A stretch of DNA of 64,000 nucleotides. Source: Pseudomonadota bacterium (GTDB lineage: Bacteria; Pseudomonadota; Gammaproteobacteria; Steroidobacterales; SZUA-146). Both the position numbers and the translations under genes were made by a program. Of this stretch, positions 1 to 64,000 are shown one piece after another; the first letter of the stretch is position 1; the number at the start of each line of letters is the position of its first letter. Location: NCBI GenBank assembly GCA_039028935.1, contig JBCCHD010000014.1, positions 1 through 64,000 on the forward strand, read 5' to 3'. A model generated the notes under the pieces. It saw only the letters and a program-made list of their open reading frames with translations, was not told where the DNA came from and made no database searches.

Positions 1-657
1 GGTTGGAGTAGCGTGCGGCGCGTCGCCTGTGGTGTACAGCGTGTAGGCTCGCTCGATGCGATCCCAACGATTGTCGCGGTCCATCGCGTAATAGCGACCC
101 GCCAACGTGGCGATTCGGCCCACGCCCGCCTCTGCCATCAATGCTTCGAGGCGCTCAATCGAGGGCTTGGCACTGCGCGGTGGCCGATCACGGCCATCGA
201 GCATGGCGTGGACATAAAGCTGCGTGACCCCACGCGACACGGCCATTTTGATCGCAGCAACGAAATGGTCCTCATGACTGTGCACGCCACCTGCGCTCAA
301 CAGCCCCATCAGATGCAGGGCACGGCCCGAATCTCGTGCGCCGTCCATGGCCGCCACTAACGCCGCATTGTCATTGAAGCTGCCGTCGTCGATCGCCGCA
401 CCGATGCGCGTATAGTCCTGATACACCACGCGACCGGACCCCAAGTTCAGGTGCCCGACTTCGGAATTCCCCATTTGACCGGAAGGCAGGCCCACATTGA
501 GCCCTGAGGTACCGATCAATCCCCAGGCAAAATCGCGGCGAAGTCGGTCAAAATGAGGGGTATCAGCCGCCAAAATAGCATTGTGCTCAACCTCTTCCGA
601 GTGGCCCCAACCATCCATGATAATCAGCGCCACCGGCCGCACGTCTGGCTTTGGCAT
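1..657 (-). CDS. gpmI: 2,3-bisphosphoglycerate-independent phosphoglycerate mutase, N-terminal part (runs off left edge)
   Basis: Converts 3-phosphoglycerate to 2-phosphoglycerate in cytoplasmic glycolysis and gluconeogenesis, using two Mn ions and a phosphoserine intermediate. The gene reads leftward off the window, so only the first 219 codons are seen; the family is about 510 residues. The ATG at 655-657 starts a protein with the metal-binding IMDGWG motif (Asp15) and [10 protein letters not shown], whose Ser65 matches the phosphorylated serine of the family. [11 protein letters not shown] and the [10 protein letters not shown] loop follow. The partner half of the gene must be checked outside the window. 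The next gene, yibN, is divergent, so both promoters lie in 658-973. Identification is firm because the motifs are diagnostic. Confidence 0.96.
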
Positions 658-887
658 AACAATTGTCCTTCCATCCCGCCAACTGTCCGCATCAGCTGCT
701 GGATATAGTGAATAGTGTCAGCGCGTTAGCCGCGGTCGCGCCTGTGCCCGTATTCTAGCAGCCCGTTGCGAAAGTCTCAGGACAGTGTCCTGATGATCGA
801 CGGGGCGGAACTAGCGGAGTGTACATGAGCCGAAAACAGGGTCCAGCGGGCGTAAAAATCAACTTTCCGACCACGACTCTGCGTTAG

Positions 888-918
888 TTGTTCTTCAAAT
901 ATAGCGCAGTGTTATAAT
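888..918 (+). promoter_or_regulatory. Candidate sigma70 promoter for the yibN-grxC-secB-gpsA run
   Basis: A perfect TATAAT -10 lies at 913-918. The best -35-like hexamer is TTGTTC at 888-893, with a long 19-bp spacer. A start near 925 would leave a roughly 50-nt leader before the preferred yibN start at 974. The rest of the 316-bp divergent gap (658-973) shows no gene or repeat. Confidence 0.45.
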
Positions 919-973
919 GCCGCGCCCTTAGCCTATGGCCTCAAGTAACTGTTTTACGGGACGATTCGCAACC

Positions 974-1399
974 ATGCAGCAGATCATTGAATTTTCCAGC
1001 AATCACCCCTATTTAGTGGGTCTGGCTATCATTTTGACGATGATTTTGATCGCCAACGAATTTCGGCTTCTTAGCCGCAAAGGAATTGATGTCACGCCCT
1101 CCGAGACCGTCGCGCTCATTAACAATGGCGCGAAGGTAGTCGATATACGCAGTATCGAACGGTTCCGTTCAGGGCATATTCTCAGCGCACTGAACATTGC
1201 GCTAGACGATCTTGAGGCCAAAGCGGCGAAAAAGCTCGCCGCACACAAGGACAAGTTCATTATCGTTTATGACGATAACGGCATGCTCGGCGCTCGCGCC
1301 AGTACATTACTACGACGGATGGAATACAAAGCCGTCAATTTAAAAGGCGGTCTCACCGCATGGAAGGGCGATAACCTGCCGCTCGAAGAAGGTAAGTAA
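974..1399 (+). CDS. yibN: YibN-like membrane-anchored rhodanese-fold protein
   Basis: A 141-residue protein with an N-terminal membrane helix (about residues 12-28) and a cytoplasmic rhodanese domain (about 41-137). The open frame extends up to 935, but the ATG at 974 gives an N-terminus (MQQIIEF) matching the start of E. coli YibN, and is preferred. The domain keeps the VVDIRS and SGHI elements, but the active-site loop (DDNGMLG, near 100-106) has no cysteine. It therefore cannot be a classical sulfurtransferase. The gene sits four bases before grxC, in the conserved yibN-grxC-secB-gpsA order, and is probably co-transcribed with it. The biochemical role of YibN proteins is poorly defined; a scaffold or membrane-biogenesis role is only a guess. 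Confidence 0.85.
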   Translation: MQQIIEFSSNHPYLVGLAIILTMILIANEFRLLSRKGIDVTPSETVALINNGAKVVDIRSIERFRSGHILSALNIALDDLEAKAAKKLAAHKDKFIIVYDDNGMLGARASTLLRRMEYKAVNLKGGLTAWKGDNLPLEEGK

Positions 1400-1403
1400 C
1401 AAC

Positions 1404-1658
1404 ATGAACAAGATGGTTTTATATGGCACCGGCTTTTGCCCATTTTGCATTCGCGCCAAACAGCTACTCAATCATAAGAACATTGATTTCGAGGAGATCC
1501 GTGTGGACAAGGACTCCGAGCAACGCGCAATCATGCGCGAGCGCTCAGGACGTACCAGCGTGCCACAAATATTTTTTGGCGATCACCACATTGGCGGTTG
1601 CGATGAGCTTTATGCGCTCGAACGCAAAGGCGAGCTAGACACGCTTCTGGCATCTTAA
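1404..1658 (+). CDS. grxC: Glutaredoxin 3
   Basis: Small cytoplasmic thiol-disulfide oxidoreductase that uses glutathione to reduce disulfides and mixed disulfides. At 84 residues it has the normal length of bacterial Grx3. The active site is C12-P-F-C15, with Phe in place of the more usual Tyr. The cis-proline loop TSVPQIFF and the GGCDEL motif follow, with Cys66 at the position of the extra cysteine in E. coli Grx3. The start is four bases after the yibN stop, which indicates translational coupling. Position between yibN and secB matches the enterobacterial cluster and supports the assignment. Confidence 0.95.
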   Translation: MNKMVLYGTGFCPFCIRAKQLLNHKNIDFEEIRVDKDSEQRAIMRERSGRTSVPQIFFGDHHIGGCDELYALERKGELDTLLAS

Positions 1659-1699
1659 TTTCAGTCACGGCCTCCGCGCCCCAAAAACAGGTTACGAAC

Positions 1700-2179
1700 A
1701 TGGCAGAACAATCCGCCGACGAACGACAAGTCGCTATCCAGCGAATCTACGTCAAAGACATTTCTTTTGAATCGCCCCGCGCACCAGCGGTGTTTGCTGA
1801 AAAATGGGAACCCGACGTCAACATGCAGCTCAACACACGCTCGTCGAAACTCGACGGCGACGACCTGTATGAGGTGGTACTGACCGTCACGCTCGACACC
1901 AAAGTTGAGGGCAGCACCATTTTTCTATGCGAGGTTCAACAAGCCGGTGTGTTCGTCATCAAGGGCTTCACCGAAGAAGAGATTAAACACGTGGCGGGTA
2001 GTTTCTGCCCCAACCAGCTGTTCCCTTACGCGCGGGCAGCAGTAGCCGACCTTGTGAGTCGCGGCGGATTCCCCAATCTCGCGCTCCAGCCCATAAACTT
2101 CGACGCGCTTCTCGCACAACATCAGCAAGAGCTACAAAAAGCACAGTCAGAAGCACAGCAAACGAACGAGCGGCACTAG
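1700..2179 (+). CDS. secB: Protein-export chaperone SecB
   Basis: Tetrameric cytoplasmic chaperone that binds unfolded presecretory proteins and hands them to SecA. The 159-residue length is typical. Family landmarks are the N-terminal IQRIYVKDISFESP segment, the NMQLNTRSS strand and the C-terminal half with CPNQLFPYAR and GGFPNLALQPINFDALL. The tail (about 140-159) is Gln/Glu-rich and probably disordered, as in other SecBs. It lies 41 bases after grxC and 14 bases before gpsA, consistent with one transcript. The assignment is close to certain. Confidence 0.97.
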   Translation: MAEQSADERQVAIQRIYVKDISFESPRAPAVFAEKWEPDVNMQLNTRSSKLDGDDLYEVVLTVTLDTKVEGSTIFLCEVQQAGVFVIKGFTEEEIKHVAGSFCPNQLFPYARAAVADLVSRGGFPNLALQPINFDALLAQHQQELQKAQSEAQQTNERH

Positions 2180-2193
2180 CCTAGCCCCGAGCG

Positions 2194-3216
2194 ATGAGCA
2201 ATCACCCCTCACCACTCGTCGTACTGGGCGCTGGCTCTTGGGGCACGGCGCTGGCGATTCAGTTCGCTCGCAGTGGGCGCGATACCGTGATGTGGGGCCG
2301 CAATGAGCGCCATATAGAAGCAATGCGAGACGCGCGGGTCAACGATATCTATCTGCCCGACTGCCCGTTCCCCGACAACCTCCACGTCGTGACCGATTTT
2401 GCCGAAGCGGTATCCGGCGCCCGTGACATCCTTATCGGGGTACCGAGCCACAGCTTCCGTGCCACCCTTGAGAAGCTTGAGTTCCTCTTGCCGCTTGACG
2501 GTCGCGTGTGTTGGGCGACCAAAGGGTTTGAGGAAAACAGCGGCAAGCTGCCTCACCAAATCGCGCGAGAGGTACTGGGCGATAACATCCCTACAGCAGT
2601 GCTATCGGGCCCCACCTTTGCGGCCGAAGTTGGACGGGGCCTCCCCACGGCGATGAGTATCGCCTCCACCAACGAAGCGTTTGCGCTGGATTTGGCGAGT
2701 TCAATCTCCGACGATTCGTTCCGCGCCTACACGACCGATGACATGATTGGCGTCGAAGTCGGTGGCGCCGTGAAAAACGTGCTGGCAATTGGCGCCGGTA
2801 TCTCAGATGGCCTAGGCTTTGGCGCCAACACTCGCGTCGCGCTCATCACCCGGGGCATTGTAGAAATGTCGCGATTAGGCCAAGCGCTTGGTGCCCAGCA
2901 GGAGACCTTTCTCGGTCTCGCAGGCGTGGGTGATCTGATGCTCACCTGCACCGACAACCTGTCGCGCAATCGCCGTATGGGTTTGGCGTTGGCCGCAGGA
3001 CAGAGCATAGAGGAAGCGGCCAAGGAGATCGGGCAAGTCGTTGAAGGCGTGCGCGCCGCCAAGGCGGTATGGCAGGTTGCACAAATGCACGATGTGGAAA
3101 TGCCCATCGTCTCCGAGCTGTACGCGGTGCTCTACGAAAACAAATCACCTCAGCAGGCCGTCACCGACCTCATGCGGCGCAGTCTCAAGCCGGAATCCAC
3201 CGCCAAGTCGGCCTAA
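2194..3216 (+). CDS. gpsA: NAD(P)-dependent glycerol-3-phosphate dehydrogenase
   Basis: Reduces dihydroxyacetone phosphate to sn-glycerol 3-phosphate, the backbone precursor for phospholipids. The 340-residue protein has the N-terminal Rossmann motif LGAGSWGTAL (about 11-20), the conserved ATKG loop with Lys110, SGPTFAAEV (about 138-146) and the catalytic lysine in GGAVKNVLAIGAG (Lys194). GLAGVGDLMLTC follows in the all-alpha C-terminal half. The gene is separated from secB by only 14 bases, an adjacency common in gammaproteobacteria. No oddities were seen. Confidence 0.97.
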   Translation: MSNHPSPLVVLGAGSWGTALAIQFARSGRDTVMWGRNERHIEAMRDARVNDIYLPDCPFPDNLHVVTDFAEAVSGARDILIGVPSHSFRATLEKLEFLLPLDGRVCWATKGFEENSGKLPHQIAREVLGDNIPTAVLSGPTFAAEVGRGLPTAMSIASTNEAFALDLASSISDDSFRAYTTDDMIGVEVGGAVKNVLAIGAGISDGLGFGANTRVALITRGIVEMSRLGQALGAQQETFLGLAGVGDLMLTCTDNLSRNRRMGLALAAGQSIEEAAKEIGQVVEGVRAAKAVWQVAQMHDVEMPIVSELYAVLYENKSPQQAVTDLMRRSLKPESTAKSA

Positions 3217-3357
3217 CCGCACACACGGCACAATGGTATCGGACGCACCCAATGCGGCTTGGTATGATTTAGCCAAAGCAGGTTCGGCCAGTAGCGCGTC
3301 CCCTCGGCGACTGCGACCCCTTTCGACACGCCAACGCTGTTAGTTTGAAGGACGAAC

Positions 3358-4119
3358 GTGACCGATCAATCCACGCTCTGGCGCACACGCTACGCACGAC
3401 AGATATCGCTCCCTAACTGGGGCGAAGCGGGACAACACGCGCTGGCCAACAAAACAGTGATGATCATCGGGCTTGGCGGTTTGGGCTCGCCGGTCGCCAC
3501 CTACCTTGCCGCATCGGGAGTCGGCACGCTCAAACTGAATGATTTTGACAGCGTCGACTTGTCGAATTTACCGCGTCAACCGCTGCATAGTTCCGAGGAC
3601 GTTAACCGCCTCAAAGTCGAATCCGCGCAGGAGCGCTTACGCGCAATCAACCCATTGGTCGATTACAAACCGTTACCCTCGCGACTCACGGAGACGGAGC
3701 TGCGCGATGCGCTGAGCGATTGTCACTGTGTGGTCGACTGCACCGACAATTTCGGCTCACGCTTTGCCATAAATCGAGCCGCCATCGCCACAGGCACACC
3801 ATTGGTCTCGGCGGCGGCCATACGCGAAGAGGGTCAGCTCGCGGTATTTCGCCATGACGTGTCGGACAGCCCGTGCTATCGATGTCTATACGCCGAAAGC
3901 GATGAGGCAACCGGAGACTGCCAAGGACAGGGCGTGATGTCACCGCTGGTAGGCGTCGTGGGCAGCATGGCCGCAACCGCGGTGCTGAATATTCTGGTTT
4001 ACAATGACAATAACGCGGGCAGCTTGTTGCTGTTTGACGCGCGTCGCCTGCAATGGCGTGCGATAACATTGCGCAAAGACCCGCACTGTCCGGCATGCTC
4101 AGAGGGTGGACAGACATGA
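3358..4119 (+). CDS. HesA/MoeB/ThiF-family E1-like adenylyltransferase
   Basis: E1-like enzyme that adenylates the C-terminal Gly-Gly of a small sulfur-carrier protein (MoaD or ThiS type) before sulfur loading. The 253-residue protein begins at a GTG (3358). It has the ATP-binding GLGGLGS loop (about 38-44), the acidic DFDSVDLSNLPRQ segment, DCTDNFGSRFAINR (about 127-140) and two CxxC pairs (173/176 and 244/247) that would hold structural zinc. Cys188 in GDCQGQGVM is at the conserved cysteine position. No moa or thi gene is adjacent, so MoeB and ThiF cannot be told apart from context. The tight LP-R-Q and CYRCL motifs favour the MoeB/ThiF core group over HesA or TcdA. Confidence 0.88.
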   Translation: MTDQSTLWRTRYARQISLPNWGEAGQHALANKTVMIIGLGGLGSPVATYLAASGVGTLKLNDFDSVDLSNLPRQPLHSSEDVNRLKVESAQERLRAINPLVDYKPLPSRLTETELRDALSDCHCVVDCTDNFGSRFAINRAAIATGTPLVSAAAIREEGQLAVFRHDVSDSPCYRCLYAESDEATGDCQGQGVMSPLVGVVGSMAATAVLNILVYNDNNAGSLLLFDARRLQWRAITLRKDPHCPACSEGGQT

Positions 4120-4161
4120 TCGTTTACGAATCGATTCGCGTCGGCGCACAGGGCCTCTCCC

Positions 4162-4491
4162 ATGGCTAACTTGGCATGGGGTGCGCTCTTTTTAGCGGGG
4201 CTGTTTGAAGTGTTATGGGTGATCGGCATGAAGCACTCCGACGGCTTCAGTAAGGCAGGTCCGACCCTGTTTACAATCGGCTGCATGATCGTCAGTTTTG
4301 GTTTGCTGTCGTGGTCACTCAAACACGTGCCGCTTGGAACAGCCTATGCGGTATGGGTTGGCATTGGGGCGTTGGGCGTCGCCATTTTCGGCATGCTGTG
4401 GCTTGGCGAATCGCAACACTGGGTGCGCATCGCCTGTATGTTGCTCATCATCTCCGGCGTAATCGGCCTCAAACTCAGCGATTCGGGCTAA
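4162..4491 (+). CDS. SMR-family transporter, SugE/Gdx type (probable guanidinium exporter)
   Basis: A 109-residue, four-helix small multidrug resistance protein of the inner membrane that works as a dimer. Glu16 in helix 1 matches the essential proton/substrate glutamate of the family. The WVIGMKHSDGF segment after it is the signature that separates Gdx/SugE guanidinium exporters from EmrE-type multidrug exporters. Later helices carry the GTAYAVWVGIGA motif typical of SMR proteins. The single-gene form (no paired partner) also fits Gdx. Only 42 bases separate it from the E1-like gene, leaving no room for a guanidine riboswitch directly upstream. Substrate is inferred from motif only. Confidence 0.88.
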   Translation: MANLAWGALFLAGLFEVLWVIGMKHSDGFSKAGPTLFTIGCMIVSFGLLSWSLKHVPLGTAYAVWVGIGALGVAIFGMLWLGESQHWVRIACMLLIISGVIGLKLSDSG

Positions 4492-4512
4492 TCAGGTCGG
4501 TCCCATCAAGCG

Positions 4513-4965
4513 CTAAAAAATGCCGGCTTCTGTGCCCGCTGCGACCAGTTCGCCCAACGCCTCACAGTCTGCTTCAAACGACTCCTGATATTGGCCATGC
4601 AGGAGAAGCGGTGCTTGAATGAGCTTCCAGCGAAGACCACTCGTGATGCGCTGAACACCATCGAGCGTACCCTGCCCGTCCAGACCCGCCCGCACATAAA
4701 GCGCGAACGGTAATCCCTGCGTCTGTTCCAGACAGTCGTAGTAGATGCGTTCGAAAAAATCTTTGATCAAACCACTCATGGCCCCAAAATTCTCGGTGGT
4801 CCCAACAATGATCGCATCTGCTTGCTGAACGTCTGAGCTGCGTGCATCAAGTGGCGTCTTGCGGACGACGTCGATCGACGACCCCTCTGCCCCACGCGCA
4901 ACGGCGCTTGCCAGCGCGAGCGTGTTCGTGGAGGGCGTGTTGGCCACGATGAGTAGACGAGGCAT
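4513..4965 (-). CDS. Flavodoxin-fold NAD(P)H-dependent reductase-like protein
   Basis: A 150-residue flavodoxin-like protein. The preferred start is the ATG at 4963-4965, with AGGA about eight bases upstream; the open frame continues to 5046, but those residues do not look like protein. It opens with a strand and FMN phosphate loop (LLIVANTPSTNT). The second flavin-binding region is GTTENFGAMSGLIKDFFERI (about 56-75). It resembles the NADPH-dependent FMN reductase/flavodoxin group seen beside small transport genes. The 3' end faces the SMR gene 21 bases away (convergent). Substrate is unknown. Confidence 0.72.
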   Translation of the reverse strand: MPRLLIVANTPSTNTLALASAVARGAEGSSIDVVRKTPLDARSSDVQQADAIIVGTTENFGAMSGLIKDFFERIYYDCLEQTQGLPFALYVRAGLDGQGTLDGVQRITSGLRWKLIQAPLLLHGQYQESFEADCEALGELVAAGTEAGIF

Positions 4966-5130
4966 AAGGTTTCCTGGCCAAAGAAACGATGCTGGCAGTT
5001 TTGCGGACGTTACGCAATGCGTATCGGTCGGTGGATTATCGATCAAATCACTGTATTTGCGACACGGCCGGGTTACACTGTACCCATGGCGTCAGGTCCG
5101 GCGTTCAACTTATGTCGACGAACACATCCC

Positions 5131-5691
5131 ATGCATACGATTCAGACGGTCTTTCGATTATTAGCGCTTTGTACAGTCGTACTGCTCGGCGCGGTCGCCG
5201 GCTGCAGCGCGGAAATCGAAACCATCATTGGCGAGCCCGGACTCGAGGCGAAAAGTGCACGTGATTATTCAATTGAAGAAAGTACCGCCACATCGATACC
5301 GATGGGCGGTTTCATCGAATTCAATGAACGCGTAGAGATCGATGCCACCACAGGCTACGGTAATTGTTTCTATGCCACGTACGAATTTCGATTTGAGTAC
5401 GACGCCTCCGTGTTTGTTGAATTTCGAGACGGCACCAATGGTCACTGCAGTTTCGGCGCAATCTTGGTCCGGTCCTTTGAAGTGCGCGTACTCGCCGAAG
5501 AAGATTATCCACTCGGCGCTCAGCTGTCGCCTTTTATTCAGTTTCACCAAAGTGATCCCCACATCGCAGTCTTTCAAATTGGCCGAGAGTATTTTGCCGA
5601 GCGCATCAGCGATCTACGCGAGGTCGAAATCAGCTGTCGCCGCGATTCGTGTGACGGCATGATTCAGCGCCGCGTCGCGAACTCCATCTGA
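5131..5691 (+). CDS. Putative lipoprotein of unknown function
   Basis: No family recognised. The open frame starts at 5017, but the ATG at 5131 begins a classic lipoprotein signal peptide (hydrophobic core, then AVAGC with Cys25 as the lipidation site), so that start is chosen. The mature part is about 160 residues and acidic, with many Phe/Tyr-rich short strands (YEFRFEYDASVFVEF), suggesting an all-beta domain. Four cysteines in the mature part could form two disulfides in the periplasm. The flavoprotein gene upstream is divergent and TetR-icmF follows after 260 bases, so it appears to be a single-gene unit. Confidence 0.6.
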   Translation: MHTIQTVFRLLALCTVVLLGAVAGCSAEIETIIGEPGLEAKSARDYSIEESTATSIPMGGFIEFNERVEIDATTGYGNCFYATYEFRFEYDASVFVEFRDGTNGHCSFGAILVRSFEVRVLAEEDYPLGAQLSPFIQFHQSDPHIAVFQIGREYFAERISDLREVEISCRRDSCDGMIQRRVANSI

Positions 5692-5915
5692 TTCGACGTC
5701 TCCTTCCCGCTCGCGCAGACACGGCGCGTTGATCCTCCTTCTCGATCCGCGAACGACAGCCACCAACACAGCAAATAGGGGATCGTCAGCGTCTCAGGCG
5801 GCGATTGGGGGAATCGCTTCCTACGCGATCATCCCTGACTAAGCACTTCTGCACACGCTGTACACCGCTACGAGAAATCGTAACCCTCTGTAAATACTGA
5901 AGTCTGAGATTATTT

Positions 5916-5936
5916 ACTTGCTTGATACAAGCAAAT
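5916..5936. promoter_or_regulatory. Palindromic operator candidate upstream of tetR-icmF
   Basis: TTGCTTG (5918-5924), spacer ATA, CAAGCAA (5928-5934): a perfect 7-bp inverted repeat, with an extra A/T pair one base out on each side. It ends 15 bases before the TetR ATG at 5952, where a bound repressor would block transcription. Size and symmetry fit a TetR-family site, making autorepression the simplest model. Confidence 0.65.
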
Positions 5937-5951
5937 GAGTAGAATACGCCC

Positions 5952-6581
5952 ATGACACTTACCGCCCCATCTCCTCGTCGGTCGCACGCCGAACGTACAC
6001 ACGAGTCCGACCGTCGCATGTTTCAGGCGGCCGTCGAACTAATCACTGAAAAAGGTCTGGACGACACAACGCTCAAGGCCGTTGGCGAGCGTGCGGGCTA
6101 CAGCCGTGGTCTGGCCGGCTATCGGTTCGGCAACAAACAGGGCCTGTTCGAGTTTGTACTCCGGCGCGTTGGTGAACATTGGCTGGCGCAGCTTAGCGCT
6201 GTCACCGAAGGACTCAGTGGGGTCGAAGCGATGACCGCAGCAGTGCGCGCGCATTGCGCACTGTGCTGCGACAACGAGGCGCCGGTGCGAGCATTCTATA
6301 TGCTCTGGCTCAGCGCGGTTAGCCCCACATCCGATACACGAGAGGTTGTCCGCAACATTGATCAACGCCGGCAGCGAGATGTCGCACAATGGGTGCTCGA
6401 GACGGACCCGTCGGTGACCGATGCGCACGCGAAGGCGGTCGGCGCCCAATTTAGCGCCGCGATTATTGGCATGGCCTACCACTGGCTTGCTCGACCCGAC
6501 GACCATGCCGCCGTTGCCGCCCAGCACGATCAACTTATTCATACGATGCAGCATGCGATGCATGCAAGGAACTCATCATGA
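5952..6581 (+). CDS. TetR/AcrR-family transcriptional regulator, likely regulator of icmF
   Basis: A 209-residue DNA-binding repressor. The N-terminal helix-turn-helix spans about residues 20-70 ([31 protein letters not shown]). The following alpha-helical ligand domain has several cysteines near position 95 ([10 protein letters not shown]). The stop codon overlaps the start of icmF (ATGA at 6578-6581), so the two are translationally coupled, and the palindrome at 5916-5936 lies in its promoter region. By analogy with TetR regulators of acyl-CoA catabolism, the ligand may be an acyl-CoA such as isobutyryl- or butyryl-CoA; this is inference. Confidence 0.88.
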
Positions 6582-9500
6582 GCACCATTACGCCATTGAT
6601 TCAGCCTCCAGCACCCAACGCCGACCCGGCCGCTACGCCGCTGCGTTTTGTGACGGCCGCCTCGCTCTTTGACGGGCATGATGCCTCGATCAATATCATG
6701 CGACGCATCCTTCAAGGCTCCGGCGCTGAGGTGGTGCACCTCGCACACAATCGCTCCGTCGCCGATGTGGTCGAGTCCGCACTGCAAGAAGACGTGCAGG
6801 CTATCGCCATCAGCTCGTATCAAGGTGGGCACAACGAGTATTTCCGCTACATGATCGATATGCTCAAGGAGCACGGTGCTGGCCATATCAAAGTATTTGG
6901 CGGCGGGGGCGGCGTGATCGTTTATGACGAAATTCAATCGCTTCAGGCCTACGGCGTCGAGCGCTTGTATTCCCCGCACGACGGTCAGCAACTGGGACTG
7001 CAGGGCATGATTGACGATATGCTCGCGCGGACCGCAGCGGCACAGGCGCCAGCGGCACCCACACTCGATTCCCTACCGCAGTATACGGCGACGAACCTGG
7101 CGCAGGTCATTACCGGCATTGAGAACGGTGCCTACGACAAACCCGCGCTGGCATCGCTCAGTGCCTCTGCGCCACCGGTGCCGGTGCTCGGTATCACCGG
7201 CACCGGCGGCGCGGGGAAGTCCTCGCTCACTGACGAGATCATCCAGCGCTTTCGACAAGACAGTGGTGATAGCGTGCGCATCGCCATCTTGGCAGTGGAT
7301 CCGACGCGGCGTAAAACGGGTGGCGCACTGCTCGGCGATCGAATTCGAATGAACGCCATTTATCATCCCAATATCTACATGCGGTCGCTCGCGACACGCG
7401 GTACGACCGGTGAAGTGCCGGACTACCTGCCCGACGTTATCTCAGCCGCGCGTCACTCCGGATTCGATTTGGTGGTGGTTGAAACGCCTGGTATTGGTCA
7501 GGGTGACGCGGGCATCGTGCCATTCGTGGACACAGCCATGTACGTGATGACACCGGAGTTCGGTGCACAAAGCCAGCTTGAGAAGATCGATATGCTCGAC
7601 TACGCCGATGTGGTCGTTATCAATAAGTTTGATCGTAAAGGCAGCGACGACGCCCTGCGCGATGTGGCCAAACAAGTGCAGCGCAACCGCCAGGCCTTCT
7701 CGCAACAACCCCATGAGATGCCGGTATTTGGCAGCATCGCCTCTCGGTTTAATGATGATGGGGTGACCGCGGCGTATCAATACCTCAAACGACAGCTAGT
7801 GGAAAAAGGACTCACCGACTACCCGTCGCAACTTGCGCCAGTCAACCGTCGCAGTTCGTCAGAGAGGACCATCATCGTGCCGCCGCAGCGTCAACGCTAC
7901 CTGGCCGAGATTGCCGAATCTGTCCGCAGCTACCACACCAACGTGACAGCGCAATCCGATGCGGCGCGGGCACATCAGCAGGTACGTGCGACGATCGACA
8001 TGCTGGGCGACCGAGCGCCCGATGCGACCGCCGCACTCACTGAGCTTGCCAACGAAAAAGCCGATGCCCTTGAGCCGGCTTCCAAAACGCTGCTTGACGA
8101 CTGGCACCAACTGGCTGACACGTACTCGGGTGACTCACTAACGGTGACTCTACCCAACGGCAAAACCATCGAGCAACGCATCAGCAGCACGAGTTTGTCT
8201 GGCACCCGTATTGCAAAAGTATCCCTGCCTGTTTTTGCGGATCACGGAGAGCGACTCAAGTGGCTGATGAAGGACAATGTCCCCGGCCGCTTCCCATTCA
8301 CCAGCGGTGTATTCGCGTTTCGACGAGAAGGGGAAGATCCAGCCCGAATGTTTGCCGGCGAAGGCGATGCGTTCCGCACCAACCGGCGCTTCAAACAACT
8401 CTCCGAGCACTCCGAGGCTAAGCGACTGTCGACGGCATTTGACTCGGTCACGCTGTACGGTTTCGATCCGGCGGTACGACCGGACATCTACGGAAAAATC
8501 GGTAACGCCGGCGTCTCGATTGCCACGCTCGACGACATGAAAGTGCTCTATGACGGTTTTGATTTGTGCGATCCAGGCACGTCGGTGTCGATGACCATCA
8601 ACGGGCCGGCACCAACTATTTTGGCGTTCTTCCTTAATACGGCAATCGACCAACAGCACGCCGCGTTTGTCGATCAACACAATCGCGAGCCGAACGCGGA
8701 CGAATACGCACAGCTCAAGAGTTTTGCCGTCAGCCATGTGCGCGGCACCGTCCAGGCGGATATCCTGAAAGAAGATCAAGGCCAAAACACGTGCATTTTC
8801 TCAACCGACTTCAGTCTGCGCATGATGGGCGACATTGCGCAGTACTTTATTGATCACAATATTCGCCGTTTTTATTCAGTCTCCATTAGCGGCTATCACA
8901 TTGCCGAGGCCGGCGCTAATCCGATTTCGCAATTGGCGTTTACGCTGGCCAATGGTTTCACCTATGTTGAAACCTATTTAGCACGCGGCATGCGTATTGA
9001 CGACTTCGCGCCCAATCTGTCGTTCTTCTTCTCAAACGGCATGGATCCGGAATACACCGTCATGGGAAGGGTCGCGCGGCGCATCTGGGCCACCACCATG
9101 CGCGATAAATACGGGGCGAACGAACGCAGCCAAAAACTCAAATACCATATCCAAACATCGGGGCGCTCACTGCACGCACAGGAAATGGACTTCAACGACA
9201 TTCGCACGACGCTACAAGCGCTGCTTGCGATCAATGACAATTGCAACAGCCTGCACACCAACGCGTATGATGAAGCGATCACTACGCCCACCGAAGAATC
9301 GGTGCGTCGCGCGATGGCCATCCAGCTGATCATCAATCGCGAATTCGGCGTCGCAAAAAATGAAAACCCCAATCAAGGCGCGTTTATTGTCGAAGAGCTC
9401 ACCGACCTAGTCGAGGAAGCGGTACTGCGTGAATTCGAGCGCATCTCCGATCGCGGCGGTGTATTGGGCGCAATGGAGACCGGGTATCAACGTGGAAAGA

Positions 9501-9838
9501 TCCAGGAAGAGTCGATGTATTACGAACATAAGAAGCACGACGGCTCGCTGCCTATTATCGGCGTCAATACATTCTTGCCCGACGCATCAACAGAAGGTGA
9601 GGAGATCGAGCTTGCCCGCTCAACCGAGGATGAAAAGCAGCGTCAGATTCAACGTCTGGCGGCGTTTCACGAGACGCATAAAGACGTCGCGCAAGCGCAT
9701 CTTGAGAGGGTCAAACTCGCCATCGTAAACGGCGAGAATGGCTTTGCCGCGCTCATGGAAGCCACTCGCTATTGTTCGTTGGGACAGATCACAAACGCTC
9801 TGTTTGAAGTCGGCGGCCAATACCGACGCAACATGTAG
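6578..9838 (+). CDS. icmF: Fused isobutyryl-CoA mutase (B12-binding, MeaI-like GTPase and mutase domains)
   Basis: Adenosylcobalamin enzyme that interconverts isobutyryl-CoA and n-butyryl-CoA (or a related branched acyl-CoA), with its own G-protein chaperone inserted. The 1086 residues are in the IcmF order. First comes a B12-binding domain (about 24-150), with FDGHDA placing His34 as lower cobalt ligand. Then comes a MeaI-type GTPase with Walker [10 protein letters not shown] (about 208-216), ETPGIGQGD and NKFD. The large mutase domain (from about 540) has the [12 protein letters not shown] motif and [12 protein letters not shown]. Length and order are those of complete IcmF, with no frameshift. 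It is coupled to tetR by a 4-base overlap and followed by a terminator. Substrate choice within the family (isobutyryl, isovaleryl, pivalyl) was not resolved. Confidence 0.95.
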
Positions 9839-9849
9839 CGCTCATAAAA

Positions 9850-9881
9850 AAAGCCCCGACGCGTTACCGCGTCGGGGCTTT
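9850..9881. terminator. Bidirectional intrinsic terminator between icmF and the TonB receptor gene
   Basis: A perfect 14-bp stem (9850-9863 with 9868-9881) with a TTAC loop. An A-run precedes it and T residues follow, so it can terminate both the plus-strand icmF transcript (stop at 9838) and the minus-strand receptor transcript (stop at 9902). Confidence 0.9.
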
Positions 9882-9901
9882 ATATTGCCTGCAGCTATCG
9901 G

Positions 9902-12466
9902 TTAGAAGCTGTAGTTATAACGGGCATACCAGAAGCCGCCGTTAAAGCCGAAGGGCGAGAACTGGCTGTAGCGGTTACCCACACCAGCTGCCGCATCCGG
10001 GTTTTCATCCGGCACTTCATCAAACACGTTGTTCACGCCAATGATGATTTTCTGACGTTCGGTCAGGTCGTATGAGGCCTCCACGTCAACCAGCGTCTTG
10101 CCGTCGTAGGTTCGTCCGTCTTCTGAATCGAACCAATCGTCGTAGAAGCTAGCACGCGCCAGGAAGCGCCAGTTATTGACCGTGTGCTGAGCCTGCAGAT
10201 TCCAGCGTGTTTCCGGCAGACCGGTTTCGATCTGCGCCACACGACCCGCAGCAGAGTCGATTGCCGACTGCTGCTGAGCGGCGCTCAACGCGTTCTGATC
10301 CGACGTACCAAACGCGATTCGCTCAAGTGGCGACGTCACGTCGGTTTCGGTGTTGTTAAACGTGAAGGTCAGATCGGTCAGACCACCGCCCCACTCGATT
10401 GGATAGGTTGCGACAATATCGAAACCGGTGGTTTCCGTGTCGAAACTATTCGAGAAGAAGCGGAAGTTCTGGAGGTTACCCGCGCTGGTCACACCGGCGG
10501 CAACCAGACCGTCGATCTCAGCCTGAGTCAGCGCAAAGTTTGGCGACAGGTTCAAACGATCGTCAATTTCGATGTTGAAGTAGTCAATCGTCACTTCCAG
10601 AGCACCGAGATTGAAGAACGTACCAAACGTGAAGTTAGTAGACTCTTCAGGCTCAAGCGCCGCACCACCTCGAAGCTGGGCGACAGCCGTAGTGGAAGGC
10701 ACGGTGCCATTATTCACGAGGTCGTTGATGGTGAAATCGAACTCGGTGGATACGTTGAACGCGTTCGACTGACCCGGTGTCGGTGCCTTGAAGCCCGTGC
10801 TGAATGTCGCACGGAAGCCAAGGTTATCGGATACACGATAGTTACCCGCCACTTTGAAGTTAGTCGTGGTACCAAAGTCCTGGAAGTCTTCCCAGCGCAA
10901 CGCGGCGCCGAGCAACAGCGCGTCATTGACGTCCCATTCGGTGTCGACGTACAGCGCAACGTTTTCACGTCCGAACTGGCCACCGGCGATGTTACTAAAG
11001 CCTGGGAAACCGTTCGATGCAGCGCTGAAGCCTTGAGCAGCCAATGGACCGATGTCAAACGACTCTTCCTGACCGACACGCACTTCAAACTCTTCGAGTC
11101 GGTATTCCGCACCGAATGCGACGTTCACGTTCTCACGTGGGTTGTAGGCGAAATCGGCATTGAGTTGACGTTCGAATTGAATGTAGGCACCTGGATCAAA
11201 CATCGTTGGCGTCGCTGGGCCCAGCGAGGCGTTCACGGTGTTGTTGATAAAGAAGTCCACTTCGTTACGACCCACCGAACCGCTGAAGTCGTAGCGCAGA
11301 CCGCTACCGTAGTTCCACTCACCTTTCACACCGGCAGTCAGAGCTGAGTCGCTGACATCACCACCGAAGCGTGGCGTGAAGCCGCCCGGGAAAATTTCCT
11401 GGAACGTGAAGCAATTCGGATCGGCGAATACATCCGCCAACATCGTTGGATCGGGAATGTTATTGGTGATCGGAATGTTCATGCAACCGCCAGACATATC
11501 GCCGGTTAGGTCACCCACGAGCAGCGAAGCGCCACCGTCATCACTAAACACCGCACCGCGCGTGTTCGGATTACGGAAGTAAAAGCCTCCATCGACGTGC
11601 TTGGTGACATAGTTAGCGTGCGCATACGCTTCAGCGCCATTGCCAAGGTCTAGGCCAAAATTACCCCAGAACTTCCAGCTGTCTTCAATCTTAGGCGAAC
11701 CCCAGATTTGCGCTGGATTGGCCACCGCGGTGTTGCCAGCGGCAATCAGTCCGGCGGCGTCATCACGCTGAATACTGCGATCCGTATCGTCTGCTTCGCC
11801 ATACTCAAAACTTAAGTTGGCAAAACCGTTGCTCGACAGCGGCAGACCGATGTTGCCTTCGATGCTCACCAAATCACCATCGCCTTCATAATGCGAACCG
11901 TATTTGACGTTGAGCGAGCCGCCCTCCGAATCATCTTTAAGAATGAAGTTCATCACGCCGGCAATGGCGTCCGAACCATACTGGGCCGCGGCGCCGTCGC
12001 GCAGCACTTCAAGCTGCTTCAACGCAATGGAAGGGATCGCGGAAATGTCCGGCCCTTGTGCCCCGTTGGCGATACCGTTACCCAGCCAGTAAATGACCGA
12101 CGCACGATGGCGGCGTTTACCATTGATGAGCACCAATGTGTGGTCGGGTGCCAGACCGCGAAGGTTGGCGGGACGCACGATGGTGGCGGCATCACTGATA
12201 GGTTGCGTGTTGACGTTATAAGACGGCACCACGTTTCGAATCAGCGAACTCAAATCGGTGTCGCCCTGATTAGCGAACTCGTCGCCGCTCAGCACGTCCA
12301 CCGGAGCCGGTGATTCGGTCGCTGAACGAGCGCGCGCTCGTGTACCGGTAATGATGACTTCTTCCAGCTCACCATCTTGCGCCACAGCCGGCGCGGTGTA
12401 ACTGAACGAGGCCGTCGCGCATGCTGCCCCAATCAGCAAAACGCGTTTGAGAGTTACTCGTTGCAT
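9902..12466 (-). CDS. TonB-dependent outer-membrane receptor
   Basis: An 854-residue energised outer-membrane importer. A signal peptide (about 1-29, ending PAVAQ) is followed by a TonB-box-like stretch (LEEVIITGTRA), then the plug domain (about 45-180) with DVLSGDEFANQG, LRGLAPDHTLVLINGKRR and RDGAAAQYGSDAIAGVMNFIL. The 22-stranded barrel ends in the aromatic NYSF typical of outer-membrane proteins. A GAGGA-like ribosome site precedes the ATG at 12464-12466. It resembles the large receptor group used by marine and soil proteobacteria for organic nutrients, but no substrate can be named. The gene is flanked by the icmF terminator and a 451-bp divergent promoter region. Confidence 0.95.
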   Translation of the reverse strand: MQRVTLKRVLLIGAACATASFSYTAPAVAQDGELEEVIITGTRARARSATESPAPVDVLSGDEFANQGDTDLSSLIRNVVPSYNVNTQPISDAATIVRPANLRGLAPDHTLVLINGKRRHRASVIYWLGNGIANGAQGPDISAIPSIALKQLEVLRDGAAAQYGSDAIAGVMNFILKDDSEGGSLNVKYGSHYEGDGDLVSIEGNIGLPLSSNGFANLSFEYGEADDTDRSIQRDDAAGLIAAGNTAVANPAQIWGSPKIEDSWKFWGNFGLDLGNGAEAYAHANYVTKHVDGGFYFRNPNTRGAVFSDDGGASLLVGDLTGDMSGGCMNIPITNNIPDPTMLADVFADPNCFTFQEIFPGGFTPRFGGDVSDSALTAGVKGEWNYGSGLRYDFSGSVGRNEVDFFINNTVNASLGPATPTMFDPGAYIQFERQLNADFAYNPRENVNVAFGAEYRLEEFEVRVGQEESFDIGPLAAQGFSAASNGFPGFSNIAGGQFGRENVALYVDTEWDVNDALLLGAALRWEDFQDFGTTTNFKVAGNYRVSDNLGFRATFSTGFKAPTPGQSNAFNVSTEFDFTINDLVNNGTVPSTTAVAQLRGGAALEPEESTNFTFGTFFNLGALEVTIDYFNIEIDDRLNLSPNFALTQAEIDGLVAAGVTSAGNLQNFRFFSNSFDTETTGFDIVATYPIEWGGGLTDLTFTFNNTETDVTSPLERIAFGTSDQNALSAAQQQSAIDSAAGRVAQIETGLPETRWNLQAQHTVNNWRFLARASFYDDWFDSEDGRTYDGKTLVDVEASYDLTERQKIIIGVNNVFDEVPDENPDAAAGVGNRYSQFSPFGFNGGFWYARYNYSF

Positions 12467-12917
12467 GAAATGAATCCTCTGTAAGTAAGACCGTCCCGTT
12501 CAGCGCCAACTGCGATGAGTCGTTGCAAATGTGCAACAAATACCAAAAATCAGCTACTTATGGGTCCAGTGCCGCCTTTATATAACAATTCCTTATGCAA
12601 TAAAAGACGACGTGTGATGCGTCGCGACGAACGACACCGCTATGTGTGTTTCACACCACACATTCATCGCGCCAACCCGGGGCAGCGAAGAACCTGCGAG
12701 GTGCCGCGTTCAATGCGTCATTGAATTTGTCGCCTACTCTAATCGGATGTTTTTAATCGATTAAAAGGTCGCGGTCACGACGCATAATTTGTTAAGTAGG
12801 GGTTGTATAGATAAGCAAACACCTTACCCTTCACTCGTTCTTAACGCGCTGGAAGTAGCCTCATTGACCGACCGCTTTGCCGTTTTTAACTAGATTCAGG
12901 CCGTTTACGGAACCGAC
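12467..12917. promoter_or_regulatory. 451-bp divergent promoter region (TonB receptor / SDR)
   Basis: No gene is supported here. An AT-rich patch at about 12577-12600 carries TATATA (12579-12584), a plausible minus-strand -10 for the receptor gene. TTGACC at 12864-12869 could be a plus-strand -35 for the SDR gene, but its -10 is weak. No cobalamin riboswitch, Fur-like palindrome or other known leader was recognised. Confidence 0.4.
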
Positions 12918-13850
12918 ATGCAGCGATTAATCGGCGCACTTTTATTTTATTTGCGCTTCCTTCCCAGTTTCACCGCGCCGCCTTTCCACGTGCGTAAACG
13001 CCGCTGGCGTGCGATTCCCTCGCTTGAGGGGCAAACGTGGTTGATAACCGGAGCGTCCGATGGCATCGGTCGAGCATTAGGGCGATTAGCGCTTGAACAC
13101 GGCGCGCACGTCGTCGGTGTTGCCCGAAACCGAGCGGCGCTGGACGATGTACCGACCACACCCGAACAAGCGGCTCGCTTTACGGCCTTGTCTTACGATC
13201 TCTCATCAATGTCCGCCGTCGAATCACTGAGTCATGCACTGACTCAATCGAAACAGTTGGATGTACTGGTTAATAACGTGGGCGTGATGCTGCATGAGCC
13301 CATCGCCACATCCGAGGGCTTTGAGGCGTCCTTTGCGACGAATTTGCTCGGCCACTACTTACTAACGCGCACATTGCGCGACAAACATCGGTTGGCGACC
13401 GGAGCGCGCGTTATCAATATGAGTTCGGGCGGCATGTACAACGTGCCGCTGCTCAGTGACCGTCTCGATACGCTTGACGATCACGATGGCTTAATGGCGT
13501 ATGCGCTACACAAGCGCGCGCAGGTCATCCTTACCGACTATTGGCGCGAACACGATGCCGGCCGCCACTACTACGTCATGCATCCAGGCTGGGTAAATAC
13601 CCAGGGCGTCAAGACCTCATTGCCACGGTTTCACGCGGTACTTGGCCGCATTCTGCGCACACCTGCACAAGGGGCCGACACCGCGCTATGGCTTGGCGCC
13701 ACCACGCCGGAGCAGTCCGAGCCTGGTATTTGGTTCGATCGGGCCCTGCGTAACGCACACATCTATAGCATGACTAAGCGCCTAAGCGCCTCCGGCGCGC
13801 ATTTAGTTAGCCTGCTCGATTCAAAACTCGCCTCACTCTCAGACCGCTAG
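12918..13850 (+). CDS. Short-chain dehydrogenase/reductase (SDR)
   Basis: A 310-residue NAD(P)-dependent oxidoreductase. A hydrophobic N-terminal stretch (about 1-20) may anchor it in the membrane. The Rossmann motif TGASDGIG is near 44-51, NNVGVM follows as the structural NNAG equivalent, and the catalytic set is Ser in NMSSGGMYN plus Tyr and Lys in YALHK. The overall form resembles the DHRS12/retinol-dehydrogenase-like SDR group that acts on lipophilic substrates. It stands alone between the divergent TonB receptor region and a 285-bp gap. Substrate is unknown. Confidence 0.88.
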   Translation: MQRLIGALLFYLRFLPSFTAPPFHVRKRRWRAIPSLEGQTWLITGASDGIGRALGRLALEHGAHVVGVARNRAALDDVPTTPEQAARFTALSYDLSSMSAVESLSHALTQSKQLDVLVNNVGVMLHEPIATSEGFEASFATNLLGHYLLTRTLRDKHRLATGARVINMSSGGMYNVPLLSDRLDTLDDHDGLMAYALHKRAQVILTDYWREHDAGRHYYVMHPGWVNTQGVKTSLPRFHAVLGRILRTPAQGADTALWLGATTPEQSEPGIWFDRALRNAHIYSMTKRLSASGAHLVSLLDSKLASLSDR

Positions 13851-14047
13851 CAACGTACTGTCAATCCCGGCGTGTCGGCGCCGCCCAGCGTTTCTCGCAT
13901 CGCATCCACCGCCCGTGGCGTGCAAACGCGAACAGGTTGCCAGGGCCTAATCGCCTGTCGATTATCCAGCAACCACATCCTTCAGCCATTGCCTTTGACG
14001 CCCACCACATCACGATCGATACGTATTTTTAATATGAATAAACAATA

Positions 14048-14067
14048 GCTTAAGCATCAATTTAAGC
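14048..14067. promoter_or_regulatory. Inverted/direct repeat upstream of the anchored surface protein
   Basis: GCTTAA (14048-14053) and TTAAGC (14062-14067) form a 6-bp inverted repeat with an 8-bp spacer; TTAAGCA is also directly repeated with 12-bp periodicity. It lies in the AT-rich part of the 285-bp gap before the GTG at 14136 and could be a regulator site. Nothing else was seen in 13851-14135. Confidence 0.3.
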
Positions 14068-14135
14068 AGTTCAGGCCAGGTTCAGGCTGCCCGTGGTGTA
14101 CTACAGTCATCATCGCAACACCTCAGGAGTCATCC

Positions 14136-14936
14136 GTGCGAACTCAGTCCACTTTTGGCCTCGGCCGCCCACTACTTCGCTACGCATTCGATCTCGGCGC
14201 CGTTGCAGCCGGCGTACTCGTCGCCTTTTTTTCACTGAGTGCGCAGGGGCAGTCATTACCGACAAGCGACTCGGTGAACGTCACCGAACGCATCGCCACG
14301 AGCCGCGGCGTACCCAGCTCGGCAAACAGCGTCACCGGACGGCTAGCACCGCCCGCAACGGTCACACAAAAACCACGCTCCGACGCATCGACGGATAAGA
14401 AACGCAGCGTATACGGTGATTTCGACATCTACGACGCCGATGTCACGCTGTATTTTGACGACGATCTGGATGGTCACTACTACGGCATCGATGTCAATTT
14501 CGACGCCGACACCGATTACGTTACGGCCGATGTCTACGCCATGCTGTACTTTAGCTTGGAAGGTGGTCCGTGGGAGCTTTACTACACGACAGAAATCTTC
14601 ACACTGTTTAACGACAGCGGCAACGACGACTACACCGTCGAAACTGAACTCTACTCGGGCTACCCGACGGCTTACTACGATGTGCTGATCGAACTCTATG
14701 ACGCCGATACAGGCGACTTCGTTGCCGATTTTGGCCCCAGCGACAGCCCGGAACTCGACGACGCACCGCTGGAAGATCAGCAAAAGGACATCGGCATAAT
14801 CACGCTGGGTCCAGAGCCCATCGTGAGTCATTCACACGGCGGTGGCGGCAGTCTGTCGCAGCTGTCGCTCTTTATGTTGCTACTCAGCGTGGCACTCATA
14901 CGCCGAACACGACAACCGCTTCTTGCCGCTGGCTAA
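14136..14936 (+). CDS. Choice-of-anchor-H-like secreted protein with GlyGly-CTERM-like tail
   Basis: A 266-residue exported protein. The GTG start at 14136 has AGGAG seven bases upstream. An N-terminal signal segment (about 15-40) ends near AQGQS. A Ser/Thr-rich linker follows, then a Tyr/Asp-rich beta domain (about 95-205) with repeats such as [17 protein letters not shown], and [16 protein letters not shown]. The C-terminus has HGGGGS, then a hydrophobic helix and RRTR, the tripartite layout of GlyGly-CTERM sorting signals cut by rhombosortase. The domain resembles the 'choice-of-anchor H' family as I remember it. No rhombosortase gene lies in the window. The role is likely at the cell surface, but its biochemistry is unknown. 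Confidence 0.7.
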
Positions 14937-15106
14937 ATTCGAAGCCAGCTCCCCCATCGCGACGGCGGCTCCCTGTCCGCCGTCGCGATCCCTCACCCGA
15001 TACGATTTTTTTTCGACCCGCCCTTCCACGATCGACCGCACACGCCGGACATCCCCAATCGCTCGGTGTAAACTACGCCATTGCGTTTTTAGGATGGACG
15101 GTTCCG

Positions 15107-16486
15107 ATGACCACTCACAGCATAAAAGACATTCTTGGCCACCGCGTGGAGCCCGATGAAACCGTAACGGTTCAGGGGTGGGTACGCTCGCGCCGCACCT
15201 CGAAAGGCGGGTTTTCATTTATCCAACTTCACGACGGGTCCTGCTTTGATACGATTCAGGCCATCGCTGACGGTGATCTGGCCAATTACGAAAATGAGAT
15301 CATCGAAATCGTCACCGGTTGTTCGGTTGAAATCACCGGTAAATTGGTCGCCGTAGACGGCCGCGGTCAGGATCGCGAAATTCAGGCGACACACGTGACG
15401 GTCATCGGTTGGGTCGACGACCCCGATACGTATCCCATATCGAAAAAACGTCACAGTTTCGAATTTCTCCGCACCGTGGCGCATTTGCGCCCGCGGACCA
15501 ACACCTTCGGCGCGATGGCGCGCGTCCGAAACGCAATCGCTAACGCGGTACATCAGTACTTTAATGAGCGTGGTTATCTGTGGGTTAATACGCCGATCAT
15601 CACCGCGAGCGACTGTGAAGGCGCCGGAGATTTATTCCGCGTGAGTAAGTTAGATGTGGTGAATAAACCGTCGGATTACGACAACGATTTTTTCGGCAAA
15701 GAGACTTTTTTGACTGTATCGGGCCAGCTCAACGTCGAGAGCTACTGTTGCTCGCTCAACAAAGTGTACACCTTCGGCCCCACGTTCCGCGCTGAGAATT
15801 CCAACACGAGTCGCCACCTGGCGGAATTTTGGATGATCGAGCCGGAAATTGCCTTTGCGGACCTAGCGGATAATGCTGCCCTTGCCGAGGATTTTCTAAA
15901 AAACGTGTTTGCCACCACGCTAGACGCTGTGCCGGACGACATGGCGTTTTTCAATCAGCATGTCGACAAGCAGGCGATTGAGCGTATCGAAGGCGTCATC
16001 CAGAAGCCGTTTACTGTCATGGACTATTCCGACGCTATCGATATTCTGATCAAGTCCAAACAATCGTTTGAGTTTCCCGTTGAATGGGGACTCGATTTAC
16101 AGTCTGAACACGAACGGTATCTCACCGAGAAACACGTGGGCGGACCCGTGATCGTGGTGAACTACCCGAAAGAAATCAAAGCGTTTTATATGCGCCAGAA
16201 CGACGACGATAAAACGGTGGCCGCGATGGACGTGCTGGTTCCCGGCGTCGGTGAAATCATCGGCGGCGCGCAACGAGAAGAACGGCTGGACGTGCTCGAT
16301 GCCAAGCTTCAGTCACTCGGACTCTCAGACGATCTATGGTGGTACCGCGATTTGCGCCGCTACGGTACCGTTCCACACGCCGGCTTCGGCGCCGGCTTTG
16401 AGCGACTCGTGCTTTATGTGACGGGCATGGAGAACATTCGTGACACCATCCCTTACCCACGGGTACCCAACAATGCCAGCTTTTAA
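15107..16486 (+). CDS. asnS: Asparaginyl-tRNA synthetase
   Basis: Charges tRNA-Asn with asparagine in the cytoplasm. The 459-residue class IIb enzyme has an N-terminal OB-fold anticodon-binding domain (about 1-110; [20 protein letters not shown]). The catalytic core includes motif 2 ([21 protein letters not shown], about 226-246) and motif 3 ([15 protein letters not shown] near the C-terminus). Asn residues in [10 protein letters not shown] fit AsnRS rather than AspRS. The upstream region carries GTGTAAACT, a possible -10. The downstream lipoprotein gene starts eight bases after the stop and may share the transcript. Confidence 0.97.
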
Positions 16487-16493
16487 GCACACC

Positions 16494-17069
16494 ATGACAG
16501 TGATCAACACACGCGTTCGTGCATTCGCGGCCCTGATCGCCTGCGCGTTGGTGGTCGCTTGCAGCGGCAGTGCGAACGATCATGCGATGCAAAGCAATGA
16601 CGGCGAGCCGGTGAACTATCTCGTGTATGACGCATCGTTCTCCAGCGCCGGCATGCCCGATGCCGCGTTTATCCAACAACTGGCGAGCAATGGGGTCGAC
16701 CACGTGATCAACATTGCGCCGCCGGATGCGGACGGCTCACTGGACGATGAGGCCGCGCTCGTTGCGGCGGCCAACATGCAGTATCTGAATATCGCCGTCG
16801 ATTGGCACGAACCGACGCAAGAGGATGTCGACACCTTTTTACGCTTTATGCGTGAACACTCTGACGACAATGTGTTTCTTCACTGCCAAATGAACATGCG
16901 CGCAACGGCGTTTGCCATGCTTCACCGGGTGATTAATCAGCAGGTCGCACCAACTGATGCGCTAGCGGACATGCAAACGATTTGGACGCCGAACGAAACA
17001 TGGGCGACGCTCATCAACACCACACTCGATAGACACGACATCGACTTTAAGGTGCCCGCCGCCGACTAA
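16494..17069 (+). CDS. Lipoprotein with protein-tyrosine-phosphatase-like domain (Cx4R active-site variant)
   Basis: A 191-residue envelope protein. The ATG at 16494 gives a lipoprotein signal (core, then VVACS with Cys23); earlier in-frame starts overlap asnS and are less likely. The mature part has the DSP/PTP-like layout: VNYLVYDASF, an aspartate-rich general-acid region, VDWHEPTQEDV, then FLHCQMNMRATAF as the phosphate-loop equivalent. Only four residues separate Cys and Arg, against five in the canonical HCx5R loop. I recall similar HCQxNxR loops in a family annotated as protein tyrosine phosphatase-like, so catalysis is possible but unproven. It sits eight bases behind asnS. Confidence 0.65.
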   Translation: MTVINTRVRAFAALIACALVVACSGSANDHAMQSNDGEPVNYLVYDASFSSAGMPDAAFIQQLASNGVDHVINIAPPDADGSLDDEAALVAAANMQYLNIAVDWHEPTQEDVDTFLRFMREHSDDNVFLHCQMNMRATAFAMLHRVINQQVAPTDALADMQTIWTPNETWATLINTTLDRHDIDFKVPAAD

Positions 17070-17191
17070 ACGTCGCACGCTGGTTTTCGCGTTGGGTTCT
17101 CAAGCGCCATGATGGGAACCGATGCGCGAACTCAATCCGAAGCCAATTCGTTTCACGATTGGCACGTCTGCCAGGGTCCGCTGTACAAGCG

Positions 17192-17872
17192 CTATTTAGC
17201 TTGCTTGAGCGGCACGGGCCGCTCGAGTGCCACGGGCTGTTGTTTGTTGCGCGAGTTGTTATAGGTCCGATCGATCGGGGTCGCCTGCAAGGCGTAAGGT
17301 AGCGATGGCTCGAACAGCGTTCGCAATGCACTCTCATCTTGGGCCTGATCCAGCCAGCGAGTCGCGCCTTCAGCATCGAGGAGAACGGGCATGCGGTGAT
17401 GATACGGTGCAAACTCAGGTGACGCTTCGGTGGTCACAATCGAGCACGACAACACATGCTCGGTGCCGTCAGTCCAATAATCCCAAAGCCCGGCGAATGC
17501 CAAACCTTGTCCCGGGGAATCAAATAAAAACGGTGTTTTCTCTCCGTCTTTTCGCTGCCATTCAACAAATGAACTGGCTGGCAACACCGCACGCTTGTGA
17601 CGAAATGGTCCTTGATAGGCACGGCTTTGATTGAGCCGCTCGGCGCGGGCATTGAACATCGCGTATTTCGTCGAAGGACCGCTGCTCCAATGCGGCACGA
17701 GCCACCAGCGCATGTCGCTGATCACACGCTCGCCTTCCCAGTAATGGACCACAGGCACACTGTCAGTTGGCGCGATGTTGTACCGCACTGGCAATGGACC
17801 TAAATCAATATCCAGTAGCGCAAGTAGCGCATGCACGGCCGGATCGTCGGTGACGTTAAAGCGGCCGCACAT
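17192..17872 (-). CDS. yedK: SRAP-domain (HMCES/YedK) abasic-site DNA-protein crosslink protein
   Basis: Shields abasic sites in single-stranded DNA by forming a thiazolidine crosslink through the N-terminal cysteine. At 226 residues it has the family's normal length. After loss of Met, Cys2 is the crosslinking residue (MCGRF). The other active residues appear in order: Asn74 in NARAE, Glu104 in SFVEWQ and His159 in YHHRMPV. YNIAPTD near 31-37 is the conserved second motif. All catalytic residues are present, so the protein should be active. It is a single minus-strand gene with no SOS box noticed upstream. Confidence 0.95.
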   Translation of the reverse strand: MCGRFNVTDDPAVHALLALLDIDLGPLPVRYNIAPTDSVPVVHYWEGERVISDMRWWLVPHWSSGPSTKYAMFNARAERLNQSRAYQGPFRHKRAVLPASSFVEWQRKDGEKTPFLFDSPGQGLAFAGLWDYWTDGTEHVLSCSIVTTEASPEFAPYHHRMPVLLDAEGATRWLDQAQDESALRTLFEPSLPYALQATPIDRTYNNSRNKQQPVALERPVPLKQAK

Positions 17873-18009
17873 CTGTTTTCTTCATCCTCATCATGTTCAA
17901 GTCATACTACGATTCCAAGCGAGGAAAAAACAGCACTCGAGGCTCGGCACACTCGACCATGCTCTTGACGCGACAGAATACGTGTCGGGTCCGCGCGATG
18001 GATCGCGCG

Positions 18010-18603
18010 CTACAGGCTTAGGCGCACCTGTCGCCGTGTCGATGGATCAAGCAACAACGTGTGGCACTCGGCTTGACTGAACTGCGCGACTCCTCGAAAA
18101 CGCATGACGCTTGCCGCTCGATTTCGCACGCGATACGCGTCGAGTTCGTCCTGCGTCCAAAAATACTGTGAATCAGAGCCCGAAACACCACGCCACCCTG
18201 GCGGTATGACGGCCAGCACTTTGCCGGATTCGACAAGCGGCCGCAGTACTTTGCCAAAAAATATCGCCAACAACGCCCGGGCGTGAGCGCCATCCACATC
18301 CGGATCGGTAAGCAGCACGACCCGATCGGCACGCAGCTTCTCAGGCTGGCATTGCTCCGCGATGCCGCAGCCGAGTCGCTCAATCAGTTGGACACATAGC
18401 GCGTTGGCCTCGATGGTCTCAAGTGACGCGTGCCGTACGTTCAGCAGCTTACCCTGTAGTGCAAATATCTCTTGCTGCGCACGATTGCGCACTTGATTGA
18501 GCGTACTCGCCGCGCTCTTTCCTTCAACCAGAAACAGCTCTTTTTGATGTTCAGGCGTAATCGTAGGGTCCGCCTTGAGCGAGTGCGCGCTGATACGCTT
18601 CAC
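18010..18603 (-). CDS. Stand-alone GyrB/ParE-like TOPRIM protein lacking the ATPase half
   Basis: A 197-residue protein matching only the TOPRIM and extreme C-terminal parts of type IIA topoisomerase B subunits. The chosen start is a GTG at 18601-18603 with AAAAGG about eight bases upstream; the frame opens at 18681, but that stretch is the GST gene read in another frame. TOPRIM motifs are intact: LFLVEGKSA (Glu27), FALQGKLLNV and LLTDPDVDGAHARALL (Asp100, Asp102, Asp104). The tail VMRFRGVAQFS...LLLDPSTRRQVRLSL follows the GyrB RYKGLGEM...DPESRRMLRV pattern, with the intervening insert deleted. ATPase and transducer domains are absent. The gene overlaps the 3' end of the GST gene by about 50 bases. 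A decayed gyrB relic is the alternative. Confidence 0.72.
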   Translation of the reverse strand: MKRISAHSLKADPTITPEHQKELFLVEGKSAASTLNQVRNRAQQEIFALQGKLLNVRHASLETIEANALCVQLIERLGCGIAEQCQPEKLRADRVVLLTDPDVDGAHARALLAIFFGKVLRPLVESGKVLAVIPPGWRGVSGSDSQYFWTQDELDAYRVRNRAASVMRFRGVAQFSQAECHTLLLDPSTRRQVRLSL

Positions 18604-19219
18604 GTTCTTGCACCTTTTCCACAAACTGCAGAATGTGCGTGTGCTGGGCAATCCGCTTGTCACGCGCCAATGCCGCCTCAAGTGGAAAACTCATTTGAAT
18701 ATCCGCGCCTGTCAGGGTCGGTCCGGCAAACCACTCGCGTTCCGCAAGATGTGCATCGATAAACGCCATTTGTCGATCTATGTTTGGTTGGACAAACGAC
18801 GACAGCACTTTATTGGCGATACCTTTGGCGATGGGCTTCGCAAAAAAAGGCATCGGCGACTCCTTAATGCGACTGAATACAAGTCTCATCAGCAATGGGG
18901 ACATCAGCGATCCTTCGGCAAAGTGCAGCCAGTATTGATAGGTATTGTAGTCATCACTACCGACCGGAGGGGCGAGTTGTCCGTCGCCATATTCACGCGC
19001 CAAATATTCCACAATCGCACCAGACTCGGCAATCACGCGATCCCCATCGGAGATGACAGGCGACTTACCCAGTGGGTGTACGTCCAGTAATTCAGGCGGC
19101 GCGAGCTGCGTCGATGCGTCGCGCTCATAGCGCTTCACTTTATAATCAACGCCCAATTCCTCGAGCATCCATAAGATGCGCTGCGAGCGCGAGTTTTGCA
19201 GGTGGTGTACCACTATCAT
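18551..19219 (-). CDS. Glutathione S-transferase family protein
   Basis: A 222-residue cytoplasmic GST. The N-terminal thioredoxin-like domain (about 1-78) has HHLQNSRSQRILWMLEEL, LDVHPLGKSPVI with the cis-proline and ESGAIVEYLAREYG. The all-helical C-terminal domain contains GPTLTGADIQMSFPLEAAL, the N-capping box region. The SRSQRILW segment supplies the usual serine near the glutathione thiol. Its last 50 bases overlap the TOPRIM-like gene downstream on the same strand, suggesting coupled translation. Substrate is unknown. Confidence 0.92.
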   Translation of the reverse strand: MIVVHHLQNSRSQRILWMLEELGVDYKVKRYERDASTQLAPPELLDVHPLGKSPVISDGDRVIAESGAIVEYLAREYGDGQLAPPVGSDDYNTYQYWLHFAEGSLMSPLLMRLVFSRIKESPMPFFAKPIAKGIANKVLSSFVQPNIDRQMAFIDAHLAEREWFAGPTLTGADIQMSFPLEAALARDKRIAQHTHILQFVEKVQEREAYQRALAQGGPYDYA

Positions 19220-19260
19220 AATGCCTCCATCGGCTCATCAGCCGTAATACGATTCTTCGA

Positions 19261-20016
19261 TCAGATAAAGAGGGAAGCGCCCTTAGCCACAAGCCGCTCA
19301 ACCGCATCGCTCATCGCTCGCTCGCTCAGCTCACCGCGTCGGACGGATGAGGCACACAGATTTAGCGCCGCCGGCACGCGCTCGAGTCGACGACAAAACG
19401 CATCGAGAAACGGCCCTTTTCCTTGGTTGAGGTCGGTGATGACACGAGGACTCAGTACATTGGCGTTCTCAATGACCGGTAGCTGCACCAAATTATGCAG
19501 CGCGGTAAGCAGTTTGGGCCCTAGGAACTGATCAACATAGGGGCCTTCATGTCGATCGAGTAACCTCGAGCAACTCTCTGCGTAAAACGGCAAAAAGACA
19601 TCGTCGCGGCAAAACGCCATAAACGCATTGTGCACTTTGGCATACACCTTTGGGGCGCCGCCGCGGGTCGTGCTGCCTTGAATCCAGATCTCTCGGCCGA
19701 CCGCGCCACCGCGATCGGGCAGCTCAAGCGCGTCGTCAGCAATGACGAGCGTATCCGCATCGCACCATACGACACGATCCGCACCCGCCCGTCGATAGGC
19801 TAAGAGCGTTTGCAACCGGCCCAAGTCGCTGGCCACCACGCGTTGTTTGCGGGTACGTTCGCGCTGTTGAGCGCTTAAACCGTAAAACAGCGCATCGCCG
19901 AGCCATACGTATTCATAGCCACGAACTTGTGCCCAGTTTTTTACCGAGTCGATACACGCGTGCATCCATGCGTGCGGCAGCGGTTGCCGGTGGCTTTGAA
20001 TCACAACCGTCCTCAT
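19261..20016 (-). CDS. Putative glycosyltransferase (GT-A-like, DxD motif)
   Basis: A 251-residue protein; ATG at 20014-20016 is preferred over a TTG two codons earlier. It reads as a GT-A nucleotide-diphospho-sugar transferase. An N-terminal strand (TVVIQSH) is followed by the helix IDSVKNWAQVRGYEYVWLGD, then RLQTLLAYRRAGADRVVWCDADTLV, where D-A-D is the metal-binding DxD. HEGPYVDQFLGPKLL and ENANVLSPRVI follow. It resembles galactosyltransferase/mannosyltransferase-like proteins of unknown acceptor. It lies 15 bases after the START-domain gene on the same strand, so the two may be co-transcribed. Confidence 0.65.
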   Translation of the reverse strand: MRTVVIQSHRQPLPHAWMHACIDSVKNWAQVRGYEYVWLGDALFYGLSAQQRERTRKQRVVASDLGRLQTLLAYRRAGADRVVWCDADTLVIADDALELPDRGGAVGREIWIQGSTTRGGAPKVYAKVHNAFMAFCRDDVFLPFYAESCSRLLDRHEGPYVDQFLGPKLLTALHNLVQLPVIENANVLSPRVITDLNQGKGPFLDAFCRRLERVPAALNLCASSVRRGELSERAMSDAVERLVAKGASLFI

Positions 20017-20031
20017 AGCCAAGTCCGCGTG

Positions 20032-20754
20032 TTATTCGGGTAACGCGATCGTGCCGGTAATCGCCGAAAGGCGATCAGCGGACACAGCACTGTTCAAATA
20101 CGGCTTGGTTTTGGCCAGACGATCAACACCGATCAGCGTTTCGAGTACGGACGTGGCAAGCGTGGAGTTTGCCGCACCTTTGGTCGCCACTTGCGGATCC
20201 ATAAATACCTGGTAGGTCAACACAACTCCGGTCTCGTGTTTTTCGAGCAGCCAATAGCCTTCAAAATCAAGTACACGCACCCGCTTTCGTTCCAGCGACC
20301 GCGCCGCTTCCTCACCGGTCATCTGGATAAAGATCCGCTCGGGATCCGCCGAGTAGGTGATGCGCGAGCGCACCACGGTATCGCGATCTTTGAGCATCAG
20401 TGGTGAATCAATCACCGTGTAGTTGAGGCTCTCGGCAACCGTGTCGCTCGACATGACCTCGCCGAATTTACACTTATGCAGCCACTTCGGACAGGAAGCG
20501 ACGTCTCGGAGAACAGCCAGCAGATCAAAAAGTCCGGCCGAGCTGGTGAGCGTGCCGCGTGTCACCTTAAATGCACTGTCGGCAACCGCTTTTTGTTTAA
20601 CGACCGCACCGCTTTTGGTTTTGACCACCTGCCAGTCCTCTGCCCATGCATCAACGGGCCCGATACTCAGTACAAATATCACCAGCGCAGTGAATAAAAG
20701 CTGCCCGCTAACAGCATGATGGCGTCCGCCTTCGGACAGGGATAGCGGTTTCAT
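20032..20754 (-). CDS. Secreted START-domain (SRPBCC-fold) lipid-binding protein
   Basis: A 240-residue exported protein. The frame opens at 21069, but the ATG at 20752-20754, with GGAGTG upstream, starts a good signal peptide ending near DAWAE and is chosen. The mature part matches bacterial START proteins: DWQVVKTKSG at the start, CPKWLHKCKFGEV, YTVIDSPLMLKDRDTVVRS, EGYWLLEKHETGVVLTYQVFMDPQ, and a C-terminal amphipathic helix (TLATSVLETLIGVDRL). Such domains hold a lipid in a hydrophobic pocket; the ligand is unknown. It lies next to the glycosyltransferase gene on the same strand and is divergent from rdgC. Confidence 0.85.
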   Translation of the reverse strand: MKPLSLSEGGRHHAVSGQLLFTALVIFVLSIGPVDAWAEDWQVVKTKSGAVVKQKAVADSAFKVTRGTLTSSAGLFDLLAVLRDVASCPKWLHKCKFGEVMSSDTVAESLNYTVIDSPLMLKDRDTVVRSRITYSADPERIFIQMTGEEAARSLERKRVRVLDFEGYWLLEKHETGVVLTYQVFMDPQVATKGAANSTLATSVLETLIGVDRLAKTKPYLNSAVSADRLSAITGTIALPE

Positions 20755-21142
20755 ACGCGCACTCCATGGATCGGCTTTTGGCAATGCCGTCAGTATAGTC
20801 ACTATTGTCCTCCGACACGACGCGGTCGCAGTCGTTCCGAGACTCCTACGATGCGCTGGGGCTCGGCCCGCCAAAGACACGGGTCGGCCAGATGCCTCCC
20901 CTACCCCGCTTTTGGTCTTCGCCATGATCGGCTGTGCACTCCATATCCACGCCTGGCATGCGCGCGGGTGTGCCCATCGGTTCGCCATTGGCGAGCAGCG
21001 CCCCACCCACTGCAGAGACTCTGCCGGAAACCCTTGTTGTAGCAATTGATTTTTTTGACTGCCAAACACACTCGTTTTGGCCTTGATTTTGCGCTCTCCG
21101 GTACGGAGAATCGGTGCTCTTTTTTGCCAGCGCGAGTCTCTA

Positions 21143-22042
21143 ATGTGGTTTAAAAATCTACGCGTCTACCGCCTGACGGGCTCCCTCGATTTGTCGGCCG
21201 AAGCGCTCAGCGAGCAGCTATCCAAAAACCGCTTTAAGCCGTGCGCCAAAATGGACTTTTCCCGTTTCGGCTGGGTGCCCCCGCTTGGCAAGCTCGGCGT
21301 TGACCTGGTGCATTCCGTGGGACACTACCGTCTGATCACCGCGCGCCGCCAGGAAAAAATATTGCCCGCGGCAGCAATCAATGAGTTGCTCGAGGACAAG
21401 GTGACGGTGTTTGAGGAACGTGAAGCGCGCAAAATATACCGCAAGGAAAAAACGCGTTTCAAAGAAGACATTCTTCACTCGTTGTTGCCGACGGCATTAA
21501 CACGCTCAAGCTTCACGAACGCCTATTTTGACACCAAGAATCAACTGTTGGTCGTCGACACGGCCAGTCCGGGCAAGGCCGACGACTTTCTCGATTGTCT
21601 GCGCGCGGCGCTCGGCGAATTGCCGGTCGTCCCCCTCTCCTGCCACGGTGATGCGGCTGACATCATGACCCGATGGGTCAAACGACGGACACCAAAAGGA
21701 TTCGAGCTCGATGATGAGTGTGAGCTCAAAAACAGTCGAGATGCCAAGAATATTGTTCGCTGCAAGCAGCAAGACATGGGCGGCGAAGAGATCAAACAGC
21801 ACCTACTGGCCGGCAAGCGTGTCACGCAGCTAGCGCTCAGCTGGCGCAACGCTATTCGCTTCTTGTTGTCTGATGATTTTGTGATTAAACGCGTGAAGTT
21901 TGAAGACAGCGTAAGTGAAACCGAAAACGACACCGACGATGAAGCAGCGCGCTTCGATCAAGACTTTTCCGTCATGACCATCGAAGTGAGTCAGCTCCTC
22001 GAAGACCTACTTAGTGAGTTTGGTGGGGCAGCCAAAACGTAG
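21143..22042 (+). CDS. rdgC: Recombination-associated protein RdgC
   Basis: Ring-shaped dimeric DNA-binding protein on the nucleoid that limits RecA-driven recombination and helps replication forks. The ATG at 21143 gives the family's MWFKNLRVYRL N-terminus and a 299-residue protein, the normal length; the frame extends back to 21077 but that part does not match the family. Landmarks are LSKNRFKPCAKMDFSRFGWVPP, EDKVTVFEEREARKIYRKEK and LLPTALTRSSFTNAY. The 3' end abuts the convergent NlpC/P60 gene with no base between the stops. No oddity was seen in the protein. Confidence 0.96.
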   Translation: MWFKNLRVYRLTGSLDLSAEALSEQLSKNRFKPCAKMDFSRFGWVPPLGKLGVDLVHSVGHYRLITARRQEKILPAAAINELLEDKVTVFEEREARKIYRKEKTRFKEDILHSLLPTALTRSSFTNAYFDTKNQLLVVDTASPGKADDFLDCLRAALGELPVVPLSCHGDAADIMTRWVKRRTPKGFELDDECELKNSRDAKNIVRCKQQDMGGEEIKQHLLAGKRVTQLALSWRNAIRFLLSDDFVIKRVKFEDSVSETENDTDDEAARFDQDFSVMTIEVSQLLEDLLSEFGGAAKT

Positions 22043-22579
22043 TCATTCGCCGGTCACGCGGCGATAGCCGATTACCCGCGCCGACCAATAGCGATCGTCG
22101 AGACGCGAGATGGTCACCCCTCGACTGGTTGAGGCATGCATAAACTTTGCCCCGCCGAGCATTATCCCTACATGGTTGAGGGTCTCCCCCGTTTTAAAAA
22201 ACACCAGATCACCCGCTTGCACCTGATTTCTTAATATTGAACGACCCGCTCGAAGCTGCAAAGAGGTCGTGCGCGGAAGCCGCACCCCCAGCGTGTTGCG
22301 TAAGGCCTGTTGTGTGAAGGCCGAGCAATCGATGCCATCGCGGCTAACGCCACCAAATCGATACGGTGTGCCACGCCAGTCCGTGTAATAGTCGTTGAGC
22401 AACGCGCTGACTGTTTTCGATGAGTTCGAGGACTCGACAGGCGCGCGAGGCGCCTGTTGTGGCGGGGCACTCACGGTCGGTGACGAACGATCCACAGGGC
22501 CCTCTTCCCATCGCATGGCGCCACAGGCGGATACGCCGATGACAAGTGCCACGGCGCCCACGCGTTTAAGCCGACGCAT
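22043..22579 (-). CDS. NlpC/P60-family lipoprotein (probable murein endopeptidase)
   Basis: A 178-residue outer-membrane-directed lipoprotein. From the ATG at 22577-22579 the signal ends VSAC with Cys19 as lipid site. A Pro/Ser-rich linker leads to the catalytic domain (about 60-178). Catalytic residues are Cys in GIDCSAFTQQAL, His in LNHVGIML and a third polar residue in FMHASTSRGV. The layout is that of E. coli NlpC/Spr (MepS), which cuts peptidoglycan cross-links during growth. The stop codon directly abuts the rdgC stop from the opposite side. A role in wall remodelling is inferred from family. Confidence 0.92.
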   Translation of the reverse strand: MRRLKRVGAVALVIGVSACGAMRWEEGPVDRSSPTVSAPPQQAPRAPVESSNSSKTVSALLNDYYTDWRGTPYRFGGVSRDGIDCSAFTQQALRNTLGVRLPRTTSLQLRAGRSILRNQVQAGDLVFFKTGETLNHVGIMLGGAKFMHASTSRGVTISRLDDRYWSARVIGYRRVTGE

Positions 22580-22726
22580 GTTGGCCAATGACGAATCGGA
22601 AGGGTTGGAATCGATCGCCTACTCCGTGTGTTTGGATCAAATGCGCTGCCGACCACCCGCCGGGGCTCGCCACCACAGACGGGCAATGGGTCAGGCATAG
22701 CGGTCAGGTCCTAAAGAGCCCTGTCT

Positions 22727-23560
22727 CTATAATGCCAGTCGTTCGGTGGTGGCCACAATCAATTCGCGATTATCATGTTCCCACGGATGAAAATCGTCCC
22801 GAAAAAACGCCGCGAACAGGTGTTTTTGCTGCGTGAGGAGTCCGCGCTTGCCAAACAAGAAACGCAAACCCTTGAACCAGTAGGCTAAGGGCTCCATCGG
22901 CCGACCCTCCGCGCGCTGCATTTTTCGCATGGTTCGCAGGGTGTTTTTAAAAAACCGGATCAGCACCACACGCATCGTCGTGCGTAACATGCGCCGGCTA
23001 CCGCCAACGGCCTCATAGACATCAAACGCTACCGATTTGTGCTCGGTTTCCTCGAGCGCGTGCCATTGCCAAAGCGCGGCGAGCTCCGGATCCACTCCCT
23101 CGAGCCAACGCGCGTCGGTGAGCACACCGTGTGCAAACAACGCGGTGAAATGCTCCAGACAAACCGTGATCGCCAATTGCACCATTGGCGGTAGTGTTGA
23201 TGACTGTTCGATGCGGGTAACGTAAATCGACTCGATATCGTCTTTGATGTAGCCACGAGCGTCACACAATGCGCGGTTGTAGCGCTCATGTTCTCGACGA
23301 TGCATCGATTCTTGCTGCACAAAATGACGCACATCTTTGATCAGCTGCTCGTCTTTCAGCTGCGGCAAAAAATGCCGAACCGAATCAACGAAAAACTTTT
23401 CGCCACGAGGGAAAGACAGCGATAATGCATTGGCAAAGTCGGTGCGGAACGCATCGCCTGCGCACCAATTACCTCCCAAATGCGCGCCAAGTTCAAAGCG
23501 CACATCCCGCGGTTCAATGGCTACGTCCCTTGGGGTTTTACTCAGACTATCCGCGTGCAT
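22727..23560 (-). CDS. COG3687-family predicted metal-dependent hydrolase
   Basis: A 277-residue helical protein of the PF10118/COG3687 type. Conserved points are RGEKFFVDSVRHFLPQL, DVRHFVQQESMHRREHERYN, CLEHFTALFAHG and WHALEETEHKSVAFDVY. The ExxH/ExxEH clusters are arranged as in ferritin-like di-iron proteins, so a di-metal site is likely. Biochemical activity for the family is not established to my knowledge. The gene is divergent from a TetR gene with only 80 bases between the starts, and a palindrome lies in that gap. Control by that TetR is therefore likely, and a lipid or aromatic ligand is possible. Confidence 0.85.
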   Translation of the reverse strand: MHADSLSKTPRDVAIEPRDVRFELGAHLGGNWCAGDAFRTDFANALSLSFPRGEKFFVDSVRHFLPQLKDEQLIKDVRHFVQQESMHRREHERYNRALCDARGYIKDDIESIYVTRIEQSSTLPPMVQLAITVCLEHFTALFAHGVLTDARWLEGVDPELAALWQWHALEETEHKSVAFDVYEAVGGSRRMLRTTMRVVLIRFFKNTLRTMRKMQRAEGRPMEPLAYWFKGLRFLFGKRGLLTQQKHLFAAFFRDDFHPWEHDNRELIVATTERLAL

Positions 23561-23622
23561 TGGGTGCCTCGTATCTGTCGCGAAATTTCGGTAGGGTTAC
23601 TTCACAATGAGCATATCGCTAC

Positions 23623-23636
23623 TGACAATAATGTCA
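23623..23636. promoter_or_regulatory. Palindromic operator in the divergent TetR / COG3687 promoter
   Basis: TGACA (23623-23627), spacer ATAA, TGTCA (23632-23636): a perfect 5-bp inverted repeat ending four bases before the TetR ATG at 23641. It sits in the 80-bp gap that must hold both divergent promoters, so one bound dimer could control both genes. Confidence 0.55.
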
Positions 23637-23640
23637 ATAT

Positions 23641-24273
23641 ATGACTAAACGTGTACGCCTTACGCCGGAAGTCGCCCGCGAGAACATATTGCAGGCGGCT
23701 GAGAAATGTCTTATCAATCATGGTGTTGACGGATTGCGCATGACGGCGGTGGCCGAAGAGGCCAACATCGTTCATTCGTCTATCCTGCATCATTTTGGCA
23801 GCGCCGAAGGGCTCAAACAGGCCCTCGGTAAGCGGTTGTCGATCAAGCTATTTGAAGAAGTGGCCCAAGCGTTGTCCAGCGCCGACCAAACCGACACGGT
23901 GTACAGCGTCGTTGAGCGAATTTTCGATGCGCTCGGTCCAAGCGGTCACGCCAATCTACTCGCCTGGCTGGTGATTGCTGGCCCGAAACGCGACAACCAT
24001 CTCACGCGTATCAACGAAACCTATGGGCATCTGTTCGGCGATATGACGATTCTCGTGCAGCAAAATTTGTCGCGGATTCGCCAGCAGCCAGTGCGAAAAC
24101 GCGAAGCGCGGTTTGTGGTCTACCACGTGCTGATCGCCGCCTGCGGACACGGCATTCTCGGCGACACGCTGCGACCGACGCTTGGCATGCATGAGCAGCG
24201 AAATGCCTATGTGAGATGGTTGTGCGATCGCATCGAACAGCGCGCTACGCTGCCGGGCGACAGTGATCAATAA
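23641..24273 (+). CDS. TetR-family transcriptional regulator
   Basis: A 210-residue repressor-type regulator. The N-terminal HTH domain (about 10-58) reads RENILQAAEKCLINHGVDGLRMTAVAEEANIVHSSILHHFGSAEGLKQAL in pattern, with the typical ILHHFG recognition end. The C-terminal helical domain (about 75-205) would bind a ligand. It is divergent from the COG3687 hydrolase gene with a palindrome between them, so the pair forms a likely regulatory unit. An inverted repeat right after the stop can end the transcript. Confidence 0.88.
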   Translation: MTKRVRLTPEVARENILQAAEKCLINHGVDGLRMTAVAEEANIVHSSILHHFGSAEGLKQALGKRLSIKLFEEVAQALSSADQTDTVYSVVERIFDALGPSGHANLLAWLVIAGPKRDNHLTRINETYGHLFGDMTILVQQNLSRIRQQPVRKREARFVVYHVLIAACGHGILGDTLRPTLGMHEQRNAYVRWLCDRIEQRATLPGDSDQ

Positions 24274-24276
24274 AAA

Positions 24277-24301
24277 AACGGAGCAGGTTCGCTGCTCCGT
24301 T
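24277..24301. terminator. Stem-loop terminator candidate after the TetR gene
   Basis: A 10-bp stem AACGGAGCAG / CTGCTCCGTT (24277-24286 with 24292-24301) and GTTCG loop, starting just after the stop codon. The long A-run at 24272-24278 would give a T-run on the minus strand; on plus the T-run is short, so termination may work better leftward. Confidence 0.65.
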
Positions 24302-24903
24302 ATAAGTCCGACATCCGTGTCAGGTCACTATCGGGTTGGTTGATCCGACTACATCCCCGTTTCGCACGTCGGACAGAATTACTTTTCTACCCGCCGACGA
24401 AATCGGGTTCACGCCCACATCGGATCGACACCGCCTCTCGGCGGTAAAAATAAAGTCGCAGGAAGATGGCGGCCGTATGCAACGCACACGCGCAACGAAG
24501 CGATCGCTTCAAACACTCGTCCCCCCAGACAATAGCGTTAAGACAAACGGTACGCCGACATGACGAACACGTCAAATACGGGGCGGCGTCTCCACGCCCA
24601 AAAAAAGATTATGTCAATTCGGCCGGTCTCGTCTGAACCGTGACACGCCAACGCTCGATCTGAATCACCACTGTTTGCCGCCTTGCGTAAGCGCACTGAC
24701 CAGGCCTCAAAAGCGCCGCCAGCGTGCGGCGTCACAGCGTCTAATTGCGCCCCTCTAAATACACTTAAGGCTCTGATTAAGGACAAATTTGCCGGATTGA
24801 GAAAACGATCACACCCCGCCATCGGGGGAACCCCTAAACTGACGTTAAGTTAATGCCGCACCGACGTATCGGTGCATCGCCGCCACGCATAGCAGGACCA
24901 ACA
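24302..24903 (+). other. 602-bp leader/intergenic region before the chaperone-usher operon, with several inverted repeats
   Basis: No convincing gene. Seen in order: GTCCGAC at 24306-24312 and its complement GTCGGAC at 24368-24374; ACCGCC/GGCGGT (24430-24445); two mutually exclusive hairpins, CCCCG/CGGGG (24814-24827) against GGG/CCC (about 24826-24834); and a 7-bp inverted repeat GCACCGA-CGTA-TCGGTGC (24858-24875) about 30 bases before the chaperone start. This suggests a structured mRNA leader, but it did not match a riboswitch I know. Confidence 0.4.
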
Positions 24904-25596
24904 ATGAACCGCACCGTAATCGTTTTATCGGCCATCGTTCTGATCGCCGCCACCGCGCCCACGTATGCTTCGATGATTGTGAGTAACTCAATCATTCACT
25001 TTGGACCCGACCAACCCAACCGTGAAGACATCGAAATCGAAAACCCGACCGACGAACCGATGTACATCAAAGTGTCACCGTCAATTGTGCACGCCCCGGG
25101 CACCGTCGAAGAATCGCGGGAAATCATTGCCAACCCAAAAACTGCCGGTCTTCTCGTATCGCCCAATAAATTGGTAATCCCGCCCGGCGGCCGCAAACTC
25201 GTACGCTTTGTGAATCTCAAGCCAAACGCCCAACGTGAACACGTTTACCGTGTCGCCATAACGCCAGTTGTGAACGAGGTTAAAGCGAATGCAACCGGCG
25301 TTAAAATCTTAATCGGTTATGAGGTACTGGTCCTCACACAGCCGGTTAATGCTCAGCCGGGCTTGATCGTGGAGCGCGACGGCAAGCGCCTCAGTGTGCG
25401 AAACGAAGGTAACACCAACGTGCTGATGCGCGAGGGCTACCAGTGTCCATTTGACACTCAAGACAAGGAACAATGTGAACCGCTGAGTGGAAAGCGTATC
25501 TACCCGGGCAACGAATGGGGTGTCGATCTGCCGCTGGATCGCCCGGTGGAGTATTTTCTAGCGGTCGGTCGAAAAAACTCTGTGGCGGTCTACTAG
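24904..25596 (+). CDS. Periplasmic pilus chaperone (alternate / CS1-type chaperone-usher system)
   Basis: A 230-residue exported chaperone. The ATG at 24904 begins a signal peptide (to about residue 22, ending TYAS); the frame opens 51 bases earlier. The mature protein has the two-immunoglobulin-domain layout: MIVSNSIIHFGPDQPNREDIEIENPTDEPMYIKVS, then SPNKLVIPPGGRKLVRFV (the exposed G1-type strand with the conserved proline and arginine), and a second domain with ILIGYEVLVLTQP. It binds pilin subunits in the periplasm and delivers them to the usher. The usher gene starts 31 bases downstream, so the two form one operon. Subunit genes are absent between them, unlike the usual CS1 order. Confidence 0.85.
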   Translation: MNRTVIVLSAIVLIAATAPTYASMIVSNSIIHFGPDQPNREDIEIENPTDEPMYIKVSPSIVHAPGTVEESREIIANPKTAGLLVSPNKLVIPPGGRKLVRFVNLKPNAQREHVYRVAITPVVNEVKANATGVKILIGYEVLVLTQPVNAQPGLIVERDGKRLSVRNEGNTNVLMREGYQCPFDTQDKEQCEPLSGKRIYPGNEWGVDLPLDRPVEYFLAVGRKNSVAVY

Positions 25597-25627
25597 TCTG
25601 GTGTAACGGCAACACCGGCGAACGATC

Positions 25628-28600
25628 GTGGTGCCCACCGTATTGAGCTTGCGCGTCGCACCGATGGCGCGTGTCCTGCTGGTGGCCTTGTGCCTGCCAC
25701 TTGCTCCACTGGCGACTGCGCAGCAATCCGAGTCGGTGAATACCGGCGCGACGCCAGTCACGCCCCTCGACCTCACGGCCGAAGCCGCTAAACCGGATGC
25801 GCCCAAAGCCGAGCCCGTCTTCACTCTCGGACCGATGCCTCTCCTGCCACCCCCATCGTGGGGCAAGGAAGACGACGAGTCGGTCAACGCTGATTCTGAT
25901 GCCGCTCGACCCTCGCCCAGTGCGCCAACACCCAAGCCACCACGCGCGGTACGTGAATCGATAAAAGACGTTCCCGCAGCGGTAGAACAGGGCGATAGCG
26001 CCCCGACAACAACCGCCTTATCACCCGCGGTTGAACCGGCGGTGATACGACCACCTGTTGCCAACGACCCGCCCGTCGACACCCGCTCACAGGCGATTAC
26101 CGTCGAAGATACGGAACCGACCGTTGACAACGCACAAGAACCGCTACCGACCTCAACACCAACGATCGAACTGGCACCGTCGCTGAAACCCACGAACCCA
26201 GGCAGCGAGTCGGACGCCACACTGTCCGCACCGGTGATCGACGCGCCGATTAAACCGTTTCGCGAACCGGTCATGGAACAAGTCGATGTAACCGCCAAGC
26301 GCTTACCGCCACCGACGCCCGCCGATATCGAGGACACTGGTTTTGAAGTGTCGAGCGCGCCGCCCCCCGGGTTTGAGGATTTAGCCGGCGCCCAAACCAC
26401 TCTCGTGGACGTCATTTACGCTCAGCGGCTCATCGCGAGCGTGATGGCAACGTTCAACATGGGCACCCTGACGTTTGACGATCCACTCGAAGTCATTGCG
26501 GCGATACCCGATGCAAAAGAGGATCCGGCGCTGCTCAATGCACTGACTGGCCCACTCGACACCCATAGCGATCAGCTGTGCTACAGCGAATACGAAACCG
26601 ACTGCGGAGTGATTGAGCCAGACATTGCGGCATTGATCGTTGACGAATCGCGCTATCGCGCTGAATTATTCATCCACCCCGATTATCTCGAAACACAGTT
26701 TCTCGCCGACAGCGATTATCTGCCGCGCTCCACCACCCGCTCGGCATCCGTACATGCGTTTTCACTCTCGGCGAATGGTGATCAAACCAACAATCTCATC
26801 AATCTTTCCGGCACGTCGCTATACTCGTATCGAGAGAGTCGAATCGAAGCGCAATACGATATCGATAACAACGGTTTTTCCCTTGAAGAACTTACCGTCA
26901 AGCACGATGCGCGAGACTGGGAATACGAAGCGGGTGCGTTCCGCTCGCGGATACAAAACACCACGTTTTTCGCCGAACAGACATTGGTGGGGGCTCGGGT
27001 CGCTTCGTCGCTTAATACGCGTACCGATCTGCAATATGCACAAGCCACACCCCTGTTCGCTTTTTTGAGTCAACGTGCACGGGTCGACATTCTGCGCGGT
27101 GACCAACTGCTCGATTCGCGATTCTATGCGGCGGGCAATCAACAGCTTGATACCTCACGTCTACCGGACGGCGCCTACAATTTGACTGTTCGCGTGGTGG
27201 ACGAATCAGGTCAATACCAAGACACGCCCTACTACTTTACCCGTTCGTCAATGCTGCCCCCAATGGATCGACCGCTGTATTTTGCCGAAGCGGGCCAAAT
27301 GACCCTGACACGGGGTGCCTTGCCAACACTAACCAGTGGACACTGGCTGCGCGCGGGCACGGCTCGGCGCCTGCGCGATAACTTCGGTTTCGAAACGTCC
27401 GTCAGTGCGATCGGCGACGCCACGCTCATTGAAGGCGGACTAATCTGGTTTCAGCCCGGGTTACAGCTTCAAACCACCGTGATGGCCGGCGACAGTACGG
27501 GAGTTGGTTTACGCGCCGTCTGGCAGCGGGATGATATCGCAGTGAGTGCCGACATACGCCGTATTAGTGGTGATCGCGCGATTATGGTCGATGAGATAGA
27601 AGTGCTGCCTCGCGCCTACACGCAAGCCAACCTATCGGCCAGCTTCCCATTTTTTGAGGGTCGCCTTTTGGCACAAAGTCGCTGGGATATGCGCGGCAGT
27701 CGAGATTTCAAATCGCTGGGGATCAACTACGCGCGGGAACTCCGCCGCTTTGCCCGTTCCTCACTGAGTGTAAGCGTAGACACCTCATTCAGTACCGACG
27801 ACAGCATCATCCGCTTTGGCGTCGACTATCGCTTCCGCGAAAATGCGCGCAACGCAACGGTTCAGCCCCGGCTTCAATACACTAGCCGCGGCTCTACCGA
27901 TGCCTTGCTCAACGCCCGTTACACACAAACGTTGCGCGACGATCCAAACGGCGTTTACCGTGCCAGCGCCTTTATTGACCGGGCGGTCGATCGCAGCGTA
28001 TTGGGTGCGCGAATCAGTGGTGAAACGCCGCGCGGTGTCGGTGAATTCGAAGTGCAGCAGTCATTTGGCGGTGAGCAGCCGGGCGCATCCTACATTGCAA
28101 ACGCGCGCTTTGGGCTGGTGTCGTCAGGCACACAAGTCGCCTTTGGCGGACGTCGCGCGAATGCTTCGTCGGTCATTATCGACATTGCCGGAGACGCTCC
28201 TGACGCTGTATTCGAAGTGATCGTGGACAAGCAGAGTCAAGGCTATGCTCGCAGTGGCTCACGAACCATCATTTCACTGCCGCCATACGAAACCTACGAC
28301 ATCCGTTTAGTTGCGCGCGGCGGGGACCTGGTGGAGATGGACGAAACCCAACACTCGGTGACGCTCTATCCTGGCAACGTCGAAACGCTCACATTCCGTA
28401 TTCAGCGACAACTTGTGATTATCGGCAGAGCGGTGGATGAAGAAGGCAACCCCATTCCGCATCATGCATTCGCTGGCCTCCCCGGCTTTGCCTCCACCGA
28501 CGAAAACGGTTGGTTTCAAATCGAGGTCACCAATACCGACGATCAACAGCTCAAGCGTGGTGACTCCACGTGTCGATTGTCACTGCCCGATTGGGACAAA

Positions 28601-28642
28601 AACGAAACGGTTGTTGTGCTGGATGAACTAGTTTGCCGGTAG
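25628..28642 (+). CDS. TcfC/CooC-type outer-membrane usher with long proline-rich N-terminal insertion
   Basis: A 1004-residue usher that exports pilin-chaperone complexes and forms the outer-membrane pore. Start may be the GTG at 25628 or the ATG at 25664; neither has a strong ribosome site. After a signal peptide (through about 32) comes an unusual stretch of about 200 residues rich in Pro, Thr, Glu and Ala. The usher core follows from about 255: an N-terminal chaperone-binding region with FNMGTLTFDDP, LTGPLDTHSDQLC and DCGVIEPDIAALIVDESRYRAELFI, then a beta barrel. The C-terminal CooC/TcfC E-set-like domains include LPPYETYDIRLVARGG and DEEGNPIPHHAFAG. This places it in the alternate chaperone/usher (CS1, alpha-fimbrial) branch rather than the FimD branch. 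Confidence 0.85.
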   Translation: MVPTVLSLRVAPMARVLLVALCLPLAPLATAQQSESVNTGATPVTPLDLTAEAAKPDAPKAEPVFTLGPMPLLPPPSWGKEDDESVNADSDAARPSPSAPTPKPPRAVRESIKDVPAAVEQGDSAPTTTALSPAVEPAVIRPPVANDPPVDTRSQAITVEDTEPTVDNAQEPLPTSTPTIELAPSLKPTNPGSESDATLSAPVIDAPIKPFREPVMEQVDVTAKRLPPPTPADIEDTGFEVSSAPPPGFEDLAGAQTTLVDVIYAQRLIASVMATFNMGTLTFDDPLEVIAAIPDAKEDPALLNALTGPLDTHSDQLCYSEYETDCGVIEPDIAALIVDESRYRAELFIHPDYLETQFLADSDYLPRSTTRSASVHAFSLSANGDQTNNLINLSGTSLYSYRESRIEAQYDIDNNGFSLEELTVKHDARDWEYEAGAFRSRIQNTTFFAEQTLVGARVASSLNTRTDLQYAQATPLFAFLSQRARVDILRGDQLLDSRFYAAGNQQLDTSRLPDGAYNLTVRVVDESGQYQDTPYYFTRSSMLPPMDRPLYFAEAGQMTLTRGALPTLTSGHWLRAGTARRLRDNFGFETSVSAIGDATLIEGGLIWFQPGLQLQTTVMAGDSTGVGLRAVWQRDDIAVSADIRRISGDRAIMVDEIEVLPRAYTQANLSASFPFFEGRLLAQSRWDMRGSRDFKSLGINYARELRRFARSSLSVSVDTSFSTDDSIIRFGVDYRFRENARNATVQPRLQYTSRGSTDALLNARYTQTLRDDPNGVYRASAFIDRAVDRSVLGARISGETPRGVGEFEVQQSFGGEQPGASYIANARFGLVSSGTQVAFGGRRANASSVIIDIAGDAPDAVFEVIVDKQSQGYARSGSRTIISLPPYETYDIRLVARGGDLVEMDETQHSVTLYPGNVETLTFRIQRQLVIIGRAVDEEGNPIPHHAFAGLPGFASTDENGWFQIEVTNTDDQQLKRGDSTCRLSLPDWDKNETVVVLDELVCR

Positions 28643-28712
28643 GCTCGCCACCAGGCTGAACGAAAGAGCAATCGCTCGCACAATTAGAGGATGGCCCAAC
28701 CCAACAGCGCGA

Positions 28713-29192
28713 TTACTCGGGGGTGACCATTAATGTGAGCGTTGATCGATAGCTTCCAGCCGGTGCCTGCAGCAACGCATTGGCCGGAAGGATTACTCGA
28801 ATTCGAGCGTTTGGACGGTTGCAAACGCCTTGAAAGTTGCCACGCGCGCGCAAGTCCATCAGGGGCTGGCCCGGTGTCAGATTACGAAAGCCTCGCGCGC
28901 GCCATCGATCCGTGTAGCGCACCCGATAAGGAATTCGATAGGGGCCGCTATGCAGCTCAAACGCTCCCCCGACCTCTTCACCGTATGCCAACACGCGGTA
29001 CGGTCGCCGCTCATCTAAGGCGACGCAAAAGCGCATATCGGCACGCAGCCGACCACCCGTGGAAGACGCTGACCCAAAGTCGATGTCGCTCAGTTCATTG
29101 ATCACAATGCGCTGCGCCGCCGTGTCCGGCGACGCCAGACAAAGACCAAGTGCCAACAGCGTTGGCGCTAAATACAGGCGCAGTGGGTTCAT
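28713..29192 (-). CDS. Pilin-like subunit C, lacking an N-terminal extension (candidate tip subunit)
   Basis: A 159-residue exported protein; ATG at 29190-29192 chosen for its signal peptide (ends near DTAAQ), no strong ribosome site. The mature chain starts almost at once with the subunit core RIVINELSDIDFGS. It then shares the pattern of the two upstream paralogues: one cysteine in ADMRFCVALD, YRVRYTD, a second cysteine in FQGVCNRPN, and the C-terminal APAGSYRSTLTLMVTPE. It lacks the N-terminal ATQG...STG donor-like segment of subunits A and B, fitting a tip or capping position. It is convergent with the usher gene and third in the riboswitch-led minus-strand run. Confidence 0.68.
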   Translation of the reverse strand: MNPLRLYLAPTLLALGLCLASPDTAAQRIVINELSDIDFGSASSTGGRLRADMRFCVALDERRPYRVLAYGEEVGGAFELHSGPYRIPYRVRYTDRWRARGFRNLTPGQPLMDLRARGNFQGVCNRPNARIRVILPANALLQAPAGSYRSTLTLMVTPE

Positions 29193-29396
29193 ACTAAAGA
29201 GTGTAACCACGATTATGGTAAGCCGGTGTTAAAGCCGTCACAGAATCGACTGGCTGACGCCGTATGCCCTGGTAGCAGTGACGCACAGACATCGTAGAAT
29301 ATTTGGTCTTGGAAGCAGACTGGCGTCGTGATCCGAGGCTATTCGCCTTACCGAAAAACGCACCGGAAAAAAGAGTCAGTCAACGAGGAAGCGGAC

Positions 29397-29981
29397 TTAT
29401 TCGGGAATAAGAACAATTGTGAGCGTGCCGGTGTAGTTGCCGGCGGGCGCTGAATTCAGCTCCGTCGCCGGTATGGTCACCTCGATGTTTGCATTATTGA
29501 CCGCGCAACCGAACACGACGTTTAGAAACTGCCAAAATCCGAAGCCGGTTTGATTGTTGAGCATCACGCCACCGGTCACGGGTGTACCACCAGCGCCGAC
29601 CGCATCATTGAACGCAACATTATAGTAAAGAAGATCGGTACCATTAGATAGTGTGAAGGCGTTGACGTCAAAGGCATCGCCATCGCCATCGAGGCGCACG
29701 CGATAGATGCCTGTTCCAAACAGCCCCACGCCACTGCGACCAATACAGAGATTGTCGGATGCCGAAAGGTCGCCTGCTCCAGACCAAGTGCCGAAGTTAA
29801 TGTCGTTGAGTCCGCTGACGCGCGCCACGAGGCCCGTGGTCACCACCACGTCAACGCTACCGGTAGAAATGCCAGGGGCGGTTGTGCCTTGCGTCGCTGC
29901 CTGCACCGTCGCTGGTAAAAGCAGACACAGTGTAACCAACGAAAGCGCGAGGCTACGCAATGGACGAAGTCGATTCGACAT
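29397..29981 (-). CDS. Pilin-like subunit B
   Basis: A 194-residue exported protein with a signal peptide ending VQAA (about residue 28) and mature start ATQGTTAPG. The sequence alternates short strands: SGLNDINFGTWSG, DNLCIGRSG, YYNVAFND, FGCAVNN and PAGNYTGTLTIVLIPE. Two cysteines match those of subunits A and C and likely form a disulfide. The N-terminal segment ATQG-STG-VDVVV could act as the donor strand in subunit polymerisation. The ribosome site is weak (CACCTG), and a strong hairpin separates it from subunit A. Expression below A is therefore likely. Confidence 0.7.
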   Translation of the reverse strand: MSNRLRPLRSLALSLVTLCLLLPATVQAATQGTTAPGISTGSVDVVVTTGLVARVSGLNDINFGTWSGAGDLSASDNLCIGRSGVGLFGTGIYRVRLDGDGDAFDVNAFTLSNGTDLLYYNVAFNDAVGAGGTPVTGGVMLNNQTGFGFWQFLNVVFGCAVNNANIEVTIPATELNSAPAGNYTGTLTIVLIPE

Positions 29982-29999
29982 CAGGTGACGGGCACAACA

Positions 30000-30025
30000 G
30001 TGGTGCGCACCGAAATGCGCACCAC
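30000..30025 (-). repeat. Strong 10-bp inverted repeat (mRNA hairpin) between subunit A and subunit B genes
   Basis: GTGGTGCGCA (30000-30009) and TGCGCACCAC (30016-30025) pair perfectly around a 6-base loop, within the 63-bp gap between the two pilin-like genes. No T-run follows on the minus strand, so it is more likely an mRNA 3'-end stabiliser or partial attenuator than a full terminator. Confidence 0.8.
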
Positions 30026-30044
30026 GTCGGAGCGGATTCCCAGA

Positions 30045-30581
30045 TTACTCGGGAGCAACCACCAGCGTCAGCGTACCCACATAGGTCGCTGCCGGCGCTG
30101 GCAAGAGGTCTGCGGCGGCCACAGTCACAGAAATTGTGGCGTTGTTACCGGTCGTCGCGCAGGTATCGGAACCTTGATCGGCACCGGTCATGCCCGAAGC
30201 CGTGACGCCTGTTGACAGGGCGGTTGGGCCCGAGCCATCGTTAAATTCGACCGAATAAGGAATCGGCGAAGCAATGACACCATCGGTTAAGGTAAAGGCG
30301 TTGGCCGCACCGTCACCAGAGGCAGTGATGTTGTAAAGGCCCGTACCGTTTCGATACACACACGCGTTTGATGAACCGGTCACATCGTTCGTGCCGTCAA
30401 ACGAACCGGTGATATCGGTCAGGTTTGAGATGCGTACTTCATCGTCTACATCAACCGAGATGTCGAGCGTACCGGTCGAGTTACCGCCCACAGCACCCTG
30501 TGTAGCGGCGTAAACAGTCGGCGCTGACAACGCCATAACAGCACCAGCAATCACCAGGCCACGTACTTTCTTATCTAACAT
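30045..30581 (-). CDS. Pilin-like subunit A (candidate major subunit)
   Basis: A 178-residue exported protein. The signal peptide (1 to about 25, ending TVYA) precedes mature ATQGAVGGNSTG, a possible donor-strand extension. The core has SNLTDITGSF, SSNACVYRNG, PYSVEFNDGSG, DTCATTG with the second cysteine, and the C-terminal APAATYVGTLTLVVAPE shared with its two paralogues. It is Gly/Thr/Asp-rich and poor in basic residues, like many major pilins. A strong AGGAG lies nine bases before the ATG at 30579-30581, and it is the first gene after the predicted c-di-GMP riboswitch. These points make it the best candidate for the major pilus subunit. No adhesin-sized subunit is seen. Confidence 0.72.
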   Translation of the reverse strand: MLDKKVRGLVIAGAVMALSAPTVYAATQGAVGGNSTGTLDISVDVDDEVRISNLTDITGSFDGTNDVTGSSNACVYRNGTGLYNITASGDGAANAFTLTDGVIASPIPYSVEFNDGSGPTALSTGVTASGMTGADQGSDTCATTGNNATISVTVAAADLLPAPAATYVGTLTLVVAPE

Positions 30582-30639
30582 GCTTATTCACTCCTAAAGT
30601 TTTTGACCGCTTGGCCGATAACTATGATCGGGGTAGTGC

Positions 30640-30745
30640 GGCTTTGGTAATCCCGCCGTCGTAGGAATCACTTCCCTTAGACCGGTAACTTTGCGTCACT
30701 CCCTTTCAGAAGCTTTGCCCGTTCATTCGTCGCACGCAGGGTCAA
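30640..30745 (-). ncRNA. Cyclic-di-GMP class I (GEMM) riboswitch in the leader of the pilin-like genes
   Basis: Read on the minus strand, conserved GEMM-I elements occur in order with normal spacing. These are GGGCAAA (30714-30720); a short stem capped by a GAAA loop (30704-30707); GACGCAAAG (30689-30697); CCGGTCTAA (30677-30685), the tetraloop-receptor side; and GGCGGGATTACC (30646-30657), equivalent to the 3' GGGUUACC segment of the Vc2 aptamer. About 60 bases later comes AGGAG and the subunit A start. Between them is a short CCGAT/ATCGG hairpin without a T-run, favouring translational control or antitermination without a visible intrinsic terminator. A possible -10 (TACTAT) is at 30786-30791. 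Exact ends are approximate. Confidence 0.85.
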
Positions 30746-31064
30746 GACTGAGCCTGGCCGGAGCGTTACTGCAGAAACGAAGTAAATAGTAGCGAAACAG
30801 ATCCTGTTCAGTCGTGACCAGACTCTCATAACGTCTTGATCAATCGTGTCCCAGTTCACAGAATATTGATCGACCGACACCGATGTAGGCGTTAAGTAAA
30901 GTGCAGGCAATACAATGCAGCATGACGTAATACCGGACACGGCTTACATTATGCAAAACGACGACACCGACTTTGGGGCAGTCACGACAGGTTGCGCACG
31001 CGAACGTCGGACGATCACAGAGTGGGTTTGCGGTGCGCGTTCTCAGCGCTGGTCAAGCAGCGTA
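30746..31064 (-). promoter_or_regulatory. Intergenic region upstream of the riboswitch-led pilin genes
   Basis: About 320 bases between the aptamer and the metF-like stop. It should contain the pilin promoter; TACTAT at 30786-30791 (minus) is the best -10-like hexamer, without a good -35. No gene or known RNA is recognised in the remainder. Confidence 0.3.
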
Positions 31065-31901
31065 TTACCAGCTACCGCGATCGACTAACCACGCGGATGC
31101 TTTTTTAGCACCACCAAATGGAAACACGTGGAGCTGCTTGATCGCAGAATTCGGTGTTTTGGCGCAGTGGGCATCAATGGGACCGGCAACAATCTCGGGG
31201 TCAAAGCCACTCACCAACGTTGTGACCGCTGCCGCGCGTTTTTTCAGAAACTGCAATGACGGCCCGACGCCACACATCACAGCAAATTTCACGAGTGTCG
31301 TCAGTTTGGCCGGTCCGGTCACCCCAAGATGCACCGGCAAATCGATACCGTTTGCGGCCAGTCCTTCCGCCCACTGAACAAACCGTTCCGCATCGAATCC
31401 AAACTGTGTAACGATTGTCAGCGCCGTATCGGTACGATTCTGAAAATCTTGCTTAAACTTGAGCGCCTCCATGGCCACTTCATCGGTAAAATCAGGCGAC
31501 CCTTCGGGGTGTCCAGCGACGCCGATGTGCCGAATGCCGTAGTTGTCGATCAGACCCGTATCCAGTACATCCATGGTGGAGGCGAACTCGCCCGCCTCCT
31601 TCTCAAGACCGCCACCAATGATCAAGATATCTGTCGCACCGGCCTCGCCGCTCAACCGATTGAGTCTCAGCTCGAGCTCGGCTCTGTCTTTCATGCGACG
31701 AGCCGGAAAGTGGGGCACTGGTTCATACCCATGCTCACGCAGTTTTACGGCACTGTCGACCAACACATCGAGTGGGTCCACACCAACATCCGGCAAATAC
31801 ACGCGCGTGCCCGATGGAAACCACGTTTCAAGGTCGTCAGCCGCATTGATCTGTTTAGGCACAACTTCGATGGATGCGGGGAGTGGGCGATGCTCGGACA
31901 T
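31065..31901 (-). CDS. MetF-like methylenetetrahydrofolate reductase homologue
   Basis: A 278-residue TIM-barrel protein of the methylenetetrahydrofolate reductase family; ATG at 31899-31901 preferred over an upstream frame opening. Family marks are SIEVVPK (the glutamate equivalent to the catalytic Glu of E. coli MetF), HFPARRM, DILIIGGG, IGVAGHPEGSPDF, VTQFGFDAERFVQW and VHLGVTGPAKL. It lacks met-gene neighbours, and the barrel is somewhat divergent, so it may be a paralogue serving one-carbon oxidation (as in methyl-amine or choline breakdown) rather than methionine synthesis. It is divergent from the glycosyltransferase gene, with 201 bases between the starts. Confidence 0.82.
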   Translation of the reverse strand: MSEHRPLPASIEVVPKQINAADDLETWFPSGTRVYLPDVGVDPLDVLVDSAVKLREHGYEPVPHFPARRMKDRAELELRLNRLSGEAGATDILIIGGGLEKEAGEFASTMDVLDTGLIDNYGIRHIGVAGHPEGSPDFTDEVAMEALKFKQDFQNRTDTALTIVTQFGFDAERFVQWAEGLAANGIDLPVHLGVTGPAKLTTLVKFAVMCGVGPSLQFLKKRAAAVTTLVSGFDPEIVAGPIDAHCAKTPNSAIKQLHVFPFGGAKKASAWLVDRGSW

Positions 31902-32102
31902 GGCGGTGATCTCGGGTAAAAAGGACTTCGTGAGGCTCGCGAATATAGCAACAAACGACCGCGCCAAATGACCGGAAGCGACATCGAGTCGGGCACAGAA
32001 TCTCGGACGTCGCGTGCGCCAAACCGTGATCGCGTGCCCATTCGATCGACCGATCTATGGCAGAATAGCGCGAGTACGTGTAATGACACCAAGGGACATG
32101 CC

Positions 32103-33311
32103 GTGCGCATTTTGCATCTTCTCGACCACTCCTTGCCGCTTCACAGTGGCTACAGTTTTCGCACCCACAACATCCTGCGCGCCCAGCGAGCACGTGGCTG
32201 GACGACTGAGCAGCTCACCAGCACCAAACAGGATCGCGAGAAGAACACGCCGCACACCGTCGACGACGTGACCTATCATCGAAGTGATGAACGACCGGTG
32301 CTCAAGCGTCGACTGCCGGTGCTGCATCAGTTTGCGGTCACCGACGACCTCGCCGCAGCCGGCGCAAATTGGATGGAGTCATTCAACCCCGACATTATTC
32401 AGGCGCATTCACCCGCATTGAATGGTTTGGCCGGTATTCGACTTGCGCGCCAGTACAACAAGCCTCTGGTGTATGAGCTGCGCGCCTTTTGGGAAGACGC
32501 CGCTGTCGATCATGGCAGCACCACGGAGGGCAGCCTTCGATATCGTGCCACCCGCATGCTCGAAACGTATGTCGTCCGCAAGGCGGCGGCTGTCACCACC
32601 ATTTGTGACGGCATACGACAAGACTTAATCGCACGGGGCATACATCCAGAGAAAATCACCGTGATCCCCAATGCCGTCAACATTGATAAGTTTGCGGTCA
32701 GCCAGGGCAAAGATTCGACGTTCGCCGAACAACTCGGTCTCGGAGGCGCGACCGTCATCGGCTTTATCGGTTCGTTTTATGCCTATGAGGGCCTTGATCT
32801 GCTCGTCGACGCCTTCCCCGCCATTGTCAAGGAGCATGCGAACGCGCGATTGTTGCTGGTTGGCGGTGGCTTTCAAGACGAAGCTCTGCGTGCACAGGTC
32901 GCACGCCTGAATCTAACTGATAAAGTCGTGTTTACCGGTCGTGTGCCGCACGAAGAGGTTAACCGCTACTACGACTTGATCGACGTGCTCGCCTACCCGC
33001 GCCATTCAATGCGCCTGACCGAACTGGTCACGCCGCTCAAACCGCTGGAATCGATGGCCCAGGGCCGGCTTCTCGTGGCTTCTGATGTCGGCGGGCACAA
33101 AGAGCTCATCGAAGAGGGCGTGACGGGCAGTCTGTTCAAGGCCGGCGATGCAACCGATCTTGCGCGTTCGGTGAATCATTTGTTGGCATCGCCCGACCAA
33201 TGGCCATCACGCATTGCCGCCGGTCGTCGTTTTGTGGAGCAGGAGCGAAACTGGGACAAGAGCATCAGCCACTACGCGCCGGTGTTCGAATCGTTGCTGG
33301 CAAAACGCTAA
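32103..33311 (+). CDS. Exosortase A system-type glycosyltransferase (Daro_2409-like, GT4 family)
   Basis: A 402-residue GT-B glycosyltransferase. A GTG at 32103, with AAGGGA about eight bases upstream, gives an N-terminus (VRILHLLDHSLPLHSGYSFRT) close to what I remember of the TIGR04063 family; the frame opens at 31968 but that extension looks non-coding. Two Rossmann halves follow: acceptor-side residues YELRAFWEDAAVDHG and donor-side motifs GFIGSFYAYEGLDLLV, VVFTGRVPHEEV and PLKPLESMAQGRLLVASDVGGHKELIEEG, with the EX7E-like acidic pair. This family usually accompanies PEP-CTERM/exosortase exopolysaccharide loci, but no exosortase or other polysaccharide gene is adjacent here. Product is presumed to be an extracellular polysaccharide. 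Confidence 0.87.
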   Translation: MRILHLLDHSLPLHSGYSFRTHNILRAQRARGWTTEQLTSTKQDREKNTPHTVDDVTYHRSDERPVLKRRLPVLHQFAVTDDLAAAGANWMESFNPDIIQAHSPALNGLAGIRLARQYNKPLVYELRAFWEDAAVDHGSTTEGSLRYRATRMLETYVVRKAAAVTTICDGIRQDLIARGIHPEKITVIPNAVNIDKFAVSQGKDSTFAEQLGLGGATVIGFIGSFYAYEGLDLLVDAFPAIVKEHANARLLLVGGGFQDEALRAQVARLNLTDKVVFTGRVPHEEVNRYYDLIDVLAYPRHSMRLTELVTPLKPLESMAQGRLLVASDVGGHKELIEEGVTGSLFKAGDATDLARSVNHLLASPDQWPSRIAAGRRFVEQERNWDKSISHYAPVFESLLAKR

Positions 33312-33353
33312 GCCGAACGCTCGGCCCCCTCTGCAACCCGTGCCGCTGAACGA

Positions 33354-34103
33354 CTATGCGTCGAGTTCGTCGGCTCGAAACCAGCCCGTAATCGATAGCC
33401 TAGGCGTCGCTGCGTAAGGCGCAACATGCGTCACGGAGTGAATATGACGCACATCAAATAATGACAGCGTATTAAATTCCGGTGTCCAAGCGTCTCGCGG
33501 CGTGCCGTCTTCCTCGAAAAACTGCAGCAGTCCACCCCAGTCGGGATGCCACGCCGGACTGAACCCAAAAACATACGCCAACCGGCGCTCTTGACCTGAC
33601 GGATCGTCACGATGGCGGGTGAGGAAATGACCGGGCCGATACGCGGTGGCTTGACCATCTGCCCGCGTTAAGTCCGCTGCTGACGTAATCGCTTCAATCG
33701 TGGACAGCAATTCCTTGGAATTTAGAAACGCATAGAAGTCATTCAAAAACACCAGATCGTCTTTCGCCGCTTGCGTCTCCTCGCCAACCAGCGTGTCGGC
33801 GTAAGGCATGACCGCGCCCAAGTGAAAACGCCCGTATAAATACCCGACGCCGCGCGAGGCCTCCGAATAAATAGCGCCGAATAATGCCTTGCGCTGTTCC
33901 GGCGTGAGCGCCGCGAGATTTTCCATCGACATGGACGTGCCGTCACCATTCGCCACATACGCAAATTCATAGGGCAAGCGCTCGCCCAATATCTGACCCA
34001 GTCGCTCGGCCACATCGTCGGCCAACACATTCGTTATGCGTACACGCTCGTCACTCGCGTAGGCGGCAGCCAGAGAATCGATCTCAAGATCAGGGTGAAG
34101 CAT
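33354..34103 (-). CDS. 2-oxoglutarate/Fe(II)-dependent oxygenase (prolyl-hydroxylase-like)
   Basis: A 249-residue double-stranded beta-helix oxygenase; ATG at 34101-34103 preferred over a TTG two codons upstream. The iron ligands are His and Asp in TRHRDD and the distal His in HSVTHVAP; the 2-oxoglutarate-binding arginine is in PRLSITGWFR. LAYVFGFSPAWHPDWGGLLQFFEEDG is the core strand region. It resembles the Tpa1/proline 4-hydroxylase-like group acting on protein residues or small molecules; the substrate is unknown. The gene is convergent with the glycosyltransferase. Confidence 0.86.
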   Translation of the reverse strand: MLHPDLEIDSLAAAYASDERVRITNVLADDVAERLGQILGERLPYEFAYVANGDGTSMSMENLAALTPEQRKALFGAIYSEASRGVGYLYGRFHLGAVMPYADTLVGEETQAAKDDLVFLNDFYAFLNSKELLSTIEAITSAADLTRADGQATAYRPGHFLTRHRDDPSGQERRLAYVFGFSPAWHPDWGGLLQFFEEDGTPRDAWTPEFNTLSLFDVRHIHSVTHVAPYAATPRLSITGWFRADELDA

Positions 34104-34199
34104 GGTCAAATCCAGGCGATGAGTAAGCGCCCAAGTTTACCCCAGAATGAGCAGGCTTCCGACGTCAGTCGCTGCATTTATGTCCGTGGGTTGAGGTAT

Positions 34200-34688
34200 T
34201 CAGAGCGGCCAAACGGCGGAAAAATCGTGCTCAAAACCATCCGCCATACTCGCGCGCAAACTATCTGGATTCATCAGCAACAGGCAATCCCCTTGCCCCA
34301 CCAGAACGGCTTCGCCGACGATGCGCGCGTAGTCGAGCTGTGACGGCGTGACGCCTGTCAGTTTGCCGTTCTCCACCCATGCGTCCTCTTGATTCGCATT
34401 GACCCGCGACAGCTCGAGAATGCGGCGCTCATGGTCATCAGGCCAACGATTTGCGATCGTTGACTGGAGCGAATTCCAGGCCGGAACACTGTACACACTG
34501 AGATGATAAAAACCGTGGTCCTGATTGTCGTGCGTGACGACATAGGCACCATCGGTCAGGGTGGTCGACACATCGATGGTGAGCGCGTCATCGAAGTGCA
34601 CCGGAGTAATGCCGCGCAGCAGACGCTGAAACGAATGTTCGACATCCGGATTGAGTACTTCGATGGGGATGGTTACGTCGTCGGACAT
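34200..34688 (-). CDS. Hypothetical protein
   Basis: No family recognised. A 162-residue, acidic, soluble protein with no signal peptide or membrane segment. It has a mixed alpha/beta look (VSTTLTDGAYVVTHDNQDHGFYHLSVYSVPAW, ILELSRVNANQEDAWVENG, EAVLVGQGDCLLLMNPDSLR). It lies 96 bases upstream of the 2OG oxygenase on the same strand and may share its transcript. ATG at 34686-34688. Codon use looks like that of neighbouring genes, supporting a real gene. Confidence 0.5.
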   Translation of the reverse strand: MSDDVTIPIEVLNPDVEHSFQRLLRGITPVHFDDALTIDVSTTLTDGAYVVTHDNQDHGFYHLSVYSVPAWNSLQSTIANRWPDDHERRILELSRVNANQEDAWVENGKLTGVTPSQLDYARIVGEAVLVGQGDCLLLMNPDSLRASMADGFEHDFSAVWPL

Positions 34689-34858
34689 CGCACCGTCACT
34701 TCACACAAGACGACACCGGCCGATCGACACAGGAAAACGCCAACGGTCCCGTCACCGAATAAATCTGCCGGTCATCCATGACTCTCAATTCCTTGCCCTC
34801 ACGACCCGCGTGTCGTTGCACATTACTCAGCATGCTCGGTGAGGTGCCTCCCTGCTGA

Positions 34859-35350
34859 TTAGTAGCGCCCACCTCGGGTTAAAGATGTAAACGCCACGTC
34901 CAGATTCAGGGTGCCCGGCTCAAGTTTGCCGGTGCCTTTAGACAGCAGCACGCTGATCGTGCCAGCCGGCGCATCAACAATGAGTTCTCCGGCTTCATAC
35001 ATGCCGGTAAAAACCGCGCCAGGCGGCAGAGACTCGGGATCGACTTCCATCGAGTATCGCCCTTCACACAGGAAATCAACTTGCACAAAGCCTTTATTGT
35101 TCGTCACAAACTTCTCGGCGCCCAATTCAGCGTAGTGCGTCATTGAGAGGAAGAGCTCCGCTTTCGGAAAGCCCTCTTCGTCCCGCTCGTGAATGCCATT
35201 GTCATTGCGGTCGTGGAACACAGTGATATTGAGTTTGCCACCGCAATCAGCGTGACGAAAACCACTGCCCGTAATCTCAGCGTAGCCCACGGCGGCAAAG
35301 GCCAGCGCCAACATACCCGAGACTGAAAATACCAATGCGTTCTTGACCAT
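34859..35350 (-). CDS. Secreted SdrD-B-like / Cna-B-like beta-sandwich protein
   Basis: A 163-residue exported protein with a signal peptide ending VGYAE (about 25). The mature chain opens with a disulfide-capable cysteine, then NITVFHDRNDNGIHERDEEGFPKAEL, the calcium-binding-like D-x-N-D-N-G-x-x-x-x-x-E loop of SdrD B-type domains. Later NKGFVQVDFLCEGRYSMEVDPESLPPG matches the closing strands. Such domains are stalks or structural modules in surface proteins; here the domain is alone. It lies 42 bases after the DUF6502 gene on the same strand. Role unknown. Confidence 0.7.
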   Translation of the reverse strand: MVKNALVFSVSGMLALAFAAVGYAEITGSGFRHADCGGKLNITVFHDRNDNGIHERDEEGFPKAELFLSMTHYAELGAEKFVTNNKGFVQVDFLCEGRYSMEVDPESLPPGAVFTGMYEAGELIVDAPAGTISVLLSKGTGKLEPGTLNLDVAFTSLTRGGRY

Positions 35351-35392
35351 TTTATTACCCTGCTGCGTGTTTTATTGTCGTTGTATTAAATT

Positions 35393-36253
35393 CTAGTTGT
35401 CTTCGTTTACCGGTGCGGAATTGATTTCGTACACACCCACCCCAACGCGTTTCATCGGTTCTCCGGCTTCCGCATTCTCAACGTTCGACAACCAGTCGTC
35501 GACCCGCTCAAGAAAACGCTGACCTTCCTGTTCCAAGAAAGCATGAAACGCCGCCTCTTGCGAAGCGGGTATGTGCTGATTGGTTGCGATGCGTTCAAAA
35601 CGACTGACCTGCCCTTCGTTCCGATGCAGATTGTAACTACCCGTTTCGGCAAGATCGGCCACGACGCGGCACACTCGATCCAGATTCGAGGCATCGGTTT
35701 TGCGTGGAATGTACTGGCGACTGCGCGCGATGATGCGTCCATCTGAAAGCGACTCAACCGCGCCGACTTCCAGCAGCTCTTTGAGCATGGCAGACGACGG
35801 CGCAAGTTTGCCACTGTAGTCATCATACAGCGCATTAAATCCGGGCTCACCGTTGTGCCCTTCGATCGACAATGGCCTCGGATTGCCTTCATCGTCGGTG
35901 AATCGATCGTCTACGTACCAACCCAGTAGAATGCGCGACAAATGGCGCAGGCTATCGAGGCCCTCATCGTCTTGCGGAAAGTTTTTTTCGGCGTTGGCTT
36001 CGTCCAGCGCCGCGCGCACCATCGTACGCGACAACCCGGTGAGCATCGCGACACGCGAGATGTTGGTCTTGCGTCCGCGAATCCCAAACTCGTCTCTTGC
36101 CACATCGACATAGATACGGCGGACCGAAGATGAAAACGTCTGAAACGGCACGCCGGCGCGCAGCAAAATACCAACGATGGGCCGAAGTACCGTCGACAGT
36201 AATTTATTTTGCGTTTGACGAATCAGATACGAATAGTTGTGTGCAGCTTGCAT
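35393..36253 (-). CDS. DUF6502-family protein (possible DNA-binding regulator)
   Basis: A 286-residue cytoplasmic protein matching the DUF6502 pattern: N-terminal LLSTVLRPIVGILLRAGVPFQTFSS followed by VRRIYVDVARDEF. Residues about 62-85 (NISRVAMLTGLSRTMVRAAL) look like a helix-turn-helix, suggesting DNA binding. The rest is helical with SAMLKELLEVGAVESL, an arm resembling a winged-helix end. Function is not established for the family to my knowledge. The leader (36254-36400) contains two strong hairpins, so the gene may be controlled post-transcriptionally. Confidence 0.75.
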   Translation of the reverse strand: MQAAHNYSYLIRQTQNKLLSTVLRPIVGILLRAGVPFQTFSSSVRRIYVDVARDEFGIRGRKTNISRVAMLTGLSRTMVRAALDEANAEKNFPQDDEGLDSLRHLSRILLGWYVDDRFTDDEGNPRPLSIEGHNGEPGFNALYDDYSGKLAPSSAMLKELLEVGAVESLSDGRIIARSRQYIPRKTDASNLDRVCRVVADLAETGSYNLHRNEGQVSRFERIATNQHIPASQEAAFHAFLEQEGQRFLERVDDWLSNVENAEAGEPMKRVGVGVYEINSAPVNEDN

Positions 36254-36275
36254 AAAACCCGCTCCATAGACTTCG

Positions 36276-36374
36276 CGATGATCGCCCTATCATCGAATTA
36301 ATTAAACGTTAGATACGCAAAGAGCCGCTGTTCGTTATTCGAACGGTTTTATCTTTAATTAGTGGGCTCTTTGC
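36276..36374 (-). promoter_or_regulatory. Structured leader upstream of the DUF6502 gene
   Basis: Two inverted repeats lie in the 416-bp gene-free gap 36254-36669. CGATGAT-N6-ATCATCG (36276-36295) ends about 23 bases before the start codon. A larger stem, GCAAAGAGCC (36317-36326) with GGCTCTTTGC (36365-36374), encloses a GTTCG-TTATT-CGAAC hairpin (36330-36344). I see no gene or other feature in the rest of the gap. Confidence 0.5.
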
Positions 36375-36669
36375 ATTGTTCCCATTGACGATAATACTAA
36401 CCTGATCGAGCAGTGGAGGGAAAATGCCGAGCATTTACCCGAGTCCCGCCACGACGATTGGCGAAGCGATGTGACATATTACGTCGATTCCATTGGCGTG
36501 GCGCCGCTCTATGGGCACCGCATGCCGGCCATGCGAATTCTATAATTATCAATAAATTCATAGATTTAATAAAGCCTCAAGCCACACCAGGGCCAATCGG
36601 TCACAGGCCGGCACGCAGTGCGGGGTCGATTCACGCAACGCAGCCACACCCACACCTCATCGCGCGTGA

Positions 36670-38493
36670 TTAATCGCCGATGAGTTCTGAAACCGCACGA
36701 TGAGCATGGAAAATCGCGGCGTCGGTCGTGGCTTCAGCGCCCGCGTCGGAGTTAGCGATCGCAATGCGCCCAAAGGGCTGACGGCCAATAACCCATGGCT
36801 TTTCCGATTCATCTGTCCACGCGGGCTCCCACAGCAAATCGGGGCTGTACGAATAGCCGTGCGACCAGCGATTAACGGTAATACCCACCACATCACGCTC
36901 AGCGTTGAAACCAAACTTACCCACCACTTGCTCGATCTGGTCGATCGCGTGCTGCTCGTAAGTGGAAAAGGGCAAACCCAGCATCTGGCGCCGTCCGGCC
37001 CGCCACTGTTCTGGACCTTGGATATCCGTAAAGTGCGGCACATGGCACATGTGCAGAATCATGGGGTCATTCGGGCCATCGCCGTAGTCGTACGTACCCA
37101 TTGAAACGGGATAATCAAACTCAATCTGCTTATAAAAATCGTTGGTGAAGTAAATATACGACGCCCCCAGTTTTTTAAACGCACGCCAATTGCGCAATGC
37201 GACCTTTGTGTACACAAGCGGAATTTTCACGTTGTAATTGAGACCCTCAACTTGTTTCTTAGGCAACTCCGAACACAAATAGGGAATCGCACTGTTGTAG
37301 CAGGCCATGACGCAGTGGCGAGCGCGCACAGTGCGCGGTACATCGCGCAGGTAGGTCACATCGACGGCATCCTTCGACGCGGTGTGACGTACATCCACAA
37401 CCGTACTGTTTAACCGTATCGCTACCGCCTGGTCTTTTTGATCGAGTTTCGAATAGTCGGCCCGTTCGGTAACCACATCTTCCATCGACACGCCCGGCAT
37501 CGCGGCAGGTATTAAGGCACGAACCAACAGACGCGCCACCGACGCGTTGCCATCTGGAAAATGAAAGATATACGGCTCGCTACCACGATAACCCACCCGC
37601 GGCATGGTCCAGCGCAAGCCCGGCATACCACCACCGTCGTCGTAGTTGGGAATGTGAATCGCCGGGATCTCGTCAATGCCGACACACCAAAAGCTAATAC
37701 CCCATCGACGGTAGAGCTCGAGCACCTGCTGATCAACCTTTACATAGTCTTTGAGATAGTCGTAGTAACTAATCCGACTCAGTAACGCGTATTTTTCTTC
37801 TCGCGTCAGACCGGCAAGATAGTCGGTCTCCTCCGTAAACGCCCGAACCAGATCCTGCCGAGCTGTGTCGGACAGCGGCGCCCGTGCTGCAAATTCATGC
37901 CAAGGGAGATCGCCATACCCATTGACCACTTTTCTCTCACCATAGGTCGCTTCATCAAACACAACCGCCATCTGCATCTCGTGGCGCGCGTTAAATTCCT
38001 GATCAAAGTAAGTGTAAAAGCGCTGCACATCGATACCAACATCCTTTAGCAGCTGGCTGGCGATGTCGGTATAGGAGCCGGGCGAGTCGATCGACTCGGT
38101 GCCGCCATAGGTGATCGTGGTTCTCTTGTCGATGGTGAATTCATTGCGTTTGGCATGCCCGCCAAAATCATCGTGATTATCGAGCAGCAACACCCGCGCG
38201 TCAGGGTTTTTACGTCGATAGTAATACGCGGCCGCTAAACCGCTAATGCCGGCGCCCACCACAACCAGATCGTATTCTGCCTCCGGTGTTTGCGGCGGCC
38301 AAGTTTTACCCGCTACTCTGCGGTGCATGGTTTCCCATGAGCCATCGTGCGAGCCACGTAATCCAGTCAAGGCAGGCGGGTAGTACTCGGCATGCTGCTG
38401 GGCCACGGCGCCAAACGCGTCGATCCAAGGCGAAGTCAGGCTGGCGCCGACCGTCACCGCCGTACCATTTAAAAATTCACGCCGTGTGATCAC
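36670..38493 (-). CDS. Tat-exported FAD/NAD(P)-binding oxidoreductase, spermidine-dehydrogenase-like
   Basis: A 607-residue flavoprotein. The GTG at 38491-38493 with GGGAGAA upstream is a better start than 38532 and gives a Tat signal with twin arginines (ITRREFLNG). The FAD-binding Rossmann motif VVVGAGISGLAAAYYYRRKNP comes near residue 75, then DNHDDFGGHAKRNEF. C-terminal FAD-contact residues (IANSDAGAEATTDAA) close the domain. Length and layout resemble SpdH, the periplasmic spermidine dehydrogenase of Pseudomonas, but amine-oxidase specificity was not shown. It follows the multicopper oxidase gene on the same strand after an 83-base gap. A polyamine substrate is a reasonable guess. Confidence 0.75.
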   Translation of the reverse strand: MITRREFLNGTAVTVGASLTSPWIDAFGAVAQQHAEYYPPALTGLRGSHDGSWETMHRRVAGKTWPPQTPEAEYDLVVVGAGISGLAAAYYYRRKNPDARVLLLDNHDDFGGHAKRNEFTIDKRTTITYGGTESIDSPGSYTDIASQLLKDVGIDVQRFYTYFDQEFNARHEMQMAVVFDEATYGERKVVNGYGDLPWHEFAARAPLSDTARQDLVRAFTEETDYLAGLTREEKYALLSRISYYDYLKDYVKVDQQVLELYRRWGISFWCVGIDEIPAIHIPNYDDGGGMPGLRWTMPRVGYRGSEPYIFHFPDGNASVARLLVRALIPAAMPGVSMEDVVTERADYSKLDQKDQAVAIRLNSTVVDVRHTASKDAVDVTYLRDVPRTVRARHCVMACYNSAIPYLCSELPKKQVEGLNYNVKIPLVYTKVALRNWRAFKKLGASYIYFTNDFYKQIEFDYPVSMGTYDYGDGPNDPMILHMCHVPHFTDIQGPEQWRAGRRQMLGLPFSTYEQHAIDQIEQVVGKFGFNAERDVVGITVNRWSHGYSYSPDLLWEPAWTDESEKPWVIGRQPFGRIAIANSDAGAEATTDAAIFHAHRAVSELIGD

Positions 38494-38576
38494 ACAATTC
38501 TCCCGGTGGTTATTGACACGTTTCAACACCACCCTACCTGAGGCGCGAACACCCGTCGACGTTACGTGTCCTTCAC

Positions 38577-40628
38577 CTAAAAACGAAACTCAAATCCGGC
38601 ACCAGTACCAAACTCGGAATGCGTATTCACGACCAAATCCAGGTTTTTGCGGAGGGTATACCCCAACGTTGCAGACCATTCCTCTTCTTCTTCGGTGTCG
38701 TATTCCGCTTCCAGCTCGAGATGAAGGCGACTGGTTAACTGCAGCTCTTTTTCCAGCATCAGGCGCACCTCTCCCTCTTGATTCACTCGCAGTTGGCTCT
38801 CAAAAAGATACGGGAGTAAGTAGTTGACCGCCGCGTACACCTCTGTCTCTTGATCTTCGTCGAGACTGTCACTGAGCTCTACGCCAAACTCCGTGGATAA
38901 AAAACGATCGTAATAATGGCCATAACTCAGTTCGACCTCATAGTCGTTTTCGCGGTCCAACTCCCACTTAGCCATCCAGGTTTTCCGCGTGTTGGCAAAC
39001 ACCGCCTTTCCAGCCGACATGTGACTCATCAGACCCGTGTCCGTCCATCGATACCATGGCTCTTTCTTATTTTTGAACATGTCATGCCACTTGACCATAT
39101 CCGCGTCATACTCTGAATCGTTGTACGAGAAGATGCGCGACATGCCCCCTTTCATATGATAGAGAACGTGGCAATGGAAAAACCAGTCTCGCTCTGCATT
39201 CGCATCAAACTCAATGACACGCCGCCCCATAGGCGGCACATCCACCGTGTGTTTCAATGGTGAGTATTTGCCGTACTGGTTAATCACTCGAAAAAAATGT
39301 CCGTGCAAATGCATTGGGTGATGCATCATCGTTTCGTTTATGAGCGTAATTCTGATTCGTTCGCCTCGATTGATCTTAATGTAGTCAACTTCTCGAAGCG
39401 TCTTGCCGTTGAACGCCCAAACGTAGCGATTCATGTCACCGTTTAATGTGAACTCGATATCTCTAACCGGCTGCGACGCCCACATTCGTGTATCGACTCG
39501 CGCCTGCAATTGATCGTAGGGTGTCATCGGGCGATCCTCCGTGGCACCGTGCATAGAGTGATCCATACCACCATGCATCGAGTGGTCCATCTCGCCATGG
39601 CCACCCATATCCCCATGCCCGGCGTGCAAGTTATATAGATCCGGCGCTGGCACATCCGGCGCATACAGAATCTCATTGGACTTGGTGTCGCCGATGAACA
39701 ATGACGTGTGCCCAGAACCATCTTGTGCCGTGGCGCGGAACTCCGCCATGCCGGACTCAGGTACTTTAACGGTGACGTCATAAGTCTCCGCAATGGTCAT
39801 CAAATTGCGCGCGACGCGCACCGGCTGTACGCGCAACCCATCGGCCGCAACGATCCGCTGTCGATGCGCGGCGTACTCAGTATAAAAGTAAGTCGATGCG
39901 CCCGCGTTGATAATTCGCAGCTTAACGATCTCACCGGGCTTCGCCGCCAAATAGTCAGCCTTTTTCCCGTTGGTCAGAAACGCGTCGTAGGCTACATCGG
40001 AAATATCCATTGGTGGCATCCGATCCGAGGACTGCTGCAACATCGCGCCTATCGCATCACGTTGTAGAGCACCCCAGATACTTTGCATGGCCCCTTTTTT
40101 TAACGCGTAATAGTGACTCCCCCGCTTTAGCGTTCGCATTACTTCATTAGGGTCCTCGTCGGTCCAATCGGACAAGACCACCACATGCTCGCGATCCGCC
40201 TCGCGCTCATCGATTTCGTCATGGATCACAATCGACCCATACACCCCGCGCTGCTCTTGCAGTCCGGTATGCGAGTGATACCAGTAGGTACCACTGTGGA
40301 CGAGTGGAAACTCGAACGTCAGTGTCTTGCCCGGCTTGAGGGGTGGCGTTGTAAGGTAGGGTACGCCGTCCTGGCGATTGGGAAGCAAAATCCCGTGCCA
40401 GTGAATCGACGTTTCAACATCCAACTTATTGTGCACATTGACCGTGAGCGTATCACCGAGCGTAGCCTCAATAGTTGGACCGGGTATTCCACCATTCACG
40501 GTCATCGCCATGCGCGGTGTACCTGAGTAATTCACTGTCGCTTGGTCAATAACTAAGTCATAAGAACGCATTTCAGCGAATGCGCTGAATGCAAATAAAG
40601 AAAAGAGCAAAAATAGTAATGGGCGCAT
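38577..40628 (-). CDS. Multicopper oxidase (CopA-like) fused to a CopB-like C-terminal domain
   Basis: A 683-residue exported copper-resistance protein; the ATG at 40626-40628 starts a Sec-type signal peptide (to about 19). Cupredoxin copper ligands appear in order: HWHG (76-79), HSH (118-120), HPMHLHGH (437-444) and HCHVLYH (485-491). A Met/His-rich copper-loading segment lies at about 335-360 (GHGDMGGHGEMDHSMHGG). Residues 555-683 are not part of a normal CopA. They are alternating strands ending in aromatic FRF and resemble the outer-membrane protein CopB, usually a separate gene. No Tat twin arginine is seen, unlike most CopA proteins. A Cys/His-rich small gene lies 58 bases upstream. Confidence 0.85.
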   Translation of the reverse strand: MRPLLFLLFSLFAFSAFAEMRSYDLVIDQATVNYSGTPRMAMTVNGGIPGPTIEATLGDTLTVNVHNKLDVETSIHWHGILLPNRQDGVPYLTTPPLKPGKTLTFEFPLVHSGTYWYHSHTGLQEQRGVYGSIVIHDEIDEREADREHVVVLSDWTDEDPNEVMRTLKRGSHYYALKKGAMQSIWGALQRDAIGAMLQQSSDRMPPMDISDVAYDAFLTNGKKADYLAAKPGEIVKLRIINAGASTYFYTEYAAHRQRIVAADGLRVQPVRVARNLMTIAETYDVTVKVPESGMAEFRATAQDGSGHTSLFIGDTKSNEILYAPDVPAPDLYNLHAGHGDMGGHGEMDHSMHGGMDHSMHGATEDRPMTPYDQLQARVDTRMWASQPVRDIEFTLNGDMNRYVWAFNGKTLREVDYIKINRGERIRITLINETMMHHPMHLHGHFFRVINQYGKYSPLKHTVDVPPMGRRVIEFDANAERDWFFHCHVLYHMKGGMSRIFSYNDSEYDADMVKWHDMFKNKKEPWYRWTDTGLMSHMSAGKAVFANTRKTWMAKWELDRENDYEVELSYGHYYDRFLSTEFGVELSDSLDEDQETEVYAAVNYLLPYLFESQLRVNQEGEVRLMLEKELQLTSRLHLELEAEYDTEEEEEWSATLGYTLRKNLDLVVNTHSEFGTGAGFEFRF

Positions 40629-40686
40629 AACACACTCCGCGATCAGATAGACAACACATCGGTGCAGCCGCAATAGGCTGCTCTGA

Positions 40687-41004
40687 TCAGGCGCGGGTCG
40701 GCGGACGCAACGGCGCTTCGGTTATCGATGCCAGCGCGCACGCAAGATCGTCCGCCACGCCCAGGGCGGGATCGAGAATGGATAGATCAAAATGATGACG
40801 CGGCCCCATCGAAGTAACGCCGTCTACACATTCACAGTGTTCGGTTGAAAGATCACTTGCGCTATGAGCAGCCTCATCCGGACAGCAATCGTGCGCCGGC
40901 TGGTGAATCGCCTGCGGGACCGTATCGGTAACATCACAAAAACTCGGCACCGCAAAAAGCTGACCGACCACCGCCACAACCAAAAAGGTAAGAAGCACGC
41001 GCAT
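40687..41004 (-). CDS. Small Cys/His-rich exported protein of the copper locus (CopL-like)
   Basis: A 105-residue protein with an N-terminal signal peptide or anchor (MRVLLTFLVVAVVGQLF, about 1-22). The mature part holds HDCCPDE, HCEC and several His and Met residues (SMGPRHHFDL), a plausible copper-binding arrangement. It lies directly upstream of the CopA-like gene in the same orientation, a place often held by CopL-like regulatory or copper-sensing proteins. No exact family match was recognised. A role in copper sensing or sequestration is inferred from composition and position. Confidence 0.6.
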   Translation of the reverse strand: MRVLLTFLVVAVVGQLFAVPSFCDVTDTVPQAIHQPAHDCCPDEAAHSASDLSTEHCECVDGVTSMGPRHHFDLSILDPALGVADDLACALASITEAPLRPPTRA

Positions 41005-41116
41005 GCGGTGACGTTAGCACACCATCTTGATGAACAGAAGCCGCCACCCACCGCAGGCCCGCAGGGCGATGCAACCCGCCCGCTCGCCGGCTAAATGACC
41101 CATCGCGGATACAAAA

Positions 41117-41147
41117 AACCGCCGATCGCACGGGTCGATCGGCGGTT
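41117..41147 (-). terminator. Intrinsic terminator of the ATP synthase operon
   Basis: A perfect 12-bp stem AACCGCCGATCG / CGATCGGCGGTT (41117-41128 with 41136-41147) around a 7-base loop. On the minus strand it is followed by a T-run, 21 bases after the atpC stop. Confidence 0.92.
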
Positions 41148-41168
41148 ATCGATGGATTGGTGGCGCCG

Positions 41169-41591
41169 TTATTTTTTGGCGGCTTTGAGGTGGCGCAGCA
41201 CTTTAAGTCGCGCTGCGGCTTCCGCCAGATCCGACTGGGCCCGACTGAAATCCGTGTGATTTGCCGCACCGGACAACGCTTCTCGAGCGGCTTTTTCGGC
41301 TTCTTCAGCTGCCGCCTCGTCGATGTCATCCGCCCGCAGCGCGGTGTCGGCCAAGATGGTGACATTGAATGGCTGAATTTCAAGAATGCCGCCCGAGACA
41401 AAAAAGAACTCTTCGTTGCCCTCTTCATCCAACAGACGCACCTCACCGGACTGCAGTGCCGTAATGAGCGGCGCATGGCGAGGCGCAATGCCTAGCTCAC
41501 CCATCATGCCGGGCACAATGACTCTCGCGGCGTTACCATCAAACAGCGCGCCTTCGGCGCTTACAATGTCAACGTGAATGGTGCTGGCCAT
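41169..41591 (-). CDS. atpC: F1Fo ATP synthase subunit epsilon
   Basis: The 140-residue regulatory subunit of the F1 central stalk, which couples rotor to catalytic head and can inhibit hydrolysis. The N-terminal beta sandwich is clear (VDIVSAEGALFDGNAARVIVPGMMGELGIAPRHAPLITAL), with the conserved GELGI and PRHAPL. The C-terminal helical hairpin (about 88-140) is Ala/Glu/Arg-rich as usual. It is last in the atpIBEFHAGDC operon, 55 bases after atpD, and is followed by the operon terminator. Confidence 0.96.
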   Translation of the reverse strand: MASTIHVDIVSAEGALFDGNAARVIVPGMMGELGIAPRHAPLITALQSGEVRLLDEEGNEEFFFVSGGILEIQPFNVTILADTALRADDIDEAAAEEAEKAAREALSGAANHTDFSRAQSDLAEAAARLKVLRHLKAAKK

Positions 41592-41667
41592 ACTTCTTTG
41601 CCTGATTGGTTAGTAATACAAGTGTGCAATTCGGTCACGGACGGGCCCGCTAACGCGAGCCGTACCA

Positions 41668-43122
<1,455 letters not shown>

Positions 43123-43986
43123 TTAAACGGCCGCTGCACCGCCTACAATTTCTGATAGTTCCTGCGTAATCGCCGCTTGGCGCGCTTTGTTGTACACCAG
43201 CTGCAGATTGTCGATGATCTCGCCCGCATTCTCAGAGGCACTCTTCATTGCCACCATTCGCGCCGACATTTCACTCGCCACATTCTCAAGCGCGGCGCGA
43301 TAGACCTGCGATTCGATGTAGCGCAGCAGCAACTCATCAAGCAGCTCGGCCGCGTCGGGCTCGTAAATGTAGTCCCAGTTGTCCTGCAAGTCGTCAGCGT
43401 CGAGGGTTTCTGCCGGCAGCAACGTGGTGATGGTCGGCGTTTGGCTCATCGTATTCACAAATACGTTGTTCGCCAAAAACAGACGATCGATACTGCCTTC
43501 GGAATAATCATCCAACATCACTTTGACGGTGCCGATTAAATCCGCAATTTTGGGTTTATCACCAAGATGCGTTACCTGGGCTTTGACGTTGCCGCCAAAC
43601 CGCTGGAAGAACGAAGAGCCTTTGGCACCGATCAGACACAAGTTCACCTCAACGCCTTTGGCGTTCCACTGAGCCATATCCGCGACGAGCGCCTTGAGTA
43701 GGTTCACGTTCAAACCACCACACAGGCCGCGGTCGGTTGTCACGACAATGTACCCAACGCTCTTTACTTCCTCGCGCTCCGTCAAAAACGGGTGGCGATA
43801 GTCTGGATTCGCCTTGTTAAGGTGACCGATAACCGCGCTGATCTTTTGCGCGTAAGGCCGAGACATGGCCATACGATCCTGTGCTTTACGCATCTTACTC
43901 GCCGCCACCATCTCCATGGCTTTGGTGATCTTTTGAGTGTTCTTCACACTCTTGATCTTAGTGCGTATCTCTTTTGCGCCTGACAT
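43123..43986 (-). CDS. atpG: F1Fo ATP synthase subunit gamma
   Basis: The 287-residue central shaft of F1 that turns inside the alpha3beta3 head. N-terminal coiled coil: [34 protein letters not shown] in pattern; the middle has [13 protein letters not shown]; the C-terminal helix includes [18 protein letters not shown] and [27 protein letters not shown]. Complete and typical in length. Between atpA and atpD as expected. Confidence 0.97.
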
Positions 43987-44029
43987 AGTGCGTTCGCCTT
44001 AGCTGCGTTGACCGTAGGGTGTGGAGCGT

Positions 44030-45571
44030 TTAGTAAGAGCCGGATTTAACGAAGTCGTCGACAATCTTCTTGAGACCGTCTTTCTCTTCGTCGCCGTAGT
44101 TACCGCTTTGCGTAATGCCATCGATCACGCTGCTGTACTTATCTTTCGCAAACGCCACCATGGCGTTTTCAAACGCGACAATTTTGTTCTCTTCAACATC
44201 GTCGAGATAGCCGTTTTCCACGGCGTACAGTGACAGCGCCATCTCGCCCACCGACATCGGTGAGTATTGCGCTTGTTTCATCAGTTCCGTCACCCGCTTA
44301 CCGCGCTCAAGCTGCTTACGCGTCGCGTCGTCAAGATCCGAGGCGAACTGCGCGAACGCGGCAAGCTCACGGTACTGAGCAAGCGCCAAACGCACACCGC
44401 CACCGAGCTTTTTAATCACTTTGGTTTGTGCTGAACCACCCACACGCGACACCGACAAACCGGCGTTGATCGCCGGACGAATACCGGCGTTGAACAGATC
44501 GGTCTCGAGGAAGATCTGACCGTCGGTAATCGAAATCACGTTGGTCGGTACGAATGCCGATACGTCGCCGGCCTGGGTTTCAATGATCGGCAGCGCCGTC
44601 AACGAACCGGTTTTGCCTTTTACTTTGCCGTCGGTGATTTTTTCCACGTAGTCGGCGTTGATCCGCGCAGCGCGCTCAAGCAGGCGTGAGTGAAGGTAGA
44701 ACACGTCACCGGGATACGCTTCACGACCCGGCGGACGACGCAGCAGCAGCGAGACCTGACGATAGGCCACGGCCTGCTTCGACAGATCGTCATACACGAT
44801 CAGCGCGTCTTCACCGCGGTCGCGGAAGAACTCGCCCATCGAGCAACCGGCATACGGCGCGATGTACTGCAGCGCTGGGGATTCGGCCGCGTTCGCCGCC
44901 ACCACAATCGTGTGGTCCATGGCGCCGTGCTCTTCGAGTTTGCGCACCACGCTGGCTACCGACGAGGCTTTCTGACCGATCGCCACATAAATGCAGACCA
45001 TGTCCTGGCCTTTTTGGTTGATGATCGCGTCGATCGCCACCGCCGTCTTACCGGTTTGGCGGTCACCGATGATCAGCTCACGCTGGCCGCGGCCGACGGG
45101 CACCATGGCGTCAATCGACTTAAGGCCGGTTTGGACCGGCTGGTCGACCGACTGACGGGCAATCACGCCCGGCGCCACTTTTTCAATCGGCGCGCTGTGT
45201 TTGGTGTTGATCGGGCCTTTGCCATCAATGGGACGACCCAGTGCATCGACCACGCGACCAACGAGTTCGTCACCCACTGGCACTTCAAGAATTCGGCCAG
45301 TGGTTTTGACTGTGTCGCCTTCCGAAATGTGTTTGTAGTCGCCCAGCACCACGGCACCGACGGAATCTTGCTCAAGGTTGAGCGCCATGCCGAAGGTGTC
45401 GCCGGGAAACTCGAGCATTTCAACGTACTGCACGTCGGCGAGACCGTGGATGCGAATAATGCCGTCGGTCACCGCGATAACGGTCCCCACGTTACGAGCT
45501 TCAGCGGCAGACTCGAAGCGCTCGATGCGCTGCTTGATCAGATCGCTGATTTCGGATGCCTTAAGTGACAT
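44030..45571 (-). CDS. atpA: F1Fo ATP synthase subunit alpha
   Basis: The 513-residue non-catalytic nucleotide-binding subunit of F1. N-terminal membrane-facing helix ([18 protein letters not shown]), a beta-barrel, then Walker [16 protein letters not shown] (about 169-183) and [45 protein letters not shown]. The [22 protein letters not shown] segment of the C-terminal helical domain follows. Complete, with no oddity. Its position between atpH and atpG is the standard order. Confidence 0.98.
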
Positions 45572-45655
45572 GGTTTTTTCCTCTTAATTGTCGGTGCGAC
45601 GGCCAATGCCATCGCGCTTATATTCTTGCAGTGCCGGTATACGTCCGGCGTATTG

Positions 45656-46192
45656 CTAGTCGGCGAGATTGCCCGCCATTTTGTCCAGGCGCCCGCGCAC
45701 CGTGCCGTCGATGATCAAATCACCGGCCTTGATCAGCGCGCCACCCAGCAAGGCTGGATCGGTGTTAAACGTCATGCGCACATCGCGACCGAGCTTACGC
45801 CGCAGTGACTCACCCAACCGAGACTTATGGTCGTCTGACATCGGCTCAACCGACGTCACTTCCACATCGACCGAGTTCTCAGCGTCAATTTTCAGTAGCT
45901 CAAACTGTGCCGCGATATCCGGCAAAGCCGAGACTCGGCCATTTTCCGCGAGCAGTTTAATCAAATTGATGCCGGCTTCGTCCAACCCGCCGCCGGCCAC
46001 GTCGGCCACGGTGTCGGCCACCTGTCGCGCGGTGGCTTTGGGATTGGCAATAAAACTGGTCATGTCGGCGTCCGCCGCAATGGTTGCCAGGGTGTTGAGC
46101 ATCTCGGACCAGCGGTCGAGCTTGCCACCGTTAAGCGCGAGCTCAAACACCGCTTTGGCGTAAGGTCGCGCGATAGTGCTGAGATCGGCCAC
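45656..46192 (-). CDS. atpH: F1Fo ATP synthase subunit delta
   Basis: The 178-residue stator subunit that ties b to the top of F1. N-terminal helical bundle (about 1-105): STIARPYAKAVFELA, LLAENGRVSALPDIAAQFELL; C-terminal domain ends with TDPALLGGALIKAGDLIIDGTVRGRLDKMAGNL, the family signature. Its start overlaps the atpF stop by one base, so translation is coupled. Confidence 0.96.
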   Translation of the reverse strand: MADLSTIARPYAKAVFELALNGGKLDRWSEMLNTLATIAADADMTSFIANPKATARQVADTVADVAGGGLDEAGINLIKLLAENGRVSALPDIAAQFELLKIDAENSVDVEVTSVEPMSDDHKSRLGESLRRKLGRDVRMTFNTDPALLGGALIKAGDLIIDGTVRGRLDKMAGNLAD

Positions 46193-46662
46193 TAGATTTC
46201 CGCCGCCAGTTTCGAGAGGAGATCATTGTGCGCATCGGCATCGATCTCACGTTGGAGAATTTTTTCAGCGCTCGCCAATGCAATCGCGGAGACCTGACCA
46301 CGCAGATCGTCTTTCGCGCGATTAATTTCCTGCTCGATTTCCGACTTCGCCGCCGAGAGCTGTCGCTCGCGTTCTTTGATCGCGTCGGTTTTCGCCTCCT
46401 CGACAATGCCGCCAGCGCGTTTGGTCGCACTTTCAATAATGTCCTGGGCCTGCGTTCGCGCTTCGGCAATCAACGTCTTCGCTTCGGCCTCCGCCTCGGC
46501 TTGCGCTTCGATCGCGCGCTCACCAGCGGCCAAACCTTCCGCGATTTTTTCGCGTCGTTCATCAAGTGCCTTCATCAAAGGCGGCCAGACAAACTTTGCG
46601 CAAAAGAGCGCAAACATAATGAAGGCGATCGTTTGGGCGATCAGAGTGGCATTAATATTCAC
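46192..46662 (-). CDS. atpF: F1Fo ATP synthase subunit b
   Basis: The 156-residue peripheral stalk subunit: one N-terminal membrane helix (about 4-25, with [15 protein letters not shown]) and a long charged coiled coil rich in Ala/Glu/Lys/Arg. It starts with GTG at 46660-46662, with AGGAG eight bases upstream. The 223-bp gap between atpE and this gene is much longer than usual and holds no clear gene; a GTGTCG/CGACAC hairpin (46681-46696) lies just upstream of the ribosome site. Confidence 0.94.
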
Positions 46663-46885
46663 AACTAGCTCCTAAAGGGGGTGTCGCTAACGACACTGCT
46701 TTAATCCGTGTGGATGTTCGCAACAAGTGAATCGGTTCTTCCCAACAGCAACAGTGACGATCCTCTGCTGACAGAGCGGCTCACATCGCATGTCCGAGCC
46801 GTCAAGAAACCGGATTCAGCCGGTGCGCCCGCGACTACGCGAGCACACCTGACACAAACCGAACAAACCGGTGGATTCGGATCGG
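46663..46885 (-). other. Unusually long spacer between atpE and atpF
   Basis: 223 bases without a supported gene. On the minus strand it includes an ACCGG/CCGGT hairpin in the middle and GTGTCG-loop-CGACAC (46681-46696) just before the atpF ribosome site. These may hold back or protect the transcript after the heavily translated atpE. Confidence 0.4.
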
Positions 46886-47164
<279 letters not shown>

Positions 47165-47205
47165 CTAAACAATGCCCACCACGGGCTTTCTTAAAATAAA
47201 AATGC

Positions 47206-48225
47206 TCAATGATGCTGACTGGCCAAACCCAGATACACGATGGTCAGCATCATGAATACGAAGGCCTGCAGCACAATCACCAAAATATGAAAAATTGCCC
47301 ACATGAGATGCAGCAACATGCCGCCTTGCGGAATGAGTACACCGCTACCGGCTAGCGCGATCGCCACCGCCATAATGACAACCAGGCTAATCACGAAGGG
47401 CCAGGTCGAGATCTTGCCTTTCACACGAAGAATGGTCGCCACAATAATGAGCGCCATTGCAATCCACGGCACAACGGATGCAGTGCCTTCCGACGCGGCG
47501 TTAGCGCCCATGATGGCAATCAATATAAAGATCAGTTCGCCCGCATAGAGATTGCCGAACAGTCGCAGCGACAGCGACACCGGCTTAGCGATAAAGGCGA
47601 CCGTTTCGAGAATCAGGTTAAATGCCACGACAAACGGCCAAAAGATCAAACCAACGCCTTTGGACGGTGGCGAGATGGGGTGCGCCCAGAATTCTTTACC
47701 GAACTCCCAAGCACCTTTGTGCTTGAGGCTATAGAAAATAATGAGCATGAATACTGTGATTGACATAGCAAACGTAATGTTCACATCGGTCGTCGGCACC
47801 ACTTTCATGTAGGGAATGCCTGCCGCCAGGGCGAGTTCAGGGATCCAATCTACGGGCACCAGATCCATGAGGTTCATCAAGAACACCCAAACAAATACGG
47901 TCAATGCTAACGGCGCAATGAATCGGCTCTTGGCGTTGAAGCCGTCCTCCACACTCTTATTCACGAAATCGATAATCATTTCGAGGAAGGCCTGCCAGCG
48001 CGTCGGCACGCCATCGGTGGCGGTTTTTGTCAAGCGACTAAAGACGAATAGAAAGAGACCGCCCAGAAAAATCGCCCAAAACATCGAGTCGACGTTGATG
48101 GTCCAGAAATTGCCGTTGCATTCATTCCAAACCCACGCGCCATCGACCTTACAAACCTGTAAGTTTTGCAGGTGGTGTTGAATGTATTCGCCTGAAGTGG
48201 CTGGGCCGTGTTCACTCGCTGCCAT
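47206..48225 (-). CDS. atpB: F1Fo ATP synthase subunit a
   Basis: The 339-residue Fo channel subunit. The ATG at 48223-48225 is preferred; the frame opens upstream but that part overlaps atpI. The N-terminal portion (about 1-55) is longer than in E. coli, with a Cys pair (VCKVDGAWVWNEC). The conserved arginine is in SLSLRLFGNLYAGELIF, facing the c ring; MNLMDLVPVDWIPELA matches the periplasmic-side segment. The C-terminus has the LQAFVFMMLTIVYL helix. All essential residues are present. It lies 17 bases downstream of atpI. Confidence 0.96.
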   Translation of the reverse strand: MAASEHGPATSGEYIQHHLQNLQVCKVDGAWVWNECNGNFWTINVDSMFWAIFLGGLFLFVFSRLTKTATDGVPTRWQAFLEMIIDFVNKSVEDGFNAKSRFIAPLALTVFVWVFLMNLMDLVPVDWIPELALAAGIPYMKVVPTTDVNITFAMSITVFMLIIFYSLKHKGAWEFGKEFWAHPISPPSKGVGLIFWPFVVAFNLILETVAFIAKPVSLSLRLFGNLYAGELIFILIAIMGANAASEGTASVVPWIAMALIIVATILRVKGKISTWPFVISLVVIMAVAIALAGSGVLIPQGGMLLHLMWAIFHILVIVLQAFVFMMLTIVYLGLASQHH

Positions 48226-48242
48226 GAAACTCTCTACTTCTC

Positions 48243-48626
48243 TTATCGTGTCAGTGCGTGTCGATCCGCGAGGATGGCCAGCCATACGCCCGCGTGCACT
48301 CCAATAAATCCGGCTAACAGTGCCCCCGCATGTAATGGCGACACCAGAAGATACACACCCAAAAACAGCCCAAACGTCAGCAGCCATTTAAAGGCTTCGC
48401 CCACGTAGGCGGCGTTCAGCATTTTGCGAGGATTGCCAGACTGGCGCACAGCCATCATGCGAGCGGCCAAAAACGCGCTCGGAATCACGCCGATCATTCC
48501 TCCCAACACCGCTGAATACCCGGCGACTCGCCCGGCAGCCACCAGGCCCACTATGCCCGCCACCCCGGTCAGACCGAGCTGCGCCAGCAAGATTTTTGTC
48601 ACCGCATTCACGTGTGCTACTCCCAC
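48243..48626 (-). CDS. atpI: F1Fo ATP synthase assembly protein AtpI
   Basis: A 127-residue inner-membrane protein with four predicted helices (about 10-30, 35-55, 75-95 and 98-118). AtpI is non-essential and helps assemble the c ring or supply magnesium. The helices include GGMIGVIPSAFLAARMM and YVGEAFKWLLTFGLFLGVYL, which match the family. It is the first gene of the operon, about 130 bases from the predicted promoter. Confidence 0.9.
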   Translation of the reverse strand: MGVAHVNAVTKILLAQLGLTGVAGIVGLVAAGRVAGYSAVLGGMIGVIPSAFLAARMMAVRQSGNPRKMLNAAYVGEAFKWLLTFGLFLGVYLLVSPLHAGALLAGFIGVHAGVWLAILADRHALTR

Positions 48627-48763
48627 TTTTCACCGCATGGCGAACTGAAACCCAGACTGGGCGGAACGCGTCCCGTTTCCGTCATAATCGTGTTGGATTG
48701 TGACGAAAATTCAGTTATTTACCGTGCTCTACCGAGCAAGGCGCACCAGCGAAAAGCGCCGGT

Positions 48764-48792
48764 ATTATAATGGGGGCGCTGCGGCTATACAA
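48764..48792 (-). promoter_or_regulatory. sigma70 promoter of the atp operon
   Basis: On the minus strand: -35 TTGTAT (48787-48792), a 17-bp spacer and a perfect TATAAT -10 (48764-48769). Transcription would start near 48757, giving a leader of about 130 bases before atpI. Confidence 0.75.
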
Positions 48793-49215
48793 CAACGCGC
48801 ACGGAAAACTTTTCGCCTATTTTTACAGCCATTCCGCGCCTCGAATAACGGCGTTCGAGCACCGATCTGGCACTCGCGAAATCAGCCACTTACCGACTCA
48901 ATTTTCATGAATCATCGATCTCCCTGCGCGATCCATTCGCCACCGTGAACGGGCAAGCGGTGCTTGCTGTGCGTATCGACCCGCCGACAAACAGCACCTG
49001 CGCAACGGTGCGCGCCGCACGATAGGATCGCGCAGACGGGTCCGTGAGGCGATCACCTAACAGGTCATACTGATTCGGGGCGCCGTTCCGGGCGGCGCGG
49101 CCAGCCCGCGTTCGAGGCCTCTGTTGTGGACGAACGCCGCGGATTATTGGGCATGACCTCGGGGCGATGTCACCGGCAACGGCGAGCTAGATTGCGCTCA
49201 GAAACGGCCGAAACA
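48793..49215. other. 423-bp gap between the atp promoter and parB
   Basis: GC-rich, without a supported gene. GCGCCG-loop-CGGCGC (49080-49098) is the only clear stem-loop; it follows the parB stop by about 120 bases on the minus strand and lacks a T-run. No DnaA-box cluster or parS was seen. Confidence 0.4.
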
Positions 49216-50094
49216 CTACTTGATGTGGGCGAGAATACCTTCGAGCTCTTCCAAAGAGTTGTAATTAATCAATAACTTACCCTTCCCACCGGCGCCCTGC
49301 TGAAAGGTCACTCGTGTGCCGAGCTTTTCACTGAGCTCGTTTTCAAGTCGGCGCACATCGTTGTCGACTGTGCGCGCGGGGGATTTTGCGGCCTCGGGTT
49401 TTGTCAGTGATTGAACGAGCCGCTCCGTTGCCCGCACGGACAGGCCACCCGCCACAACATCACGCGCAGCCCGCAGTTGCTGTCGACCGCTCAGTCCGAG
49501 CAGCGCCCGCGCATGGCCCATTTCAAGTTCACGCGACTCCAACATTTTCTGCACGTCGAGCTCGAGCTCCATGAGCCGCATGAGGTTACTCACCGACGCG
49601 CGCGAGCGACCCACCATCTCCGCGAGTTCCTGATGGGTACACTCAGTCTTTTGCTTAAGTTTGTAGAGGCCGCGCGACTCTTCCATCGGGTTGAGGTCTT
49701 CGCGCTGCATGTTCTCAATGAGCGCCAGCGCCGTGGCTTGCGTATCGTCAAGATCACGTACGACGGCCGGCACCTTGTCGAGCCCCGCGAGCTGCGCGGC
49801 TCGCCAGCGGCGTTCACCCGCGACGATTTCGTATTTGCCACCGGACTTAGGCCGCACGAGAATCGGCTGAGCAATGCCTTGTGACTTAATCGAATCGGCC
49901 AGCTCCTGAAGCGCCTCAGGCCGCATATCGACCCGAGGCTGCATTTCGCCACGCTCGAGTAAATCGACCGGCAGTTCTTTGAGCCCAACCGTTGCCGAGG
50001 ACTCGGCCGCACCGGCGGCTGCCGGTTTGCGCCGGGCCTCACCGCTTAACAGTGCATCCAACCCGGTGCCCAGACCTTTTCGTTTTCCCGCCAT
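49216..50094 (-). CDS. parB: Chromosome-partitioning protein ParB
   Basis: A 292-residue CTP-binding DNA clamp that loads at parS sites and recruits ParA and SMC. The ATG at 50092-50094 gives MAGKRKGLGTGLDALLSGE, the family's N-terminal ParA-stimulating patch. The CTPase region has PRVDMRPEALQELADSIKSQG and GERRWRAAQLAG. The helix-turn-helix is TECTHQELAEMVGRSRASVSNLMRLMEL in pattern. C-terminal dimerisation part (about 245-292) is present. parA is about 7 kb upstream, with other genes between, which is unusual. Confidence 0.96.
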   Translation of the reverse strand: MAGKRKGLGTGLDALLSGEARRKPAAAGAAESSATVGLKELPVDLLERGEMQPRVDMRPEALQELADSIKSQGIAQPILVRPKSGGKYEIVAGERRWRAAQLAGLDKVPAVVRDLDDTQATALALIENMQREDLNPMEESRGLYKLKQKTECTHQELAEMVGRSRASVSNLMRLMELELDVQKMLESRELEMGHARALLGLSGRQQLRAARDVVAGGLSVRATERLVQSLTKPEAAKSPARTVDNDVRRLENELSEKLGTRVTFQQGAGGKGKLLINYNSLEELEGILAHIK

Positions 50095-50246
50095 GGTGTG
50101 CTCGCGTCTCAATGAGGGTCGACAATATAAACGTAACCGCTGGCCACAACCAGCGCAATGTCGAGCGTGATCAGGCGATCGCCCCAACGGCTGTTGTCGG
50201 ACCCTCGCCACCGATGGGCCGCGCCGCGCGACAGAACGGTGGAACG

Positions 50247-51218
50247 TTAATCGCTTAGCGGCAGCTCAATACGCGCCTGCTGACGCAGATAGTAAAGGCC
50301 CAACAGTGCGGGTGTGTCGCTGTAGATGTAATACACCGGAATCTTCGCCAAATAGTGGCGATATCGCCCTTTGTTTTCGAAGCGCGTTCGAAACGCCTGA
50401 TGGTTTAGCAGACCCTGGTTCTTTTTGACGATGCCGCCACCGACATAAACCCCGCCCGATGCGCCGAGCGTAAGCGCCAGGTTCGCACCGACATTGGCCA
50501 GGAGATTAAAAAACAGCGCAAACACCTCGAGCGCCTCGGCATCGCCTGCTTTGGCCAACTCGCTAATGGCAGACGGCGACGCCTCTTTTTTGGAAATAAA
50601 GTGGTAGACGTTCTGCAAACCGGCACCGGACAGCGCGCGTTCGGCCGATGCGTGGCCGTATTTGTCCCGCAAATACCGACACAATGCCTCTTCTTGTTCG
50701 GTGTTCGCCGCCAGGGTGACATGCCCACCCTCGCCGGGCACAGCGAGCCAGCGCGAGCCGGTCCATACCGCACTCGACACGCCAAGACCGGTGCCCGCAC
50801 CCAGCACCGCCTTAGTGGCGTAGGGCGACGGCGTGGGGTTGCCGCCGTTTTGCACCACGTCGTCGCTGGGTAGCATCGACAATGAGTAAGCTAACGCCTC
50901 AAAATCATTGATCAGTCGAGTTTGCCGCGCGCCGACCGCATGGCTAATGTCCGAGGCCATAAAATGCCAGTCGCGATTGAGCATATCCACCCGATCGCCA
51001 TTGACCGGTCCTGCTACACCCAAAATGACTTCTTCGACCTCACCATGCTGCGCCTTTTGCCGCGCCACATAGCGATGCAGCAGCGCTTCCAGCGAGTCAA
51101 ACCGGTCGTTATCAAACGCCTCAATGGCCAGCAGACCCTTTTCTGTCCCCACTGCACACCGTGTGTGCGTACCGCCCACATCAGCAAGAAGCGTGTAAGT
51201 TGAAGTCAGCAGCGTCAA
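50247..51218 (-). CDS. glk: Glucokinase
   Basis: Phosphorylates glucose with ATP in the cytoplasm. A 323-residue member of the proteobacterial Glk family: YTLLADVGGTHTRCAV (phosphate loop), LGVAGPVNGDRVDMLN, NDFEALAYSL (with the sugar-binding Asn-Asp), VLGAGTGLGVSS and VPGEGGHVTLA (Glu ligand). The only in-frame start before the conserved LADVGGTH is a TTG at 51216-51218, so the exact start is less sure. It lies between the separated parA and parB genes, with parB 152 bases downstream. Divergent from the GIY-YIG gene. Confidence 0.93.
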   Translation of the reverse strand: MTLLTSTYTLLADVGGTHTRCAVGTEKGLLAIEAFDNDRFDSLEALLHRYVARQKAQHGEVEEVILGVAGPVNGDRVDMLNRDWHFMASDISHAVGARQTRLINDFEALAYSLSMLPSDDVVQNGGNPTPSPYATKAVLGAGTGLGVSSAVWTGSRWLAVPGEGGHVTLAANTEQEEALCRYLRDKYGHASAERALSGAGLQNVYHFISKKEASPSAISELAKAGDAEALEVFALFFNLLANVGANLALTLGASGGVYVGGGIVKKNQGLLNHQAFRTRFENKGRYRHYLAKIPVYYIYSDTPALLGLYYLRQQARIELPLSD

Positions 51219-51272
51219 GGTAGCTCGCGTTCAATTCAGGGAATGACCGCGAGAATGATAGTATAGACACCA

Positions 51273-51542
51273 ATGAAAACAACACCCACGACTGACAACT
51301 GGCATGTTTACATAGTCGAATGCGCCGATCGGACTCTCTACACCGGCATCAGCACAGACGTCGATCGACGCATCAGTCTTCATAACGCAGGCCGAGGGGC
51401 GAAGTACACGCGCGTGCGACGACCGGTCAGCTTGGTCTACCGCGAAGTCGCCTCCGACCGTGGCAGTGCATTACGACGCGAATACGCGATTAAACAACTG
51501 TCTGCCCAACAAAAACGGCAGCTGATTCAACAACACGCGTGA
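51273..51542 (+). CDS. GIY-YIG domain protein (YhbQ-like)
   Basis: An 89-residue stand-alone GIY-YIG domain. HVYIVECADRTLYTGIS carries the paired tyrosines of the GIY...YIG core (here VYI and YTG), Arg in VDRRISLHN follows, and the GAKYTRVRRPVSLVY strand completes the fold. The C-terminal helix REYAIKQLSAQQKRQLI is typical of UPF0213/YhbQ-type proteins. Such proteins may cut DNA, but their biology is little known. It is the only plus-strand gene between parA and parB, divergent from glk by 54 bases. Confidence 0.9.
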   Translation: MKTTPTTDNWHVYIVECADRTLYTGISTDVDRRISLHNAGRGAKYTRVRRPVSLVYREVASDRGSALRREYAIKQLSAQQKRQLIQQHA

Positions 51543-51684
51543 ATGGCTGGGGCGCCGTGCCCCACGTCGGTAAAGGTTTGCCGAGCGGTACACCAAATGT
51601 CCGATGCCGGATACCGAACCGCGAGTACCAACGCAATCTTTCTTGCTGCGATACGACCAACACATCGTAATCGCTTGCGGCTCG

Positions 51685-52581
51685 CTAACCGACCATCGCT
51701 TTCACAGTCGTCTCGGTCGCTTGCCGTTGGGCCTCGGTGCCCACTGTTGCTTTTTTGAGCGTATTTAACTCTACGTCGGGCAGGTCCTTGGCAATATAGG
51801 GAATGTGCAGATCGGTCGGCTCGGTCGCGCTAAGCATGTGTTCAATCTGCCGTGACGCCTTGATAGACGCTTCGAGAATCGACGCGAGCTTGTTGTCGGC
51901 GGAACGCTGCTCAGCCCGATGTTGATAGGCCACCACAATCTCCTGCGGCAGCTTCCAGTGATTAACCAGCTCATGGGTAACGGTTTCGATCGAGTAGCCC
52001 AGTTTACCCACGCACAACTCTTCCATTTTGAGCTCATCGTCTTCAGTGTGTGCATTGAGCACATCACTGGTCTTCTCAGGCAGACTGCACGCCAGCGCCA
52101 TCAAGCCGAGGCTGTGGCAAAGGCCAGCAATATAGGCAAACTCTCGTTCGGTTGGATCGAGGTCTTCGACCACCTTCGAGAATCGTTGTGCCGCCGCGGC
52201 CGTGTTTAGAGCTCGGTTCCAAAAGCGGTCAGAATCAAAGCCCAAGCAGGCGCTGAGATCAAACGTTCGATTGGTCGCCAATGCAAAGGCCAGTGAACGC
52301 ACGGCATCTGGCCCCAACACGCGGCCGACAACAACGCGCATGTCACTTACCGGCTCCTGCAAACCGTAGTAGGCAGAATTGGCTAAGGAAAACAGTCGCG
52401 CACTGATCGTCGGATCACCGCTTACAATATCCGCAATATCGTTACCACTAATAAATTCATCCTGAAATCGCGCAATGATCTCCTGCGCGACATCCGGCAG
52501 CGGCGGCAAACTTCGTATCATGCTGACTAACGTGCTGGCATTGCACGTGTCGACGTCGGCGGCGGCTATTGTAGTGTCCAT
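51685..52581 (-). CDS. HDOD-domain signalling protein
   Basis: A 298-residue cytoplasmic HDOD protein. MIRSLPPLPDVAQEIIARFQDE opens the HDOD domain, then DIADIVSGDPTISARLFSLANSAYYG and FAYIAGLCHSLGLMALA, where the usual metal-binding HD pair is not kept as in HD-GYP proteins. HDOD proteins are non-catalytic or poorly defined partners in signalling, often in motility and c-di-GMP networks. It lies 92 bases after the large GGDEF/EAL gene on the same strand, so joint expression is likely. Confidence 0.88.
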   Translation of the reverse strand: MDTTIAAADVDTCNASTLVSMIRSLPPLPDVAQEIIARFQDEFISGNDIADIVSGDPTISARLFSLANSAYYGLQEPVSDMRVVVGRVLGPDAVRSLAFALATNRTFDLSACLGFDSDRFWNRALNTAAAAQRFSKVVEDLDPTEREFAYIAGLCHSLGLMALACSLPEKTSDVLNAHTEDDELKMEELCVGKLGYSIETVTHELVNHWKLPQEIVVAYQHRAEQRSADNKLASILEASIKASRQIEHMLSATEPTDLHIPYIAKDLPDVELNTLKKATVGTEAQRQATETTVKAMVG

Positions 52582-52673
52582 AATGCGTTCTCACTCATGG
52601 CTAATTGGTTTCGACGCCGTCGCGGTGCGAGCACTACGGCAGGGTCGAAACGCAGGGAAGATTAAGAAAGACC

Positions 52674-55600
52674 TCATGCCGAACGCTCGATGTCAGGCGG
52701 CAGGATCAGTTTGTTTTCGGCTTCGGGGTCAGGGCCGATCATGGCGCCCATAGGTAACTCGGCAAACACCGTTTCAGGGCGATGAACACCAAAGCCCTGG
52801 ACGTAATCGATGCCAAGCTCTTTTACCGCATTGAGAATCTGGTCATTCTCAACAAACTCAGCGATCGACTTAATATTCATCGTGCGAGCGATATCAATAA
52901 TCGAACGCACAAAAATGCGATCGATTTCGTCGGTCAAGATATCGCGAATAAACATGCCGTCGATTTTTATGAAATCGACCGGCAGTTTCTTAAGGTAACC
53001 AAAAGACGACAGGCCGCTGCCGAAGTCATCGAGTGCAAACTGGCAGCCCATATCGTGCAGCGCCGACATCATCCGACCGGCCTCACCGACATTTCGTATA
53101 ACGGCGGTCTCGGTAATTTCGAAATTGATCATGCCTTCGGGTAGGCGACAGTTTTTAACCGCGTCGATCAAGAAATCAACGAACCGCTTATCTCCAACGC
53201 TAGAGCCCGATAAATTAATCCAATAGCGACGACCGAGGCTGCCAAATGACTGATGGAGATACAGCGTTTTGAACAGATTCTCCACAACCCACTTATCGAG
53301 CTTCACAATGAGTCCGTATCGCTCGGCAGACGGTAAGAAGGCGCCAGGTGGAATCAGCTTACGTGAGTCTGGATCGCGCATGCGCAACAACACTTCCATG
53401 CGCTCAGGCTCACCCTCGATGGGTTCAACCGGGCGAATGAACTGCCCGTAGAGCGCGAAGCTGCTGTTATCCATCGCTTCGTTGAGTCTCTGCACCCAAC
53501 GCACTTCGCCGCGCTTTTCATTCACCGACTCGCCATCGCCTTGAACGAAGTGAACACGGTTTCTGCCAGCGTCCTTTGAGTGATAACACGCCGCGTCAGC
53601 GAGCTGGGTAATCTCTTCGATCGTGCCCAATGACTGGTCGACTCGCACCGCGCCCATGCTGACCCCAATACGGTACGTATTGGTATCCCATTGGAACTGG
53701 AAATCCTCAACAGCGGCTCGAATCGACTCCGCCACGCGATGCGCCACATCATTCGGACATCGCCATAAAATAAGGCCAAACTCATCGCCACCCAGACGCG
53801 CCACGGTATCATCGGCGCGCACTTGGTCGCGGATAATCTGGCTGACCTGTCGAAGCAACTCATCACCCGCTAAATGCCCGGATGTATCATTGACAATCTT
53901 AAATTGGTCCAGATCCATGAGCACGAGATAAGACGGTATATCGCCATCTTCGCTTTGCTTATGCGCCTTTTGTAGCGCCGCCTGAAATGAGCGGCGATTG
54001 ACCAGTCCAGTCAGTTCGTCATAACTCGCCTGATACTCCAACGCATCGGTCAATCGTCGAGCCTCTGTGATGTCTTGTATCTGTACAATGCAATAAACAA
54101 ACTCTCCCTGTTCGTTTCGCACCGCCGTTAAGAACAGCCGTGCATTGAGCAATTCACCATCGTGCGCAATACAACTACATTCGGTGTCGTAGTATTCGTA
54201 CTCATCATTTAACAACCGCAGAAACTGCGTGCGCATTGTGCCGCGATCTTCCTCATCGACGAACGTCAGAGCATTAATGCGAAGCCTGCCATCTTGACGC
54301 CGCTCGGGCCGGACAAACATCTCCTGATAGGCACGATTCGAATTCAGGATCAGACCGTCCCGATCAATAAATGCCATGCCGATGGGTGTCGATTGAAACG
54401 CGACGCGAAACCGGGTCTCAACTTCTTCACGAGCAATGTCTGCAAGCCGTCGCTCCTCGCTTTCCTGCAATAATTGTTCATTGCTGGCAACTAATCGTCG
54501 GTGCCCTTCTTCGATCGATTTTGTGCGATCGTCCACTTCTCGTCGCAACTTGAGGTTGTGACGCTTGATTGCCCGTGTCCGGACGGCGTATCCCGCGTAC
54601 AACACAAACAAGATGGCGGCAAGCACCGACAACAGGAACCAGCGCTTTAGCCAAAACGGTGCAAGCACCTCGAACGAGAACGCCTCGTTATTGAAAAACC
54701 ACTGTCCATCGAGATATCGAGCTCGAACTTCGAAGCGGTATTGACCGGGCGGGAGACCAGAGTAGTTCACGCTACGCGAGCGATCGGGCGTGCTCCAATT
54801 AATGTCGTGGCCGACTAGGCGATAGCTGTATTCAACCGAATGGGGCTCGAGCAGCGAGACTCCATCAAACACAAACTGCATGCCGTTGTCGCTGTACTCA
54901 ACCTGACTACCCGGCGTAAGACCCGTTTGCGTTTTTTGCGTTCGTGCGCTCAGCACCTGCGGCGTGATCGGCACCCGTGTCGGCATTTCATAGCGTAAAT
55001 CCATGCGCGTCGCGCCATCGATCGTACCAAACCACAGATAGCCATCGCGATCGAGAAAATTCGCGTGCGCATTGACTTCCAGCCCCATAAACCCATGAAG
55101 CAAACTGAGTCCACGACTGTAGAGTGTCGCCGGGTCAAAGAAGAACACCCCTTTCTCGCCGCCCAACAATAGCGAGCCATCGTCTTGGACAAACACGGAG
55201 TAGACGTTTTGGTCACTCATTGGGGAATCCCGCGTGTAGTCCCGAGTTTGGCCCTCTTTGAAGTGAATGAGAACGCTATCCTCGCCGGCCAACCACACTT
55301 CGTTCTCGCCCGCCGCCTCGACATGGCTAAACAATTTGTCGGTCAGACCGTATTTCTCGCCGTAAAATTCATGCCGATATTGGCCATTCGCCATCGGTCG
55401 CAGTACGCCGAGACCGTCTTCATCGACGCCGTACCAAATGTTTCCCGCTGGGTCCTCAGACAGTGAATAGATCGGTCCTTTGGAGGAGTCGTCCACCGGC
55501 ACTGCAGGACCCGCCGCATCGACATCAATAGTCAAGATGCCCGCGCCGTCTGTGGCTAGCCAAAGACGGCCGGTGCCATCCAAATGGGAGTCGAGAATGA

Positions 55601-56864
55601 TCTGGTTGGCCGTACCTGCCACCAACGTTGCCACATCACGCTGTGTATCAAGACGAAAAAGGCCTCGCCCCGCCACACCCACATAAAGCACACCGTCGAC
55701 ATAGGATTCAACCACCCGAACACGGCCCGAAGGCAGGTCGTAGCGCGCAGACAGGTCTGTGACAACACGGTTGGTGGAGTGTTTCAGCAAGGAAGTGCCG
55801 GTGCCGTAATAGAAATTACCCGCATCGTCTTGGGTCACCACCCAAACAACACTTGAGTTGGCGGAAAAGCGATTTCGGTAATGCGTGAATCGATTACCCA
55901 GATGGCGATATAGACCGCCATAGCGCCCCAACCACAGCGTGTCCTCGTGATCGATATACAGGGTATTGACCTCTGCCAAATCGGGGAACGAGACGAACTC
56001 TTCGCGACGCTCGCCGCTTAAGTCCACGCGTGACAGGAAGCCATAGACGCTTTCATCGGTGCTGATCCACACATCGCCGGTTCGACCGGCGACGATGTTA
56101 TTGATCGGGTCGGTGCCAGGGACCGTATGCCGAACACTAAACCAACCGTCTTTGAGCACGCCCACTTCGCGCTGCTCATTCACAAGCCAATGCACGCCGT
56201 CCAACATGTAGCTGCTGACAACGTTCTCCTGCACGAGCTCGATGTCGACGTCGCTGCCACCTGACCATTTGAAGAGTTGGTTGTCTTGCACAAACCATAG
56301 CGCATCATTCCAAACGCTCAGTTGCGATGTTTTCTCCTGGCTACCACGTAGGAGAGCCGGGGTGGCATCGAGGTTTCCAATTGGCAAACTGAACAGGCCT
56401 GCATCTTCTGTCGCAAACACAAAGCGACCGCGAAACCGAACGAACTCTCGCACAACCGAATCACTCAACCCCTTGAGCGGGGTGATGCTCGTCACCGAGG
56501 TGTTATCGATTAAAATCAGGTTGCTTTTGGCATCGGTCAGCCAAATCTGGCCAGCGGAGGTGGTGTGAAGCGCCGTTACGTAGTTATAAAGCAGCCCATC
56601 GGCCTTGGTGAAATTTAGAAACTCAACCCCATCATAGCGATTGAGTCCTCGATGAGTGGCCACCCAAAGATGACCCGCGTCATCTTGTGTAATGGCCAAC
56701 ACGTCGCCCTGACTCAATCCATCCACCGTGTCGTATTGCAACATCGGCGGTTCTGCCTCCCACAGGGTACCCTTCGGTTCCTTATGAGCGGCATTCGCAT
56801 AGGCGCACACGCCGACTGCAACAATAAGCGCAAGCTGTTGATATAGTTTCATGCTGTCTGCCAT
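52674..56864 (-). CDS. Large sensor: periplasmic Reg_prop propeller, Y_Y_Y, TM, PAS, GGDEF and EAL domains
   Basis: A 1396-residue membrane sensor that may make and break c-di-GMP. The ATG at 56862-56864 is preferred (CAGGGG just upstream), with another at 56852. After a signal/anchor come periplasmic seven-bladed two-component propeller repeats (to about 670; GHLWVATHRGLNRYDG, DTLWLGRYGGLYRH), a Y_Y_Y domain near 681 (VEYSYRLVGHDINW) and a TM helix near 740-765. A coiled coil, a PAS domain near 825-940, GGDEF near 1026 and EAL from about 1158 follow. RADD five residues before GGDEF fits the inhibitory RxxD site. The EAL domain reads EVLLR but keeps NLSGS, FEITETA, DDFGSG, FIKIDG and AEFVE, so it should be competent. 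Confidence 0.93.
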   Translation of the reverse strand: MADSMKLYQQLALIVAVGVCAYANAAHKEPKGTLWEAEPPMLQYDTVDGLSQGDVLAITQDDAGHLWVATHRGLNRYDGVEFLNFTKADGLLYNYVTALHTTSAGQIWLTDAKSNLILIDNTSVTSITPLKGLSDSVVREFVRFRGRFVFATEDAGLFSLPIGNLDATPALLRGSQEKTSQLSVWNDALWFVQDNQLFKWSGGSDVDIELVQENVVSSYMLDGVHWLVNEQREVGVLKDGWFSVRHTVPGTDPINNIVAGRTGDVWISTDESVYGFLSRVDLSGERREEFVSFPDLAEVNTLYIDHEDTLWLGRYGGLYRHLGNRFTHYRNRFSANSSVVWVVTQDDAGNFYYGTGTSLLKHSTNRVVTDLSARYDLPSGRVRVVESYVDGVLYVGVAGRGLFRLDTQRDVATLVAGTANQIILDSHLDGTGRLWLATDGAGILTIDVDAAGPAVPVDDSSKGPIYSLSEDPAGNIWYGVDEDGLGVLRPMANGQYRHEFYGEKYGLTDKLFSHVEAAGENEVWLAGEDSVLIHFKEGQTRDYTRDSPMSDQNVYSVFVQDDGSLLLGGEKGVFFFDPATLYSRGLSLLHGFMGLEVNAHANFLDRDGYLWFGTIDGATRMDLRYEMPTRVPITPQVLSARTQKTQTGLTPGSQVEYSDNGMQFVFDGVSLLEPHSVEYSYRLVGHDINWSTPDRSRSVNYSGLPPGQYRFEVRARYLDGQWFFNNEAFSFEVLAPFWLKRWFLLSVLAAILFVLYAGYAVRTRAIKRHNLKLRREVDDRTKSIEEGHRRLVASNEQLLQESEERRLADIAREEVETRFRVAFQSTPIGMAFIDRDGLILNSNRAYQEMFVRPERRQDGRLRINALTFVDEEDRGTMRTQFLRLLNDEYEYYDTECSCIAHDGELLNARLFLTAVRNEQGEFVYCIVQIQDITEARRLTDALEYQASYDELTGLVNRRSFQAALQKAHKQSEDGDIPSYLVLMDLDQFKIVNDTSGHLAGDELLRQVSQIIRDQVRADDTVARLGGDEFGLILWRCPNDVAHRVAESIRAAVEDFQFQWDTNTYRIGVSMGAVRVDQSLGTIEEITQLADAACYHSKDAGRNRVHFVQGDGESVNEKRGEVRWVQRLNEAMDNSSFALYGQFIRPVEPIEGEPERMEVLLRMRDPDSRKLIPPGAFLPSAERYGLIVKLDKWVVENLFKTLYLHQSFGSLGRRYWINLSGSSVGDKRFVDFLIDAVKNCRLPEGMINFEITETAVIRNVGEAGRMMSALHDMGCQFALDDFGSGLSSFGYLKKLPVDFIKIDGMFIRDILTDEIDRIFVRSIIDIARTMNIKSIAEFVENDQILNAVKELGIDYVQGFGVHRPETVFAELPMGAMIGPDPEAENKLILPPDIERSA

Positions 56865-57254
56865 CGAGCCCCTGCTGAATAAGATAGCGACCGCCACCGA
56901 CAGAACTTGAGCGATGAAAATCAGGACGTTATGTCCACTTCGCAAGGAGGATCGCTCGATGACACGGTCGTGTTCAGGCTCGCCAGAATGGCGACGTTCG
57001 ACGCACGATGCGCCGTGGCGGGCAACCGGCAACGACGGTTGGGCGCAGCGCGCGCTACGCCGCGCGTTACTGGACTGGATTCGCGTTCGGCTGCACCGGC
57101 ATTCGCCGGTCAGCGTGGCCTTTACAAAGAGTATCGAACGCGCAGACGGGTCGGCTGGCCTGGGCTAGGCCGAATCTGTTGAGCGCTTTTGTGCCGGTTT
57201 GGGCTAGGGCGGTGCTTTTATAAGGTGTTGCGCAGCGATCGAGCGATGGTCGGG
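56865..57254. other. 390-bp gap between the sensor gene and parA, with three GGGCTAGG copies
   Basis: No gene is supported; open frames here look random. GGGCTAGG occurs at 57162, 57201 and 57252, the last overlapping the parA stop. The region should hold the promoter of the sensor gene; no strong promoter was identified. No parS palindrome was found. Confidence 0.4.
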
Positions 57255-58040
57255 CTAGGCGGATTCGCGTAGCCGATCGCCATGACGACGATTGACTTCA
57301 CCGGCAAGCGCCAAATACGCCAGTGCACCGCGGGACGACTTGTCGTGTTTTATCACCGGCACGCCAAAACTGGGGGCTTCGGCCAATCGTACGTTGCGGG
57401 GAATGACCGTGCTGTACACCGTGTCACCAAAGTGCAGGATAAGCTGAGACGACACGTCGTTGGCCAAATTATTGCGCGGATCAAACATAGTGCGCAGTAT
57501 CCCCTCGATTTCCAACGACGGATTGACCGCGTCGCGGATCTGTTCGATGGTCTGCACCAGCGCACTTAAGCCCTCGAGCGCGTAATACTCACACTGCATT
57601 GGAATCAGGACGCCGTCCGCCGCTGTCAGCGCATTCACCGTGAGCATATTTAGCGACGGCGGGCAGTCAATAAGAATGTAGTCGTATTGGTCGCGAACCT
57701 GTTCCAGCGCCTTGCTCAGCCGCGTTTCACGGCCAAACTCTTTCATGAGATTCACTTCCGCGGCGGTCAGCTGATCATTGCCAGGCACCACATCAAAACC
57801 GGACTTGTCGGCCGCGACAATGGTGTTTTGGATGGTGGCTTCACCGAGCATCACCGCACCCGCGGTATTTTCCGCCGTGTGTTTGTTCACTCCGCTGCCC
57901 ATCGTAGCGTTGCCTTGTGGATCGAGATCAACAAGCAACACCCGCCGCTTGGTGGCACTCAATGAGGCCGCGAGGTTGACGCACGTGGTGGTTTTTCCCA
58001 CACCGCCTTTTTGGTTTGCGATGGCAATAATCTTGTTCAT
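57255..58040 (-). CDS. parA: Chromosome-partitioning ATPase ParA (Soj)
   Basis: A 261-residue deviant Walker-A ATPase that moves chromosome origins with ParB. The ATG at 58038-58040 gives MNKIIAIANQKGGVGKTTT, with signature Lys11 and Lys16. DLDPQGNATMGSG, DYILIDCPPSLNMLTVNAL and VIPRNVRLAEAPSFG are the other family motifs. rsmG ends 28 bases upstream on the same strand, the usual order. parB is not next; the next same-strand gene is the sensor. Confidence 0.97.
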   Translation of the reverse strand: MNKIIAIANQKGGVGKTTTCVNLAASLSATKRRVLLVDLDPQGNATMGSGVNKHTAENTAGAVMLGEATIQNTIVAADKSGFDVVPGNDQLTAAEVNLMKEFGRETRLSKALEQVRDQYDYILIDCPPSLNMLTVNALTAADGVLIPMQCEYYALEGLSALVQTIEQIRDAVNPSLEIEGILRTMFDPRNNLANDVSSQLILHFGDTVYSTVIPRNVRLAEAPSFGVPVIKHDKSSRGALAYLALAGEVNRRHGDRLRESA

Positions 58041-58068
58041 GCGGCCTACCCGCTGCGCCACGACGGCG

Positions 58069-58716
58069 TCAGTGATGTGTGAGCACAATAATGTGCCGTG
58101 TTTTGTTTTCCAGTCCAGGTACCTGTGCGACATGTGTCGTCGCGCGCCAGCCAACCGGCAGCTCCGCCAGCTCGGCATCGGGCATCCGGCCTTTTTGTGC
58201 GACCAAACGCCCACCGTTATTTAACAGGTGTCCCCCAATCTCCACCAGCCGAGGCAGACTCGCCACCGCCCGGCACATCACCGTATCAAAGCCCGCGCCC
58301 GCTTCATAGTGTTCGGAACGACCCTGCCACACCTCCACATTCAATAACGACAGCGCGGCCACCGCCTGCGTAATAAAACGTGTTTTTTTACTATTTGAAT
58401 CAATCAGTAAGAACGATTTGTCCGGATGCGTGATGGCCAGCGGCAGTCCGGGCAAACCCGCCCCAGTACCGATATCAACACAGCGTTGACCATGCAGATG
58501 CGGCGCCACCGTTAGACTATCGAGGAGATGGTGGCTGACCATATCGGCTGGCTCGCGAATCGCGGTGAGGTTATACGCCTTATTCCACTTTGCCAGGAGC
58601 GCGACAAAGGCCACCAACTGACCGCACTGCGTGTCGTTGGGCCGTGTCGCATTCTGTAGGCCCGATAGGCCTTCGTCGAGCTGGCGTCGAAGCGCGGTTT
58701 CGTTTAGGTCAGACAT
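58069..58716 (-). CDS. rsmG: 16S rRNA m7G527 methyltransferase RsmG (GidB)
   Basis: Methylates N7 of G527 in 16S rRNA using S-adenosylmethionine. The 215-residue protein has WNKAYNLTAIREPADMVSHHLLDSL, the SAM-binding CVDIGTGAGLPGLPLAI, LLIDSNSKKTRFI and DTVMCRAVASLPRLVE. Normal length. Its usual upstream partner mnmG (gidA) is missing: sodX lies 64 bases upstream instead. parA follows 28 bases downstream. Confidence 0.97.
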   Translation of the reverse strand: MSDLNETALRRQLDEGLSGLQNATRPNDTQCGQLVAFVALLAKWNKAYNLTAIREPADMVSHHLLDSLTVAPHLHGQRCVDIGTGAGLPGLPLAITHPDKSFLLIDSNSKKTRFITQAVAALSLLNVEVWQGRSEHYEAGAGFDTVMCRAVASLPRLVEIGGHLLNNGGRLVAQKGRMPDAELAELPVGWRATTHVAQVPGLENKTRHIIVLTHH

Positions 58717-58780
58717 GCATACCGAGGAGACAAGTGTGTACGTTGTGTGGCTCAGGCAAGGTCAACGTGCCAGGCGACGC

Positions 58781-59155
58781 CTAGTGAATGACGTGCGTCA
58801 CCCGCCCGCGAATGAGTGCATGCGGGACCGGACCAAAATGACGGCTGTCTTCACTCCCACTTGGATTATCGCTCAAGAGCACAATGCCGCCCGGTTGGAT
58901 CGCGGCAACCCGCTTAACCACGATCAGATCGGGTTGACGGGGATGACAGGCAACCACCAACTCTCCGGGTCGCAAATCGCCGTGCGCACTCGCATTCGGA
59001 TCGACCAACACGTAACCGCCCGCTTGCAACGTGGGTTGCATGCTTTGGTTAACCACGCGGAATCGACGCCGGCGGCCCAATAACCACAGCAACACTTCCC
59101 GGGTGGTACGCCACCCGGGAAGGCCATCGCCAACCGTTACCCGGCCAACACCCAT
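58781..59155 (-). CDS. sodX: Nickel-type superoxide dismutase maturation protease (SodX), S26/S24-like
   Basis: A 124-residue peptidase that removes the propeptide of nickel SOD so that the N-terminal histidine can bind nickel. Catalytic Ser38 lies in VNQSMQPTL and Lys81 in VVKRVAAI; LLSDNPSGSEDSRHFGPVP matches the S26 box. There is no signal peptide, as for the cytoplasmic-acting SodX. The start overlaps the sodN stop by 19 bases, giving tight coupling with its substrate. Confidence 0.92.
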   Translation of the reverse strand: MGVGRVTVGDGLPGWRTTREVLLWLLGRRRRFRVVNQSMQPTLQAGGYVLVDPNASAHGDLRPGELVVACHPRQPDLIVVKRVAAIQPGGIVLLSDNPSGSEDSRHFGPVPHALIRGRVTHVIH

Positions 59156-59610
59156 TCGACGTCTCGGTTTTTCGACTTCCAGAAGATATCGTGAATGTCT
59201 TTGACCGCATCGATCAACTCATCGCAATGCTGTGGTGAAACTTCCACCTTGCATGACGAGCACAGCTTCGCCGCTTTCCAAAATACATCGTGTAGATTTG
59301 GAAATTGCTCAAGGTGCTCGGGCTTGAAGTAATCGGTCCACAGCACCAGCAGGTGTTCCTTGGTTTCGTGCGCCTGCTGCTCTTTGATGGCAATGTAGCG
59401 ACTCATGGTGTTTTGATACGCCGCCATTGCAGCATTATCACCGCCGGCAGGCGCCTCGAGCGCCAACATTTTTTTGGTCATCGAACGCACAGCTTCGGCA
59501 CTGATGCGCGCCGACGCTGGGTCGTAGATGCCACAGGGTCCATCGCAGTGCGCGCTGGCTTCGGGGGCGGCCGATACGCGATCAGCCAGTGTCATTAAAG
59601 TCTTTAACAT
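59137..59610 (-). CDS. sodN: Nickel superoxide dismutase
   Basis: Converts superoxide to oxygen and hydrogen peroxide using nickel. The ATG at 59608-59610 gives a 157-residue precursor. Residues 1-20 (MLKTLMTLADRVSAAPEASA) are the propeptide. The mature chain starts H-C-D-G-P-C-G-I-Y-D-P, the nickel hook: His21, Cys22 and Cys26 of the precursor bind the metal, and Gly27 and Tyr29 are the conserved hook residues. The rest is the four-helix bundle with QQAHETKEHLLVLWTDYFKPEHLE. sodX overlaps downstream. Confidence 0.97.
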   Translation of the reverse strand: MLKTLMTLADRVSAAPEASAHCDGPCGIYDPASARISAEAVRSMTKKMLALEAPAGGDNAAMAAYQNTMSRYIAIKEQQAHETKEHLLVLWTDYFKPEHLEQFPNLHDVFWKAAKLCSSCKVEVSPQHCDELIDAVKDIHDIFWKSKNRDVEWVLAG

Positions 59611-59647
59611 GATGTTTTCCTCGATGTCAGTCGATAATCGCGTGCGA

Positions 59648-59833
59648 TTAACCATTGCGGCGACGAATTACCGCGCCCGTGACCAGCACCGCCACCACGA
59701 TGGCGGCGATCAGCCACCCGCTTTCGGCGTGAAGGCTGCTTTGAAACGGATGATGCTCATGGCCTGGGTGCGCCATAGCCGCGCCACTTGCCAGTGCTGC
59801 GGCCGAACCCAGTAGTGTTACGAGTGTTTTCAT
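59648..59833 (-). CDS. 61-residue His-rich single-pass membrane peptide (HupE N-terminus-like)
   Basis: A very small exported protein; ATG at 59831-59833. The signal peptide (MKTLVTLLGSAAALASGAAMA) would be cut after Ala21, leaving a chain that begins HPGHEHHPFQSSLHAES, then one transmembrane helix (about 40-56) and RRRNG. HPGHE recalls the mature start of HupE/UreJ nickel-related membrane proteins, but the remaining helices are absent. It sits 37 bases upstream of sodN on the same strand, so a nickel-handling role is plausible. Homology to a described family was not established. Confidence 0.6.
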   Translation of the reverse strand: MKTLVTLLGSAAALASGAAMAHPGHEHHPFQSSLHAESGWLIAAIVVAVLVTGAVIRRRNG

Positions 59834-60055
59834 TATCAAATTCCTGTTCAGAGACGAATCACATACCCAACAGTGGGCGGCGTTACTACCATCGGCCACT
59901 GCTTGTCGAAAAATACTCAGGTGCGCTGGGGTTGCTGAGGTGTAGCCGGGATGTACTCCTGGTTCGATACGCAGCGCAAGCGCCAACCTGTCTTCAACTG
60001 TGCCAAAGGGTATCACTCATACCGCACGTGAGCCATGCAGTACGTTAATGCCGCG

Positions 60056-61525
60056 TCAGGGGTTGCGGCGTTCTTGAGCCGTTTGCTCAATGGCGTCAAG
60101 CAGACGCTCGATCGTTGCTTCATTGGTCAATCGATTCATCACGGTGAGGCGAAGGTAGCGCCGGCCATTGAGCAATGTCGAGGTGATGTGAAACTGTCCG
60201 GTGCGCATCAGGTGTTCACGCACCGCCTCCTGTTCGGCATCGTCCTCGCCGTAGCGAAAACACAGAATATTGGTCTCGGGCCGATAGGGACAACTGAATC
60301 CCGGGCGGGCGCTAATCAGGGCATAAAAGCGCTGCGCCGCTTCGTAGCGCTCACGCACATAGTCACCGAGTGCCGCCTCGCCCCGCCAGGCGAGATTCAA
60401 AAACACCTTAAAGCCCATGGCGCTGCGCGTGCATTCAACGGTGCGGGTGATCGTGTCGTAGTTATCGAGACTCTGGCCGTAGGCGAGATAGCTCGCCTCT
60501 TGATGAAACGCACGATCAAAATCACTGACATCGCGCAGAAGGACGGCCGCACTCAACACGGGCACCTGCATCATCTTGTGGGTATCCCACACGATGGAAT
60601 CCGCCAGCTCAATCCCGTCGAGATGATGGCGCACCGCCGGACTCATCAGCGCACTCGCGCCGTGACACGCATCGGCGTGAAACCAAATATTATGCGTACG
60701 GCAAAACTCGCCGATCGGTCGCAGTGGATCATGCAACCCGGTGGCTGTCGAACACGCATTGGCAATGAGCGCCATGCAGCGCCGGTTGTCCGACTTAATG
60801 GTGGCCAACGCCTGCTCCAGACGATCAACACGCACCACCCCAAACGCATCGACTTCCAGTTCATAAACCGCCTGTCGGCCAAGCCCAAGAATCGATACGG
60901 CTCGCGCGTTGGAATAATGCGAGCTTGCCGGGACCAGCACCGCCAAGTCATGTGGTACCCCCTGTTCCCAGGCATCCGGCGCGACACGAGCTCGGGCGGC
61001 GAGCAGCGCGGTGAGGTTTGCCAGCGATCCACCGTGGGTCATCACACCGCCGGCGGTGGGCGGCGCGCCGGGGGCCGCGTCAAGCACCTGCGGCGGCCAG
61101 CCAACCTTACGGAGCATCCAGTTGATGACGCTGAACTCCAGTGTGGCGGCCGCCGAGCCCATTTCAAAAATACCCATCGGGTTGTTGGTGACGCCGTTGA
61201 TGAGCGACGCGAGGGCGGCCGGGTAGTCGGGCACTGAGACTTGATGCGCGATGTAGCCAGGGTGGCGAAATTTGACGCTGTAGTTCAGGTACTTTGCCAA
61301 AAACGCCTGGAAAGCGGTCGCATCCATGCCCCCCTCATCGATCCAGCGCTCAATGTCGAGGTTACGCAGAATGTCGCCGATCGGCGCCCAACCGGTTGCG
61401 GCATCGAGGCCATCAATATTCGCTCGCGCGTGAGCCCTATGTGTCGCCAGCGTCGCCACCACCGCCTCTTCAAACTCGGCGAGTTGCGCTAAGGCAGTAT
61501 CACGCGAATAGTGAGCCTCTTTCAT
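60056..61525 (-). CDS. PLP-dependent group II decarboxylase (glutamate/aromatic amino acid decarboxylase family)
   Basis: A 489-residue cytoplasmic decarboxylase. Start may be the ATG at 61523-61525 or a GTG two codons upstream. Family landmarks: FRHPGYIAHQVSVPDYPAALAS, GGVMTHGGSLANLTALLAAR (PLP phosphate site), HADACHGASALMSP with the conserved Asp, and SIVWDTHKMMQVP with the Schiff-base lysine. It belongs to group II (GAD/DDC/diaminobutyrate decarboxylase); the substrate cannot be read from sequence. The MBL hydrolase gene starts about 1.1 kb upstream on the same strand and ends 109 bases before this start, so they may be co-transcribed. Confidence 0.9.
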   Translation of the reverse strand: MKEAHYSRDTALAQLAEFEEAVVATLATHRAHARANIDGLDAATGWAPIGDILRNLDIERWIDEGGMDATAFQAFLAKYLNYSVKFRHPGYIAHQVSVPDYPAALASLINGVTNNPMGIFEMGSAAATLEFSVINWMLRKVGWPPQVLDAAPGAPPTAGGVMTHGGSLANLTALLAARARVAPDAWEQGVPHDLAVLVPASSHYSNARAVSILGLGRQAVYELEVDAFGVVRVDRLEQALATIKSDNRRCMALIANACSTATGLHDPLRPIGEFCRTHNIWFHADACHGASALMSPAVRHHLDGIELADSIVWDTHKMMQVPVLSAAVLLRDVSDFDRAFHQEASYLAYGQSLDNYDTITRTVECTRSAMGFKVFLNLAWRGEAALGDYVRERYEAAQRFYALISARPGFSCPYRPETNILCFRYGEDDAEQEAVREHLMRTGQFHITSTLLNGRRYLRLTVMNRLTNEATIERLLDAIEQTAQERRNP

Positions 61526-61634
61526 GCCCACTTACCGCTGTTTGTCCCATGAATCGACGGGCTGCGATCGGCGGGTGCCGAGCGTTGGCACACGCGGCGC
61601 GGCACGCGGAACACGTCCAGCGTAATGCGGTAAA

Positions 61635-62621
61635 TCATACCTCCGCCCTGGCGCGCTGTTTCGCCAGACGCTTTAACCACACGTCCAGGCCTTGGGCGTT
61701 CAGCATCAAATCACCCTTTAGGATACTGCTGCGCGCGTCGTAGTCGCCATCGTAACCATGCTCGTCCAATCGACCAAAGACGTAGTCAGTGAGTCGTTCA
61801 AAAATGGCCCGCACGCGATCATCTGCGTCCTCACAGTCTTGACAGATATGCACATACCGATCGAGTCCTTCATGCAGATCGCCCGCCAGTCGCTCGAGGT
61901 CGGTGACGCGGCTATAGTGAGTCAGATACGCACTTTTGGGTGCATAACTCATAATTCGATCGATCGACGCATGAGCGGCATCGGGATCGAAGTGCACGGG
62001 CGTTGTAGTGGGAATAATAAAGGCTCCCTTGCCCGTATCGGTTTCGCGATAGGACACGCCAAACGTGTCGCCGGTAAACACGAGCTCAGCGGACTGATCA
62101 ACCAGGCAATAGTGATGCAGTGCGTGGCCGGGCGTATGGATTAATTCGAATTCACGTGTGCCTACTGTCACGCGCATGCCGTCGGTGACTTCAACGATGC
62201 GCGCTTTTTCGATCGGCACAATCTCACCGTAGGTGGCGTGATACAGCGCTTCGCCGTATACCGCTATCGTCCCGGCAATGAGCTTTTCCGGTTCGTGCAT
62301 ATGGGGCGCACCGCGCGGGTGTATGTAGGCACGCGCGTTGGGCAAGTGACGCATGAGTTCACCGGCGCCGCCCGCGTGATCGAGGTGGATATGGGTCAGA
62401 AAAACGGCGGTGACGGCACTAACATCGAGTCCGATGTCGGCCAACGCCGCGAGGAGATTGCTCACCGACAGTGACGTGCCGGTGTCGACATACGCCGCCT
62501 CACCCTTATCGACAATCAAATGACTCGCGTCCATCAGCGGGCGCATATACTCGGTGTCAACGGCGTAGATGCCCTCGCCCACTTCGGTGTATTTTGGCAT
62601 CACTGATGATGAACCTGACAT
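61635..62621 (-). CDS. Metallo-beta-lactamase-fold hydrolase
   Basis: A 328-residue MBL-superfamily enzyme. Zinc ligands are HIHLDH in FLTHIHLDHAGG, His in HTPGHALHHYCL and Asp in FTGDTFG. The N-terminal strand reads YTEVGEGIYAVDTEYMR. A C-terminal extension (about 240-328) with ILKGDLMLNAQGLDVWLKRL is longer than in glyoxalase II. A role in thioester or lactone hydrolysis is possible; unknown substrate. ATG at 62619-62621, with another at codon 8. Confidence 0.85.
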   Translation of the reverse strand: MSGSSSVMPKYTEVGEGIYAVDTEYMRPLMDASHLIVDKGEAAYVDTGTSLSVSNLLAALADIGLDVSAVTAVFLTHIHLDHAGGAGELMRHLPNARAYIHPRGAPHMHEPEKLIAGTIAVYGEALYHATYGEIVPIEKARIVEVTDGMRVTVGTREFELIHTPGHALHHYCLVDQSAELVFTGDTFGVSYRETDTGKGAFIIPTTTPVHFDPDAAHASIDRIMSYAPKSAYLTHYSRVTDLERLAGDLHEGLDRYVHICQDCEDADDRVRAIFERLTDYVFGRLDEHGYDGDYDARSSILKGDLMLNAQGLDVWLKRLAKQRARAEV

Positions 62622-62894
62622 GTGTGCTCCGATGTTGGGTTACGCCCGCCGCGAGACGCAGCAGGCGGAAAATGAACGACGCGTCGGCAATCCAAGCCGG
62701 TTGTTCATGCGCACGCGACCGTGCAAAACCGTATTGATGCGACCGTGGGTAGTGTACCGCTCACGACCGGCAACAGCCATGCTTACACGCACGGTCTTCG
62801 TCGCCCCATTGCCGCGCCTGAAACGGTGATTGGGGTGCCCGCCCCGAACGGCCGTGGTATTCTCTTTTACCCTTGAAAAATCACGGAAATCAAC
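62622..62894. other. 273-bp divergent gap before the DUF945 gene
   Basis: No supported gene. A weak -10-like TATTCT (62858-62863) on plus lies 32 bases before the DUF945 start. Nothing else recognised. Confidence 0.25.
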
Positions 62895-64000
62895 ATGTCC
62901 AAGTTCCTGAAAATTGCCCTCGCCCTAGCGCTCATCGTGTTTATTGTCGCGCCCGGCGTCACCGGCTTCCTGGTCGAATCCGCCATCGAAAAAGAGGAAA
63001 GCGCCTACACCCAGATGATCGAGCAGGGTCCCTTTAAGCTTGCCGATTCGTCGTTTGAGCGCGGCTGGTTCAGCAGTGATCAAACGGTGGAACTTGACCT
63101 GACCGATCCGGCGGTCGCGGCCGGCCTACATCTGATTGGTGGTGCGGATCATGACGGGTTGCCAAAATTGGTCATCGAAACCAAAGCGACCCATGGCGTG
63201 ATACCGCTGGCCAGTCCAGCCAAAGGCGGTTTGCGTCCTGCCATCGCGCAAACCGAAAGTGCGCTGTCGCTGAAATACGGCAACGGCGAGATGATCGAGC
63301 TACCCGTTACCGTGTACTCATCGCTTGGCGCTGGCCAATGGGCGCGCATCGTGGCCGACCCGATCGACAATTTCAAACTCGAAGACGAGGCAACCGTCAG
63401 CTGGGATGGTGCCGATATCTCCGCAACGATTGGAGACAAATCAACCTTCAGCGGTTCGCTCGGCAGCGTTCAGCTTGCGAGTGCAGAAGGCACCATGAAT
63501 ACCAGCGAGATGACTATTGAGGGCACGCATGACATCCGACGCTTCAAGCTCGGTGAGGGCGAAACCAACATTAAACTCGACAACATGCGTTTTTCAGCGG
63601 CTCAGGCCGGCTCATTCGAACTCAACGACCTGGCGGTAAAAAGCAGCATGGCGGTTGACGATGGACGCGCGATTGCCCAATCCGACTTTTTGATCGGCGA
63701 CATTCAAACCTCCGTCATGAACATCGATGGAATCGACATGAGCGCGATCTACAATGTAAACGCCGCCGCCCTGGAAAAATTCATTGAGCTGACGCAAGAA
63801 CTTCAATCCTCCGCGTTAGCGGATGAGTCGGAGCTTGAAGACCCCGCAGCCATGATGGCAGCGATGCAAGATCTGCTGGCCGAGGGTGTGGGCTTCACAC
63901 TCGAGCGTTTCAATGTGGAAATGGGCGGCGATACACTCAAGATGGATCTCGACATGCAGCTACCGCCCGGCACTACCTCATTGCCGGCCGTGATGGCCAA
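62895..64000 (+). CDS. DUF945 (YdgA-like) family protein, N-terminal part (runs off right edge)
   Basis: At least 368 residues seen; the stop is beyond the window. The N-terminus has one membrane anchor (KFLKIALALALIVFIVAPGVTGF, about 3-25), then ESAYTQMIEQGPFKLADSSFERGWFSSDQTVELDL, the repeated polar/hydrophobic strand pattern of the YdgA/DUF945 family. SLGAGQWARIVADPIDNFKLED and LERFNVEMGGDTLKMDLDMQLPP continue this. Such proteins are periplasmic and may bind lipid or peptidoglycan; their function is largely unknown. Confidence 0.8.
   Translation, partial: MSKFLKIALALALIVFIVAPGVTGFLVESAIEKEESAYTQMIEQGPFKLADSSFERGWFSSDQTVELDLTDPAVAAGLHLIGGADHDGLPKLVIETKATHGVIPLASPAKGGLRPAIAQTESALSLKYGNGEMIELPVTVYSSLGAGQWARIVADPIDNFKLEDEATVSWDGADISATIGDKSTFSGSLGSVQLASAEGTMNTSEMTIEGTHDIRRFKLGEGETNIKLDNMRFSAAQAGSFELNDLAVKSSMAVDDGRAIAQSDFLIGDIQTSVMNIDGIDMSAIYNVNAAALEKFIELTQELQSSALADESELEDPAAMMAAMQDLLAEGVGFTLERFNVEMGGDTLKMDLDMQLPPGTTSLPAVMA

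Follow-up and report, generated by a model that had tools for sequence, protein, structure and literature searches.

A predicted c-di-GMP-I riboswitch precedes pilin-like genes that converge on class-5-like chaperone-usher genes

The closest described relatives of the element reported here are the Vc1 and Vc2 switches of V. cholerae (RF01051), with which it shares a full-length aptamer, the same ligand contacts, a leader position and a surface-related target, as well as the lack of an intrinsic terminator reported for the V. cholerae switches. Their targets are gbpA or tfoX/tfoY, whereas the target here is a chaperone-usher pilin. A c-di-GMP riboswitch in front of a major pilin gene has also been described, as C. 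difficile pilA1 is under the control of the class-II switch Cdi-2-4 (PMC6366702). That system differs in its aptamer class, in its pilus (type IV), in acting by transcription termination and in having downstream assembly genes that are reached by read-through. According to a review, c-di-GMP switches precede putative fimbrial genes in Aeromonas hydrophila, likewise a gammaproteobacterium, and this source is silent on the fimbrial type and the layout (PMC6366702). Our literature search, which covered few subscription journals, turned up no description of a class-5-like chaperone-usher pilin with a c-di-GMP riboswitch in front of it. Both the type of sensor and the type of target are already known, and the layout described below is conserved.

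We scanned the window, that is, the whole 64,000-nt stretch of DNA analysed here, with cmscan against Rfam. The single match at gathering level, at 30729-30643 of the minus strand, was a c-di-GMP-I (GEMM-Ia) riboswitch aptamer (RF01051); no other riboswitch was found in the window, even at laxer E-values up to 1. The match covers the model in full length (positions 1-87 of 87) with an E-value of 1.4e-13. All 22 consensus pairs are standard, and P2 is closed by a GAAA loop (GNRA cap), consistent with the two-helix fold. The original prediction had called a Vc2-type aptamer from GGGCAAA, a GAAA-capped P2, GACGCAAAG, CCGGTCTAA and GGCGGGATTACC, all of which are present in that order, and had proposed a covariance-model scan as the check; the score of 77.8 bits, about twice the gathering cut-off of 35 bits, bears this call out. 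The span given at that time, 30581-30745, contains the element, the actual limits of which (30643-30729) are slightly narrower. When the four pilin-linked aptamers described below were aligned, 7 of the 22 pairs were altered on both sides and 94% of the cells were paired, a value reached by none of 500 shuffles, while slid versions scored far lower. Since the family is a known one and four sequences were compared, this covariation is to be read as confirmation and not as a discovery.

The aptamer faces three pilin-like genes on the same strand. Gene A (30045-30581) encodes a secreted protein of 178 aa, which is probably the major subunit. Gene B (29397-29981; 194 aa) is a paralogue of A with ∼43% identity. 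Gene C (28713-29210; 165 aa), located 186 nt behind gene B, is more distant from A and B than these are from each other, and its product is possibly a minor or tip subunit. None of the three genes belongs to a Pfam or NCBIfam family. No Pfam pilin family scored above cut-off, the CS1 pilin model gave no match to the pilins even at E-values up to 10, and a PDB profile search with the pilin family returned nothing useful. Against an approximate CfaB sequence, the only similarity was a C-terminal match of 16 residues with 2.6% probability, which we set aside. The AlphaFold model of pilin A is of low confidence (pLDDT 51) and all-beta; its best structural matches are the CfaE pilin domain, CsuA/B, CupE and CfaB, with Z-scores of ∼7 to 8, where values below 8 may, by the tool's own warning, reflect a common arrangement. 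These matches are suggestive of a likeness to chaperone-usher pilins, and we take them as support, not proof. The stronger argument for pilin identity comes from the gene neighbourhood, as in many genomes their homologues lie beside genes for a chaperone and an usher. The designation of the genes as pilin-like is in keeping with these results.

The pilin genes run tail-to-tail into a chaperone-usher pair on the plus strand. The first gene of the pair (24853-25596) encodes a class-5-like (FGA) fimbrial chaperone, as judged from phmmer matches to CfaA and its relatives (E ∼1e-12) and a TcfA-like NCBIfam match. It carries a cysteine pair (CPFDTQDKEQC) in a hydrophilic insertion, predicted to form a disulfide; FGA-type chaperones are characterized by a disulfide pair located in their hydrophilic C2-D2' insertion (PMC4133393). 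The second gene (25628-28642) encodes an outer-membrane usher of the TcfC/CooC type (Pfam TcfC, 5.5e-18, and CooC_C, 2.2e-13, both above their cut-offs; NCBIfam TcfC, 9.5e-24). As the chaperone is CfaA-like, the usher is of the TcfC/CooC type and the CS1 pilin family is unmatched, the sequences assign the pilus to a class-5-like group (CFA/I, Tcf-like), outside the CS1 pilin family. The locus thus resembles the class 5/alpha-clade fimbriae (CFA/I, CS1, Tcf) in its usher and chaperone and in the distant structural resemblance of its pilins to CfaE and CfaB. It differs from them in the missing CS1 family match and in the arrangement of the genes in two convergent units with a riboswitch leader. 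We found no such element before the chaperone-usher genes, in agreement with the original prediction, which had exempted them from riboswitch control. A gene for a TetR-family regulator (23641-24273) lies upstream of the chaperone-usher genes, and at the same place in a genome of the same genus (G001); this protein is possibly their own regulator.

In three other genomes, too, a c-di-GMP-I element immediately precedes the gene A homologue. These genomes belong to the same genus (G001), to a different family of the order (G041) and to a different order (G532), and in each of them the pilin genes are convergent with chaperone-usher genes, as in the window. In G532, a 99%-complete genome, the pilin-linked element is the only c-di-GMP-I element found. 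The tail-to-tail layout also occurs in two further genomes, G557 and G438, yet no c-di-GMP-I element was found anywhere in them. In four others (G047, G666, G677 and G539), which differ in layout, c-di-GMP-I elements occur only away from the pilin genes. Among genomes having c-di-GMP-I elements, a riboswitch therefore stands at the pilin genes in 4/4 tail-to-tail loci vs 0/4 loci of other layouts (Fisher p 0.029, in a small table that was compiled post hoc and in which the window genome and G001 share a genus). As a search of 396 genomes of the order yielded the pilin family in 4, and one of 369 genomes of the class in 14, the comparison is one of few loci. What was observed directly comprises the aptamer, its position, the split layout and, in four genomes, the link between aptamer and pilin gene.

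The genome of the window (G000) has five c-di-GMP-I switches, all facing exported proteins. The elements G000:C7:15947-16036 and G000:C9:63167-63262 precede very large secreted paralogues (1355 and >2198 aa) with a kelch-like domain at the start, G000:C12:49973-50057 precedes the gene for a giant cell-surface protein (>1632 aa), and G000:C6:136196-136273 that for a lipoprotein-like protein of 450 aa. The C7 and C9 aptamers have GGCUCAC...GUCGCAAAG in place of the GGCAAAC...GACGCAAAG of most copies, a change common to congeners and a possible paired variant around P2. Tandem c-di-GMP-I aptamers ∼200-240 nt apart recur in relatives within the order (G012:C28:111525/111764; G025:C27:85314/85558; G058:C34:667282/667523; G048:C5:1052/1280; G073:C200:2339/2545), and one genome, G007, has 21 c-di-GMP-I elements.

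The spacer between genes A and B contains an intercistronic hairpin (29995-30029, minus strand) with an 11-bp and then a 4-bp stem, folding at -27.4 kcal/mol (z -2.6). Equivalent hairpins were found in G001 (z -5.7), G041 (z -4.2), G532 (z -2.6) and G438 (z -4.8), so that a hairpin 3' of gene A is kept in position, with differing sequence, in all five loci. Expression of the first pilin is probably decoupled from that of the rest by this hairpin, which would probably keep gene A mRNA in excess over that of genes B and C. If fimbrial operons in general are a guide, such a hairpin may make the product of gene A the most abundant one. An extreme form of this separation, in which the riboswitch governs pilin A alone and the hairpin, together with a promoter or Shine-Dalgarno sequence of their own, uncouples genes B and C, appears to us possible though rather doubtful. 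The strength of the hairpin in five loci, the run of U residues 3' of its stem in G438, which makes it resemble an intrinsic terminator there, and the 186-nt gap before gene C are in its favour, but the hairpin of the window has no U tail, and in G041 hardly any gap separates genes A, B and C. The original prediction of a three-gene operon holds in placing gene A under the leader; because of the hairpin after gene A and the gap between B and C, only gene A is clearly under it, and the membership of gene C in the operon is uncertain.

Between the aptamer and the ATG of gene A (at 30581) lies a 61-nt segment, the putative expression platform (30582-30642, minus strand), within which GCCGC (30642-30638) is able to pair with GCGGT (30610-30606). 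The Shine-Dalgarno sequence AGGAG (30591-30595) is near its 3' end, 9 nt 5' of the ATG. The distance of about 60 nt that had been given from the aptamer to both AGGAG and the start codon fits the latter (61 nt), but AGGAG is only 47 nt away. Neither a terminator-like site nor a terminator-like hairpin was found between the aptamer and the ATG, which bears out the earlier statement that the gap has no intrinsic terminator; this is still compatible with Rho-dependent control. A promoter scan gave one weak site, within expectation. Given the good Shine-Dalgarno sequence and the terminator-free leader, we infer, as the original prediction did from the missing terminator, that control would act at translation initiation.

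We consider an ON switch, in which high c-di-GMP leads to more pilin, to be the likely direction, on the basis of the usual role of c-di-GMP together with weak evidence from folding. Constrained folds were valid for the G000, G001 and G041 leaders, and G532 was excluded. In free folds, the Shine-Dalgarno sequence is hidden in G000 and G001, and in leaders starting from the aptamer UUUAGGAG at this site can pair with the 5' strand of P2 and its tetraloop (CUUCUGAA). In an ON switch, the Shine-Dalgarno sequence and the ligand would thus compete for P2. When the G001 leader was cut at the aptamer, constraining the aptamer fold lowered the pairing of the Shine-Dalgarno sequence from ∼1.0 to ∼0.5, partly freeing it. 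This change disappeared with 25 extra upstream nt, and in G000 it appeared only with this longer leader. In G041, a local hairpin sequesters the Shine-Dalgarno sequence in both the free and the aptamer-constrained folds. We rejected the pairing with P2 and the tetraloop as evidence, since this Shine-Dalgarno sequence pairs just as well with P2 strands taken from unrelated riboswitches, and we also rejected folding as a judge between ON and OFF, since its outcome varies with the start of the leader and among the four leaders. By this cross-pairing control, the folds support an ON switch only weakly and not above chance.

The opposite direction, in which c-di-GMP lowers pilin output through hiding of the Shine-Dalgarno sequence or Rho-dependent termination in the leader, is in our estimate unlikely, though the indecision of the folds leaves room for it. 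In C. difficile, the functional class-I switches, seven in number, are without exception OFF switches acting by intrinsic termination, and the two V. cholerae switches are opposite in direction (PMC6366702). However, c-di-GMP usually promotes adhesion, Vc1, located before the adhesin gene gbpA, loses expression as c-di-GMP falls (PMC4744006), and the leader studied here is terminator-free.

Whichever the direction, it is very likely that a functional c-di-GMP riboswitch controls pilin A, a reading based on the score, the contact bases, the covariation, the conservation, the GGDEF matches and the terminator-free leader. In the alignment, the window aptamer has G, A and C at the equivalents of G20, A47 and C92 (model positions 11, 38 and 83), and these bases are present in all four pilin-linked aptamers. 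G20, A47 and C92 of Vc2 are contacts of c-di-GMP (PMC4744006); the Vc2 numbering was taken from the literature, with contact roles from the same source and the residue list of 3IRW from PMC7288161. The genome has 35 GGDEF matches, from which it follows that c-di-GMP is very probably made in this bacterium. Five of the 16 predicted c-di-GMP switches of C. difficile are inactive (PMC6366702), but the high score, the intact contacts, the covariation and the conservation across orders make a functionless relic very improbable here. Least probable of all is a response to 3',3'-cGAMP (GEMM-Ib) instead of c-di-GMP: the same Rfam family includes some Geobacter GEMM-I members that bind cGAMP (PMC8835794), but G20A is the change studied as permitting cGAMP binding (PMC6274999, PMC7288161), and the G at this position in 4/4 pilin-linked copies favours c-di-GMP as the ligand.

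For a functional c-di-GMP riboswitch, the proposed course of events is as follows. The aptamer would form part of the 5' leader of the subunit genes of a class-5-like chaperone-usher pilus, and binding of c-di-GMP to this leader RNA would alter the output of the first pilin. The chaperone and the usher would be made from a separate, convergent transcript that is free of riboswitch control. In this way c-di-GMP, a signal for cells to settle on surfaces, probably controls the supply of these pilus subunits directly. We put forward, tentatively and as an unlikely extension, that the split into convergent transcripts makes the leader a valve for subunit supply while chaperone and usher are made regardless, with the hairpin setting how much major subunit is made relative to minor ones. 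In the loci compared, the riboswitch goes with the split layout (4/4 vs 0/4 loci). The locus would represent a conserved case in which c-di-GMP acts on a chaperone-usher pilus via RNA, bypassing a transcription factor. With this action confined to the subunit genes, the supply of subunits would be separable from the assembly machinery.
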